A stretch of 64,000 bases of DNA, from positions 1,116,001-1,180,000 of the forward strand of contig JAJFPB010000004.1 in the NCBI GenBank assembly GCA_020881915.1, in the 5' to 3' direction. This DNA comes from Paramyrothecium sp. XJ0827. Its lineage: Eukaryota > Ascomycota > Sordariomycetes > Hypocreales > Stachybotryaceae. Below the pieces are notes generated by a model. It searched no databases. It saw only the letters and a program-made list of their open reading frames with translations, and was not told the DNA's origin. Made by a program: the position numbers and the translations under genes. Positions 1 to 64,000 of the stretch are shown here, in pieces; within the stretch, counting starts at the first letter, position 1; the number at the start of each line of letters is the position of its first letter.

Positions 1-232
1 TAGGGGGTTGCTGCATGTCCGGGGCGGACGATATCGGCAGGCTGCGGGACGCTTTGCGTTGACGACTATCGCGACTGGACGGCTATGTTGTAAATGGATT
101 GAATTAAAACGACACTAAATGACCATAACGCAATGATATAACGCTTCTCGGGAAAATCAAGGTCCTTCAGAGAAGCCCATCCGTGCTCACAGTCATCCCA
201 CTTAGACAACCTCACGTAACATAACATCACGC

Positions 233-1523
233 TCAGAGTCCTAACTCGCTAATGTCCACGCTCGGCTCCCGTCCCTGCATCAAATCGGCCATCACGAGGC
301 CAGTCCCCAAGCTCAGCGAGATGCCCCACGGCCCATGTCCCACGGCCACAAAGACGCCGCCCTCGGCCCCGGGCCTCGTCGCCATCCCGTGGCCCAGCTG
401 CTCGTCCGGTACGCGCGCAAGGATCGGCACGCCGCGCGGCGTCACCGGCCGGAAGCACAGCCCCGCGCGGACAACCTCGAGCTCCCCGCCGCCGTCAGGC
501 GTCCGGATGACGCGCCGCGCCAGCTGCTTGAGCTCCTCGAGCGGCTCGTCCACCGGCCGGACCCCCGTGGCGAGCTCCGGCAGCGGTATGGCCGAGGAGT
601 TGACCCCGGCAAGGTAGATGACGCCGCCGGGCCGCGAGTACAACTCCGGCGAGAGCGTCTCGAGGCTGCAGTAGACGGCGTGGCACGGCTCGCCGGCGGT
701 GGCGGCGCTCGGGTTGCGCACGACGAGCGAGTGGCCCGCCAGGCTCGCGACGGGGATGTGCGCCGCGGCGCTGCGGCCGAACAGCGTGCTGAATACCTGC
801 GGCGTCCAGCAGCCCGCGGAGAGGAGGAGGCGTGTGGCCGGGACCTCGACCTCGGTGGAAGAGTCCGTGTAGCCAATGCGCAGGCTGGCGAGCTCGCCTC
901 TAACGTCCCTCTCGATGGAGAGGGCCGTGGCAGGGTGGTAGATGTGGACGCCAGCTGCCTGCACCTTTTCCAGGAGGAATTGACATAGTTTCAGAGGATC
1001 CCTATGGGTCTCCAATGATCAGTATCCATGTAGTGGTCCGCGCATGAATTGTCAGCACTCACACAATGGCTGTGCCAACTCCATCATCCATCAAGGTCAC
1101 GCTGTCTCCATCGACACGCCTCAACCAAGACGGCACCTTCTCATCCGACACCTGTCTCGTGCCCCTTCCTCCCGCCGAAGTCGCCCTGCTTGTCCCCTCC
1201 TGGAGCCAATCCCCCCCTTGTGCGCTTGCACGTCGGCCGGGGTCGTATGCCACGGAGATGGTCCTGGAGTAGCCCCACCGCTCTCTGCCATCGTTTGCCG
1301 CAGCTAGCCGGGCGTGCTCCGTGTAGCTCAGCCGGCCCAGCGCTGCCGTCGCGCCCTGGTGCCAGTCCTCGGCGAGGAAGCCGCCCGCGTAGCCGGATGC
1401 GGAGGCGAACAGCTCGGCGGAGCTGTCGACGAGATGGATGGACGAGCCGGGCTGGTGCTCGGAGAGGTAGTAGGCCGTGGAGAGGCCGATGATGCCGCTT
1501 CCAATAATGACGGTCGTTGCCAT
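233..1523 (-). CDS. FAD-dependent oxidoreductase, D-amino-acid oxidase (DAO) family
   Basis: Two exons on the minus strand, 1523-1063 and 1001-233, give a protein of about 409 aa. The intron (1062-1002) has donor GTGAGT, branch-like ACTGATC and acceptor CATAG, and the join restores one frame (AIV-DPLKLCQFLL). The N-terminus carries the dinucleotide-binding fingerprint GSGIIGLS right after the start, as in the DAO fold, where FAD is bound at the N-terminus. The C-terminal region holds RAGLCFRPVTPRGVPI and a Gly-rich GHGPWGISLSLGTG stretch, typical of the FAD-contacting end of DAO-type enzymes. Family members oxidise amines or amino acids with release of peroxide; the substrate cannot be read from sequence. 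No clear secretion signal or PTS1 end is seen. It is divergently transcribed from a short-chain dehydrogenase 303 bp away. The fold is confident, the substrate unknown. Confidence 0.85.
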
Positions 1524-1826
1524 TGTAATTGCAGCATAAGATAATTAGACAGATGAGTTGCGACGGCTATGCTGTATCCGACTCTCGTACCATTGCGCAG
1601 CGCCGCAGGGATGAGCTCGATATCGTCATACCTCATGCGACACTATGCGGCGCTCCGGCACTCGAACCCCACCACCCCGCTAATCTCAACCCCGAGACCG
1701 GGCAACGCGGAAGCAGGTCCACTGAGCTAATCACGAAGAGCGATTTCTATAACTTTTTCAGCTTCCGCACCTCTCAAGCCTCAGCGAAACACAACCTCAA
1801 AATTCACATAACAAAGATCAGCAATC
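1524..1826. promoter_or_regulatory. Shared divergent promoter of oxidoreductase and SDR genes
   Basis: These 303 bp separate two start codons pointing away from each other, so both promoters must lie here. No convincing TATA box is visible. The stretch 1650-1740 holds tRNA-like A and B boxes on the minus strand, but no acceptor stem can be paired (see rejected items). Confidence 0.5.
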
Positions 1827-2748
1827 ATGGCAACTTCAAAGGTTTTCATCGTTTCGGGCGCAAGCAAGGGCATAGGCGCCGCCGTCGTGCAGCATCTGCT
1901 GAGCCAGTCGCACAAGGTCGTCCTGGCGGCCCGCTCGCAGGACCTGCTGGAATCTGTGAAGAAGGCTCACCCTGGTCAGGTCGAATACATCGCCGGCGAC
2001 ATGACCAACTACGACGTGAGTGCGCTCTGCGACAGAGTTTTCTGTTGGACGCTGGGCTGACCGTGTTGTAGATTGGCACCAAGTTGACAGAGCTTGCCGT
2101 CAAATCGTTTGGACGTCTGGATGGCATGGTCATCAACCATGGAATTCTGGAGAACCGCCGCTTTGAAGACCTCGACATGGCGTCATTCAAGAACATCTAC
2201 GATGTCAATGTTTTCAGCTGCGCCGCATTGGTAAGGAAACGGGTTTGACCTGTGTCTTTATTCATCTACTAAATAGAAGCGCAGGCCAAGGCAGGCCTAC
2301 AGGAGCTACGCAAAACTAAGGGCTGCATCGTCTGGGTCTCATCAGGGGCTGCCAGAGCGGCCTACTCGTCATGGACCGTGTACGGTTCATCCAAGGCCGC
2401 CATGAACTCCTTGTCTGCACAGCTTGCAGTCGAGGAGCCGGATATCACAAGCATCGCAGTTGCCCCTGGTAGGGTTGACACCGACATGCAAGCCATAATC
2501 AGGGCCGATGCGGGCGGCAAGATGGACAAGGCTACATATGACAACTTTGTCGAGGTGTTTGAGACTGGCAAACTGCTCAAGCCAGAGCAGCCTGGTAACG
2601 TCCTGGCCAGGTTCGTGGCGGATCCCGACAGGAGCCTTAGCGGCGAGTTTACAAAGTACGTCCCTCGGAAGCTTCCAAAGTGTGGTGTGGCTAACCCATC
2701 AACAGCTGGAACTCGCCAAACCTGCAAAAATACCAGGACACTCAGTAA
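1827..2748 (+). CDS. Short-chain dehydrogenase/reductase (classical SDR)
   Basis: Four exons, 1827-2015, 2072-2230, 2285-2655 and 2706-2748, encode about 253 aa. Donors are GTGAGT, GTAAGG and GTACGT; acceptors are TTGTAG, GCGCAG and CAACAG; frames join without stops. The cofactor motif SGASKGIG lies near residue 10, the structural NHG near residue 85, and the catalytic set is visible as VSSGA followed by YGSSK (Tyr-x3-Lys). It is followed by the usual PGRVDTDM loop. Length matches classical SDRs (about 250 aa). The end (NWNSPNLQKYQDTQ) resembles fungal sepiapterin-reductase/benzil-reductase-like SDRs, but that subfamily call is inference. It pairs head-to-head with the FAD oxidoreductase, which suggests co-regulation and possibly a joint catabolic step. 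Likely a cytosolic NADP(H) enzyme; substrate unknown. Confidence 0.88.
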
Positions 2749-3760
2749 CGAGTATATATCCTACAAACTTGATAGAGTTAGCGACTAGTCGGCTAAAGAG
2801 AGGCAGATAGACAAGGGGAATAGAATTGTGCAAGTCAGTCGAAAGATGAAAAGTCTTATTTGTATCCACATCAATGTTCAGTATTAGCATGGAATAAGTA
2901 TGATCATCACGCAGGTGTTTGTGTTCGTGTAACGATGAAGAGATCTCTGTCTTACCTTACCAAGCGCATTGTTTGTGTGGTGCACTCACGTTCAAAAGAG
3001 GGTCGAGTCAGCACCTGATACCACACCTTTGTGCCGAGTTAGCTAAGATTCGATACTCGAGTCCGGCTCGTTCTTGTCATCGTCATGTGCTCAGGCTATC
3101 GAGGTTGTATCCGTCATGCGACGTCGGTATTTGATAGTACCAGATAGAAGAAGCATCACGGCGCAGTTGGTTGTAGTCGGTAGGTTGACAAATCCTTACG
3201 TTGTGATGTTGTGGAAGTCAAGCTGTAGAGCCACCTGTCCAGGTCTTCGCATCAGTTAGCGATTTGGTTCTGGCGCGGTATGTGTCAAGGATAAAAAGAA
3301 GAAAACACAAAGGGTTGTCAGGTGTGTCTATTTGGCATAAGACGTGTCGATCAGCATAGAGGCTTGTCGAACCTCCTAAGCCTGGGGCGACAACGGAACT
3401 CATCATAGAATGGTGGAAGGGCGAACGGATGGGAATAGCTATAAGCTTACCATAAGCAATTGACTCGGATCAGGGCCCGTCCTGCGCAACAGCTGGCGGC
3501 CACGGCCATGCTGCCATGATGCTCTTCAGGAGCTTGGGAAATAAAAGAAGAGGAAAGAGAAAAAAGCAGCTTGGGAAAAAAGCAGGCCCAAAGTTTTGTT
3601 CGCGAAAAAAAGAATCGAAGTGGGCCACGCCAGGCCCCATGACTGGTCCGTGCGAGGCTGCTGTGGCACTTGGAATGAGGCACCAGCCACAGCGCTGGGC
3701 GCATCGGCACGAGTACAAGTACCGTCAAGAGCGCCGGTGCCCCAGTCCAGGTTGCCTTGA

Positions 3761-3783
3761 CTTGCCTTGCCTTGCCTTGCCTT
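3761..3783. repeat. CTTGC pentamer tandem repeat
   Basis: About four and a half perfect copies of CTTGC, about 40 bp upstream of the TATA-like site of the NC2-beta gene. Confidence 0.8.
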
Positions 3784-3822
3784 CTGATGGCTGTGCCCTC
3801 CAAAGCAGCACTACGTTCAAAG

Positions 3823-3829
3823 TATATAA
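3823..3829 (+). promoter_or_regulatory. TATA-like element upstream of NC2-beta
   Basis: TATATAA lies 286 bp before the NC2-beta start codon. This implies a leader of about 250 nt if it is used. Seen by motif only. Confidence 0.4.
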
Positions 3830-4114
3830 GGTAACATCGCGACTTGCTGCCCCACCATCAACCGAATCCCGTTCTGGCCATCTCTTTACCACCTAGAGGC
3901 CCGTTCCCACGCTCTTCCTTGCAAAAGACCGCGTCCCTTGAATATAGCGAGCCCTCCTACACACCTGGACGCTTGCTCGTGGGCCCATTTCATCATTGAC
4001 TGGCACGTCGCTGCGCGTCCTATCCGCGTCCCCCGCCGTGCCCCATCCTTGGGCGCAACGACCAGCGCCGCAAACCACTGATATACGCGCCAAACGCTTC
4101 GCATCTGATTCAAC

Positions 4115-5030
4115 ATGTCGGATCACGAATTTGGAGGTGAGTGTAAGATCGTTTTTTCTTAGCCTGCGTCGCTGCACAAAAACACGTCACGAGATGCGGA
4201 CCAAGCAGCCCTTGATCACGACAACATGTCAAACTGCATGTGCTCATTCAAAGGTCAATGTGGCTATCGCCGTCTCATTTCTCCTATATAAATGCGCGTC
4301 AGAAACCGCGTTTCAAGAGGGCGAACTCTCCAGGCCTTGACCATCGCCCATGCTTCTCATCGTCTCTTATTTTGCGTTAAGCTGGTGCAAGATACTAAGC
4401 TCACAACATTCCCATCAACCATGCCCCAAGTTATCCCCAAGTTATGCATTCCGGGTCTTGTGACCTTGCAGGATAGGACAGCAACTAACGTTTCCATAGC
4501 CAACGACGACTTGTCGCTACCAAAGGGTGCGTAAATTAATTCCGCTCAGTGCCGCTCCTCCTTGGCACATCTATGACTCCATCCGAGAGTGATGCTTACC
4601 CGTCTTAGCGACTGTCCAGAAGATTGTGACGGAGATTCTACCACCCTCGGCCGGCGTGGCTTTTGCAAAGGAAGCAAGGGACTTGTTGATCGAATGTTGC
4701 GTTGAGTTCATCACCCTCATCTCATCTGAGGCCAACGAAATCTCGGAAAAGGAAGCCAAGAAGACCATTGCCTGCGACCACATTACCAAGGCCCTCGAGC
4801 AGCTTGGGTTTTCAGATTACGTCCCAGCCGTTCTAGAGGCGGCTGCAGAACACAAGGAGGTTCAGAAGGTAGTGCGGACACCCACAGCTCGCTGCAAATG
4901 TCATGAGACTGACTTCCACCAGGGCCGCGAGAAGAAGGCAGACAAGTTTGCTAACAGCGGAATGTCGATGGAGGAGCTTGCGCGGCTTCAGGAGGAACAG
5001 TTTGCGCAGGCAAGACAACGGCATACGTAG
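4115..5030 (+). CDS. NCB2: NC2 complex subunit beta (Dr1), TBP-binding transcription repressor
   Basis: Four exons, 4115-4136, 4500-4526, 4609-4868 and 4923-5030, give 138 aa, normal for the family. The first two exons are only 22 and 27 nt and are joined by a long 363-nt intron; donors GTGAGT, GTGCGT and GTAGTG pair with CCATAG, TCTTAG and CACCAG. The protein opens MSDHEFGA and then runs through a histone fold: LPKATVQKIVTEILP, the long helix with ARDLLIECCVEFITLISSEA, and the third helix after KKTIACDHITKALEQLGF. These are the hallmark segments of Dr1/NC2-beta, which pairs with NC2-alpha on the TBP-DNA complex and blocks TFIIA and TFIIB entry. The C-terminus (SMEELARLQEEQFAQARQ) is the usual helix. 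It acts in the nucleus. Identification is very strong. Confidence 0.95.
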
Positions 5031-5809
5031 AGACGTGATGAGGGATCTTTGATTTCCGGGAAGATGGCGTTTGGTTCGGCATTGCTCGGCGTTCATGTGA
5101 TAAAACGTGGATGGTTGGATTAGAGGGACTTGGTAATTTACACAGTCGGTCGGTCTATCATTTCAGAATGGATTTGGGTGCTTAACGTGGGATTTCAATA
5201 CCACCACAGTTACAGAGTAGGTAGACGGTCAACCAGAGGCCTAGAGTCTCGCATTTGGCGCCATTCCCACATCCCACTGCACAGAATGGTTTCATGCGGC
5301 ACACGAAAGCGACAGACCATTAGGTCACCTCGCCAAAGATTCCAACGCAGCTTCATTGCGGAAAATGGGGTTTTCTCTGTCCACGTAGGAGTTTATGTGG
5401 CGCCAGCTGCCCGCACCGAGAATGTAGGAGCTGGGGCTCGGGCTTGGGCTTGAGCTCTGGCGGGGTGGGGATGAGGTAAAGGCGAGGAGAGGTGAAGTGT
5501 GAGGTCTGCAGGCAGCCGCATTAAGTTGTTAGGGCTTATCGATAAAGTCGTGACAGCCAAATGATGTAAATCAACGATTCTGGTCGCATCACCCCACTCT
5601 AGCGTTGCAACATCACGTTTTCCTTCCTCAAAACAACCCGCGATATCCTGTGGGAAAAGACATTGACGTCGCAAAGCTTTCACTTTGATGCAAGGAGTTC
5701 TCCTGATATTATTTGCGTTTTTTTCCGCACCTGCGCCGCCACCATAGGTCGAAGACGCCGTGATCGCCGCAAGCCAGGACCCCGAGCCCCCCGCTGGTCG
5801 GTTCGCAAG
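5031..5809. other. Intergenic region before the sirtuin gene
   Basis: 3' end of the NC2-beta transcript and promoter of the sirtuin gene. No further coding signal is supported. Confidence 0.5.
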
Positions 5810-7157
5810 ATGGGCCAGGAAGAATCACTGCCCCTGGTGGACGACTCCGTCCCGCCCAACACATTGTCCGCAAGGTCGCTGGCTGCAGTCGCCGACTACA
5901 TCAAGAGCGGGAAGAGCAAGAGGGTCGTTGTCTTGACCGGTGCTGGCATCTCCACCGCCGCTGGCAGTATGTACCATTCGAGGTCCTCTTTGCGCCGGCA
6001 TCGCCACTGACAGCATATCCCCAGTTCCCGATTTCAGATCACCCAAGACAGGGTTATACAGTAACCTTGCGCGCCTCAACCTTCCTTACCCCGAGGCCGT
6101 CTTCGACATATCATTCTTTCGAGAGAATGGTGCCGCCGCCTTCTACGTCCTCGCCAAGGAGCTCTATCCAGGCAAATTCTTTCCAACTGTTTCCCACGCC
6201 TTCATTGCCCTTCTTGCGAAAAAGGGTTTGCTACACATGCTGTTTACCCAGAATATAGATTGCCTGGAACGGAGGGCCGGCGTGCCTGCCGACAAGATCA
6301 TCGAGGCCCATGGTAGCTTCGCCACACAGCGCTGCATCGAATGCAAGACGGAGTTCCCCGAAGAAGGTATGAAAGATCATGTCACTAGGGGCAAGGTTCC
6401 TCATTGTAAGGAAACTGGCTGCAACGGTCTCGTGAAGCCCGACATTGTTTTCTTTGGCGAACAGCTGCCCAAGGCTTTCGACCACAACGCACATCAAACG
6501 GCCTTGGCCGACCTTGTATTAATCATAGGTACTAGCCTCAGCGTTTATCCCTTTGCGAGCCTTCCAGATATGGCGAAGCAAGAGGCGCCTAGGGTGCTGT
6601 TCAATATGGAAAGAGTTGGTCAACTAGGAAGACGACCAGATGATGTGCTCGAGCTTGGACCATGTGATGAGGGCATACGTAGGTTGGCGGATGAGCTTGG
6701 ATGGAGGGATGACCTCGAGAGGCTATGGAGGGGCCTTGTAGGAGATGAGGAAGCCGAAAGGCAACTCAAAACCGAGATCGCACACGAAGAAAGCGAAGAC
6801 GACGAGGTCGACAACTTGGCCCAGGAGGTAGACTCGGCTCTCCGACTGGGCGATGCAGCGGAACAGAAAGGCGCAAGTCCTGAACTAGTTGATAGTATCC
6901 GCCGGCACCTAGAAGGCCAATTGGAATCGAAAGCACAGACGAAGGAGGCCAAGACGCCAGGAGACACCCCGGAGGTGTCGGCGTCAACAATCACAAAGGA
7001 TGAGAAGCGCGAATCAGTAGCAGAAAAGAAGACTGAGGCCATACAAGAGACACAGGAAAAGCCTGTAGCACAGAAGGATTCGCCGCAAGACGCAGCGAAG
7101 GAGGAAGCAGTGAAAGAGGCGACAGAAGGCGATGTCATTGATAAATTGCTTGTGTAG
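5810..7157 (+). CDS. HST2: NAD-dependent protein deacetylase, class I sirtuin, Hst2-like
   Basis: Two exons, 5810-5966 and 6025-7157, joined by a GTATGT...CCCCAG intron, encode 429 aa. Sirtuin signatures are complete: TGAGIS at 43-48, IPDFRS from 53, TQNID at 127-131, catalytic His148 in EAHGSF, zinc cysteines 156, 159, 180 and 185, KPDIVFFGE from 190 and GTSLSV at 221-226. The N-terminus MGQEES and the order of motifs match fungal Hst2, a mainly cytosolic sirtuin that removes acetyl groups from histone H4 K16 and other proteins. The catalytic core ends near residue 270. The remaining tail of about 160 residues is rich in Glu, Lys, Ala and Thr and looks disordered; such tails vary between species and can mediate export or autoinhibition (inference). 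The gene is convergent with the laccase gene. Confidence 0.93.
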
Positions 7158-7604
7158 ATCTGATGGACGGTTTGTAGATACTCTTGCCACAGTATTGCTC
7201 CAGAGACTGGACTCGGGATTGTTTAAGTGATGGTTCCACTTATACTATGCGGCTTATTAGATATGGGGAAGGCACTGGCGGCTTGCGGGAGCGAACAACA
7301 TCTTCAAAAGAATCGGCATTATCCATTTTTGCATAGTCAGACACAGGAAGCCCCAGGCTAGCTAGGTCCAACTGTGACTCAAATCCTTCCCTAAGAAATC
7401 AAGACATATATACATGAACAACTTCAAACCAGCCTATGAGGCAAGGAAACATGGTTTCTGTTGCAGCGGTGTAGATGCCGCGTCGGCAAGGCATGGCATG
7501 AACTGAGCAGAGTGAGTACATGAACGGGTCCGCGACCCAGAACAGATAATGTACAAAGGAAATGATTGACGCATGATACATCACCCCTCCCAGCAACGCC
7601 TTCA
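7158..7604. other. Convergent 3' intergenic region
   Basis: These 447 bp lie between the stop codons of the sirtuin and laccase genes and should contain both 3' UTRs. No gene is seen. Confidence 0.6.
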
Positions 7605-9504
7605 TCAAAGACCGCTGTCAATCTGCTCCGGGATGTTCGTGTCTGTCCACTTGCCCCACTGGCGGCACGTCTCTGCGACGGTGTTGGGCACCCTCATCCT
7701 CTCGACCGCGGCCGGGTTCGTGAGGAACGAGGTCAGCAAGCCCTGGGACACGTGCCAGGCAATGTGGCAGTGGAAGGGCCAGACGCCCGGGTTGCTGGCG
7801 GCGTCGAACTGGATCACCACGTGGCCGCTGCCGCGCACTTGGATGACGTCGCGGCGCGCCGGGTTGGCGGCGCGGACGATGGTACCATCCCAGGCGCCGG
7901 GGCCCTCGTGCAAAACGTACATGTCGAAGCCGTGGAGATGCATGGGGTGGCTGGGGCTGGGGTTAGTACGCTGTTTGACAGGACAGAAGATGGAGAAGTA
8001 GGCTTACGGAATAGGTGTGTTGTTGTTGACCACGACACGGACACTCTTGGCGTTACCCGTGTTCTGGACGTTCCAGATCGGGTCAAAGGTTGTGTTGCCC
8101 AGGTCGGCAAGCAGCAGAGTCGGGCTGTTCATGTTACCTCGCGCAGCCACGCCGCCCAGAGAGAAAAGAGTATGGCCAGTTGCGTTCCTGAAGACCTCAA
8201 TCGCCATGTCGTACGTCTTGTCTGCCTTGGGCAACGGCATCTTAACGACGGGCTTGGTGAGGGCGAGGTCATCGTTGGTGCAGGTACCGTCCTCGGGGGG
8301 CGAGGTCGGCGTGGTCTTGGGCTCCTTCTTCTGGTCTGCCTTGTCGTAGTAGATGGCCGCCTTGGCGAAGGGCTGGCGGGTCAGGCCGCAGATGGTGGAG
8401 ATGTTGGCACGCATCCAGTACGCGTCGAGCTTGCCGTTGGCCTTGACGAGAACGTCGGTGCGCTGCCCGATGCCGAGGGTCACCACGTCCGTCTCGTAGG
8501 GCTCGACGGCGACGAAGTCGTTGGCAATGACGGTCATTTTGTGTCCGTCAATGGCGAACCGCTGCAGGGCTTCTGCGCCGCCGTTGATGAGGCGAAGACG
8601 GTGCACCTTGCCGCGCTGGAACTTGAACTTGGCGAGGCCGGCGTTGTTCGTGCATGGAGCCGGGTCATTGGGAGCTTTCGTAGAGCAGTTGAAGTTGTTT
8701 TTCCCGTTGATCAGATTGTTGTCAGAGAACACAATGCCGCCGGTGGGTGACATGACCTGCTTGACAAGGTCGTAGTACTCTCCATGGTACCAGTCGCTCA
8801 GTAGCACAGGACCGACGTCAATATCGTACTTGGCCCTTGGATCTCGAGGGCCGTAAACAACCAGAGGCCCGAAAAGGCCGCCTGAGTACTGAGCGCTATA
8901 GTGCGAGTGGTACCACGTGCTGCCATGAACATCGGCCTGGAATTGGTATGTGAAGCTTTTCCCCGGGGCGATGGGACATTGGGTGACGGACGGCACACCA
9001 TCGTACCATGGGGTGCCTTTCTGGAAGAAGCCATGCCAATGGATGGCAGTTCCCTCCTCAGGCGCGGTAATATTGTTGGTGACCTTGACCTGGATGGTAT
9101 CTCCCCAGTTGGCTTCGATCAGGGGGCCAGGGAAGGCTCCGTTGACCAGGAGCACATCACGCTCATAGCCATCAGGGGCGATGAAGCCCCGACTGATGGT
9201 GAAGTCATAGCGACGTATGACGCCAGTGAATGGGACATCTTGATGATAGTCCGTAAGAGCAGTGCGGGTGCTCCAGGGGAACCCGTTCGGTAGAGGGTTG
9301 TCCGTGAGGAAGAGGGGAAGCAAAGGCGCAAGCAGCGTTCCCAGGACGGACTTGCTGTCGAAGGTATTAGTTTTCTCGGAGAATCTCATGAGATGATGGC
9401 ACTCAGGTTACTTACCCATTCGTCCGACTCTGTGTAAGAGCATCGACGAGGCCGCCAAAGCTGGGAGCTTGTCGCGCCTCGTTGAGGGCGCTCGGAGACA
9501 CCAT
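7605..9504 (-). CDS. Laccase-like multicopper oxidase
   Basis: Three minus-strand exons, 9504-9416, 9354-8008 and 7950-7605, encode 593 aa. Introns run GTAAGT...TCGACAG and GTAAGC...CCCCAG. All four copper motifs are present: HWHG at 135-138, HSHYSAQ from 179, HPMHLHG from 480, and HCHIAWH at 539-545. The T1 cysteine is Cys540 and the residue ten positions on is Leu550, the non-Met axial position found in many fungal laccases. No classic N-terminal signal peptide exists; instead a hydrophobic segment (TLLAPLLPLFL, about residues 36-46) lies behind a polar leader, suggesting a membrane anchor or unconventional targeting. Ascomycete enzymes of this type oxidise phenolic compounds, often in pigment or secondary metabolism. 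A TATAAA lies about 110 bp upstream. Domain call is firm, substrate unknown. Confidence 0.92.
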
Positions 9505-12096
9505 TTCAGGAAGATAGTTATGAGGAAGTTAGATTAGATCAAGCTCAGCCCTTTGCAAGTCTGCCAATGATCCAGGAATGGTTTGTCCATCTCATCGACA
9601 GAGGCACGAGCTCTTTATAGTTCGATCACAGGCTTCCATGAGCTCGCCTGACAATGCTACCTTGCGAGATGAGTACGAAATCCAACCAGATCATCAGTCT
9701 AACTACACCCCAACAGGGGCTAGAGCTGACCGTCGAATACGGCCGCGTCCCATGACCGTTCATGATGCCTTGGGGGCCGCCTCGTGTCATTGAGGCTGCG
9801 GAGAGCATGAGCGATTCCTCAAGCGTGGAGCCACCGGGTCGATATCGTCAAGGATATGCTTGTTCACAGCTATTCCAATGGGCTCAGTTGAACGGCGAAG
9901 TTCCGCCAGGAGGCACCTCAGAGACTCGAGTGAAGCAGCAGCAGTCAAAGCTATGCTGCGAATCCAGGCAGTCGACGATGCCTGCCATGTCGGAAGCTGA
10001 GCAACCCACTCCCCCTGATGAACATGCTTTGAACCATCACGACCTCCCTGCCACTCATGCCAGGGGATCCCTCGGATGGTCGGATGCAAAAGCAATACTT
10101 GCATCCGCGTTCGAACCACAACTGAAATGCGGCGCTCGAGGCATGGGCAGGCACAACTTCGCGGGCGCCCGGACCATAGGGTGTCGTCGGCTTTTGCTGA
10201 CGGCTTCGTGTTACGTGCCAAACAGTCCAATGAGAGTAAGGCTGGCGGTTGCAGCCGGGATGAAGCAAAAGTAAGCCACCGCAATTAATCTCTCCGCGAC
10301 GACTCGGCTCTGCCCATGTGGGCGTCGAACCAGTCTGGCGGATTCTTGAGGCGCCTCTGCCCACTGCGGCGGCCTGCTCTGGATACGATGCAGGAGCATT
10401 ATCGTGTAAGCTTGCCTCACTGCCGCCTCACTGCCATCCAAGCTTCCTTGGAGCTGCATAGGACGAAAGGCAACCCATCGAGCAAGTCCCCGTGGAGGCC
10501 CCATCGGCCTTGATGACGGGCCCCTATCCGCATCATCCTCAACACCACTAGTTGTGGCGTATTCACCACATGGAGATTGCCTTGAAGTCGTCAGCTCGGC
10601 GGCCAGCGCAACTAGGCAGCACAGAGACTGACATCTCAGTACGAGATGAAGAGGCAACACAAAAAGCAAAAGGCAGACTTTCGTGCCTGTATGAGGGCGC
10701 AAAACTAGGAACATCTTTACTGGATTCGGTTTGCGTCGCACACGAGATTCAGCAACTATCAATTTGTGCATATGCGACTGCAGGCTCTAGTTGTGACAGC
10801 CGCACCCACCAACTGAGGACAGACCCAAATTTGGTGTTTCGAAATCAGCTGGAACGCGCGACAGCGAATAGGACGCCCGCCGCCCAAGCCTACCAGGGAT
10901 TCTACCTTTGCCGCCGCCGCGTGGCATAAGCCCCAGCACACAGACACACACCTGTTGACACGCGACTGATGCCATGATGATTTCCATTGCATTTACATAC
11001 CCAAGGGTGCAGGCGTTCCGGTTAAACGTGTAAAAAGGCATGGCGCAACATCCATGTCACGCATGGGCTATTCTCAGGCATTGAGATGCGATGGATCGTG
11101 ATTATCCGGACCGAGCCGCTTTCGCATTCGCCGAGGCCTGCAAGCCATTCACTGAAAGATCAGACGGCCGTCCCGTCATTGCTTTTGGGCGGTTAAGCGG
11201 CCCTATGAGACGGCAGGTTTCCAGCAACAGATTCGAAAGAAACGCCGTGGCTAGCTTTTTCCCCGCGCGTTCTGCGGGAAGTGCTGGTTCGTGTCTTAGT
11301 GGCGGGTTCGATTAGAGTTTACCGGTCACATATTGTCGTTTCATTGTGGATGATAGGTTGAGCTCTCGTTCCCATAAAATGATACTTCACTTCGAATGTG
11401 GGTTGCAACTCATTTTTTCAAAGACAATCCAAACATCGGCGAACTGAAAACGGCATTTCTGAATGCCGATGTGGTTTCCATATCATGCATAGACACTCTG
11501 CTATGTCGTTGTAGGTATTTGCGATGCGGTTGGCACCTGAGCTCAGCTCGACAGGGCGACAGCTCTGGTGAGGCTCTCGAGAGCCTCGGAACTTCGGTCA
11601 TTGCAGGGTTCCAAGGCCGAGAGTCGGTGAGCAGGTGTAGCGGCCGTGAGTTGCAGGCCCATGTTCGCCAGGAAGAGCTGACGCCCTCCCTTCCGCTGCC
11701 CCTGCGAGGCGGCTGAGTACTCCATGGGCGTAATGGCGATGCATACGCGTGGGCCACCATGAATCGCGTTCGAAAAAGGCACACACTTCGACGGGCTGCG
11801 GGAAGCGTACTCTCGACTATCTCAATCAGGAGCCTCGTACCAGTGAGAGCGGGTCCAGTTAGCCATTGACCTAGTTATGCAGCCACGATCACAGCTCAGT
11901 TAAAGACGTCCGCGCTCGCGAGCTCTTGTCCGCCAAGCGCGCGAATCAGAAGGATCATGCAATCCACAGGTTTATCGAGGCAGGACGGCTGTCGATGTGA
12001 AGCTTTTTATATTACACAAATCCATTGTCGGATTATAATATACACGAAGATTTGTCGTTTAGATAGTCATTGTCGGTTTCCACCACGGTCGCGTAC
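9505..12096. other. Intergenic region between laccase and Mgr2 genes
   Basis: About 2.6 kb without supported genes. The left end is the laccase promoter (TATAAA on the minus strand at 9614-9619). A 186-codon minus frame at 10211-10771 shows no recognisable domain and no splice context, so it is not called. Confidence 0.5.
9614..9619 (-). promoter_or_regulatory. TATA box candidate of the laccase gene
   Basis: TATAAA on the minus strand, 110 bp upstream of the laccase ATG at 9504. This is a plausible core-promoter position. Confidence 0.4.
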
Positions 12097-12658
12097 TTAT
12101 AAGGACTTCTTCCAAGATTCGTTCGCCATCATCACCAGAGGTCGTCTTTGTGCGCGCATGTACAGCTCGTGCATCTTGGGGTCGGCATCGGATCGGACCA
12201 CGCTGCCGATGGCCATGAAGAAGCTGTTCAGCTCGGTCAGCCCACGTCAAGAAGAGTTGGGAGGAGTGCTCGTACCCGAAGGTGGCGCCAGATGCACCCA
12301 TATATTGGCCAATTGTCCTCATGATACCTTGGCTTCCAGCACCGTAGCGGAAGACGTTGAAGGTTCCTGTGTCGGAGTGTCAGCCTTGCTTCGACGCCCT
12401 GTAAAACAATGCGGAATCCATACCATAGATGAAGCCCATGATACAGCCGACAGCTGAGCCGAAAGTCAGTAATTCATGTAGACGGATGGTTCTGAAGGGG
12501 GGCATTCCATACTTCCGCCCATCATAGCTCCCATCTTGACTGTAATTCGAACTGTTAGCTGCGGAAAACCCAAGGCTTCGAGTCGGAGCTGCCAACATAC
12601 GCTTGTCAAAGGTGCTAGGACCATGCTGGCCACCGGGAATAGACGCGACGGGAGGCAT
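12097..12658 (-). CDS. MGR2: Mgr2/Romo1-family protein, TIM23 translocase subunit
   Basis: Five short exons, 12658-12601, 12539-12513, 12453-12424, 12366-12276 and 12223-12097, give 110 aa. Each intron has a GT donor and a TACAG, CTCAG, ACACAG or AACAG acceptor, and only this join gives the family pattern. The spliced protein reads GPSTFDKLKMGAMMGGTVG, then a first hydrophobic Gly-rich segment, YGAGSQGIMRTIGQYM, and a second segment ending FFMAIGSVVRSD. This matches Mgr2/Romo1 proteins: two Gly-rich transmembrane helices in the mitochondrial inner membrane. Mgr2 seals the TIM23 channel laterally and controls sorting of precursors. The unspliced frame contains no intact copy of the first helix region, so the gene is easy to miss. 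Length and motifs fit the family. Confidence 0.88.
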
Positions 12659-13616
12659 GTTGTGATCTGGATGCGATTCTACTCGTCGGTGAAGAAACGC
12701 GGCCTGCAAGCAAGATTTGGTGGTGTAGTTCTTGGCCCGTGGAGAGACGCTCGGCGATCTCGACGACGGCCTCACACACGCGAGCTTGCTGATTGGCTGT
12801 CCAGGTCGAGCTGTGCCTCGCCCGGTCAAACGTTAATGCGATGCACGGATCAAGCCGTACCGTGTCGAAAATTGCAGCACGCGGCGTCAGTACTGTGCAG
12901 GAACGTCACGTGAACCGAGATTGTGAGCTTGAGATGGGAGCCAAGGTGGGTTGAAGACGGAAGAAAAGGCGTGAATAAAATCATCAGAAGTGTCCAGTCT
13001 CATTTGAATCGTCCGCTGCCTCTATAGCGTCCTTGCGTTGCCGAGCCGGTGAGGTCATGGCGGCTTGCTGGATCCGCAGTCCACTGTACGGAACGCCGCC
13101 CCCAACCTCGACACGACCCAGGAGGACTTAGCAAGACGAAGAACCCCGATCCGACCATCCTTCCAACGCCCTGTATATCAAACGCAAATCGCCCGCGAGA
13201 CTCGGAACGACGCTTGCTGCCGGTCGCGGGCCTCGAACGAAACGTGAGTGACCGCCGCCGCATTCCCCGATTCATTCAGCCGTGGGCCACCTGGGCCGGC
13301 CTCGCTACCCCCAGGGACCTGCCCCCAAACCGGCCCCATAGCGAACGTCGCACGTCCATCGAGCTGACACCGTGCCATCATTGCCGCGACTTTAGCCACT
13401 ACGAATAGACGAACTACGCGCAGCCAGCATCTTTTTCCCTCCCTCCGCCCCCGACGATTTTGCGTCTCGTGTTTCCCTAGGCTCGGCACAGTCTGGCCGT
13501 ACGTCCTGCGGTGACGTACCAGGAGGCTTCGTGGCATTTGGGCTCGACTCCGGAAAAAATAATTCCATCCCCAACACGCCTCTGTCCACCCGACTCGACA
13601 GACCCGAGCTTTCCTC
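12659..13616. other. Divergent intergenic region, Mgr2 and FHA-protein promoters
   Basis: 958 bp between two divergent starts. It holds both promoters and the 5' leader of the FHA gene, including a pyrimidine-rich stretch near 13430-13450. No gene is supported. Confidence 0.5.
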
Positions 13617-15929
13617 ATGACTGCTGTCGCAAACCCGCCGACGTTTCCGCAGATTTCTCGACCAGCATGGGGTACTATTAGCGGAAACAATCCAATGAAC
13701 CCAGACGAAGTCCGAGGCATGTTTGTGCCCCGAAAAACTCTTCCACGAAGCAACTCGTCATCCTCCATCTCCTCCAACTCGTCAGTGTCCTCCAACACGA
13801 CCGTCGCTACGAACGGCTCGCAGTCTAATGGCACGGCGCTGTCCACGGCCTCCGACCTGAGCCAATGGTCTGCCAACTCGGCACCCCGTAAACGACCCCA
13901 GCCCAAGAACGTCTGGCCCGCAGGCAAGCCCGACGGCCAGCCTGACTTCTCCAGGATGCCGGGCGGCCGACCGAACGGCATGGTCGCGTCTCACGGGCCG
14001 TTGCAGCAGGTGCCAGGCCAACCCCAGATGGCTCCGCAGCAGATGATGCGGCTCCCCCCCTCGGAACCGCAATTCCCGCCCGGCCAACCGGTGCTATTTC
14101 TACTCTCTCTCAACGGCACGTTCGAGCGCAAGACGATCCCGGTTCCTTTCGCCCCCGACAATGTGCGTATCGGACGCCAGACAAACATGAAAATGGTGCC
14201 GACCCCTACCAATGGCTTCTTCGACAGCAAAGTACTTTCGAGGCAGCATGCTGAGATTTTCGCCGAGAGGAACGGTAAGGTTTACATCCGAGACGTCAAG
14301 TCGTCAAATGGTACCTTTGTGAATGGCACTCGGCTGTCCCAGGAAAATCGTGAATCCGAGCCTCATGAACTGCAAACCGGTGACCACCTGGAATTGGGTA
14401 TCGATATTGTCAGCGAGGATCAGAAAACAGTGGTACATCACAAAGTTGCCGCGAAGGTCGAGCATGCCGGCTTCCTGAATCCATCTAACAATGTTTTGGA
14501 TATGAACTTTGGTGACCTGGATCCAGCCAACAACGCGATGATGATCCCTCCAGGTGCGATGCAAATGCGCGGCCGTGCCGGCAGTAATGCATCCATGGCA
14601 AGCAACGGTCGCATGATGCCAAACGGGCAGGGCATGAATGTGCAGCCGAATGGAATGCCTTCTCAGCGACCCTTCTTTCTTACTCCAATCGCTACGGATC
14701 AAATTTTGAAGAAACTTGCTGTGAGTACCTCAAGCTCCGGATTTTGGGCTTCCCAACAATGACTGACTGTCGAGAAGAATGAAATGCGCAATGCTCGATT
14801 GCAAGCTCAGGATTTGGGTCGGACGAACCAGTTCGTCAACACGCTGCTATCCAAAGACGATGTCAGGGATATCGACAAGTCAGAACCCGCCGAATTGCTC
14901 AAACAACAGCAGCAAATGCTTAACGGCGCCGGTCTACCGTTCAGGCCAGATCCTAAAACACGATTTTCTGACCCCCCCGCGCCGCCCCCTCAGCAGCCGC
15001 TGCCGGAGAAGCCTGATGTGCCGGCCCTGAAACGAGGGCCAACTGAACGCGCTAAGGGCGGTTTGTCGAATACCTCTCCTGTCCGCCAAGACAACCTCAG
15101 TCAGATTATCCAGTTAACTGAAGCTCTTAATAACGCCAAGAGAGACATTGATTCCCAGACTGCACGGATGCGAGAATTAGAAGACATGTTGCAAAAGGAG
15201 CGAGAGGCACGAGAGATTGCTGAAAGAGTAGCTCAGCAACTTGAGGACTCTGCGTCAACCGCGCACATGAATGGATCCGCGAAGCCGATTCCTTCGGATG
15301 AGGACGAGCATATCCCTGAAGCAGACCAGGTACCGCCGGCTGATTTAGAGGAGCAAGATTCGAAAGCTCCGGTGGAGCATGATGACTCTGAGACCATCGC
15401 AGCTCGAGAAGCTGCGGAAGCGTTACAATCACGCATCGACACCATGGAGGACCAGATGCGCCTGATCAAAGAACAGATGGAGCAGTGGAAACAACGATGC
15501 GAAATTGCTGAGTCCGAACGCGATGCGGATAGGAAAACGCTCGCCGAGATGGTGGTTCAGCTCCGTGCTGAGGAAGCCCGTAGGATTGCCGAGCAAGAGA
15601 AAGCAAGATCGCGATCGCGAAGACGGCGCACGAGTTCACGAAGATCTAGGGGTGAAGCTTCCGTTGCTGTTGACCAAGAGGCCGAAAGCGGCAAGATGTC
15701 GCAGACTGACGGGCCTACGTCAAGCGAGGATCATACAGAGGAGGACCTGCTGCTCTCGCGGGCCAACACCATTACACCTCTCAGCTCACGCAACCCAAGC
15801 ACACTGCAGGAGCACCGCTTGCAGGCCGGACTACCATATGCCTCCATGCTGGGCGTGGTCTTGATTGGAATGGGCTTGATGGCGTACATCAATGGCTGGC
15901 AGGAACCCCCACCGCGCATAGAGCGATAG
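13617..15929 (+). CDS. pro45: Tail-anchored FHA-domain protein, SLMAP/PRO45/Far9-10-like STRIPAK subunit
   Basis: Exons 13617-14720 and 14778-15929 encode about 751 aa. A Ser/Asn-rich and Pro/Gln-rich N-terminus is followed by an FHA domain at about residues 158-265, with the phosphopeptide-binding landmarks IGRQ (about 183), SRQHAEI (about 207) and SSNGTFVNG (about 229). The second half has charged coiled-coil segments (about 475-525 and 575-650) and ends in a single membrane helix (SMLGVVLIGMGLMAYING, about residues 722-739) followed by 12 polar residues: a tail anchor. This order, FHA then coiled coil then C-terminal anchor, is that of SLMAP, Sordaria PRO45 and yeast Far9/Far10, which tether the STRIPAK phosphatase-kinase complex to ER, nuclear envelope or mitochondria. 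In fungi it governs fruiting-body development and hyphal fusion. The intron end has two in-frame acceptors (GAG/AAG), differing by one Lys. Confidence 0.9.
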
Positions 15930-17085
15930 CACGGTATCCTGCCCGGGCCTCGCCACTTGCTTCCCTATGTCGTGTACGCTCCAGAGCCTTACAGGGCCTT
16001 TTCATGACGTATGATCTATCCCGTTGTTCTTAGTCGGCAACACATTTTATACAGCAGCATAGCACCAGGGTCTCCTTTTCTTGCTACTAATCCACGAGCG
16101 ACGAGTCGAGATGACAAGATGACGGAGGACGTGTCCAACCACATACATAGCTTTCTTTTGTACTTATTCTAACCCCTCCTTTTCCTTTTTCTCTCTTCTT
16201 GTGTGTCTGTGTTCATCCCGAACTCACATTTTTCTCTACATGTACCAACGAACAAGCCGGCTGGCGAAGAAGCACTGCAAAAAACGAGGTTCTGTTCTCT
16301 CCCGCTGACTACACGGCGAGGAACATGGGGCAACTACACAAACCGGATATCGAGGGAATGGGCGTTTTGAGGTCCTCGGGCATTTATTTATTCTCAGGAA
16401 ATAATCAAGCAGGGCGTGTTTGGCGTCGGCCGGCGTACCTTTAAGCAGAATCTAATGCTCTCCGTGTCTTGTGTTCTGTGATTGTCATGTTGTTAATGGA
16501 GCCGTGTAAGCAGGTCTATGTAGGTAGAATGCTTGTTTGCCGCACGTCGATTCGATGACAACCTTGTCACGGACTCAAAGTAAATATGCCGATATAATGA
16601 TCCACTTCCAATGTTTCTTTTGCAGATTTCGCATTCGGATACACGGATACGGCAAGTCGTGCATGTGGTCGTCGGAGTGCAGTGCAGACGCAGGCACTTG
16701 TTGAATGCGTCATTCGCCTTGTTTTCTTTCCATGGGCTCAGCCGCAGCGAGGTCCAGGTCGTTCGACGTACGAAAGGATCCCGTTAGGTGTGGTGCTGTG
16801 AAGCTGGCGCTAACCCAGTTTCGTATCATCAAAGATCGCGATTCGCTGGAGCTACTGCCATGGATGCCGTCGATAGGCAAGCATCAGCTCTGCAAGTCCG
16901 CACTCCGCTTCAGCGACGTAACGCTTTAGGATACGACTGGTACTACGGAGAATGCCACCGGCGGCTATATAAGGCGGCGATGGCGGCCTGGCCTGTTTGC
17001 AAGAACTATGGTGGCTCGAATGTTCAGAGGCATTGGCCAGACTTATAGCTACTGAATACTGCGCGTCCAACGATTTACGGACAGA
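15930..17085. other. Intergenic region between FHA gene and second SDR
   Basis: About 1.2 kb with the 3' end of the FHA gene transcript (T-rich near 16150-16200) and the SDR promoter. No supported gene. Confidence 0.5.
16966..16972 (+). promoter_or_regulatory. TATA box candidate of second SDR gene
   Basis: TATATAA, 120 bp before the SDR start codon at 17086, a normal core-promoter spacing for a short leader. Confidence 0.45.
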
Positions 17086-18194
17086 ATGGTTCTTCTTTCC
17101 ACAGTCCAGGCGCTCAACGCCGAGGCGCGCTCCTCCCTCCCGCCCGGCATCGTTGCCGTCTTCGCCGGCGCAACGTCTGGCATCGGCGAGCTCGCCCTCC
17201 GGAGCTTCGCCCAGCACGCGCCGCAGCCGCGCATCTACTTCATCGGCCGGTCGCAGGAGGCGGGCGATAGGCTGCAGAAGGAGCTCAAGGAGATCAACGA
17301 GGGCGGCGAGTACATCTTCGTTCGGGCCGACCTAAGCTTGATCAGGAATGCGGACAAAGTGTCTGCCGAGATCAAGGCCAAGGAGACGGTTGTGAATGTT
17401 CTTTTTATGAGCCAGGGGACGTTGAGGTTTAGCGGAGGTGAGTGCCAACATCATCAGCAGCAACCTCGTTTTTCTTAATAGCACTGACTCCTAATTCAAC
17501 TCCGTCTCCAGAAACCTCAGAAGGCCTTCCTTACCTGATGGGCGTCAGCTTCTACTCGCGCCTCCGTCTGGCGGCCAACCTCCTGCCGCTAATCCGCCAA
17601 GCCCCATCGCTACGCCGCGTTGTGACCACGCTCGCCGGCACCAAGGAGGGCAGGCTATACGCAGACGACATCTCCGCGCGCAAGGGGGCGCCCATGAGCG
17701 GCGCCCGCGGCCACCTCGTGACGGCGACGACGCTGGCCCTCGAGGCGCTGGCGCGCACCGCCCCCGAGGTGTCTTTTATCCACAACTTCCCCGGCTCCGT
17801 GAACACCAACCTTATCAGGCCGGAGGACGGGATGCTGATGCAGGGCGTGAAGTGGTGGTTCAAGATCTCCATGTCCCTGCGCAGAAAATGGCTGGACAAG
17901 GCCGAGTGCGGCGAGCGGCACGCATATCTATGCCTGGCGGATGCGTATCCTCCGCGCGGGGTGGAAGACGCTGCGCGCGGTGTGTCGCTGAAGAGCGAAA
18001 CGGCCCAGAAAGTCGTTACAGGCACGGATGGCACGGTAGGAAGCGGTGTGTACACCGTTGACTGGGACAACGAAGGTCCGCCAGACACGGTGATTGAGTT
18101 GCTGAAGAAGTATAGATCTGAAGGCATGGTTGAGAGGGTATGGGACCATGTTGAGGAGGAGTTCAAACGCATCACGGAGTCATCTTCCGAATGA
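17086..18194 (+). CDS. Short-chain dehydrogenase-like protein (atypical SDR)
   Basis: Exons 17086-17437 and 17512-18194, with a GTGAGT...CTCCAG intron, encode 344 aa. A Rossmann nucleotide motif (AGATSGIGE) lies near residues 27-35, followed by IYFIGRS and an ADLSLI segment that often contacts the cofactor. The PG turn after the catalytic region is seen in FIHNFPGSVNTNL. The classical catalytic Tyr-x3-Lys is not evident: the expected position reads ARGHLVTATTLALE. This pattern is common in a fungal SDR subgroup of accessory and secondary metabolism, so activity may differ from classical SDRs. A TATA box sits 120 bp upstream. No targeting signal is visible. The fold is confident, function unknown. 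Confidence 0.85.
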
Positions 18195-18719
18195 TTCCAT
18201 ATCCGTTGAGCACTTACCTTTTTTCTCGAATCGTGCTTTTCATAATGCCTAATAATACCTAGGTAGAGTAAATCAGCAAAATTTGTTTCTACATCTCAAC
18301 CATTATGTCGAAGCATAAGTTATTCCTTGTTCTTTCTACTCCACCATGCGTACGAAAATGAACGTCTTTCAGTGGTGAGATCTCCTCGCATTCCCGTCGT
18401 AGCAAAGCGGAAGCCGTCCCTAGGGTCCCGAATCCGGTCCGGTGTTTAGTCGCATCGTCGCTAACCAGACGCCTCGGTGGGTTATCAGACATGGTCGACG
18501 AGAAAGTAAAGAGCGAGGACCTTGGGCTTTCAAGCTATCGATTCACCAAGTTCTACTGACTGCAATTGCAAGTCACAACTTCTCGGTTTTTGTCGTGGTC
18601 CCTTTGCAAGTATCTTCTAGAGACGAGAGACTAGAAATCGGCAATGCCTCCAATTACACGCCCTGCTGCTCGGTGCTATTAGTACCGACGCCACGCATCA
18701 GTCATGAGCCCTGGGGCAG
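18195..18719. other. Intergenic region after second SDR
   Basis: No firm gene. A short open start at 18491 (MVDEKVKSEDLGLSSYRF) could be the first exon of the candidate gene downstream, but no convincing splice donor ties it in. Confidence 0.4.
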
Positions 18720-19636
18720 GATTCATATCTGCTGGACCTTAAGAGTTTTAGGGTATTACGGTCGCTCGACGATCGCCGCGCTGCCCACGAAGCCAGGCGC
18801 CCTCTGTTTGGCCAAGACCTGTACCGAAAGGATGATGATTTGGGTAAGTGTGAAGCTCTTTTTGCGGGCCACTACCTCATCGTATGAGAATGGTTGAGAA
18901 AGCACTCGGGTACTATGAGCACGCATCCATGTTGTCTCGGGAGATGAGCGTCCCAGACATGACGAAGGATTCGTCACAGACAAACGCCTCGATCAACGCG
19001 GCCTTGAAGAGGAAGGTAAATGGTCACGTTGACATAGCCATCACCGTGACGGCTTTTTGTGACATATTCGTCTTCCATTAGGCCATTCCCAGCATGATCC
19101 GTCCGCGACGGGCCCTGACGGTGTTCACAACGGCCTCCTCTCGGGCTACACAGGGGTGATTGTGCACCCGCTCGAGGGCCACGGAATATTCGGTGGTATT
19201 TTCGATCTCGGTGTTCACTAATGTGAATCTCCCATCCTAGAGATTGGTACAATCTGCAGAACCGTACCACCACAAACGTGGTGGGCGTGGCCGAAAGCTG
19301 GTCGGAGCGCACTCCGGGACCCACGTGGGAGGAGTTCCGGGTGGACCCACCGGCGTCGCCGTCGGAACCGCTCTCGGAGCGTTGGCCGGCGGGTTCGCCT
19401 GGCTATTGGGGCGGGAGGAGACTACGGATGTTGCAGCCCAGACTTACAGACAAGTCGGAGACTCTCTGCCTGCCACTCATGAAAATGCCACCCGTGCAAA
19501 TGAGACGAGATGCTGCGGCAGCCTCTTGGGTTCCCAACAGAGCGCCTGGCTGTTTAAAACACAGATATACCTAATGTATTCGTACAGGAGTCCTATCGAT
19601 CCTGCTGGAAGTCACCGCAGCTGCCGAAAGGTGTAA
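18720..19636 (+). CDS. Candidate multi-exon gene, unrecognised, start unresolved
   Basis: Three intron-like breaks keep a single open frame: exon pieces 18720-18843, 18920-19015, 19082-19155 and 19241-19636. The donors are GTAAGT (good), GTAAAT and GTGATT; the acceptors are TATGAG (weak), CATTAG and CCTAG, the last preceded by CACTAAT. The product would be polar and charged (LFGQDLYRKDDDL, ERPRHDEGFVTDKRL, GPDGVHNGLLSGYTG) and then a Gly-rich segment resembling a glycine zipper (VGGVPGGPTGVAVGTALGA and AGGFAWLLG). I do not recognise a family. The 5' end must lie in an upstream exon, perhaps at 18491. The last 40 residues look less protein-like, so the true stop may be earlier by another intron. 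It may also be a decayed gene. Confidence 0.3.
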
Positions 19637-20424
19637 GGTCGAGCATTCCTCCGCCTTACTCGTGCTCAGCCAGAACCCTAGTTGCCCTGCCTTATCAACC
19701 CTCAAGGTATTTCAAGATTAAGCCAGCTTCAGGGTAGCTGCCAGAACATGGCCAGAATGACGTGTTATTCTCCAGCAGAAATTCTCGTCATGGATAGCCG
19801 CTTTTACACTAAGAAATATTTAATTACCTCTCTCGAATTCGTATAGCTCAACGGTTCCCGTAATTTGAGAGATCCATTCGTCCTAAGATAGCCTCCGTGT
19901 GCTAAGTTGTCAACTATTTTTTCTTCATGGTGTATGCTGGTTCTCACATGCAAGGCTCAACCCGGTTCCTGGTGCTGGTAGGGCCTTTTGCTGCGCCAAG
20001 CTAAGGGAGTTTCGGGTCTGGCTGCCTTATGTAAGACAAACAGAAAGCTCAGGCCACCAAAACCGGGGAGCTTCGTTATAACGGGGCCCCAAAAAGCTCC
20101 TGGCCAGTGACGTCCTTTTTTTCTGGTTGGTTTTATCGTGATCGTCTGATCAGACTTCATGCCTTACGTTGCATTCAGGAATACCCAGGCCGCATGAATC
20201 ATAAACAACGACATCATCGATCGCCATTGGACCTGACGCATTGATCCCTTCATTCACTCCCACGACGCGAACCACCCTTCGAAGCAGGCTGTGACACGCG
20301 CCTGTGGCATCAACGACACAAAGGCCCCGAAACAGACTCTTTTGCACACCGGGAACAATCAGGCGACTTGTAGCAACCCCCTTCCGATTGATTCAGGCAC
20401 ACACACGGGTAGCAGCACGCCAAT
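19637..20424. other. Intergenic region before COX16
   Basis: Promoter side of COX16; moderately AT-rich near 19790-19930. No gene seen. Confidence 0.5.
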
Positions 20425-20957
20425 ATGCCGACCTTCCAGAACAAGAAGTTCTACGGGTCCCGGGACATGGGCAAGGTGGGCGTCCGCTACAGGGCGCTCC
20501 TCGAAAAGCGGCCCTTCCTAGCCTTTGGCCTGCCCTTCCTCGCCGTCATCGTCGCAGGGTCCTTTGCGCTCACGCCCAGTACCGCGATCCGCTACGAGCG
20601 CCAGGATCGCAAGGTCAGGCAGATGTCGACGGAGGAAGAGCTCAACGTAGGCCGCGGCCGCCGCAAGGTCGATATGCGTGAGGAGTATTATGTGAGCACT
20701 GCCCAAAATCGAACCCTCTTGTTCCCTTCATTTCACCTCCAGGTCCCCTTCAACGGGCGTCTTGTGCCTGTGATACGGACCCTTGGGTGTTTCGGGCGCG
20801 ATCCCATTGGCATGGAGGATGGAGGATCGGCAATGTTCTGAGGCAATGTTTTATGCTAACGTGTCATTGCGCTTAGAAACTGGCCGCCAAGGATATCGAC
20901 AACTGGGAGCAGAAGAGAGTCAAGCGACTGCCGGGCGAGAACGATGGCCTCCTGTAA
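20425..20957 (+). CDS. COX16: Cytochrome c oxidase assembly protein COX16
   Basis: Exons 20425-20691 and 20877-20957, joined over a 185-nt GTGAGC...CTTAG intron, give 115 aa. The protein starts with basic and aromatic residues (FQNKKFYGSR), has one hydrophobic segment (FLAFGLPFLAVIVAGSFAL, about residues 32-50), and then the charged conserved block with STAIRYERQDRKVRQMSTEEEL. After the intron comes KDIDNWEQKRVKRLPGE, another family hallmark. COX16 is a single-pass mitochondrial inner-membrane protein needed for copper-site assembly of cytochrome c oxidase subunits. Length agrees with fungal members. The intron is longer than most in the window. Confidence 0.93.
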
Positions 20958-21586
20958 AGTCGATCTGCCGATGGGGAAGACGTCACAGGCACCGCGACCT
21001 CGAAACACGGGACAGGAGCCGGTGCGGCTTCAAACGTCATCAATAAGACAAACACGTCCGCGTTGGGGACCACTCAACGCGTTTCCTCCACCGAAAGTTG
21101 CACAAAACATTGCTACACCGTCAACGTCTCGCACCTCAATTGGTGCCAAGAAAAGACCGGATCAACAGCCGAGCGTTTCAAAACCACCTATCTTTGGCCT
21201 CCCGCCCTTGCCTCACCTACCTGACGCGCCAGCACCGTCAGGCCACGCGGCTTCTAAGTGCACACCGGACTACCCGGACTGCGAATAGTTGCACACCGAA
21301 ATACTATTTTTGTTCAGAAAATGGGGCGGGATGGGAAAAAAGTTGAACAATGAAACAAGTGCAGCACAGCCTTGTCTAGCACGCGCGCGTACACCCCCAC
21401 AAACACGTACGGACACTTGTGACCTCCGTCACCTAATGGCGGGATGGTTGCGTCACAGAAAAGAGCAAACATGCCAAACTAAAGAAGAAACGGTCACCCC
21501 AAAGTGGAAATCACCTCGTATGGGCCGGGCAGACCTCGTCTTCCGATGAGTCCGCTATTTCCTCGATCCCCGAGGTCTGGAGATCT

Positions 21587-21607
21587 CATGTTTCATGTTT
21601 CATGTTT
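21587..21607. repeat. CATGTTT heptamer repeat
   Basis: Three perfect tandem copies of CATGTTT, followed by a partial copy. Confidence 0.8.
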
Positions 21608-24033
21608 CATTATTTTTTTGCCTTCCCGCGGAAAGGGATGCATAGGCGTCTGCGTCAAACCCGTCCAATGGGGTCACGGAAGGAGCTTTTTTCGGGTTTC
21701 CTTTTTTCTTGAATCGCTGACGGGAGCCCGCACTCTCCCAAAGTCCAACTCTTCCAAAGTCCAACAGCGCATTTTGTTTCGACGATGTAGCTCGGTTAGG
21801 TCGGGGCTGGATCTTCGGATTGTGGACGCTACAGGCCACCCACCACACCGGCTCACCTCGCGGCGAGTTTCGCCCCTCCCTTGCAGCAACGTATCTGTGC
21901 GAGCTAAAGGCGAGAGCCTATTCGCTTGCCCTCGTGGTGGAGGGGAGTGCAGTTTTGTCTTTGCCTAGTTAGCTTCCGCGGTAGATAGAGCCAAGAAGTG
22001 GCCGAGCACTGCAGCCATCGCATCGTCATGTTTTAGTCCCAAATCTTCGCGACTCCCGCTCCCCTCCTCGCAGCCCGGAGGCTGAACTTTACGAAGTGAT
22101 TACCACATACGGGCTAAATCGTTCGACGGCGAGGGGACGTGTAACGGCGGCTGCTTGTCAAGACAAACCTTGGGAGGCGTAAACCCGTCAAACAGTCACC
22201 GCAGCGGAAATTTTGCCCAGATTGTTTAGCACCTTTCGCGGGCTCTAATGTTAGAGGCGATCCGTGCGTGAATGCAGAGCTTGAGCGTGAGGTCAGCGTG
22301 GGGGGTTAGAAACGCTTTGATGGAGAAGATCTTGAACGCCAACACAAGCGGCGCGTCCGAAGTATTTTTTTTCTTTGGTGATGGTGGGGGTCTAGAGCAC
22401 GTTCGTATCTCAGAACTCAAACCCCCAAAAATACCCCAAAAAGGAAACAAGTGTGAGATGAATGGCTTTGCTTCGCCAGCCTGCCAACGACACGGCTTGT
22501 GAAAATGTAACCTTGCAATATCGCAGAGTGCAACCAAGAAGCAATGTTGTGTCTGAGCGCCTCGGACGCCTCGTCCGCCACGCCGTCCTCGACTTCTCGG
22601 ACTACCCTGTACCAGCATCACATGGAATCAAGGGAGTTGGGTGGCATTGTCCCTTCGCCGTGATGTTCTTCCCAGGCGTCCCTATGGGCGTATCCGAGCA
22701 GCGAGCAAAATCGCGGACTGCAATATCAAAATCCTGTAAATAATACCTAATGATAAACTCTGAAAAGGCTTCAAGATGTCTATTCAATTCCTCAAAAATG
22801 TCAATTTTGCTGTTTTATTGTACTTTTATTTTTGTAAAGTCTTACGAAAGTAGTAGTTTATAGCACTAGACCTTCTATTGGTAACTTCCTAATTTTGCAG
22901 CATTGCCTTGTTTGCTAACCGCTTGATGTATCAGAGCTCGGCAGCCAAGATTTCCTGTAACACTGGCTGCAGGACCGTCTACAGGAGCAGGACACACCGA
23001 AATTCCTTTCTGGTCTTTCACAGCCAGCCGAGGAGGCATCTATGGGATCTGCGCACGCCCACTGATGTAACGGCGCATGGCAATGGGAAAGGATAGACAC
23101 TGAATGACATCTCCGGAGCGACCCCTCCGCCCAATCAAGGGCCGCGATGGGCAGATCTTGAACCAAGCTTGTGGACGTTGCAAGATTGCTAGTTTCAAGC
23201 GGACGGTCATTGCCTGTCACATCTTCTTCCCCCACACAAACATTCAATCGGAAACGTGATCATCACACCCCATCTCTGGCAAAAGCTTGTTGCTTGACAA
23301 ACGCTTGCCTCAACGGACCTGACGACACTTGCAGGCCAGGAGAGGAGCCGGTGGGTTAGATCGATGATGGTACGGTCGACTTTACGTCAACAATTGATGG
23401 ACTGCTGTCCGTGCATGTCGGTTCATTAGCTCCTGAGGTGCGGTATGACGAAGAATCTACTGAAGGACGGGAAAGTGGATCTGCGATCAAGAATATCCGA
23501 TATGAGCCACAAATACACCCATGGAAATTGAACCATCAGTGAACCATGGCAAGTGGGCGTTCCTAGTTTGCTGCGCCTGATGGATTGATACAGACCAAAA
23601 AGGACTGAGCATGCCAAATCCATGTGATCCGCATCCAGGCCGACGAAAGCTCCGGAAGCCTCATGTCCCGAATTGCTGACCCTGGTACCTGCCAGGTTGG
23701 ACCTGACAAGAACCAGAGCTGAAGTACGGTGATGGTTGGAATGGGCAATACAAACCAGGACCGGGGGTAACTTTGTTGAACTGGGGGTAAGGAGGGGAAG
23801 CAGGCTGCGAAATGCGAGACCCGCAGCAAGATGGGAAACTTTCTTTTCTTTGTTCTCAATGATCGCCAAGGGGGAACAGCAGGCATTGGTGTTCTGGAGA
23901 TGGCACTGATTGGTTCATCGGCGATAGCCAAGAACAGGTGATGATGGATCAGAACCGTCATAATGGGACATGGGTGAGTCCGTGCTTGCCTCGTCACCTC
24001 TCGCTGCAGGTCCCAGACGACAGAGTGATCCTT

Positions 24034-24050
24034 CAGACAGACAGACAGAC
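24034..24050. repeat. CAGA tetranucleotide repeat
   Basis: About four tandem copies of CAGA. Confidence 0.7.
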
Positions 24051-27000
24051 ATTCCCATTCTCCACCCATCCTAACTAAAGACACACAGACACACACAAGT
24101 TCCGATTTTTCATTGTGCTTCACCGTACCCTCGTTCGCAGTTTACAAGTCGGCAAGGCGGTGGGAGGGGGAGGGGTTTTGCTCATTAGCGCGAGCAGCAG
24201 CACCAGACCCAACCTGTCGGTGGCTGACGATGGTGCTGGACTGGCGGTGCGGGGACTAGGGCGGAAACTTTGGCGGCTTGGGGCCGATCACGATGACAAG
24301 ACTCCGCGATAGCCGTACTGCCGCCAGCTAACGTAGCGTGTTTGTAATCGCCCAAGAGGGTGGTCAGAAGATGGGCTGAGGTCCTTGGTTCAGAGTAGGG
24401 ACGAGCTATTCGCAGAGTGTATGAAGCGGTGAAGAGTCGAATTATCGCTCACTCAATGGGGCATCCCGAGACAAGCGCTTCACCGTGAACGAAAGCGATC
24501 CAACCTGCACCCCGCTGCACCAAGAAGACCCAGAGATCGATCCCTATGTGCATCGATCTACAAGGGGTAGCTATTTTCAACCCCTGAGCTTGCAACCATC
24601 GTGAGATGGGACTCAGTGCGGAAGGGCGGTGCAGAAACTCAATCGTGGGAGTTGAAGCTGGAGCCAGAGCCAGCCGGAGCTGGAGGCTCTCACGGTCGCA
24701 TTGCTGACTGCAAAGGGTATCGTGCAAACCTTGTAGGGATGCCGCGTCTGCCCAGGCCGGAACAGGTCAAGTCAGGGCCCAAAAAGCATGCAAGGAACGT
24801 GCAGGCTGGGCTGGGTTGGGTGGTCAGCTGCTTCGACCTGGAGTCCACCCATATCGGTCCAGCTGCAGGAACAGCACAAACACATGCATGTGGACTGCAC
24901 CGTAAGGTAAGGCCAAGAATGTGGGCGAGACTGGCAACTTCGTGGGCAGATGCAACGGGCCATGCGCGGGCTACCCAGATGGGCTACCCAAGAGACTAGC
25001 TGCAACTCAAAGCATCGCCAACGCCGACGGGGCCATTGAAGACAAGGGCGGAGCACATTCCGGGTCTTACCATTCCGCGACGCGGTATAGTATCTTACGG
25101 CCGTCACACTCAAACTCAAGGGAGGAGTTTTGGTGTTGGGTCGAGTAAAGTCGCAGTGCAGGGTGTGGCGCATGGACCCGGAAAGCTTACGGACCTGCTG
25201 CTGGCCGTAGCCCTGGCTCCCAATTCCAAAGCAATGGCTCAGATCAGAGTTCGCCGGCATGGGCAAGGGCAAAGGCAATCCTGGGAACGAGGCCCAAACC
25301 CTGACCGCGAGCGGTGCGCTGAGACGAAAGTTTGCCAACTAACGGGGGCCACGCCTCCGGGTCGCGATGGCACCCGGTAGCAGCAGATGGGGGGCGCCTC
25401 GACTCTGAGCCTCAGCTATCTCGAGGCTACGCTACCCTACCCCGTCTGGGAAATCCGGGGCAGCTGGACCAAACCCCCGGAGATGAGCGACGGGATGCCT
25501 TTTCGCGGCCGACGGGCGAATGCCGTGCCTGGGCGCCGAGGCCAAGCTGGAAAGAAAAGCAGAGACAGCAGAAGAAAAGAAGTTACAAGACAGGGCGAGA
25601 CATGGCCATCGTCAAGGGGACCTAGAACTCGTTCCTGAGTCGACGTTTGGCCTGCTTGGTCTGTACCTGGCGGGGCCGATCCAGAACCGGGATCAGGCTC
25701 AGGATTAGGACCATAATCAGGCACAGCGACGGGGCCCCCATTGGCCAAGATGCAGCTTTCTTTGTTGCTGATGCATATGGCATAGTGAATTTTTGCTTGC
25801 CGCTGCCGCCCTCTCTATCTGGAGAGCGCTCTGGATTGCCTTGACTTGACTAGTGGTTCTACCATCTGAGCTGTGGCGCAAACGCAAGGCTGCGGGACTT
25901 GGTGGAATCTAAGACAAGGGCCTGTAAGTGGTGGACCCGATGCCTTTTGTTGCGGTGAATTTTGGACCATCGCTCCCTTGAGATCGGTTCTATGGCGAGG
26001 GGCCAGGTCGGCCGGTGGTAACCCATCTGAAGTCGGCCAAAAAATCGCCGACTCCGTGGCCCTCAACAACCGAGTGTAAGCAAATGAGGCGTCATTGATG
26101 TTTGGACACGGGCTGCGCAATCACATCGGCACGGTAAGCAACATGAAACGAACAATGGGCCTCCCGGGGCCATTGTGAGATCACGGATCGTGTGTCACGG
26201 TTTCGAAGCGTGTGGATTACGCCTCAGGTCTGCGCAGGATGGGTTTGGCATGGCAGCTTTGGTGAGGGCATCGAAACTTTCCATGATCTGTAGTTCGTGT
26301 TCGGACTAGACCGAGGACGGTGGTGAGGGATGTGGATGGCTAGGTGGACAGTGGAGGGATGGGGGAGGAGTGGAGCGGACGTAGGGGGGAGTGGTGGATA
26401 CCTCGAGATAGGCTTGGTGGTGTGTGGAATGGAGGTAAAGTCAGTGAAGTCTTGTGAGTGAGGGTTAGAGAGAGTGAAGTGAGTGAGTGGATGGGTCCAG
26501 CACCACAAGGTACCTACGGTCCCTGATCTTACTGGGCGAGTGCTATAACGGCGAAAATACCTTACACAGGAAAGAGTCACAGGTGTTGGAGGGGCAGAGC
26601 AAGAGATTGGCCAAGAGCGGGTCCCGGGAGGCAGATGGAGGCAAGAATGGCAGATCGTGAACGTCATGATGCGCACTGAACCTGCGCTACGTACCTCTGG
26701 CGGAGGGGAATTGCCATGTGTTCGCCAGTAGCCCGACGCTGCCAGTGGCCCGTCTAGCAGTGATTAGCGGTGCTCGGCGGTGCACTAGCAGGGCCAGCAG
26801 GGCACTCCGCCTTGGTTCTGCACCCAATGGCATCCTGTTCCGGGAGACATTCCCTCACCAGCCAGATCATCGCTCTCACCACCTCTCCTCGGGCCCGTGA
26901 TATGCACGCGTTGCTTTTCTCCCCTCACGGCCGGGACTTCGGTCCCTGCTTCGTTTCTTTTTTTTCCTGCTTCTTTTGCTTTTCCCTCTCTGCCTTACTC

Positions 27001-27410
27001 TTTCGAAACAAGGCCCCCGACCAGCTGGGCACCTAGGCTATTGGATTCCGCTGGGCTGCGGTGGAGCGCATTTGGGGGAGCAGGGGTTGCTGTTTGCCCA
27101 GATCGCCGGGACCTGATCTCTACGGGCTGACCTCGCATGCCCTGCCTGCAGCTGAGGCGAGGGTGCATTTGGCATTGCGTCTGTCTCTCGCCAACTCTGT
27201 TTGCTGCCCAAGGAGCGTCTGTGCTCTCTCTCCCTGGCTGGGAAACCCAAAGCACTGGCCCAGAGGGCGTGCGGTTGCCGAGGGAAGGGTGACAGCGTGA
27301 GAGTGAGAGTGAGAGAGGGTGATGGTGAGGGTTCTCGTATGAGAAGCGGTCTGCTCTCCGTTTTTTTCGCTCTTGGCCCTGGTGTCGATGCCCAGACGCC
27401 AGCCCGCAGA

Positions 27411-27460
27411 CCCACGCCCACGCCCACGCCCACTCACACTCTCACACACACACACACACA
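27411..27460. repeat. CCCACG hexamer and CA dinucleotide microsatellites
   Basis: CCCACG repeats (27411-27432) are followed by a CA run of nine units (27443-27460). They lie about 500 bp upstream of the start codon of the disordered-protein gene. Confidence 0.85.
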
Positions 27461-27949
27461 CCATAACCATCCGCCACACCACACCCATGCCTCACACCTC
27501 GGCCATCTCCACACCTCGACTCAACCCACCTCGCACACACCCCAATCTCAATGATCGACCGCACGCCTCCGCTTCCACAGACACCCAGGCTCGCCGGCTA
27601 CCATCATTGATATATTAAACCATCCCATCTCGGCCCCTCACCACCATCTTCTTGCTCGTCACCACCCGATCGTGCCGCAGTCTGCACCTTCTCTCGCTAC
27701 CTTTATCTCGGGTCCATCCCCCATCCATCCACCCTCACAGGCAGTCGTTCCTTAGTACAACACATCTATAACCATAACCAATAACCCAAACGACACTCCT
27801 TGCCCGGTCCGCACTACTACACTACAACAGCAGAGACTCGCATTCTCTACTCGACTACATCAACGCCTTGAAGGCTCTCGCCAGTCAAGCCATACGTTGA
27901 CTTACACCAACGCAGCTCCATTCCTACGTTTTTCACACAACCGCCCACC

Positions 27950-28726
27950 ATGCACGTATTAGGACACAGCTTCAGCCAAAAACGCAAGTCGACCAAGCGT
28001 CCTCGCGACCTTCACATCCGCAAGGTTTCCTTCTCGGGCTCATCACTTTCCTCCGGCGGCTCGCTATCATCCAGCTCTTCCACCTCGACCTTCACCCCTC
28101 GCAACTACAGCCCCAGCCGCACCGACAGCGCCATCGCTCTCGATCCTCTCTCACTACATCCCACATTCCACGCCCCGGCCCGCTTGAGCGAGCGGCCACT
28201 TATCCGCACGGAGAGCCCCCGCTGGCAGGAGGCTGTTAGCTTCTTCGACTACGATGACACCGAGGACGAGTACGACTCGGATGAGCTACCCGAGGATGAC
28301 CAGGACGATGATTTCGCAGTGAAGCCTCAGGGCCTCACCTGCAGGCACCAGCCCGACATGGCCCTGCCGCCTCATGCCAGCCCATTGGACCACACCGCAC
28401 ATGAAAGGCACGAAGCCAACGACTACTTCATGCTGCAACTCACTACCCGCCCTCCTATGCCTCGCTCACGGTGGTCAGAGTCGACCATCCAAACCATGGA
28501 CTCATTGACCCCATCCGTTGCTTCGGGAACACCCACTGTCGATGAATCAGTTCCCAACTTCAGCTACAAGCGCAACACCGTTCCCAAGCGGCCAACCATG
28601 AAGGCCGGCGACAGCGTCGACAACTTCATCAAGCGTGGTGGCTGGAAGCGACGAGGAATCGTCTTCCACAACGACGAGATGAGGGAAGAGTGCAGCGAAG
28701 ACAGAGCCAGCGTCCTCACTGCATAA
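27950..28726 (+). CDS. Unrecognised Ser-rich, intrinsically disordered protein
   Basis: Single exon, 258 aa, starting at an ATG in good context (CCACCATG). The N-terminus is basic (QKRKSTKRPRDLHIRK) and is followed by a dense Ser run, an acidic patch (YDDTEDEYDSDELPEDDQDDD, about residues 100-120) and a conserved-looking C-terminal block (PKRPTMKAGDSVDNFIKRGGWKRRG read in two parts around residues 210-235). No domain, membrane helix or signal peptide is visible. Low complexity and separated basic and acidic patches suggest a nuclear or scaffold protein (inference). Codon use and composition are like neighbouring genes. The gene is isolated, with about 7 kb of gene-free DNA on either side and a long C-rich 5' leader, a layout seen for tightly regulated fungal genes. 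Function not known. Confidence 0.75.
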   Translation: MHVLGHSFSQKRKSTKRPRDLHIRKVSFSGSSLSSGGSLSSSSSTSTFTPRNYSPSRTDSAIALDPLSLHPTFHAPARLSERPLIRTESPRWQEAVSFFDYDDTEDEYDSDELPEDDQDDDFAVKPQGLTCRHQPDMALPPHASPLDHTAHERHEANDYFMLQLTTRPPMPRSRWSESTIQTMDSLTPSVASGTPTVDESVPNFSYKRNTVPKRPTMKAGDSVDNFIKRGGWKRRGIVFHNDEMREECSEDRASVLTA

Positions 28727-30285
28727 ACACCAACACATACATCCCAAGGGACCACACTCATTAATCTCACACACGACTTATACACAACGTTGTTTTCCAC
28801 ACTCTCTACACACGTCACCTTACACAACACTCACTGTACCACAACCAACGACAACCACTTCACGTAACGAATCAGCCACACTTTTTCATACTGTTTTTAC
28901 ATACATACAGAAAGCATGGAGTTATTTACCAAGGTTTCATTTTTAACAGCCTGGCTAGGCTTGGGAGCAAAAGTTTGGGAACGGATTGGGAACACCCTGG
29001 GGCCGACGCCGGCATATACCATTGGCGAAATCAACACTTGGTGATTTTACGCCGACTTGGAGGGACACGTCCGCAAACAGGACATTTCATTTTCTATCCA
29101 ATTTATAATGCACCTTTTCCATTATACCCCGATCACTTCTTTTCTTTTTTGGATTCACCACTCCGCCCCCCTGCAAAAGGGGGAGCTTGGACACCAGATA
29201 CCATAGCTTACTACTATAATGGGATACGAGCTGGGCCAGGACCCAGCTCATCATCATGTCCATCACTACATTCCAATTGCGCTCGTCCACCCTGTGAATC
29301 AATGTGATACAGTACAAAGAAAGCGTCACTTGGTGTCTGTTTCAGTGCTCTAACGTCCGTGTAAATTGGCAGTGCCGAACGTGCCATTTTTCGAGGTGGT
29401 TCGTCTTGGCAACCGCGGCATCCGTCATGACACGGCTCACCGGATCAGCCAGTCAGCTTGGCGCGAAGCCAAAAAAGCCCGCCAAACGTGGAATGGCCAA
29501 ACGCCGGCGAGCCCGTGGGAAACGGGTCCGTATTTGGTACGTCCACAAACATGCCGGCGCTAAACTAAGTAGCAAAACGGAGTTCGTAGCAAAAGACAAC
29601 GATGAAAATAAAAAACTTTAAACAAATGAAATTGAATACTGAGGGCCGAGGCGTCTGCTGCAAAGTGAAAGGTGAGAGGGAACGGCCGTAAAAAGGTTTC
29701 GTGGCGGAGGCCCAGAACTGTTTCGACGGGCTTACACGCAACTCTACGAAGAAACTACCTTTATTGGCGCTCGTTTTTAGTTTTCCACGAAGTGGCACGC
29801 TCTAACGAGGAAAGTTTTTTTTCTTCTCCCTCTTCGGTTGCCCTTTCAGCCCATGCGACCGAAACGTGTTCTCCGGTTTTTTTCGTTCTACTCATTTGGA
29901 ACGGCGCCGTTTGGGGAGTGAAGACCCTGATCTGCCTTGAACGGTTGTGTCATAGTACGACAGACAGGGAAGAGACATGTTGAGAATAGCAGGGCGATCC
30001 ATGCCTTGGGGGTAATTACGTTCGTTTGTGGAATGGGGCTCACACGCGGGCTCTAAACTCCGGAGAATAGAAGGAAAAAGTGGGCAAAGGCGTGCGAACA
30101 GTCAAGATAATTTTTAAGCATTCTTGTTCGGAAATTGGCAGACCGTTTGCTTAGGCTGACGGCATGGAATCAATTGTGTACGCTGCAGAGCCGGTCGAAG
30201 AAAGAACCAAAAAACGAGGCAGACACACACGCACGCACGCACACAAAACGAGCGTTTTCGTGTTTCCGTGCCATCCGTCCCATGT

Positions 30286-30306
30286 CGACGACGACGACGA
30301 CGACGA
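30286..30306. repeat. CGA trinucleotide run
   Basis: Seven perfect CGA units. Confidence 0.85.
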
Positions 30307-33300
30307 CTCAGCTGACGCAGCACCGGGGTCTTAAAATTCGCCGTCTGATCGTAGAGGGGGCGTGTCCTGTCAAATGTCTTTCTCTGAGGATGACCGGCGT
30401 GATGAAACCGAGGGAAAAAAAAAAGCCCTCGGTGGCGGGTTCTGCATCATTTCGTCTTGCATCGCTGCTCTTGGCCCAACCTGGTCAATCGTTCGAGGAG
30501 GGTTCACCTGACCAAAGTGCATGCATACCAAGCGGTCAAAGAGGGCCTAGTTTCACACTGCTCACAGAGAAGCTCTGGGTTCTGGTTGGGACATGTGGTT
30601 CCTGGCTAATTTGCCTCCCCCCTGCCGATCCACGTGGAGTGCGTGCCAAGCCAGGCCGAGCCAAGTACACGAGCGTGAATGACTTCACCATTTCTTAATA
30701 GAGCCGTGCTATGGGCGGTATAGCTCTGGCGGATTAAGTCCGATGGGTGAAAAAATGCAGCTCTGGCCTTGTTTTAACAGATTTGGATCTTGAGCACCTG
30801 CAGAATCCGGGTCTGGATGCGACATGCATTTCACCGCCCTTCTTCGTTATCACCAGCACAGCACAGGCGGGCCTAATGCAGGTTTCTGTGTGATGGGCAG
30901 TGATGATTGACGGGGTGGGGGAGGGGGGGGACGATGGTGTCGCTCGTCATGCGCAACGAGAAAGTGCTGACGTTCACGATGCGCACGAGTTCCCCGTCGG
31001 CATCATCGAAGTCGAAGGGAGGAGGGTGTGCTCCGAAATGAGGGTCTCGAGGAAAGGGGGGTGGCAACTGGATTTCGGAGCAGTGCACCCAGCAATTTGG
31101 ATCTCCCTTTTACTTGATATGATGACCATGATCAACATGGGTAAGTAGTGAATTCCATCGTGTTACTATCAAAGAGAAGCATCAGAGGATTGAAGGACAC
31201 GGGCCAAGGGACACAGGTGTGTGCAGCGCTCGAGTTGTGGAGGACACCGCAGGTGAGGTAGGCGGAGCTGTGTGTGGAGGTGAGCTGTGGGCGTGTGCAT
31301 CACCCCATCGCTGCACGGTACCTCGTGAGGATTCTGGATTCGGCATGCGCTGCGGTGCAACCCGCCGCTGAGCAGGGCAGAGCCGCAGGTACGACTTGTA
31401 GGAGGCGATGCTTTGCAGCCGTGCAGATTTCCCCATCAGCCGGTGCCTGGTGCCTTGCAGAGGCTGAGCCCAGCGTGTTGGGCCAGCCACTACCACTCAC
31501 TTCCACTACCGCTACCACTACCACGAACCCCTGCCCTTCCCTGGCTGGGCTTGGCTTGCCCAGGCCTGCACCCTGGTTCCGTGGGCAGAAACGGGGGAGT
31601 GTTCAAGGATATGCGGTGTGCGAGGCTGTCGCGGCCATGACGAGAGGGTCGTTCGATTGTAATATTGGGGTTGAGAGTGGATAAGACAATGGGAGGCGTT
31701 TTGGTGGATGGCGAAGGGGGCTCAACATCGACAACGACCCTGGAGGCCACAATTTCCGAAGTCCGCTGACATAAGCTGAGAAGACACGGACTTTGCTGGG
31801 CTGTCAGTACAGCGAAGTCGAGGTACTACTCAATTACTGGTTCTAGAAGCCCATTGCTTCACTGGACAACAACAATCAGCGGTAGTACGGCAAACACAGT
31901 TCCCAACGTTGTTTCTCAATGCAAAGCTCCATGCTTGCTCAGACACGGACCCAGACGCGATCCCCATTCCTGCCCATTCCAAATTTCCGCTCAGTAAAAT
32001 TTTTTCCCTTTATTTCCTTCCCGTTCTTTCTTCTGTCGCCCGTCTGCCGGCGGAGAGTCCCATGAAAACGGTAGATAGCATACCTGGTCCTGGTCCGCCG
32101 AAAGGGCAAGCCGCAAGCGTCCGCTAGCGGCTCAACTTTTTTTTCTTTCTTTTTTCTCCCTTCCGTGACTGCGTCCCTCCCTCGCGCTCTAGAACTTGGT
32201 AGTGAAGGACGTACGTCTCTAGTCCGTGCTCTAATCAAATACAATCCACCCTGCGCTTGTCGTTCACGCCAAAATGGAAACATTGAAAAAGGACACCCCC
32301 ACCCAAGGGAATAGTGTAACTTGACGGACGGAAAGGCTAGAGTTAGCCTGGCAAGGGGTTCAGCTTGCCTCTTCCCAGAGCCATTGTTCCGTTCGGGAAT
32401 CTGCTAACCAATTCTCATCTCATGTTGCCAGCCAATGAACGGACCCCCCGGTTTTGTTATTTGTTATTTGGTGTCCTGCGTCTCATCGAAAGTGTCATCC
32501 CCCCCCTGGCGCCAGCGCAACTTCAGCCCAAGCTCAAGCCCAGGCCCAGGCTCTCGGATTTCCGCGCTGCCGCTGCCACGTGGAATCGCGGCTTATGGCT
32601 CAGCCCAGAGGCTTTTTTGCTTTTCGTCGTCCTTGTGCCCCCGTCGTGTTCGCTTTCCACCCCTGCGGTTGCCCGGTTCCTGCTTTGTTACAGTGACACG
32701 GGCTCTGTCGTCTCTGCCCTAAACCGTGCCTCTTTGCAGCTAGAGCATGACAAAGCAAATCAAAGCAAATACTACCGTGCCATCGAAGCGCATCGCCTTG
32801 GCCGGGCCTGTCAGGGCTGCATTTAGAAGTGCATTTACACGCCCTCGCTCATCGATTCCGCTGTGACTGGTCCCTTTTTGACTCATCAATGCGAGCCCTC
32901 AGGATGTGGATGCTCGCGGTCAACAACCCTCATTGATGCAAGTGCCCAATCAATGCCGGGCTCTGATTCTCACACTCCTGCCCGTGCCTCCTGCCCGTGC
33001 TTCCGGGCTCTTTTCTGGCATGTTTGGCTTCCGTCCTTGGGGTTCCCTTGTTTGGGCTTTGATTGCCTAGCTTTAGAGCAATTTTACGCCCTCCTCTGCC
33101 CGCTCCTCGTTGTAGCACAGTAGCACAGCCCTCGCGGACCAGGGAGCGTCCGTGCAGGCAAGACCCTGTCGATCTCGTAAATGACAGCAGCGTCCCGTCT
33201 CACAGGATACCGAGCCCGGCTTCTGATTGGCTCGTGACGGGCTTCTCTTCGTGTTCCAGAACTGGACGCCTCGCATTCGCTGGCAGGCACGAATCAATTC

Positions 33301-33743
33301 GACAATGACTCCATTGTGCAGTTACGGCAGGCAGCCGATGTTCATGCGCTCATCTCCTCACCCTCACCTTTGCGGAATGCACCAATGGCGATTTCCGAGA
33401 TAGCACCTCTACTACCCAACGCCTAGAACCAATTGGCAGCTATTTGTCGTGAACCATTATGATACTACTATGACATCTGCGTGCTTGCTTCCTCGCTTCG
33501 CTTCATTTCTGGCCGGAATGCTAGCACGACGCCATAACGCGTCCATGCCCGCGCATAGTCATACTAATTACACAAGAGACACGCGCACGCCCAGGCGAGG
33601 GCACCGTGCAGCGCCGCACGGCATGGACACGCCCTGTTGGCGTCTCGACAGGTCTCGCCCTCCTGTTGAGACATGACCATTTCCTCGCGTCTCACCTTGC
33701 ATCGAGCTATTCACGCCTTCTGCACTGGCACCGGATCGGTATG

Positions 33744-33771
33744 CTGGACCTGGACCTGGACCTGGACCTGG
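33744..33771. repeat. CTGGAC hexamer repeat
   Basis: Four complete and one partial tandem copies of CTGGAC. Confidence 0.85.
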
Positions 33772-35832
33772 CGGGATGTAGAGGCCTCGAACGTGCAGGA
33801 GAGACACGTTCGCGTTGGCGAGCCCACCGGCGCTTCCACTAGCGATGTCTCTCCCACGGACTATAGTCTATTGTTTTTTTTTGATGCTTTTGGCGAACGG
33901 CATAATCCGGGTACTCGGGTTCCCTAGCCACAGGGTCGCGATGGCTTCATACAAGCCATGTCGTCTAGCGTTGCCTGATCCAGACAGGGCCTCCTGCACC
34001 GAATCCGTGTCCTCGGATCGGCCGACAACGTATAAGCAGCTGTCTCTTTTGCGCACTTACGTATCATGTTCGACGCCGGGGCGTGGTACTGTTCGATCTT
34101 ACTGTTTATTCTGACCTGTTAGCAAAGAATGGGTTTGGCCGAGTGTTGTAGAAGGTAAGGACTTCGTGATGGCTTCGAATAGTTTGTAGCTGGAAGCCAT
34201 GTTATCTCGCGCTAAGTCTTTCCTCGGTTAGCATGGCTGATTGCTCACCGGGAGATATCACAATTATGTAGGACTTGCCAGAGATTACTTCACACCCATA
34301 CGTTTCTCGTTATCTCTGATCATCTACACATTCTCGTCTCAGCTGAAACGATGACACCCGTACTTCAAAGTCCTGATGTGATCGTGCCGAGTGATCCGTG
34401 CCATCCATTCTCATCCTTCTCACGACGCACAATACTCTATGAGGTAGGATGAGTCCATAGCCTAGCCTGATATGCTTGGGTTCCAGGTATGCGTGGTACC
34501 GTAGCTGGACACGAGACCTCGTTACGGAACGATCGCTTGACGCTTTGCTGGGGACTTCTGTACACATCCTATATTGCTTCGGGCTTGTGACGGCCACATG
34601 AGGGTTGCAATCCGACTCGGAACCCATCCATCATGGCTACAGTCTGTTGATGGGCGGGTGTCATGGTTGTTGTGAGCATCAACTAGGCTTCACCATTCGG
34701 TACAATCTTGGATGAAGTGCATGCTGCCTCTGTCAAGGTCACGACGCGAAATAACGGCTCGATTTGGGTGAAGCGTGGTCTCAAAGACGCCATAAAAAGC
34801 CGGGCTCGCTCTGGCTCCGATACATGATGCGCCGTATCCATGTTCGAAGTGGTGATATGTGCGGAGCATAGTCCGAATGTCCCAATGATGCCGTTCGCAC
34901 ACGAAGCTTCGGACCTCAGTTCAACGCGCGCATTGGTCCCTTGCTTTCGAACGACCTCGAAGGAGTTGAAAAACCTTTATCTCTTTATGACGATTATGAC
35001 GATTTTCCATATGTTCATTTCCTGTCTACGCAGGCGATTTGCGACCTGCGTTGTCGCCATTAGCGGAAAGGCCAGCGTAGTGACGAACAGCTGGAAACCC
35101 GTGCATCACGGTGAGGCCACGACATCTACATTGACTCGGCCGTACAGAGTGGCGGCACCGCGATTGGAGTCGCTCGGTAGCTCGGCACGACAAGGACCCC
35201 GTGGACGACTTGCTCAAAGGTGAATCATGAATGCAGTGTTGAAGTTGCAAGCGCCGAGTGGCAGAGTAGCTCGCCGTGGCAGCCAATGGCGTGCCCGCTT
35301 GGCGGCTTGGGGCAACCAAGAGTCCCCTGCGGGCGGCAAAGGCTTGAAGCTCACTCGCCGGCCATTGGTTCGCCAAGCCAGCGATGCTCGATTTAGCAGC
35401 GACCCCAACGGCGGGAGGCGTTGGAGCCCGTCCAGGCACGCTTGGAGCTTACCAGCTACAGCTCCAGGACAGCTTCCCGCAGGATACCCCACACTGCTTC
35501 TCCGCCCCTCTCCATTTCCCAGGCGATAATTCATGTTTCCCCGTTCCTTTGCTTCTTCCATTGTCCCAAAGAGAATATTCTCGAGTTTCTGTTGACACTA
35601 TTCCCTATCGAAGGCTCAATCTCCAAACCCGGCTGCGACTTGCGACTCGTTGCGCCTTACAAGTCCTTTCGCCCGTCCGGCCTTGAACGCTGCCGAGGAG
35701 GCACATCAAACAGCCCGTGCAGAGCAACCAACCCTTACCATTTGCGCCAAACACCCAGACGAACGAGCGCAAACTCCAAGCAGACAGTAGCAGCCGATTG
35801 ACCATCTTCAGCCCATCAAGAGTCCTTTCACT

Positions 35833-37334
35833 ATGTCGGCTCAACATCAATACTACCCTCGTGAGTGTTGTAGCCAAAGCGCTCCTTGTATAGGACCTGT
35901 CTGACCTCGAATCTATTAAGCCCCTCCCGGAGGCTCTGGTACAGGTTTGTGAATGCTTCGCGGAACGGCCGGGATCAAGCGACTAACCTCTCTGAAGCAT
36001 CGCCGGCGCAACCACCGCAGCACCAACACCAGTATGCGCCGCCTCCAACTTCACCTCCCGCCAACAAGACACAGTTCTACCCTCCTCCGCCTTCCCAGGT
36101 ATCTCCAAACCAGGGCACAGCCTATCCTCCGCCGCCTCAATTGTCCCCTTCTCCTCATCTCCACCAACCTACTCCAGTCAACTACCCGCCTCCTCCCATC
36201 GCGGCCCCAACACACCAGAGGACTCCTTCGCAACAAGCGAGTCTGGCCATACGACCGACAGCGACCCCTACATCCCAAGAGCACAGCACTCCCCCGCCGC
36301 CACCCCCTCAGTATCCTCAGCAAGACAACTCCCCCTACCCCCCGGAGAAGACGGGACATGAGCCTGCTGGAGCCGGACCGGGGGCTGGACCTGGAGAGGC
36401 GAGCGGTCCTTTGACCGCCGCTGGCCTTTCCGGATCGTTTGTTTCGGGAGCCCCACCACCGGATCAGTTTGTCGGTGCCGTAGCCGTCTCGGATGATGTC
36501 GGGACATTTAACGGAGGCAGTTACCGCATCAGCCACCGCGACTGCAACACCATTCTAACCATTCAGCTAGCCATGGGCTGCCCCCTAAGTGCAAAGCCAG
36601 GTGAGCCGGAGCTTTTACCTCTCCCTACCGGGCTCAGGCCTTGCTGACACAGATAGGTGCTATGATTGCCATGTCACACTCCATCACACTCAAGGGCCAG
36701 CTCAAGTTCAGCGTGAAGAAAATGATGGCAGGCGCTGACGTCGGCACTACCCATTTGACTGGCCCGGGTGAGGTTCTCCTGGGGCCGCCTATGCTTGGTG
36801 ATATTACCAGTCTTCGCTTGACAGGCAACGAGCAATGGAATGTCGGCATGGATGCTTACCTAGCATCCACTCAAGGAATCATCAAGGATCACAAGCGCCA
36901 AAACTTCACCAAAGCCATATTCAGCGGCGAAGGCCTGTTTGTGTACAAGATCGGTGGAACGGGTTTGCTGTGGCTGACCAGCTTTGGTGCCATCATACGC
37001 AAGGATGTGAGTGATAGTGTTGTATTGGACCTGGAATCTGGTGTGCTGACTCGGTGAACAGTTGGTGGAAGGCGAGAGATACTTGGTGGACAATGGCCAT
37101 CTCATCGCCTGGAACTGCAAGTATGTCATGGAGAGGGTGGCCTCGGGCGGCATAATTTCGGGACTCGCTTCGAACGAAGGCTTGGTCTGCAAGTTCACCG
37201 GCCCCGGAACCGTCTTCATTCAAACTCGCAACCCGGTACGTTGATCATGGTGAACTCACGGGAATGACATGAAACTGACACACATTTAGAAAGCATTTGG
37301 CGCATTCATGAGCGGGCAGCAGTATAAGGAGTAG
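35833..37334 (+). CDS. AIM24: AIM24-family protein with Pro/Gln-rich N-terminus
   Basis: Six exons, 35833-35860, 35921-35944, 35998-36600, 36657-37006, 37062-37235 and 37290-37334, encode 407 aa. The first two exons are 28 and 24 nt. The first half is Pro/Tyr/Gln-rich and disordered. The C-terminal half is the AIM24 (DUF124, TRAP-like beta-roll) domain: [79 protein letters not shown] and the end [12 protein letters not shown]. The family includes yeast Aim24, a mitochondrial inner-membrane protein affecting MICOS, but many fungi also have this Pro-rich form without a presequence, so a cytosolic location is possible here. Domain assignment is firm; the mitochondrial role is inherited from yeast and uncertain. 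Confidence 0.88.
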
Positions 37335-38363
37335 GGATGAAATGGGTACTAACTGTAATTCCGCTGCGTCAATGACCAGCTCTCAATGCTTGTCAAGGCT
37401 GTGGGCACAACAGGTGGCGCATCTGCTGTTTGGGGATGAGAGATTGTACCATTTTGTTCTGGTTTATTGATGTAAACGTCGTGAAGGGACATGGCCGAGG
37501 AACTTGAAAGCGGTCTGTAGCTGTGAGAATGATACCAAATTTTTGTTCAGGAGTTCGCCATGACACACATGAGTGTGCGCTCGATCTAGTGCTGCAACTT
37601 GTTCTCACCACTGAGCAGGAGAAAGTGACACGCCTGCAATAAGAATGAGCCATATGCGTGGGGAATGTCTGTGTAGTTGATATTGGTCCCGAGGATCATA
37701 TGTACTCTTGGGGATGGTGTCGTGGCCGGTCAACTTCAGACGTAAAGACTGGAAAGTGCGATATCAGATTAGCTGGGTGAGGCGAAGTTACGAGAGCCAC
37801 AGAAGCCGAAGAAACGAAAGAGCTGTGGCTTGTGTAAAGTAGACCAAGCGAAGGGAGGCCGAGTCCCGGACTTGGTGCCAGTTGAAGTCAGTTTCAACTG
37901 TCTGCGCCTGCTCGAAAGCACGACCCGGGTCCACCTCCCTCCACCCGCCCCTTGGGAGCTAACCTCGCTTCCTTTTCATCTCGTCCTCCGACTTCCATCA
38001 CAGCGAACACTGATCCGAGCTTTATCTTTTTGGACGTCATTGTGCTAAGCCAGAGGGACGGAGTCATTGTGCCTTTTCTTCTCTTCCACTCAGCGAAGTG
38101 TCTTGCAGCGATCATCGCGATATTTTGGCATCGACTTCCCTCCTCCAACTCCCATCAAGCTTCATCGTGTCCATCGTCTGCATCTTCTCCATCAGCACAA
38201 CTTAATCGAGAGGCAGTCCACTACATCTGTACGAGGATACGTGTTGGAATTGTTCTCACCTCCCGAACCACCGGTTGCCAGTAGGTTCGAGCTGGCGTTA
38301 GTGCTGCTTCTCGCAAGTTTCTCTCAGACCACGTTGGCCTCACGCCTGATCGCCACTCGCTCT
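37335..38363. other. Intergenic and 5' region of the large unrecognised gene
   Basis: 3' end of the AIM24-family gene and upstream region of the next gene. The reading frame of the next gene stays open from 38067 without an ATG until 38364, so an upstream exon could exist here. Confidence 0.45.
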
Positions 38364-40556
38364 ATGCATCTTCATACCAGAGAAAAGTTCAAAGAGAAGC
38401 CTCAAGTGCAGAGAAGTAACGTCCTGCGCATGTCCAAGGCGCCACATATCGCGCTGCTTCGACTCTGCCTTCCACAAACGCTTCACAGGGATTCATGCTT
38501 GGAGCCCGTCAACAACTGGACTGGAACTTCACACAATCGACTTCCAAATAGGTCTCGCACAAAGATCCATCCGAGTAAGCCTTCCAATGTCCATCGAACG
38601 ATGGGACTTGAGCTGATATATGGATCAAGACCGAACATGACTATCCGCGACCACATTGCTCGTCGGCATCAGCCGTACCCTTCATCTTGCCCCAACCCTC
38701 GAGTAACTACGGCCGACGTTCCTGTACGAAAATTGAGATCGAACTACTCCAGCCGAACTCATAGCTCGGATGAATACCACGCTACCTCGAAATTTGTTGA
38801 AGCGATGAGAAACCCAGATTGGCGTAGACGACGTACCGACAATGAGTCCTTCGCATCGGCTTGCACGGAAAATTCTGGCAGCGGACAAAATGCACCAGAG
38901 AGGCCAGAGAGCGACGATAGGTACTTGATGAATCGTGTTCCATTAATTCCGCTACATCTACCCGGTAACACACCAAACATCTCCAACCAAACTGCAGTGC
39001 CACAAGCATACCTATATCCAGGAGACACCGGTGAATGCAATGGAAACTTCCATTTCCCTGAAGATGGTGATAGCGGGAGCAAGCCATTGGTTGACGAAGC
39101 AGGCTTCTGCGAGGTGTTGAGGCACGTTGACTTTTCAGGTCTCCAAAATGCTCGCAACCCCCTGAGCATCATTGAGCTCGCCCCTGTTGTCTCTACCAAG
39201 AACGTCTCATCGAATCTTTACGAAGCCACAGAAAAGAACAAGAGGAGCCCTCAAGTCGTCGAAATCAGATCATTCGGGCCGAGGACAAAGAGCATAATTA
39301 GAGCATCTTACAGCATCCACGATGAGCAAATTGCTGCCGCTCTCAGGGCTACCGACACAACCCCAGAAAAGATGAAGACGGCCTATCGAAGCACTAGATA
39401 CTGCAGCGAGGAGTCACAGCGTTTGCATGAAAAAGACATCGACAAGGCCAGACGGGCAGTGCTCAACGATCCTGCGGTTGCCGACATTGGAAACTTCTCC
39501 AACCCCCCGGGGCTAAAAACCACTTCAGCCCGTGACCAAAGTACGGCTTCTCGAACCGCATCGAGAAATGCGGCACAATGTTCGGAGAGAGACACGGCTT
39601 TTCGAAAGATGCTTCAAAAGCTCAAGAAAGGAGCCGACCAAGAGTCAAATACGACCGATGCAGCTGGTCGTTACAATGGTCAAGCAGGTCACTCAGCTAT
39701 GATTCCACCCCCAGAAGGAAATTTTCTTCCACAATACACTGCGGAGGACCATCATCACGGTTCAAAAGATAGTTTACACGTGATCGACCCCCCAGACTCA
39801 AGTGCCTCGCTACGAACTGCCACAAAATCTAACACGTGGAACCCAAAGGCACGGGAATTCTTGTCACTTTCGGATGACAAAGAACCGTCTACGGCAGAGC
39901 CGAAGCCGTCTGCGCGCAATCGAAGGACTCCATTAGGCACATTGTTCTCCTCCAGAGAGTTTGGGGATGGCTATGGCTGCGGCAGTACAAAGTCGAGCGC
40001 GTCCACAGGCAAGGAGGGCTCAATGTCCGAACCTTACCCTATCCCAATGCCCAACATTGCCAATCTCACCATCAACGGAGCAACTGTGATGCCGAATCCA
40101 TACATGACACTGGCCGGAAACACGATACCACCAGCCATGGACCCCCTCTATCAACAAGGGGCCCTCCTTGATGCTACCACACTACCGCTCCTGGGCCTAG
40201 GTACAGGAGCAGCATTGCCACCTGGCGCTTTCAACCTATCCCAGTTCGGCTTCCCCCTTTCTTGCAACGGTCCAATTCCGCCTCCCATTGGATCATATGG
40301 GCAAATTCGAGGAGCGACTTCCTGGGATGGTGTGCAGTTCTCTGCAGCGGGACCTTCAGCTGTCCCCAAGCCCCGTAAGCCAGATCCAAGGGATCAACAG
40401 GCATACGAGGCATGGATCGAATGGCGGAAGGCGAATGAACCGGGATATGCTATGGAGTGTAAGCTCAGACAGCAGCGGAGGGCCCATAGAGTCCGCGTTA
40501 CGAGACCCAACCCAGACCCAAAGAGCAATGCTGGAGAAGTGGCAACTTGTGCTTGA
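38364..40556 (+). CDS. Large unrecognised fungal protein, mostly disordered, C-terminal frame break
   Basis: An open frame of 730 codons from ATG 38364 (other possible starts at 38430 and 38602; the frame is open from 38067). No catalytic domain is visible. The protein is Ser/Thr/Asn/Pro-rich with short conserved-looking islands: STRYCSEESQRLHEKDIDKA near the middle, and a C-terminal block KPDPRDQQAYEAWIEWRKAN followed by EPGYAMECKLRQQRRA, which looks like a structured helical motif. Right after that block the frame ends in VTRPNPDPKS and a TGA, whereas the overlapping +1 frame continues with AMLEKWQLVLEQREIQRLQA, a natural helical continuation up to 40686. This suggests a one-base insertion or two-base loss in the GGGCCC stretch near 40480. 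No signal peptide or membrane helix. Function unknown; I would treat it as one gene with an uncertain start and end. Confidence 0.7.
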   Translation: MHLHTREKFKEKPQVQRSNVLRMSKAPHIALLRLCLPQTLHRDSCLEPVNNWTGTSHNRLPNRSRTKIHPSKPSNVHRTMGLELIYGSRPNMTIRDHIARRHQPYPSSCPNPRVTTADVPVRKLRSNYSSRTHSSDEYHATSKFVEAMRNPDWRRRRTDNESFASACTENSGSGQNAPERPESDDRYLMNRVPLIPLHLPGNTPNISNQTAVPQAYLYPGDTGECNGNFHFPEDGDSGSKPLVDEAGFCEVLRHVDFSGLQNARNPLSIIELAPVVSTKNVSSNLYEATEKNKRSPQVVEIRSFGPRTKSIIRASYSIHDEQIAAALRATDTTPEKMKTAYRSTRYCSEESQRLHEKDIDKARRAVLNDPAVADIGNFSNPPGLKTTSARDQSTASRTASRNAAQCSERDTAFRKMLQKLKKGADQESNTTDAAGRYNGQAGHSAMIPPPEGNFLPQYTAEDHHHGSKDSLHVIDPPDSSASLRTATKSNTWNPKAREFLSLSDDKEPSTAEPKPSARNRRTPLGTLFSSREFGDGYGCGSTKSSASTGKEGSMSEPYPIPMPNIANLTINGATVMPNPYMTLAGNTIPPAMDPLYQQGALLDATTLPLLGLGTGAALPPGAFNLSQFGFPLSCNGPIPPPIGSYGQIRGATSWDGVQFSAAGPSAVPKPRKPDPRDQQAYEAWIEWRKANEPGYAMECKLRQQRRAHRVRVTRPNPDPKSNAGEVATCA

Positions 40557-42645
40557 GCAGCGGGAAATCCAGCGTCTACAGGCTAGGCAACAATTTGCGT
40601 TTCGAGTCTGCAAAAGGAGCACCAGGCGTCTGGATGCAACGGCCGTAACTTGCATCATAAAGGACGTCAGTGGTGTGGCTGCATAATCCCATGCCTTAGC
40701 CAGACCTGTATCTGGTACTTTTGTGTCATAATCTCTTTTTGGTCTGTATTTCTCTGGAAAGGACAGCAAGGTTTGGCAGACGACACGGGCTCACGAAGGT
40801 ATCCTATTGTCAGCATGTCGAAATTTGTCTGTACTCAGGGGTCGCGGAACTGCTTGCAACAGAGACATGGAGGACACTGCAAGCCCCTGGGTGTTGGAAG
40901 GAAGGCGAGGACATGCTCTCGAGAGATGCAAACATTGGCCTTGCGAAAAGAGAGACTACGGGAGGCACCCAGCTGCATTTCCCCGTGTATATGCTTACTT
41001 TGTTATGATCATGAGCCCTGTCTTTGAAACGGGCTGATAAATACGGCGGAAGAAGTTGATGGCATTGTTAATAATTGTTGATAGAGAATTGTTTCAATCA
41101 TGGTGCAAAGGATCGGTCAGATTTCCCTACATCTTGCTGTCATGCTGTCTCGGTTTGACAGCAACGGGCTGCAGCGGGGGACGGTAGGTGCATGCCGGCC
41201 CATCGTCGATATGGGTCAAAGATGGAACCTCCTCGTGTATGTCCGACCCACGGATGCTCCGACTATCTTCGGCAGAGCCTCATAACCTGTACGACCCAAC
41301 CGGGGAGCGTTCCTAGAAACATGACCCCGTCCTTGTCTCGCGGCAGGCGGGACGGGAAAGATTACCCCAGGTCAGGCTCCAGACCACACCTTGCTTTTGG
41401 GCGAACGGCGTATGAACACACGAGGTTGGTGGTCGGGTAGCAGAGCCGCCTTCCCTTGCATCCGGTTTCTTTCTCACCTACCTTTCCACCACGCCCAAGG
41501 AGAAACGGGATCGGCCCAGATTTGGGATACACCAAGGCGGGAGATAGGAGACGTAGGGGAAATGAAGGCAAGCCAAAGAAGCAAGTCAGCGTACGTAGGT
41601 GGCATGAGGCTCTGTGAGCAAGGATCGAGACTGGGAAGGGTTGGGGGGGGTTGCTCGATTGGGTTCCGCACAAAACCAGTACTTACCCGCATCGCGTCCC
41701 TACCTTTTCTTTTTTTTTTCTCTACTGCGACGTGACACGTGAATGGACATGACAGATGGGGACGGGGTCGGGGTCGTAGGCAGAAAGGCAGGCAAAAAGA
41801 GGCGGTACATATGCAGTCGTGCTGCGGAGTGTGGGAGAGTGAAAAGGGGTGTGTGTGTATGTTGGTGGGAGAGGTTGTGGCTGCGGGTGAGAGGTCGACT
41901 GCTTGAAGAGTCGCATCGGGGGGGGGGGGCGGAGAGACCGAGGCGGTGCGCGCGCGTGAGGAGAAAGAGACATACAGAGAGAAAGACAGAGAGAGAGAGA
42001 GGGTGGGGTAGCAATGCAAGGCAAAAGTAGATGCGTGAGGCGGACACTCATTCGCAAGTTTTGCTTTTCCCGTCCCTTTCTTTTCTTTCTTTTGCCTTGT
42101 TGTGTCGCGTGTCGTGCAGCTCCGAGGAGTGGTGGTTGATTTCCTTGGACAAAGGGGGGACGAAAAAGAGAGGGTCCTCTCGGGGGCGGATGATGATAAT
42201 CTCAGGGATCGGCCGGCTGTGTCTCGTCACCCGTTGGGAGGTATGCAGGTCTCGGCGTGCAAGAAAACAAAAGGCAACCAATTCTTGGACAAGTAGGAAA
42301 GTCGTTTCATTCATTCATGTGTTGTGAAGAGTAGTACATCCCGTATCTATTTCCCGGTTTCCAGCCCGCCGATACTCCTTCGCTTGCAAATTTCCCAAAT
42401 TAAGGTAAAGTAAAAATGATATCCAAGACAGGTCTGTTTCAAAAAGATTCTTGTTCCGTTCATCCGTTCATCCCAATGGTGATATCTCAAGCCCAAAGCA
42501 ATAAACATTAGGAAAGTTTCGTGGTGGAGAGGAATGTGAACAGGGGAGGGTATCGGTGAAAAAGGTATGATAAAGGAGAAAATCAAGGGGGGAAATGAAA
42601 TCAGAACTATAATCAAGCTGTTGCACAGTAGCACTCGGCTGGGGA
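40557..42645. other. Intergenic region between unrecognised gene and C2H2 factor
   Basis: Contains the shifted-frame tail of the preceding gene up to 40686 and the 3' side of the minus-strand C2H2 gene. A T-run (41706-41720), a 12-G run (41918-41929) and a GA-rich repeat (41974-42002) are present. No gene supported. Confidence 0.5.
41918..42002. repeat. G12 run and GA-rich microsatellite
   Basis: Twelve consecutive G residues at 41918-41929 and GA repeats at 41974-42002, separated by a GC-rich spacer. Confidence 0.8.
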
Positions 42646-44391
42646 TCAGAACGGCTCGCCTTCAGCATCCTGGTCCTCTCCAAACATGACCTCCGCGCTT
42701 GCTCTCCTCGTGGCTCCCTCGCCCTTGAGCGGGTTGCACGTCTCCCAGCCGGTGGCGGTCCGCCTGACAACCTCTACACCGTCGGCCTCTGCCCAGTGTG
42801 TCAATGTGCCATCATGAAGGCCGCCAAAGTGTACCGGAGGTTGTTCCCCAATCGCGGCCGCTTCAAGATGTCTTGCCACATGCTCCATGCGTTCGTCCCA
42901 AGCGTTAGCCCCGTGGAACTCTTCGGAGCACTGTTGGGCAGGGCACCGCATGAATTTTGGCAGCTCGCAGCGCCGTCGAAAGGCGTCATCCTGCATGGCC
43001 TTGAGGCGCTCTTCGAGTTGCGGCGACGGGCCTTTGGCCTTGGGGTCCTTGTCGTCTGGGGAATGCATTCGACGAATGTGTTGGGTGAAGAGATCCTTGC
43101 GGTTGAACATGACTCCGACCGAAGGGAGCAAAGCGGAGCGTTGATGCGTCGCGGGGCCCTTGCTGTTCGCGCAGTTTCCATGCGTGCAAAGCCAGTAGGT
43201 CAGGTAGAGATGCTGGGATGCGACGTGCCGCTTCCACTCATTCTTGGCTGCAAACGAAGACTTGCAACCAGCGTAGTGGAAGATGCAGACGAAGGGCCGG
43301 ATGTGATCCGTTCTCTTGTGTTTCTTCAGCGACGCCTCGTCTTTGAACGATTGGTGGCATTGGTCACATTTTTGCTGGCCGCTGTAGGAGGGAAGTCTCT
43401 GGGTGGGCCCTGCATTCGAGGTAAAGGAGCCCCTCGCAGACTCCGGTAGGCTGGTCGCATAGCGTTGCTTGAGCAAAGCGCGGCGGCCCCGATCTGCGTT
43501 CTTGGGCTGTTTCCTTCGCCTTGGCACCTGCTTTGTCGCGCTGTGGCCATCATATTGATGATAACACCCACCGGTACTGCTACCCTGTTGTGAGTTGTTC
43601 CTGGCCTCAGTCCTAGGAAGGGATGGCACAGAAAAGGGCAAGTTGGGCTTGACATGGATTTCGTCTCGGACGCCAAGATGCAGGTCGGCAGAGCTCAGAT
43701 GAGAAGGCACAACTGGCTCCGAGGAGCCTGCATCATAGTTGGAAGAACAAGCACCATAAGGGCTGTGCGAGCTGGACGTGTCAAAGCTGTACTCGCGCAG
43801 ATGGTCGAAGTTCGACCCGGCGTCGGTCTCGTTGGCATCCCTGATTTGCACTGTTGAATCAGGGGCGAGTGCGGAAGGGTTCACACAACCTCCGCCATGG
43901 CCGTACGGTGCTTCAGCCAAGCCTGCATGTGTATATTGGCCATCCCAATGTTCATATCGGTTCGAAGCGATGTAAGGAGAGGCAATGACCATGTCCTGGG
44001 GTGTCGATGGTCCCTGCAGTCCGTCAGGGTAATAATCGGCGTCGGCCGCAGGACTTTGACCACTGCTGCACGTTGACGACCGATGCTGAGAGGACGGTGA
44101 CCCCCCTCGCCCGCTGGGCGGCAGATGGTGATCAAGCAAGTGGTCGATGTGTCCAAGGGCGAGCGGCAGCGCATGTGCAGGCTGCTTCGAGGGGACTTGT
44201 TGAGGGGTCTGGGAAGACCCTAGAATGAATCGCTGCATGGGCAGAGAGGTCCAGCACTGCTCAGAGAAGAACTCAGGAGAGCCGTTGATTTCCAGTTGCG
44301 GATCGACTATATCATCCCAAGAAGGTTGCCGGCAATCCCTTGGCAGTGCCGAGAAGTGAGAGGACGGTCCTTCGATAATGAAGGTGCTCAT
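42646..44391 (-). CDS. C2H2 zinc-finger transcription factor (intronless)
   Basis: Single exon, 581 aa. The first 330 residues are Ser/Pro/His-rich with no domain, then a basic stretch (VPRRRKQPKNADRGRRALLKQR). Zinc fingers follow: CDQCHQSFKDEASLKKH with the pair HKRTDH (about 342-363), a second with CIFHYAGCKSSF and NEWKRHVASQH (about 370-396), a third starting CTHGNC and ending FTQHIRRMH (about 403-445), and a fourth with CPAQQC and ERMEHVARH (about 480-505). The motif order and NEWKRHxxSQH belong to a large Pezizomycotina C2H2 family of nuclear regulators with few characterised members. A related but spliced gene lies 8.4 kb downstream in the window, on the same strand. Target genes cannot be inferred. 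Confidence 0.88.
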   Translation of the reverse strand: MSTFIIEGPSSHFSALPRDCRQPSWDDIVDPQLEINGSPEFFSEQCWTSLPMQRFILGSSQTPQQVPSKQPAHALPLALGHIDHLLDHHLPPSGRGGSPSSQHRSSTCSSGQSPAADADYYPDGLQGPSTPQDMVIASPYIASNRYEHWDGQYTHAGLAEAPYGHGGGCVNPSALAPDSTVQIRDANETDAGSNFDHLREYSFDTSSSHSPYGACSSNYDAGSSEPVVPSHLSSADLHLGVRDEIHVKPNLPFSVPSLPRTEARNNSQQGSSTGGCYHQYDGHSATKQVPRRRKQPKNADRGRRALLKQRYATSLPESARGSFTSNAGPTQRLPSYSGQQKCDQCHQSFKDEASLKKHKRTDHIRPFVCIFHYAGCKSSFAAKNEWKRHVASQHLYLTYWLCTHGNCANSKGPATHQRSALLPSVGVMFNRKDLFTQHIRRMHSPDDKDPKAKGPSPQLEERLKAMQDDAFRRRCELPKFMRCPAQQCSEEFHGANAWDERMEHVARHLEAAAIGEQPPVHFGGLHDGTLTHWAEADGVEVVRRTATGWETCNPLKGEGATRRASAEVMFGEDQDAEGEPF

Positions 44392-46389
44392 GGTAGATCC
44401 GACAACAAGTTATGTGTAGATCGAACAAGGCGGGCCTTGGCTGTCTCTCGCTGCTTGTTCACGGCTCAAGATTTCCGACTGTGGATTGTCACTTGCAAAT
44501 GCAAGAGAAAGGTGTACAATGTCCGGATGAGGAATGTTTTGTTAGGCGTTTGAAGCGATCCGCGTGCGAGTAGCCGTCACTGTGTTTATGGCGACGGGGG
44601 AGAAAAGTTCATGGCCCCAAGAGGTCCTCGGCGTGCTCTTTCTTTGAATGGAGAGCGAGGAGCATAAATGGACCAGGCTGTCGAACGTTTAGACAGAGGG
44701 AGGATCAGGGTTACGTGTTATGGAGGATTGTTGCTGTAGATGGAAGAAGGCGAGTTTGGGAGGATCAAGGTTGATATTGGCCGTCGATGGGATGGGGAGG
44801 GCAATGGAAGTGTTTAAGGCAAGGAGTGCAGCATCCATCTCCAAGGAGACGGCGTACAGAGCCAGGTCATGAACAAGACCCGGCGAGACGGAAGACGAGG
44901 GATCCATGTCACAGGGGAGCATTTGGTGTTCGAGTCCGGGCAAAGCATTGGACAGGCGATAGCAGAGCCGCACTCGAAAAGCCATGGGTCTGTGAGGGTG
45001 GCCCACCACGGACACTATGATATGAGGAGGGTGGTCTGGGTCAGAGGTACCTGCAGTGACAGGGGGGGCGGAGTTGCTGGAGCTGAGGGTGTAGTTAATA
45101 AAAGACAACCACTTGGTCACCTCCCATCCCCTTGCCTCCTTGTCGCCGTCCCGTGTCTAATGATCTTAGGTTGGGGGCCGAGGAATTCAATCTAGCGTCT
45201 CCTGGCCGTGGCCTCGGAGGAGAGGCCCAATTCGTGGATAGTGTCAGCACAAATCGAAGAAAAAACCTTGACCAAGTGATGCGACCACGTTTTGTGCTTG
45301 TTCTGCTATCTTGGTTTACTGGTGGAAGCCCGGGATGCGTCCCACCAGCCACGACAATGATAGTACTAGTACTCGTGCGTCACCGTGATTTGCATTGGGG
45401 CCCTGTCCACAATTGTGTACAAAATGTGTGAATCGACCGCGCAGTCGACCAAGGTCGGTTTCTGCGATGGAGCCGATGGGCCAAAAAGGCAACGGGATCT
45501 AAGTCGAGGCGGCGGTGCGCGATCAAGCTAAAGTCTTGGTCGAGGAGACTTTCTGCAACAAAGGACGAATGAACGGCGACGGCAGGGCATCCATTTGAAC
45601 CGCAGTGCATTAGTTATTCCACTTCGACGTCCGCCAGGCAAGGCAAACACTTCCGCGCCTCAGTCGCCAGCAAGCTCAAGCACGACAGAGGCATTCGCCT
45701 TGCCGGGGGGCTGTCCCACACCTCATTTGCCGGTGTGCCCTATGACGAGGGAAGGCGTACCGTATGGTCTCGGGTCTGGCCTGGACGGCGCCCGATCACA
45801 GCTTGTAGATCCTCTTACGCGGTCTCCATAAACGCTCGATCCGGGCTGGGCCTAAGCGCAAACCGCTGGAGGAGTGGGACATAGTGTGCAGGGAACAGGG
45901 CAGTAAATCGCAGACCGGACGACCTGAGATACGGCAGGGAGGTGCTGAATGGTAGGCCTGCGGCAGGAGAGGGATGGATGGATGGGCGGACGGATGCAAG
46001 GAAAAGCTATCGCGGCAGCGTGGGCGGCGACGGCGGCAGCGTCAGCTTGTGTGCAGAAAATGTGCTTGCTGCTCCATGCCGTGAATAGACAGTGACATGC
46101 GGTAAGCGTTGCACAAGAGTTTTGTGCAGATCATACGGCAGATATCTTGGTGGGCGATGGTTCCTGACGCTGACATGGTACAAGGAGCGACTCTGGTCTT
46201 TGGTGGTGGAGGACGCAACGCGGACGGTTGTTCCCTTGCAGAATGGCATGTCGATGGGACAAAAATACCACAGCTGGGCTGCGAGGCCGCAGATCGATGA
46301 CAGTTCTGCTGTAGAACGATGAGATACGGGCCCATCGACAGGTACCGTTCCGCTATTTGTGGCATGCATGCAGGAGGTGGTTTAGTGCT

Positions 46390-46413
46390 GGCTGGGCTGG
46401 GCTGGGCTGGGTT
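46390..46413. repeat. GGCTG pentamer repeat
   Basis: About four and a half tandem copies of GGCTG. Confidence 0.75.
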
Positions 46414-47605
46414 GGCGGTTGCACATTTCATCGTATCCTGCGACCGAGTGTATTGTGTATTTCGTGTCGGCGCGTTGTTGATGCCATTTCCGCCAATGGC
46501 GAGGGGCGGAAGTTCAGGTCAGGTAATGTTAAAGGTGTATCTTATCACAGCCTCAGGCTGCGAGACTATACTATGGGTACCTCAGGTGTAAGGTTGGCAG
46601 GCCTCAGGGGGGAAGGCAGAGAGGGCGCCTGGATTTGGCCCTCTCCAAAGCCCAGCATGTTCCTTTTAGGGGTACCTTATCTGGACATGGCGACCGAAAG
46701 CGTCCCTCGCCTCGAGAAAGACAGATCGAGGCTGCTCGAAATAAGGCACCGGACCCCATCGAGATGGGATGCATTACCTACATGAGGCAGTCACCACACC
46801 TCGCCTTAGCTAAGACACCCTGCATTGCCTGACTTTGAAGTTGCGTCTGCGGGCCACCGTACACGAATAGGAAGCCAGCAGGAGGAGGCCTTTGCACGAC
46901 ATGGGCGGTCCATCCATCCTGGCCCAAGCTACCTGCGAAACATCAGGAAGGCCAAACGAAGGCCAGCATCTTACGTTGCTATGTAGCCATCCCGAAATAT
47001 GTCGGTCCTCGACTATACGTCGCCCCATCTTCACCTGCCCTGCCCTCCACACCCCCAAAGACTTTAGCTGCAGAACTCCATCAATTAATAGCAACCGGGG
47101 CTGAAATTAGCGTTTGCGGGTAACGGTTCGCTACGGCTAGCGAAGCGCCCAGCCCAGGTGAGAGGTGGAGGGGGGCCACCGGCGGTAACGGACGGCCGGA
47201 CCGCCCCTAAGATTCCAGCGGGCCTGTCTTTGACGCGGGAGTCCCCAGAGTCTCCAACTTAGAACAGAGACAGACAGAAAACGGCTGTGGATCCACAACT
47301 CGCTCTTTCGATGGGCAACGACTCCAGGGCAGACTATTTTAACATGGTATGCTTGGGGCTTGTGGAGTGCTGGGGACAATGTCGCCGACGAACCCACAAG
47401 GCGACCTAATCATGCCCGTCACCAACGCACCGCACCCTCCATTGCCTAGGGCCATAGAGGCGGCCGCCCCGTCCATCGCTTCCCTAAATCGTCGGTCCCG
47501 ACTACGCCATCCCGCCCACCTGCAGCCCTTTTCCTCCCAGTGCCATGGACGCGCCGTTTTCAGCTGTCCTCCGGATAGACATCCAGCCCTTTGGCTACCA
47601 TACCT

Positions 47606-47625
47606 CACCTCACCTCACCTCACCT
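47606..47625. repeat. CACCT pentamer repeat
   Basis: Four tandem copies of CACCT. Confidence 0.75.
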
Positions 47626-49830
47626 ACCTCGAGGTACCCGTACCTTATTTAGTGTACGCATACATGTAATTATAGAAATTGTAGGACCGTTCCGTTTACG
47701 CGCCCTCAGAAAGTCTCCGATCGTCAGCCATCCGTGTGGATGTACAACGGCACACGGGGTGGACAAGCCTTATTTGGAGCATCAACGTTATTCACACATC
47801 TCCAGTTGGCTACACCCGCAGCTCCTCTGATAGCCACCGGCTCGGATGCCATGCAGACCGGTTAGGACCACCTGGCGTCACTAGGACGTCCGCCTTTTGT
47901 ACTTCGGCTGACAACCAGCACCGTCGCAACATAACCGCCGGCGGCTGGGCCTCTATACCTAGATTCCGACCCCCAATCATGTTCTTCCAGAACTTCGCAT
48001 AGCTCCTTCACCGACACCTGATCGCTCTCCATCATCCAATGAGCCATTGCTCGACCTCGCCATCCATCCATCCACCTATCCATAGTCCATCCACCCCTTT
48101 ACCTTGCGTGGACCCTCCCGGACGCGCCTCTGCTGACCCCTGCCGTTGCACCACATATTACGCGTTGCAACATTGCAGACTGATTAGGTGCACTGCCTGT
48201 CTTCCCTCGGCCTTCTTTGCTTCTTCGCCTTCCACCAGGGTGGTTCGCACGACCCACTGTAGCCTGGTAAGGCAATCCATCTAATGCAGGTGCCTCGACT
48301 ATCCCCTGTCCCGGAGTCGACCCCCATAGTGACTGGTCAGGGTTTGGAAGTGACTTGCGCAACTGTAGGTGCAACTGTAGGTGAAGTCATAGGACCTGTG
48401 ATCCGGTCGCCCAGTGTCTTTGTGCATCCCGTCATCATCGCAATTAGTCGAAAATCCACACTCTGCTCCAAGAGTGTCTGCCGACCTCCGACCACGTGTA
48501 GGCACCATACCCCGTCTCTGCCCCCTTGTCTTGCCCAGGGCATCTTTCCCGCACCTTGTTCGCTCAGAGTCGCCAAGCAATCAACTCCCCTACCCTTACG
48601 AGATACTGCTTTGGGACACACATCCATACAGCCCTATTTTCGTGGAAGCGCCCAGGTGGCGACAATCTCTTGACCGTAATGTCGGTCAGGGCGAAATGAG
48701 CGGAGACCAACCCCGTCTTCGCGTCGCAGCCCGTTGAATCAAACTCAAAACGGGCTTCACAGCTCACCGGGTTCGCAAGCTTCGCTCCAAAGAGGGTGAC
48801 GTGGTTCCCAGGGCCCGGAAATTTTGACTCACAGGACACCGGCATGGCGACCCGCTGCTCAGGGCTGAATCTGGAATGACGTTCGACCTGGATGCTACCC
48901 TCCCGCCAAATTTCACGCAGGCGAATCATGGTCCATATCTGTGCTTACTTCGAGATGGGATGAAACGGAGGAATGCATGGACAGAATATGGGTCGCATTG
49001 AAGTGTTGTGGGCCTTCAGGGAACGCCGTCATTTGCTCAGCTTCCCGGCAATGACAGGCCCCGTATGATTGCGCTTTACGGTAATGTAGAACTTCGAGAT
49101 AGTGTCTGGGAATTTGGCAAGCTGGAAAGCCCATAAGCTTGGAACTGCTGAAGCCGTGGACACAACCCCGGGGCTTATCGTCCCGTCGCTGTCTGCAACT
49201 CCCTACTACGATAATTCACCTAGGAAACACCTGTGCCTCAGAGACAATTGACTGGCTAAGTAAAGCAAGAAATTGGTGATATCAACATGAACAGATACAG
49301 CTTGGCCCCCATCATTTGATGTTAGAGGAATCTTGAGGACGTTTGCTAGAGGGAGTGCTGCCGTCTACTTGAGCAGTCACTGATACCCTGAGCTAAGCTT
49401 AGACTCCGAAACTCTTCCCGTAGTATGTCAAGGCCTAATCGTGCTGTGCTCGTACAATGTTTCTTTGCTCCCCTGAGCTATAATAGCAGAATCGCTTCGC
49501 GATCAACCATGGTTTGTCCCAAGACTACGATAACTATACCAATGCCGAGAATGCAGAAGCGCAGTGAGAAGTTATGGCCGACAGGAGAATCTTGCTTCAT
49601 CCTCGTAGTGTGCTATGCAATTTAGTCCTATCGGAACCAATAAAGACCTCTTGAGAAGCTGCACCAGGCGCAAGTTGTCGTGTATCGTTCTTCCATAGTG
49701 GAATACGTGCGCTCACGGTATTAGGAGGGGAGTTATGTGGGGCAAAATTCATGAGCCAATATAATGTTACAAATCTTCCAAAAATTCTGACGCAAGGGAG
49801 GATGGCCGAGTGGTCTAAGGCGGTGGTTTT

Positions 49831-49879
49831 GTAAGCAAGCCCCTTCTACGTAACCATATCATCTACTAATTCCTTGCAG
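49831..49879 (+). other. mRNA-type (GT-AG) intron-like insert inside the tRNA anticodon
   Basis: A 49-bp segment starts GTAAGC, contains CTACTAAT 10 bp before its end, and finishes with a pyrimidine-rich stretch and TTGCAG. These are the donor, branch site and acceptor seen in the protein-gene introns of this window. It sits between tRNA positions 34 and 35, where eukaryotic tRNA introns never occur (the canonical site is 37/38). Its removal restores a perfect tRNA-Leu(UAA) loop. Confidence 0.7.
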
Positions 49880-49882
49880 AAG

Positions 49883-49896
49883 TTCATCTGAACTCA
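49883..49896 (+). other. Canonical tRNA intron (14 nt) at position 37/38
   Basis: Fourteen bases lie between G37 and C38 once the GT-AG insert is taken out, the standard position cut by tRNA splicing endonuclease. Boundaries are set by the anticodon stem pairing. Confidence 0.6.
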
Positions 49897-49945
49897 CACC
49901 ATTTACGAAAGTAGCGTGGGATCGAAACCCACTCCTCTCATGATC

Positions 49946-49957
49946 TTTTTTTTTTTT
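49946..49957 (+). terminator. RNA polymerase III terminator
   Basis: A run of 12 T residues starts 5 bp after the tRNA 3' end, a strong Pol III stop signal. It argues that the gene is transcribed. Confidence 0.8.
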
Positions 49958-52785
49958 GGCTTCACTCTTGGTGAGTTCTTATCATTCTGGAGATTTTCTT
50001 TGTTGCTATTAATCTCTTTTGATCGTGTTGCGATGAGAAATCGGTTGAGGTTGTCGTAGATGTTGGATGTAGAAATGGCGGGGATGCCCCGCCAAGAGGG
50101 TGAGCGCGCCAAATGCCGGGACTGTGTCACTATAGGGGAGGCCAATGAAAGAGGAGACATTAAAAGTTGGGAATGTGAGACTACTGTTGCTTCTATGCCA
50201 TAAGCTTTCCGTGTGGTATCATGCAACGTTTTTGGTCTGGCTCTGGAAGGGGTAAACCATTGGGCTCTGGAAGGGCTGGCTCGTGGACACCCACAATAAG
50301 AAGGACTCGATGCGGAAGCAGAGAGAACATATTCCTAAGAAATAGCCATTCTGTTAAGCATGAGAAAAGCCGGAATCTCTAAAACTTAATGCGAAATTCT
50401 ACGCATTGACATCCAAAAGCTGAACGAACCGGAGCAGACTCCGTCAGCAATGACATCCCCGTGGTTAACCTACGACTCATCCACTTCGAGAATAGAAGAC
50501 AGTGTGCAATGCACCAATCGCAAATGTCAACGCCTTCTAAGATATTAACAGCGAGTGATCGACTTGCACGGATACCTGAGCCGACCTATGGGGACCCCGG
50601 ACTGCTAGATTAACATGAAGCGCGGTAGGTCTTGCGTGCATGAAGATGCCGGTTAGATACAGAAAGGGTGGATATACCGGACAAATAGTGAAGAAGAACA
50701 TGATAACGAACGAAACTAAGTCGAAGATACTTCGATGGCAGAAAGGAGACAAATTCAACATGGCAATGAAGAGCGTAGAAGGAATAATAGAACAAGTATC
50801 GGCGACACGACAAACTCCATCTTGGACAGAGTGGTGAAAACTGGAACTTAATGTTGGCTATAGAGACGCATGGAACGGCTTCTGGCCTTAATGCTGGTGA
50901 TCAAGTAACACGAGAGTGTATTAACCTACAGTAGCTGATGAAGCTTAGCAGTATGCTGCCGTACACAGCAATGTCAGGACACACGGAACGGCGGCTGTTC
51001 CAGCCCCTGAGCGCGCAGATAACTATATAAGAAGCTACTTCTTCATCGTAGCTAGGGCCGTTCAGAGATTAATTTACAGTTACTTGACCCTATAGCGCTT
51101 TTCACTTTGATTCAGCATCACTCTTTGCCACGTAGGAACGGTATATGGCGCAAGAAGAGTTGATGGATCTACGCACGTCGAACCAGTGGTTACTTTTCCT
51201 CATGCCTACTCACCTTCCACCTACTCCAGAATCACTAAGCCCAGTCTAAAAAAGAAGCCCTAGGTGTGTTCTCTCGACCTATCTAGATCCTTGGGGTTGG
51301 TTGCTTAAGGGCAATCGGCACTCGACGGGTTTCTTAGTCCAATCACCCGAACTGAACATGATACTGGTGTATTGAGAGAAGAGGTGATTGGATAGGGTGT
51401 GGGAAAGATTCGAAAGATTCACCCTGATCGACAACATTCGGTCTATAGCTGATAACTCAGCGAGGAGCTCCGCATAGCCATCTCGATGCTCGATATTTGT
51501 CCTTTATGCCATGTTCCTTACACTCAGCACACCAAGACGCAACCACGAGTAGTAGTTTATCGTATCCTTCAGCATCCGCCCCAAATAGGTAGTCGTCTAT
51601 GATCCGACGTGCAGGCGCCCTTACACTCCTCGGCTTGCTCCTCCTTGTTTCAACTGAGTGCGGAATGCTCTTATCAGATGGGGTTGCTGAACGGAAATGT
51701 TTTTGCACGTACTAGAACCACACCGTCGGCGAGCCATTTCATAATCGCCCGGCAGATGGATTGGTATCGCGTTTGAAAGCCTTGTGACAATTTAAACATT
51801 CAATTCTCACAGTTCTGAAGCAATCGACTTCGTCACTGCTTTTCCAGTTTGGCGAAATGTTGGATTCGGTTGTGAAGGGGCGGAGATGAGGATGGGAGAG
51901 GATGGGAGGGGATGGGGGGATCACCATCCCATTTCCACCGCGTTCATCACGCGTCTGGAAACAGCAGCAGCTGTTACCAGCTACATCTGTGTCAGGGCCA
52001 ATCCGTCTGCTCGCCATCACCCTGTAGCCTAAGCAACCTGAAGTAGCTCTCCAGTATTTATGCCAGGTAAGGCCGGGCAATGCAGACAAAGAAACCCTTC
52101 CAGAAATCAGGACTGGGCCAAGTTGAAGAGGCATCTTTCTCTTGTACTCATGTGTCTGGTGGGAAGCAAGGCCCGGTAGTCGGAAGGCGGAGACGATAAG
52201 TTCAGACACTACAGCAACCATTATACTCTAGTTGCTGCAGTTGTTTTACTTTTGTCTGCTACTTACTTCGGCAAGCACGTCTTGTTTGGCCAACTACTCG
52301 TTTATAGAGCATGAAATTAGACCAGAGTTGAGCGCGTACCAGTGATTACTTTCTAAATATATTTGACGCTCGCAGGTGAAGTCTGCTCACCTTGGCGTAA
52401 CCCATGGCATGGATTTTCCGTCAACAACATGGTTTTGAGTCTTCGCTTCCTTCCTAGCCATAAAATCCAAGACCATGGCCAACATCGGATGGATGGTCAG
52501 GGCTGACGCGCCAGTCACTAGACCCAAACGAAAACCCTCAATGCAACGAGAACGTGGTCGTCTGCTCTCCGAACTACGCGAATGAATATGAAGCAAGGTG
52601 ACCTAGTACGAGAGAGGATTAGGCGTTAGGAAGATTCATTGTTGTAGTTGTATTCAGTGGGGCGTTTCTATCATGAACCCTCGTGCATAACATGCAAACC
52701 ATGAGTACGCACTCTGCATTACCGCGTATTAAATTTCTTCATTCGCCTCGTACCCGTTTCCTCATATCTTGTCTGCCGTAACGCC
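49958..52785. other. AT-richer non-coding region with possible relics
   Basis: No firm gene. A short open frame at 50640-50837 (MPVRYRKGGYTGQIVKKN...) looks coding but matches nothing I know. At 50850 a TGTTGG start is followed by a TATATAA at 51023, reminiscent of a solo LTR, though the other end is unclear. On the minus strand, pieces 52602-52391, 52221-51739 and 51681-51457 carry splice-like borders and protein-like text (CLNCHKAFKRD, WCAECKEHGIKDKY); they may be a small hypothetical or decayed gene. Confidence 0.35.
50850..51200. mobile_element. Possible solo-LTR-like remnant
   Basis: Begins TGTTGG, typical of LTR ends, contains a TATATAA about 175 bp inside, and is preceded by a short orphan open frame. 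The 3' end (CA) and a target-site duplication could not be fixed, and no partner LTR was found by eye. Boundaries are approximate. Confidence 0.2.
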
Positions 52786-55336
52786 TTAATCAACATCATT
52801 ATTTAGAAGGTCAACTATGTTCGATGCCTGCACCGACTGTTCTCCATCATCCTTCAGAAATATCTGCTGGACCTCACAAGCACTACACCAATTGTGGTTG
52901 CAGTCCATGCAAGTGGGGGTTGTCTTTGCGTTGTTAGAGCTCCCGTTGCATTGGTGCTGAGAAGTTGTTAGTGTCATGGCACACGGGACACATCCGCCAT
53001 TTCGTACTTACACATTTCCACATAGTTGTCGGCTCGACCTTGCTCCGCTTCGCCGGGTGGGGGCTTTTGTCAAGGCTTGCTTTCCGCCGGCGACTGTTTG
53101 ACTTGACCATGCCCGATGGGGAGGCTGTTGGCGTGGTTTCGTCTCGAGTAGGACGGCGTGGGCTTTCCTTCGGTTGCTGGTCTTCCAAGTGTTTCCATTC
53201 GCTGCTGCGCTTCTTCTCGAATCCATCTTTTCCCATCAGATGGTTGTCGATGTGATCACATCTTTTCATCCAAGAATTCACGCCGGAACCTTCAATCTCG
53301 ATAATCATGACGCAGAATCCACACCAGTAGCGAGGATCGCAGTGTCGCCCCATCCGGCACCTCTCGAGCTTTTCTTCAAGCAATTTGACGCTCTCCAACC
53401 CATGGTCTTTTTGAAGGTGGGTCTTGAACCCTTCTCGACGTTGGCAAATCTTCTTGCATCCAGTCTCCTCGCAATTCCAGGTCTCCAACAGCCAATGTTG
53501 GCTACTTTCGTGCCTCTTCCAGTCATTCTTGCTGCCAAACTCCTTCTGGCAGTTCTTGAAAGTGCAGCCGTATGGCTTTTCATGTCTTTTCATATGCTTT
53601 CTGTAATCGTTAGTTAGCATGGTAGTATACATACGAGGTTCAGGTAGTACTACTTTAACTCGCAGGGCCGGTTGAAGGACTTGTGGCATTCAATACACTG
53701 GTTCTGTGGTTTCGAGTCCTGCTTCAAATCAACTGGTTCATCCTTGTTATCTGCTGATTCGCGACCCTTTAATTCATTCTCGAGCATTTCAGTCGGTATG
53801 GATGCAAGATACCTCACTATCTCATCACGCTGGCTTGCAGACGTAGGGGGAGGTGGTTGTGCTTCTGGGGTCAGTTGCTGTCTTATCTTTGCTAATTGCC
53901 CAGTTATCTCCGGCAATGTGGATGCTTGGTGGTCCTGGGACGCACTAGCATCTTCAATGATAGGGTCCGTTGACTGGCATTCATCCGCATCCTCGCTTGT
54001 CGGAGAATCCGCCCCCGGGAAGATTTCCATTCGATCATGGAAGACTTCCGACGGAGGGATGCAGTTAGAGAGTCCAGTCTGTTGTTCTTGCTTGGCTCCC
54101 GTTACGTCGACTTCGTTGCCATCATTGTAAGCGCTTGATTGAGCTAGAGCCGGTGTCTTATTCTTGGAAGAATGGGATGCCTGATCTTTTTCTTGAGACA
54201 GCAGGTCTACTTGGCTGGACGATTCAGTCCAATCTAAAGTTGGTAGTAATTCCGGTACAATTTGGGAGACTTGATAAGGTAGCGGCGTCTTGTCGCGGTT
54301 CGGGTTCGAGCTTGCAAACAGATCGCCTTGTTCCTGGATTTGTTGGGGGTGTGAATTGTAGTCTAGATGGCCTACCGAGCTCCCGACACCTTTGAGGTCC
54401 TCCCTCAGGGGGCTTGATCTTGTCGCTGGTCAGAGTCCGGATCTCGGATGCTTTTCATTTCATACTTACTGGTGAAGATATGAGCTCAGATCGTCATCTG
54501 CTCGGAGTTCTTTCGCGTGAACTCTGGCAAGGTGCTGGCGAAAGTTATCGGCTCTTGGCCATAACTTTTGCTTCTCGGCACAAGCGCCATCTCGACAGAT
54601 GTATAGGGGCCCATTCCCACTGTGTTCCTTATGTACGGTCTTTTTGTGCCGCAAGAGGTCGTTTTTCGTGCTGAAGCCTTCGCGCCGCGAGCAGTGGGGG
54701 TAATCGCATTGGAATGGTTTGCGATGTCGCTGACTATGCTTACTATGACTTGGTCAGTAAAGAAATCAATGAGTTGGGGAAGAGAGTGCCGGCCTACTTG
54801 AGTTCTGATCTGGTTTTGACCCAGGCTTTGCAGTCCTGGCACTGAAACCTTAGTTCAGACTGGCCTGGGACATGGGCAGGGTAAGGTATGTTATCCCGGC
54901 CAAGATGGCATAGTCGTTCCGTTATTTGAGGGTCAAGGCTGCCGTCGTCCTCGTGCACCGAGGAAGTGCTAGCAGCACTGAATTGCCAGTCATGGCTTCC
55001 ATAGCCCGAGTCACCAGGGAGTGTGCCATTTTCGGAAGGAAGTTGCTGGCTTCGATAACCCGGAAAACTGTAGACTTGTTGGTAGTAGGGAGCGGGGTGT
55101 TGGTTCTGGCGATTGGTTTGACTACTGGACGTGGTGTTTACAAGGGACCATGGATCGTCATCATTGTTCCAGAACAGTTGAAGACCAAAGTTGTCTGATG
55201 GGCGCCCATGGTTAAAGCCAGGCACGGATATGGTGTTCGATCCATCTTCGCGCGTATCCTCGGTCGCGAAGTCCCCATTTGATAGAGAAACAGAGAAGCT
55301 GTTTGATAGGTTGCTTGAGCCCCGTTGGTTCTCCAT
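52786..55336 (-). CDS. C2H2 zinc-finger transcription factor with duplicated finger module
   Basis: Five minus-strand exons, 55336-54798, 54742-54470, 54418-53654, 53600-53012 and 52956-52786, encode about 778 aa. Donors are GTAGGC, GTAAGT, GTAGTA and GTAAGT; one acceptor is AAG (54419), used because the nearer CAG lies too close to the CTCTGAC branch site. Two finger modules occur. Module 1 starts CQDCKAWVKTRSELNKHSQRH, followed by CDYPHC and LLRHKKTVH. Module 2 starts CIECHKSFNRPCELKKHMKRH, followed by KNDWKRHESSQH and FKTHLQKDH. Each module is cut by a phase-2 intron at the same place, after EL. The N-terminus is Ser/Gln-rich; between modules lies an acidic linker; a basic stretch (RRRKASLDKSPHPAKRSK) may be a nuclear signal; the last exon has CMDCNHNWCSAC, a possible extra zinc knuckle. 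Nuclear regulator; targets unknown. Confidence 0.85.
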
Positions 55337-57315
55337 TTGAATGGGAGAGGGATGCTAGCGGCTCGGTACCAAGGCAGCAACTTGTGATGGCTCTGCTGCG
55401 AACAGGAGGGTACCCTTGCGGAGATCAAGAAGGCGCAGACGCGGGGCGCCTTGTCACGGTAGACGTCCGGGTTTTGGTCCTCAAAGTAACACTAAGATAA
55501 TTGTAAAGCAAGGCACTGCGTGGCGGAGGGCAAAGCCAGGAGAGTACAACCAGGCATAAGAGAGACCAGGGGGTTGAAGTTGTGAGCTAGGTGGGTCGGA
55601 CGGCGATGTCCTAAAAGAGGTGCCTACAAATGAAAAGATGGAAATGGTGATCCGGCAAGCTCTTCGGTTCCGGGGTAGACGGTCGGCCGAATGAACAGAA
55701 AGAAGGTAGCGGTGGCAAATGATTAGACGCAGCGTCGCGAAACGAAAGGCAAAGAGTGTGCTTGATACGCAAATGTGTCGACGGGTTGAAAGTATGCAGC
55801 AGTCGAAGATTCCGACGTGGGAGGACTACCTCAGGTAGGTAGGGTACGTCGCTAGGAGTACAGCGACGGCCTCACGTGTAAATAGGGAGGGGTATGTTGC
55901 GTGGCGGTGGGCTGGGCTCAGCGCAGTTGCAGTTGCAGTTGCAGTTGCGATCCTGCGGACAAGCTGGGACGAAGCACACGCAAAGTGCTTTGTGCGTCTC
56001 GTGACCGGTAACGTCAAGGTCTAAGGTATAGGATCGTGTAGAGACACAGGACTGGTGGACAAGGACCATCAGTAGAGATTCGGCGGGATGAGCTTCCGGC
56101 TCGTTCTCGTGGACGGATGTAGCCAGTGCGGTAAACTGCCCTCCTACACGAGGCAGTGAAAGGAGAGTTACTCGGCAAGGGCATGTAATTATCCGCCGTT
56201 GCGTGCTTTGCTTGGAAGAATCGAAGGCAGTTGTGCGCAGTCAAGAATTATGGGCGAGTGGTGAGGGAGCCAGCGGTCGCCTCACTTTTCCCGACATCTC
56301 ACAATAAGGCAACCAGACACCCCCTGTGCAGCCCGTACATGCAAGTACCTCAACCCTTCCTAGGACAGTCCTAGAAGAATTATTGAAGCCGAGTCACCGC
56401 AGGACAGGTACTGTAACTTACCTTACTTTACTAACGTAGGTACATACCTTACCTTAGGTTTACTGTGTTTGTTCATCCTGGTTCAAGAACATCCTACTAG
56501 TAGAGCTGGCTATAGACGGCCCATCTCTATTGTGTCCCACTCCACCAATCGTTAGCACTAGGAAGCCCATTACCAACTACTTTCGATTTCGCAGTCAGGG
56601 TTTGTCAGTACCTTAGTATGTTCATTGCGAACAAAAAGATTGATAAATACCGCAATCATGAAGGGATGCGATTGAAGCGGTCACTGCCATGTCCTCTGGA
56701 CGTCGGGGTAGGCGCAATCGGTAAGGTAAGGTACCCTTGAAGACATGACTGGTACGTCACCAGGCAGACACAGGCCGTAAGGCGACCGCTCATCACGAGC
56801 AGCACTGCAGTGGGCCGCGAACCACCAGAGCACAAACCCGTCGTCCCCGGGCCGCGTGGATTTTCACGGCACCGAAAATTGCTTGAGACACGCTGAATCG
56901 AAATCAGGCATTAATGCATATGTCATACCTCTACTAGGTCATACTCGTGGTACGGCATGTGGTGCCAAGGTGTCTCGGTGTCATCTATTCATTAGATGCT
57001 CACCATCATAGCATAAAATGACATAAGCTTAACAACAGTTTCTTACGGTAGTCAGCGCTGGCCACGGGAACGCGCGGATAGACACCTCCATCTCCGCGGT
57101 TGGCAATATTACCATTACAGGGCAGTGCCATCGCTTGTTCCTGGAGTTGCCTGTGCAAGATACCTTACTTCACAGCATTGGCATTGGGGGCTAGGCACGA
57201 TTCAATATAGACAAGACCCTCAGAGGCTGTGAATTGTAGCTCATGATAGCAACCAAGGCTTTTTGGTTTTCCTTTACCCTTTTTTAACAGCGCATGGAGG
57301 GGGTCAGGGATAGGG
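55337..57315. other. Intergenic region between C2H2 and MAPR genes
   Basis: About 2 kb, promoter side of the C2H2 gene and 3' side of the MAPR gene. Holds a CAGTTG hexamer repeat (55924-55948) and clusters of TACCTTACC/GGTAAGG-type motifs at 56405-56460 and near 56720-56735. No gene supported. Confidence 0.5.
55924..55948. repeat. CAGTTG hexamer repeat
   Basis: Four perfect tandem copies of CAGTTG, upstream of the C2H2 gene on its 5' side. Confidence 0.85.
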
Positions 57316-58016
57316 CTACTCCAGATTCGTTGCACCCTCTACCACACCAACGACATTGTACCTTTTGGAGAAGAATGTTACCCAGTCGTTGAGCGTCTCC
57401 TTCTCCTTGTCGGTCAAGCTTTGCCAGTCAGGGCTCACATCCTCGGCCTTGGTGGACGTTTTGCCTAAAGCCTTTGACGCATCCTTGCCCGCAAAAACTG
57501 AAAGAAAAAAATTGTCAGGCCATCCAGCGTGAAGCAATTAGTTAGTTGATGATGCACGTACCACTGTAAGACCCTCCGGGCTGGTATGCCTTGTTTCCGG
57601 TCACATCGTACACCTTGCCCTAGAGATCAAAACGTCAGTTTGAAGCAGAACACGGGTTTTCTCATGTTTTACATACCTTGATGGCAACATAGCATTTGGC
57701 TCCATCGACGCCTATTATATTGTAAATCAGCCGAACAAGTCCCTCGGCATGTCCCCGCAGGTTAAGCACCGAAAAAGGCGCTCGGTTCCAGGCAGATGTC
57801 AACTTAGACCAAACGAATACATCATTTCGTAGGCTTGAATGTCCTAACTGATGATACGATATCCCAGACGAACGGTACGCCCCCGATCGATGCTCCTCAG
57901 CAGATTTCTTGGAATATGAGCTTACCGTTTGCTTTGGCCAGATCGTCAAGGGAGATGGGTTCGTTCTTGGGCGGGTCAAGGTTGACAGGAACCTTGGGCT
58001 CAAATTTTCCGGCCAT
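57316..58016 (-). CDS. Cytochrome b5-like heme/steroid-binding protein (MAPR family), soluble form
   Basis: Four exons, 58016-57926, 57711-57677, 57619-57562 and 57497-57316, give 121 aa. Introns run GTAAGC...TAATAG, GTATGT...CTCTAG and GTACGT...TTTCAG. The fold is that of membrane-associated progesterone receptor proteins: ISLDDLAKANG, CYVAIKGKVYDVTGNKAYQPGGSY, FAGKDASKALGK and the end DWVTFFSKRYNVVGVV. These match Dap1/PGRMC-type heme-binding cytochrome b5 relatives, which support P450 enzymes in sterol synthesis. Unlike Dap1, which has an N-terminal membrane helix, this protein starts directly with a polar leader (MAGKFEPKVPVNLDPPKNEP) and should be soluble. The heme ligand in the family is Tyr; several are present. 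A distinct role from Dap1 is likely. Confidence 0.85.
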
Positions 58017-58484
58017 GGCTTTATACTGTAGTTTTCAAATTGCTTAGTGCGCACGATTGACCTCTCAGATAGCCAAGATTCGGTTTTCGTCGTTCCCCGG
58101 CTGCGTTGTAATGGAGAATGATTGTATTCACATGTCCGAGGGAACTCGAGCTGTCCCACTACGTACCTTAGCTTGATCCCGCACACTTACCTCATCACGC
58201 ACCAATGAGGACCTTGACGTTACCATGCACAGACCAGTAAGTCTCTCGCCGCCATTCACACTGTACATAGCAGTATGGGCTCTTGCCCACAATACCGAGT
58301 CCTAGTGGCAGAAGGCTCAATGCATACCTTTTCCTACAGTGCCGCAACACAAATGTTGCTTATCGCAGTGGTTATCATAAATTTCCAGACAGCTCTTAGC
58401 TCGCTTGCAAGCTCCCAGAGACTAAACGTCAACATCATCACTGACACCAATTTCGCTCTTCCGGCTGCTGCCAGCTCCCCGTCA
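58017..58484. other. Divergent promoter region, MAPR and TPR genes
   Basis: 468 bp between divergent starts. The TPR frame stays open upstream to an ATG at 58275, so a longer N-terminus cannot be ruled out. Confidence 0.45.
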
Positions 58485-60091
58485 ATGTCGGTCTCGGCCA
58501 TGGCTTCCCTCACGCCTCTTGGCGGACGATGCTTTCAGCAAAGCTTTCAGCAAAGTACCCGAGGGCTACTCAATCTACAGGTCAAGTCCCGAAACAGCAG
58601 ACTTCAGTTACGTGCCATCGTAGCTTTCCGACATGAGCAGCTGCGATGCCAATCGAACTCCTCATCCGGGCAGAGCGGAAAACCGCCACGGCCCGAGTTA
58701 CCGAAAATAACATTCCGAAGATTCGCTGGTCGAGCGTTGGGCACTGGCCTGCGGAACCTTGTGTTTGTGCTGAGCCCAAGTGGAATTCGGACAGCATATC
58801 GTCAAGCTCCAGGGACAATCACAATTACGATTATTATGTAAATATTGTCCATCTCTGCGTGTTTTGGCTCCTGGCTAATGATTTTAGGCTTGTCGGAACT
58901 TTCATCTTCTGCATTGTCGCCATCCGGGATTTCATGAAAACGTTCTATAGTTCCTATTTCAGCAAATTCCCGGAGCCGGTGGCGACAACGCTACGTCGTG
59001 CAATTTACTATTCGAACTATCGACCGGATCCGGAGTTGGCTTTGAAATACTACAGAAAAGCTATGGAGCAGTGCGCGGAAATCGGACTTGACCCGTTCTC
59101 GGATGAGGTATTGGGCATCCGCATACAGATTTCAGCTTGGCTCGAGAAGGTAAACAGTCCCGGCTCGGCTGTTGATGTCCTTGAATCCGTCTTGAAGGAC
59201 TGTAAGAAATGGGTCGAGGTCATGGAGCAATCTGTAAAGGACGGCAAGATCAATGCGGCTGGCCACCTTGTCGAGCCGGCCAACCCACTCGTCAACCCAC
59301 CACAGGTCAAGGATGGACCAGTTACGAAGGCTGAGAACGAAGACGATGCCCCTCCAGCGCCAACAGAAACACTTTGGCGTAAGCGCCAGCGCCTGCTCGC
59401 GAAGGCTGTTGGCACGAGTGTTAAGCTGGGCGAGCTCTATGCGGACGAACACGTCCTCAACCCAGACAAGTCCCATGATCACCTTGTCTGGGCGCTAGAG
59501 ACGTCGTTGAAGGAATTCCGACGACGGCAAACTGAAGGCCCAAAGCCTGGCGAAGAGTCTTGGTTGACGCCAGAGGAGCTTGGTGGCGAGATGGAGTCAC
59601 TAGGTCGTGACTACGAACGGAGATCCCAGTTTCAGCTGGCCATCCCATTATTCTTCCAGGCTCTTCGTCTCTGCGAAAGCCCTTGTCATCGCGCGGTCAT
59701 CATGAACAACCTTTCAGCAGCCTTTGCGCAGCACCCTATCTACAGCCCTGCTGTTGTGGATACCTCAGAAACCCTCAAGGACATATTTAATTCTGCCATG
59801 CCGCAAACGAGAGATGATTGTCTGGAGGCGGCGCTGAACTGGGCTCGTAATGCATATACTCATGCACGGGATGTCAAGGGGGACGATCGAACAGACGAGT
59901 GTGACGAGGCATGCGCTGTGGCGTTGTGCAACTGGGGTGATGTCGCTGCAATGATGGGAAAGACAGATCTTGCCAGTAAGAAGTATCAGCAGTGCATCGA
60001 CATGAGCAAGAAGATGGACTTTTCCCTGGGCGTTCAACAAGCGCAAGAGGGCCTTTCCAAGCTATCAAAGTCTGGAAAAGAAAGTGCCTGA
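58485..60091 (+). CDS. Mitochondrial TPR-repeat membrane protein, Mgr3-like
   Basis: Exons 58485-58837 and 58888-60091, joined over a GTAAAT...TTTTAG intron, encode 518 aa. Splicing is needed: exon 1 supplies a basic, hydroxylated presequence-like N-terminus (TRGLLNLQVKSRNSRLQLRA) and the first half of a membrane helix (about residues 108-128) that the intron splits. After it come TPR-like helices: FPEPVATTLRRAIYYSN, DPELALKYYRKAMEQCAEIG, LGRDYERRSQFQLAIPLFFQ, ACAVALCNWGDVAAMMGK and KYQQCIDMSKK. Presequence, single helix and TPRs recall yeast Mgr3, an adaptor of the mitochondrial i-AAA protease; the specific orthology is inference. An ATG at 58500 (GCCATGG) has a better context and may be the true start; an ATG at 58275 would give a longer form. 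Confidence 0.8.
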
Positions 60092-62482
60092 AAACGAGAG
60101 CTTTGTTAGGCCTCGAGTACAATGGCCAGTCGAACGGGCGCCGCAGCCCTCCGCTGGATATGGGAACTCTTTTACCAAGGTGTTGCGCGCTCCCGCCCAC
60201 CTGATGGCTGAAAATGGCATCAAGGAGATGCGTTGACTCCGGCGTCTGTTGCTTGCTTCGTCTAGATTCATTAGCGGCCAGAGGAAGGATTGTCCTGAAA
60301 CTGTGGGGGTCTCTCATGGTTATGGTACCAAATCATGGCTTGCCAAGGTTCTCAGGTGTCGTCAAGGTTCGCGCATTCAATGGATGTCATCTCGGAACTC
60401 CAGCTCGGATTCTGTCTCGATCACCCGTGGGACGTAAAAACACGCTGGCCTCTGCTGCCGCAAGGACCACGATCATTTGCGGCGATCCGAAAGGCTACTA
60501 CCTACTCAAAGCAGAAGGCGTGGCGCCCTCGCACTCCACAGTCACCAGCTTGTGCGAACAGAATCCGAACGAGTTGTGTTTTGGAAAGGGCAAGGCTAGC
60601 TACTTTCCGCGGTGTGGGTTCAGGAATAGAAGCACTTCCCCTGACCTTCAAGCGGTGGTCATTGTATCAGCACCTTAATCTCAATATCCAAATATGCGTC
60701 TCTACGATCTACGCAGGCCCGGCCGAGGGCCGAACACAGCCCCAGGGGCTATTTGGCCCTGAAGATCCTACTGTTCCACAGGACTGTGGTGGTAGGCAGT
60801 GGTCTCGTTTTAGCTTTCGAATCGGAGGATCAGCCGATCTTGTCTCAGGCTGCAGCTAACCCATATGAGGCCAGCACCTGCGCGAAACTTAACACGAAAT
60901 CCTCCGCCTGGAAGTGACAAGGGGATAAAATGACGTTCTGCCGCCAAAACGACGCTGTACTCGTTCTTGTCTAGCTCGCTGGCGGCTGCGCATGTTGGAT
61001 GCAAGGGTAGCAACATGCCCAGAACGAAGACTGGTTCGTGAATTGCCTAAGTGGGCCAAAATACTCGGTTGAGCCTCCTGGTAGCTTGAAGGATCCATAT
61101 GGGCAACACAGAAACAAAGAGCCAAGAAGCTAGATGTAAACATTCCTATTTTGTCGATTATCACCGCTCGGCTTCAATGATTGCACCTGATTGGAACACA
61201 GAGCGAGGAAGTGGATGATCAAACAAAGAGTATGGCGAGGGCATGCTCCCGGGTCCTGAATGCTCGGGGCTTCAAGGCAATCATTTTCCGACGCTCCCGG
61301 GCCGACGCCTCACAGCGCAGGAAGCCTATATTCCTTCCGTAGCCGAAGAGCAAGTTCCTGAAGCAAGCCACCAAGAATTCTTTGGTCGCGAATGAAATCA
61401 TTGCCGTATTACATGAGCGGCGTGCAATGGCGTGTTTACGGCTGGCAGCTAGATCTGACACGGCTCCCCTGGCCCCTATTTTAGCTTATTGCGGAGCTGC
61501 CACTGTGGTTCCGACAAGGTCCAATTATATTTAGCAGAGACGAACCTGATGTGGAAGCCCCCCTGAAGAAGCTCAGGTGGGGAAAGATTCACACCTAATT
61601 TGCCCAGTACGCTTTCGTCCAATGTTTGAAACGGACGAGCCAAATTTAGATGGACTTTGAGGCTCGAGACATCCTTGCCCAGCTAGCCCCATCCCGTCAA
61701 GGCATCCAGCTTCTCGAGTCGTCAATGCGAGGACGAAGGAAATGTCGGATCAACTCGTCGACGGCGTAGCACGAGCTGCCACGTCGTAGTAGGACTCAAG
61801 ACCCCAATGCTCCTCGGCCTGGCCAGCTCCAGGTGATGGTGGTGGTGGTAACCGGAGTCGTCGTACAGGGCGTACAACACCATCATCGTCCTGTTGTGGT
61901 GGATCGTGGGAAACCCCTGCTTGTTCCTGCAGGTGCAGATGATGCGCGACGTCTGGGCCTGGTCATTTCGCCGGAGACTTGTAGCCAGCTGCCCCCATTC
62001 TAATCGCCTGCCCGAGCTCGTGGACCGAAGTCCCATGCTGGTCATTTCCTATTCTTGCAACATAAGGCTTAGGTTGCAGTGGATCACCACCTACTGCCCT
62101 GCGACACATCCCTGGTCGCTCCTCCGCATGGACCCTGTCGATGGCTTGACGTGGTGAAGACCGCTATACCGGAATCTCACTTGGACGTTGGAAAGGGACT
62201 TTATTAAATCCAAACAGGACGCAGCTGTGATCAACATTGTTTCTCTCTCTATATCTCTCTTTTCCTTACAGTCATTCATTCATTCATTTCCTTTTCTTTC
62301 CTTTCATTCAAACACACATTCGTTCTTTTTTAATTCACACATTCTTTTCTTCTAGGGTTTAATACTGGCTTGTTTTTCCTTGTCATCTTACAACAATCAA
62401 GTCTAGCTATCAAAACCACATCATCAGTTCAAATACCAAAACATCACATTCACTTCAAGCCGATCAAGAATCAAGAAGAAAA
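60092..62482. other. Intergenic region between TPR and bZIP genes
   Basis: About 2.4 kb with no supported gene. The right end (62240-62480) is a pyrimidine-rich, repeat-containing leader (CATT repeat at 62273-62288) of the bZIP gene. Small open frames here lack domains. Confidence 0.5.
62273..62288. repeat. CATT tetranucleotide repeat
   Basis: Four tandem CATT units in the presumed 5' leader of the bZIP gene. Confidence 0.7.
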
Positions 62483-63273
62483 ATGGACACCAAGTACCAC
62501 ACCGAGGTCCCCAACATGGCCGCTTACAACGTCCACACCGACTGCTACGAGGAGATCGACAGCTCGAGGCTGACTCCTGCTCCTCAAGCATACAACTGGG
62601 ATGGCTACTACGCTTCCGTGAGTTTCAACCCATCCGTCTCTACTCAGGAATGACACTTGCTAATAATCAATCGAACAGACCAGCCCCAACATGTCTGACG
62701 CCGTCTCTCTGGTCTACTCGAGCCCCAAGAGCACAACCAGCGACTCTCCCGCTCTCGCCTCGCAAGAGCGTCTGGGAAGCCTGAACAGGGCTTCCAGCGC
62801 TCCTCCCAAGAGGAAGCGCGAGAACCGCTACAAGGACGCCCCTCCCTCTGTCCTCTCGGTAAGTCCAATAGACACACACTCAAGCAAACATCCAGCATAC
62901 TAACTGTGACGTTCAGCGACGACGAGCACAGAACCGTGCTTCCCAGCGAGCCTACCGTGAGCGCAAGGAGCAACGCATCCGCGACCTGGAGCAGCTCCTG
63001 GAGGAGGCCCACCGCAAGCAAGAGTCGCTGAGCCAGGCCTTCATGGCCCTGCAGGCAGACTACGACAGCCTGCGCGCCGGTCAGCCCAACCATCACCACG
63101 ACCTCCACCAGAGCCTCCATCACCAGCAGCCACCTCCCTACGCCCCCGTCCAGCCCATGGTTGGCCTGGGCCTCGGGCACGCCGGCCTCGACTACGTCCT
63201 CCCTACGACGCAGGCCGGTGCCATGATGGCTCCTCCTCTGTACGCCACCCACGCTATGGCTCCCTACTCTTGA
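62483..63273 (+). CDS. bZIP transcription factor, AP-1/Yap-like
   Basis: Exons 62483-62617, 62679-62858 and 62917-63273 encode 223 aa. Introns run GTGAGT...AACAG and GTAAGT...TTCAG. The basic region RRRAQNRASQRAYRERKEQR (about residues 106-125) carries the NxxSQxxYR variant of the fungal Yap/Pap1 signature (NxxAQxxFR), followed by a short leucine zipper (LEQLLEEAHRKQESLSQAFM). The basic region begins exactly at an exon start. The N-terminus is acidic and Tyr/Ser-rich, with a basic PPKRKREN nuclear-type signal before the zipper; the C-terminus is His/Pro/Gly-rich. It lacks the Cys-rich domains of Yap1, so redox sensing of that kind is not expected. A nuclear dimeric DNA-binding protein; target pathway unknown. 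Conservation of the bZIP makes the call secure. Confidence 0.93.
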
Positions 63274-64000
63274 TCACCTTCCTCTTGCAACCCAAGGGAT
63301 AAAGGAGGGCGGTCGGGATCATGAAAGGGAAGGAAGGCACGGTTTCTTTTGTGTTTGCTTTCTATCTCCTATGTCTGAGCGAAGCGACAGAAACATATTT
63401 TGGGTTGGGCAGCATCATACATCATTATCATCACACGAAGAGACCACGGCGCATGAATTCCAATGGCAAAGACCATTATTCTTGAAGGCATTTGATTGGC
63501 GTTTAGCGATGTTTTGGAAGGTCTGGGCTACCTTTTTAGAAGGTCTGGATTACCTTTATTTTTGTGTTCTTTTTACTTCACTTCTTCTCAACAATATTTG
63601 AATGGCTACTTCTTATTTTTGCTTTGTATATTCTTTTATCGCTTTGTCTAGTCCAAGATTTTCTCTCTTGCCTTGCGGACGGCCTCCCCGAAATGGGCGG
63701 CAGTGCCATGATGGACAGGGGAACAGGGGCGTAATGAGCAGCTACTCTTTGTAAACCCTTCACATGCTAGGGATTCAATACATCCTTCGCAAAAGAAAAA
63801 AAAATTGGTTCATTAAAATTCATTCTTTGCCAAAGTCCCATCCGTGAGCGCCATAATTTCGCTACCGTAACCTTCCTAAAGAAGTATTTCACAAACCGAC
63901 ATGCGCCCCTTGCACCGATTCCTTCCCAAGGAATACCCATGATCATGCCGATGAAGAATCTATGTAACTTTTTGCCTCTTGGCATCTAGTCCGTCTGCCA
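63274..64000. other. 3' region of bZIP gene to window end
   Basis: T-rich 3' UTR-like sequence (63530-63660). A 72-codon minus frame at 63767-63985 begins with ATG but has no recognisable domain and is cut off from context by the window edge, so it is not called. Confidence 0.4.

Follow-up and report, generated by a model that had tools for sequence, protein, structure and literature searches.

mRNA-type introns occur in the U6 snRNA of fission yeast and other fungi, and fungal U6 introns have reportedly been surveyed. The locus described here resembles the fission yeast case in that GT-AG borders and a branch site lie within a Pol III RNA, and the U6 of the same genome appears to carry two such introns of its own. 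It differs in that the host is a tRNA, the cut falls in the anticodon and the same molecule would have to pass through two splicing systems. Compared with ordinary nuclear tRNA introns, which lie at 37/38, a 14-nt intron in our gene agrees by position and predicted hairpin, whereas a 49-nt intron in the same gene lies at 34/35, bears spliceosomal signals and interrupts the anticodon.

Several tRNA introns per gene, or introns away from 37/38, have been described in archaea, nucleomorphs and Cyanidioschyzon merolae, and the accessible part of that source ascribes them to the tRNA endonuclease or leaves the route open (PMC4090602). Our gene likewise has more than one intron, one of them off 37/38; a GT-AG intron with a branch site, in contrast, is described for none of these groups in the same part of that source. 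Non-conventional introns of euglenid nuclear genes have ends that can pair with each other (PMC4770533), as do the ends of the 49-nt intron, whereas the euglenid borders are variable and non-canonical and those of the 49-nt intron are GT-AG with a branch site. The open-access literature, covered in part through excerpts, yielded no description of a nuclear tRNA with a spliceosomal intron, which agrees with the first-pass annotation of this locus, whose author knew of none. mRNA-type introns in a Pol III RNA are already known; what appears to be new here, judging from the sequence, is such an intron in a tRNA anticodon beside a tRNA-type intron.

Anatomy of the tRNA gene

We analysed a 64-kb stretch of contig C10, hereafter the window (Table 1). 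At its own cut-offs, Rfam gave a single RNA match in the window, a class II nuclear tRNA at 49796-49940 (39.7 bits against a cut-off of 29). The 5' half reads GGGAGGA, TG, GCC, an 11-nt D loop, GGC, G, GTGGT and TTT, followed by 49 nt; the 3' half reads AAG, 14 nt, C (N38, position 49897), ACCAT, a 13-nt variable arm, GTGGG, ATCGAAA, CCCAC, TCCTCTC and A. The acceptor (GGGAGGA/TCCTCTC), D (GCC/GGC), anticodon (GTGGT/ACCAT, with one G-U pair) and T (GTGGG/CCCAC) stems are all formed, and the Pol III signals, A box, B box and T12, are all present in the letters.

The T loop (49921-49927) is ATCGAAA, with A54 and A60, and departs from the TTCRANN consensus; among elongators A54 is unusual. Since ATCGAAA is the T loop of eukaryotic initiator tRNAs, the B box itself should work; the promoter box is plausible, but the tRNA is unusual in having this loop.

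Table 1. Coordinates of the locus and of the mRNA intron used for comparison (window positions unless a contig is named).
Feature	Position	Strand	Basis or remark
Window	G000:C10:1116001-1180000		genome of 51.8 Mb in 15 contigs
Candidate TATA-like element, TATAATG	49760..49766	+	about 36 bases upstream of tRNA start; putative role, from the letters
5' exon: acceptor 5' strand, D arm (A box TGGCCGAGTGG), anticodon stem 5' strand, positions 32-34 TTT	49796..49830	+	Rfam tRNA and model R1 matches
GT-AG intron, 49 nt, tRNA positions 34/35	49831..49879	+	GTAAGC, branch CTAAT, TTGCAG; geometry like TPR and U6 introns
Middle exon, A35 A36 G37	49880..49882	+	sequence letters
14-nt intron, normal 37/38 site	49883..49896	+	hairpin in predicted half-spliced precursor
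3' exon: N38, anticodon stem 3' strand, 13-nt variable arm, T arm (B box GGATCGAAACC), acceptor 3' strand, A73	49897..49940	+	alignment, R1, letters
T12 Pol III terminator	49946..49957	+	sequence letters
TPR gene mRNA intron, 50 nt, yardstick	58838..58887	+	GTAAAT ... CTAAT ... TTTTAG

Excision of the inserts and the resulting anticodon

The anticodon loop carries 63 extra bases and measures 70 nt with its inserts. All eight contiguous 63-nt excisions left CTC, TTC, TGC or TGT, none of them a leucine anticodon, and a single 63-nt intron, which yields Glu, Ala or Thr anticodons alone, was rejected. When the 63 nt were cut at 37/38, the loop became TTTGTAC with the anticodon TGT. Removal of the GT-AG segment up to the first AG instead gave TAA with G37 and left 14 nt at 37/38; the second AG (a 52-nt removal) yielded TTT with C37 and was likewise rejected. 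Removal in two steps (49 nt, then 14 nt) produced the loop TT-TAA-G-C in an 82-nt tRNA with 23 of 23 expected pairs, and this product fits tRNA-Leu(UAA) (class II cloverleaf, A73, G37 and anticodon TAA).

When the insert letters were permuted singly with T32-T34 fixed, the GT-AG route gave TAA in 106 of 200,000 shuffles and any leucine anticodon in 135 of 200,000, and in 1,063 of 200,000 some intron of the loosely defined form GT..branch..YAG was present at the site. Run without introns, ARAGORN detected no gene here; run with introns, it detected the gene and labelled it Glu(TTC), since it excises the 63 nt as a single block.

Likeness to the leucine tRNAs of the genome

Ten other Leu genes were found by pattern (six CAG, three CAA and one TAG); all have a single intron, 16-67 nt long, that we placed manually at 37/38. 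ARAGORN agreed on the anticodon of 5/6 CAG genes and 2/3 CAA genes; L034, L051 and L060 are labelled otherwise because their introns are placed differently, and our Leu readings of them are manual. The tRNA-Leu(CAA) genes (L049, L057 and L060) have long introns of 55, 57 and 67 nt at 37/38 by the same manual placement.

We then aligned the spliced window tRNA with seven Leu sequences, three of the ten being omitted as identical to two of those retained. Here too the window tRNA has all 23 pairs, and a 13-nt variable arm is common to all eight sequences. In this alignment 98.9% of cells were paired and 17 pairs had changed on both sides; none of the shuffles (0/500) scored as high, and at most 53% of cells were paired when the alignment was slid. 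The Leu model R1 had this gene as its one match in the window (74.7 bits), a score that is partly a matter of construction because the window gene went into the model.

These results bear out what the first-pass annotation observed; the T loop ATCGAAA and a possible pairing of the intron ends (below) are features that it did not mention. It had described a complete class II tRNA with both boxes, paired arms, A73 and a T12 terminator, and coordinates and letters match; its identification of a tRNA-Leu is upheld by the seven other Leu sequences of the genome, as is the 49-bp GT-AG segment that it placed between positions 34 and 35, present at 49831-49879. The loop TT-TAA-G with a 14-nt intron at 37/38 was reproduced by GT-AG excision to the first AG, and the alignment upholds this second intron too.

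Comparison with other introns of the genome

The 49-nt segment (GTAAGC...CTACTAAT...TTGCAG) has GT-AG borders with 5' and 3' consensus, GTAAGC not being the commonest 5' splice site, and a branch site, CTAAT, that fits YTRAY with 10 nt between the branch A and the 3' end. As a yardstick we used an mRNA intron in the nearby TPR gene, placed between two tblastn pieces of the Paramyrothecium foliicola homologue P0001 with the frame kept. Length, zero-based start of the branch site and number of bases that follow the branch A were 49, 35 and 10 for the tRNA intron and 50, 37 and 9 for the TPR intron; for two inserts in U6 they were 51, 36 and 11, and 53, 38 and 11. By these three yardsticks, two of them U6 inserts, 49 nt (against 50, 51 and 53) is a normal intron length here.

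For U6 snRNA, one locus was found, on contig C8, reading TTCGCCTTCGGGCAC...AACGATA, 51 nt, CAGAGAAGATTAGCATTGCCCCTGCAT, 53 nt, AAGGATGACACGC..., with both inserts GT-AG and containing CTAAC. The first insert lies between ACGATA and CAGAGA (L072 1489-1539, G000:C8:3357023-3357073) and the second between CCCCTGCAT and AAGGATG (L072 1567-1619, G000:C8:3357101-3357153). Rfam backs the second and third exons, through two pieces 50 bases apart (27.2 and 22.7 bits, both below the cut-off of 44), and the first exon and exact borders come from manual reading. The family search, in which 47 of 3,022 candidates were scored, also had two weaker matches elsewhere in the genome (20.4 and 17.2 bits); 10 of 14 prokaryote controls also gave matches, none above the cut-off. 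From its sequence, the U6 locus appears to be split by two spliceosomal-type introns.

Shuffled sequences aligned as well with the tRNA intron as the first U6 insert did in 142 of 2,000 cases, as the second did in 370 of 2,000 and as the TPR intron did in 703 of 2,000. The tRNA intron and the U6 and TPR introns are therefore not clearly copies of one another, and the first U6 insert offers at best a weak hint of common origin.

Predicted folds and the order of steps

Folded freely, the 145-nt precursor did not form a cloverleaf and did not exceed shuffled sequences in stability (z -0.78; 37/200 shuffles as good). With the arms enforced, a cloverleaf lay 3.2 kcal/mol above the minimum, and the 5' splice site was paired with the 3' splice site region. 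The 96-nt form, from which the 49 nt had been taken, folded freely into a cloverleaf with an extended anticodon stem and an intron hairpin, a layout that matches 4 of the 10 ordinary Leu precursors (L032, L035, L037 and L038, all Leu(CAG)). The 131-nt form, with the 49 nt kept and the 14 nt gone, gave a cloverleaf too; the idea that a cloverleaf forms solely after removal of the 49 nt was therefore rejected, and the folds leave the order of steps unsettled.

Once the 49 nt are removed, the 14-nt piece stands at the canonical insertion point (G37|14 nt|C38). In the half-spliced fold the cloverleaf was kept, the 3' cut was unpaired and the predicted 5' cut fell within the hairpin stem; by the same prediction, the 5' cut was flanked on both sides by pairs in 7 of the 10 ordinary Leu precursors. 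As a rule, pyrimidine 32 is faced by a purine at position -3 of a tRNA intron (the anticodon-intron pair). Position -3 of the 14-nt intron is T, and a pyrimidine also stands there in 7 of the 10 ordinary Leu introns with manual borders.

The ends of the 49-nt intron can pair fully with each other, 49827-49835 with 49873-49881, forming 9 bp across both splice sites with two G-U pairs; a pairing of intron ends as long arose in 460 of 20,000 shuffles. Such a helix, if it forms as modelled, could hinder U1 and U6, and it might point to a structure-reading nuclease. We accordingly weighed a route in which the tRNA endonuclease, or another nuclease of that kind, cuts the 49-nt piece and tRNA ligase joins the ends, the GT-AG borders being a coincidence and the gene having two tRNA-type introns, like genes of red algae and nucleomorphs. 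Besides the 9-bp pairing, C. merolae and nucleomorphs offer eukaryotic precedent for tRNA introns away from the canonical site (PMC4090602). However, in place of a bulge-helix-bulge (3-nt bulges at both cuts next to a 4-bp helix), the arms-enforced fold, a single prediction, puts the 34/35 cut inside a helix and not in a 3-nt bulge; GTAAG, branch site and CAG are spaced as in other introns here; and the ten other Leu genes all fit introns at 37/38. We regard this route as unlikely.

Search for another reader of UUA

UUA is in use in this genome: the TPR gene has 518 codons, 3 of them UUA, and one of these three encodes the Leu of an IPLFF motif common to the three homologues read (P0001, P0003 and P0076). 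In the cytosol, no anticodon but UAA is known to read UUA well. A pattern search of the genome for an uninterrupted tRNA-Leu(UAA) gave no match. A second such search returned six CAG genes and the window gene alone, and two further ones returned five and six places that were chance-like and none tRNA-like; the five-place set (control 9) contained no Rfam tRNA and the six-place set (control 16) was judged from its letters alone. With the spliced 82-mer as a DNA query against the genome, the two halves of the window gene were matched and no intact copy was found, a query that sees close copies alone, because the CAG genes, which share its D arm, were missed.

Another tRNA pattern found 29 places (24 with the pattern reversed), 14 of them already known and 15 new with three mismatches; in the six of these 15 that were examined, ARAGORN called no tRNA. 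We compared the D-arm parts of three Leu(UAA) patterns with the 20 class II D arms read here; 19, 20 and 19 of these fit, a check that is partly circular because those genes came from similar patterns. The Rfam tRNA search of the genome scored 63 of 1,480 candidates, and the window gene was not listed among its matches. None of the genome searches turned up a gene for Leu(AAG) or Ser(AGA); these genes may have unusual D arms or, like the window gene, an interruption before the anticodon. A divergent Leu(UAA) gene could have been missed, since the searches overlooked Leu(AAG), Ser(AGA) and, with the 82-mer, the CAG genes, and since the tRNA and U6 family searches scored 63 of 1,480 and 47 of 3,022 candidates.

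On a mitochondrial-looking contig of 54,848 bases (C6), tRNA matches recur at a spacing of about 30.8 kb, as if a genome of about 30.8 kb had been assembled almost twice over.

The window gene could also be a pseudogene, disrupted and giving no working tRNA, with some other Leu(UAA) gene reading UUA. Its odd T loop, ATCGAAA, speaks for this, as does the incompleteness of searches that also missed Leu(AAG) and Ser(AGA). Yet the 23 pairs are complete, the gene retains both boxes and its terminator, removal of the inserts restores TAA with G37 exactly, and the genome searches found no uninterrupted copy; we consider a pseudogene improbable.

The two remaining readings are far weaker. One-step removal of the 63 nt by the tRNA endonuclease would use 37/38, the usual site, and would give the loop TTTGTAC, but the resulting Leu-type tRNA with anticodon TGT would insert leucine at ACA codons, UUA would have no reader among the genes found and the GT-branch-AG signals would be left unexplained, so we give this very little credence.

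The last reading turns on the neighbourhood of the gene. The tRNA gene sits between the TPR gene (58485-60091, with ORF 58646-60091), whose protein is 93% identical to P. foliicola HJFPF1_02007 over 82% of the query, and ORF 42646-44391, which is 79% identical to HJFPF1_02010 and whose relatives carry the name C2H2-type; no Pfam family was found in the protein of the latter ORF. These identities place the host in or close to the Stachybotryaceae (Hypocreales); searches for relatives of the locus among viral contigs and genome contigs returned nothing, which is expected for a fungus. Fungal intergenic regions are often transcribed, and short ATG ORFs occur nearby, including a minus-strand ORF of 85 aa that overlaps the tRNA gene, so the GT-AG segment could belong to an overlapping Pol II transcript and lie within the tRNA gene by chance; however, the listed ATG ORFs overlapping 48800-50900 are all of at most 121 aa, and chance would have to account for an excision that restores a leucine anticodon exactly, which makes this reading highly implausible.

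Discussion

Taken together, we think it likely that the window gene makes a working nuclear tRNA-Leu(UAA) and has two kinds of intron, one of 49 nt for the spliceosome and one of 14 nt for the tRNA endonuclease. Transcription by Pol III would be directed by the internal A and B boxes and end at T12. The spliceosome would then excise the 49-nt intron and rebuild the anticodon by joining T34 to A35. In layout, the resulting 96-nt half-spliced RNA would resemble ordinary Leu precursors of the genome, and the tRNA endonuclease and ligase would take out the 14-nt intron at 37/38.

The first-pass annotation had proposed that this tRNA needs the spliceosome. That proposal gains indirect support because the size and branch geometry of the intron match those of three other introns of the genome, because two of those introns split the single U6 locus found, because no uninterrupted Leu(UAA) copy was found and because the 96-nt fold is laid out like the Leu(CAG) precursors here; removal by the spliceosome itself is something we infer. 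The same annotation had suggested comparing the Leu(UAA) genes of the genome for the 49-bp gap: the other Leu genes could be aligned, and a gap-free UAA copy was not found in the genome searches. As for its origin, the 49-nt intron probably arose through an insertion event such as reverse splicing, which is the proposed origin of the fission yeast U6 intron.

More tentatively, and with less confidence than we place in the two kinds of intron, this may be the sole cytoplasmic UUA-reading tRNA, built by two unrelated machines in a fixed order, the spliceosome before the tRNA endonuclease. The spliceosome would probably come first because the 49 nt must be gone before the usual endonuclease site, as counted from the anticodon stem, coincides with G37|C38; were the endonuclease to act at its usual site before that, the anticodon UGU would be left. 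If the order is indeed fixed, any other would leave the cell with a leucine tRNA for a threonine codon, and pairing between the intron ends could keep the tRNA endonuclease away until splicing is done.

Such a gene would show how tRNA finders miss or mislabel its kind, as ARAGORN did here, and would offer a natural test of which non-Pol II RNAs can enter the spliceosome. It would capture the gain of an intron by a Pol III RNA that is both small and essential. An anticodon assembled by the spliceosome would tie splicing to decoding and, if our reading is right, the translation of UUA in this organism would depend directly on the spliceosome.
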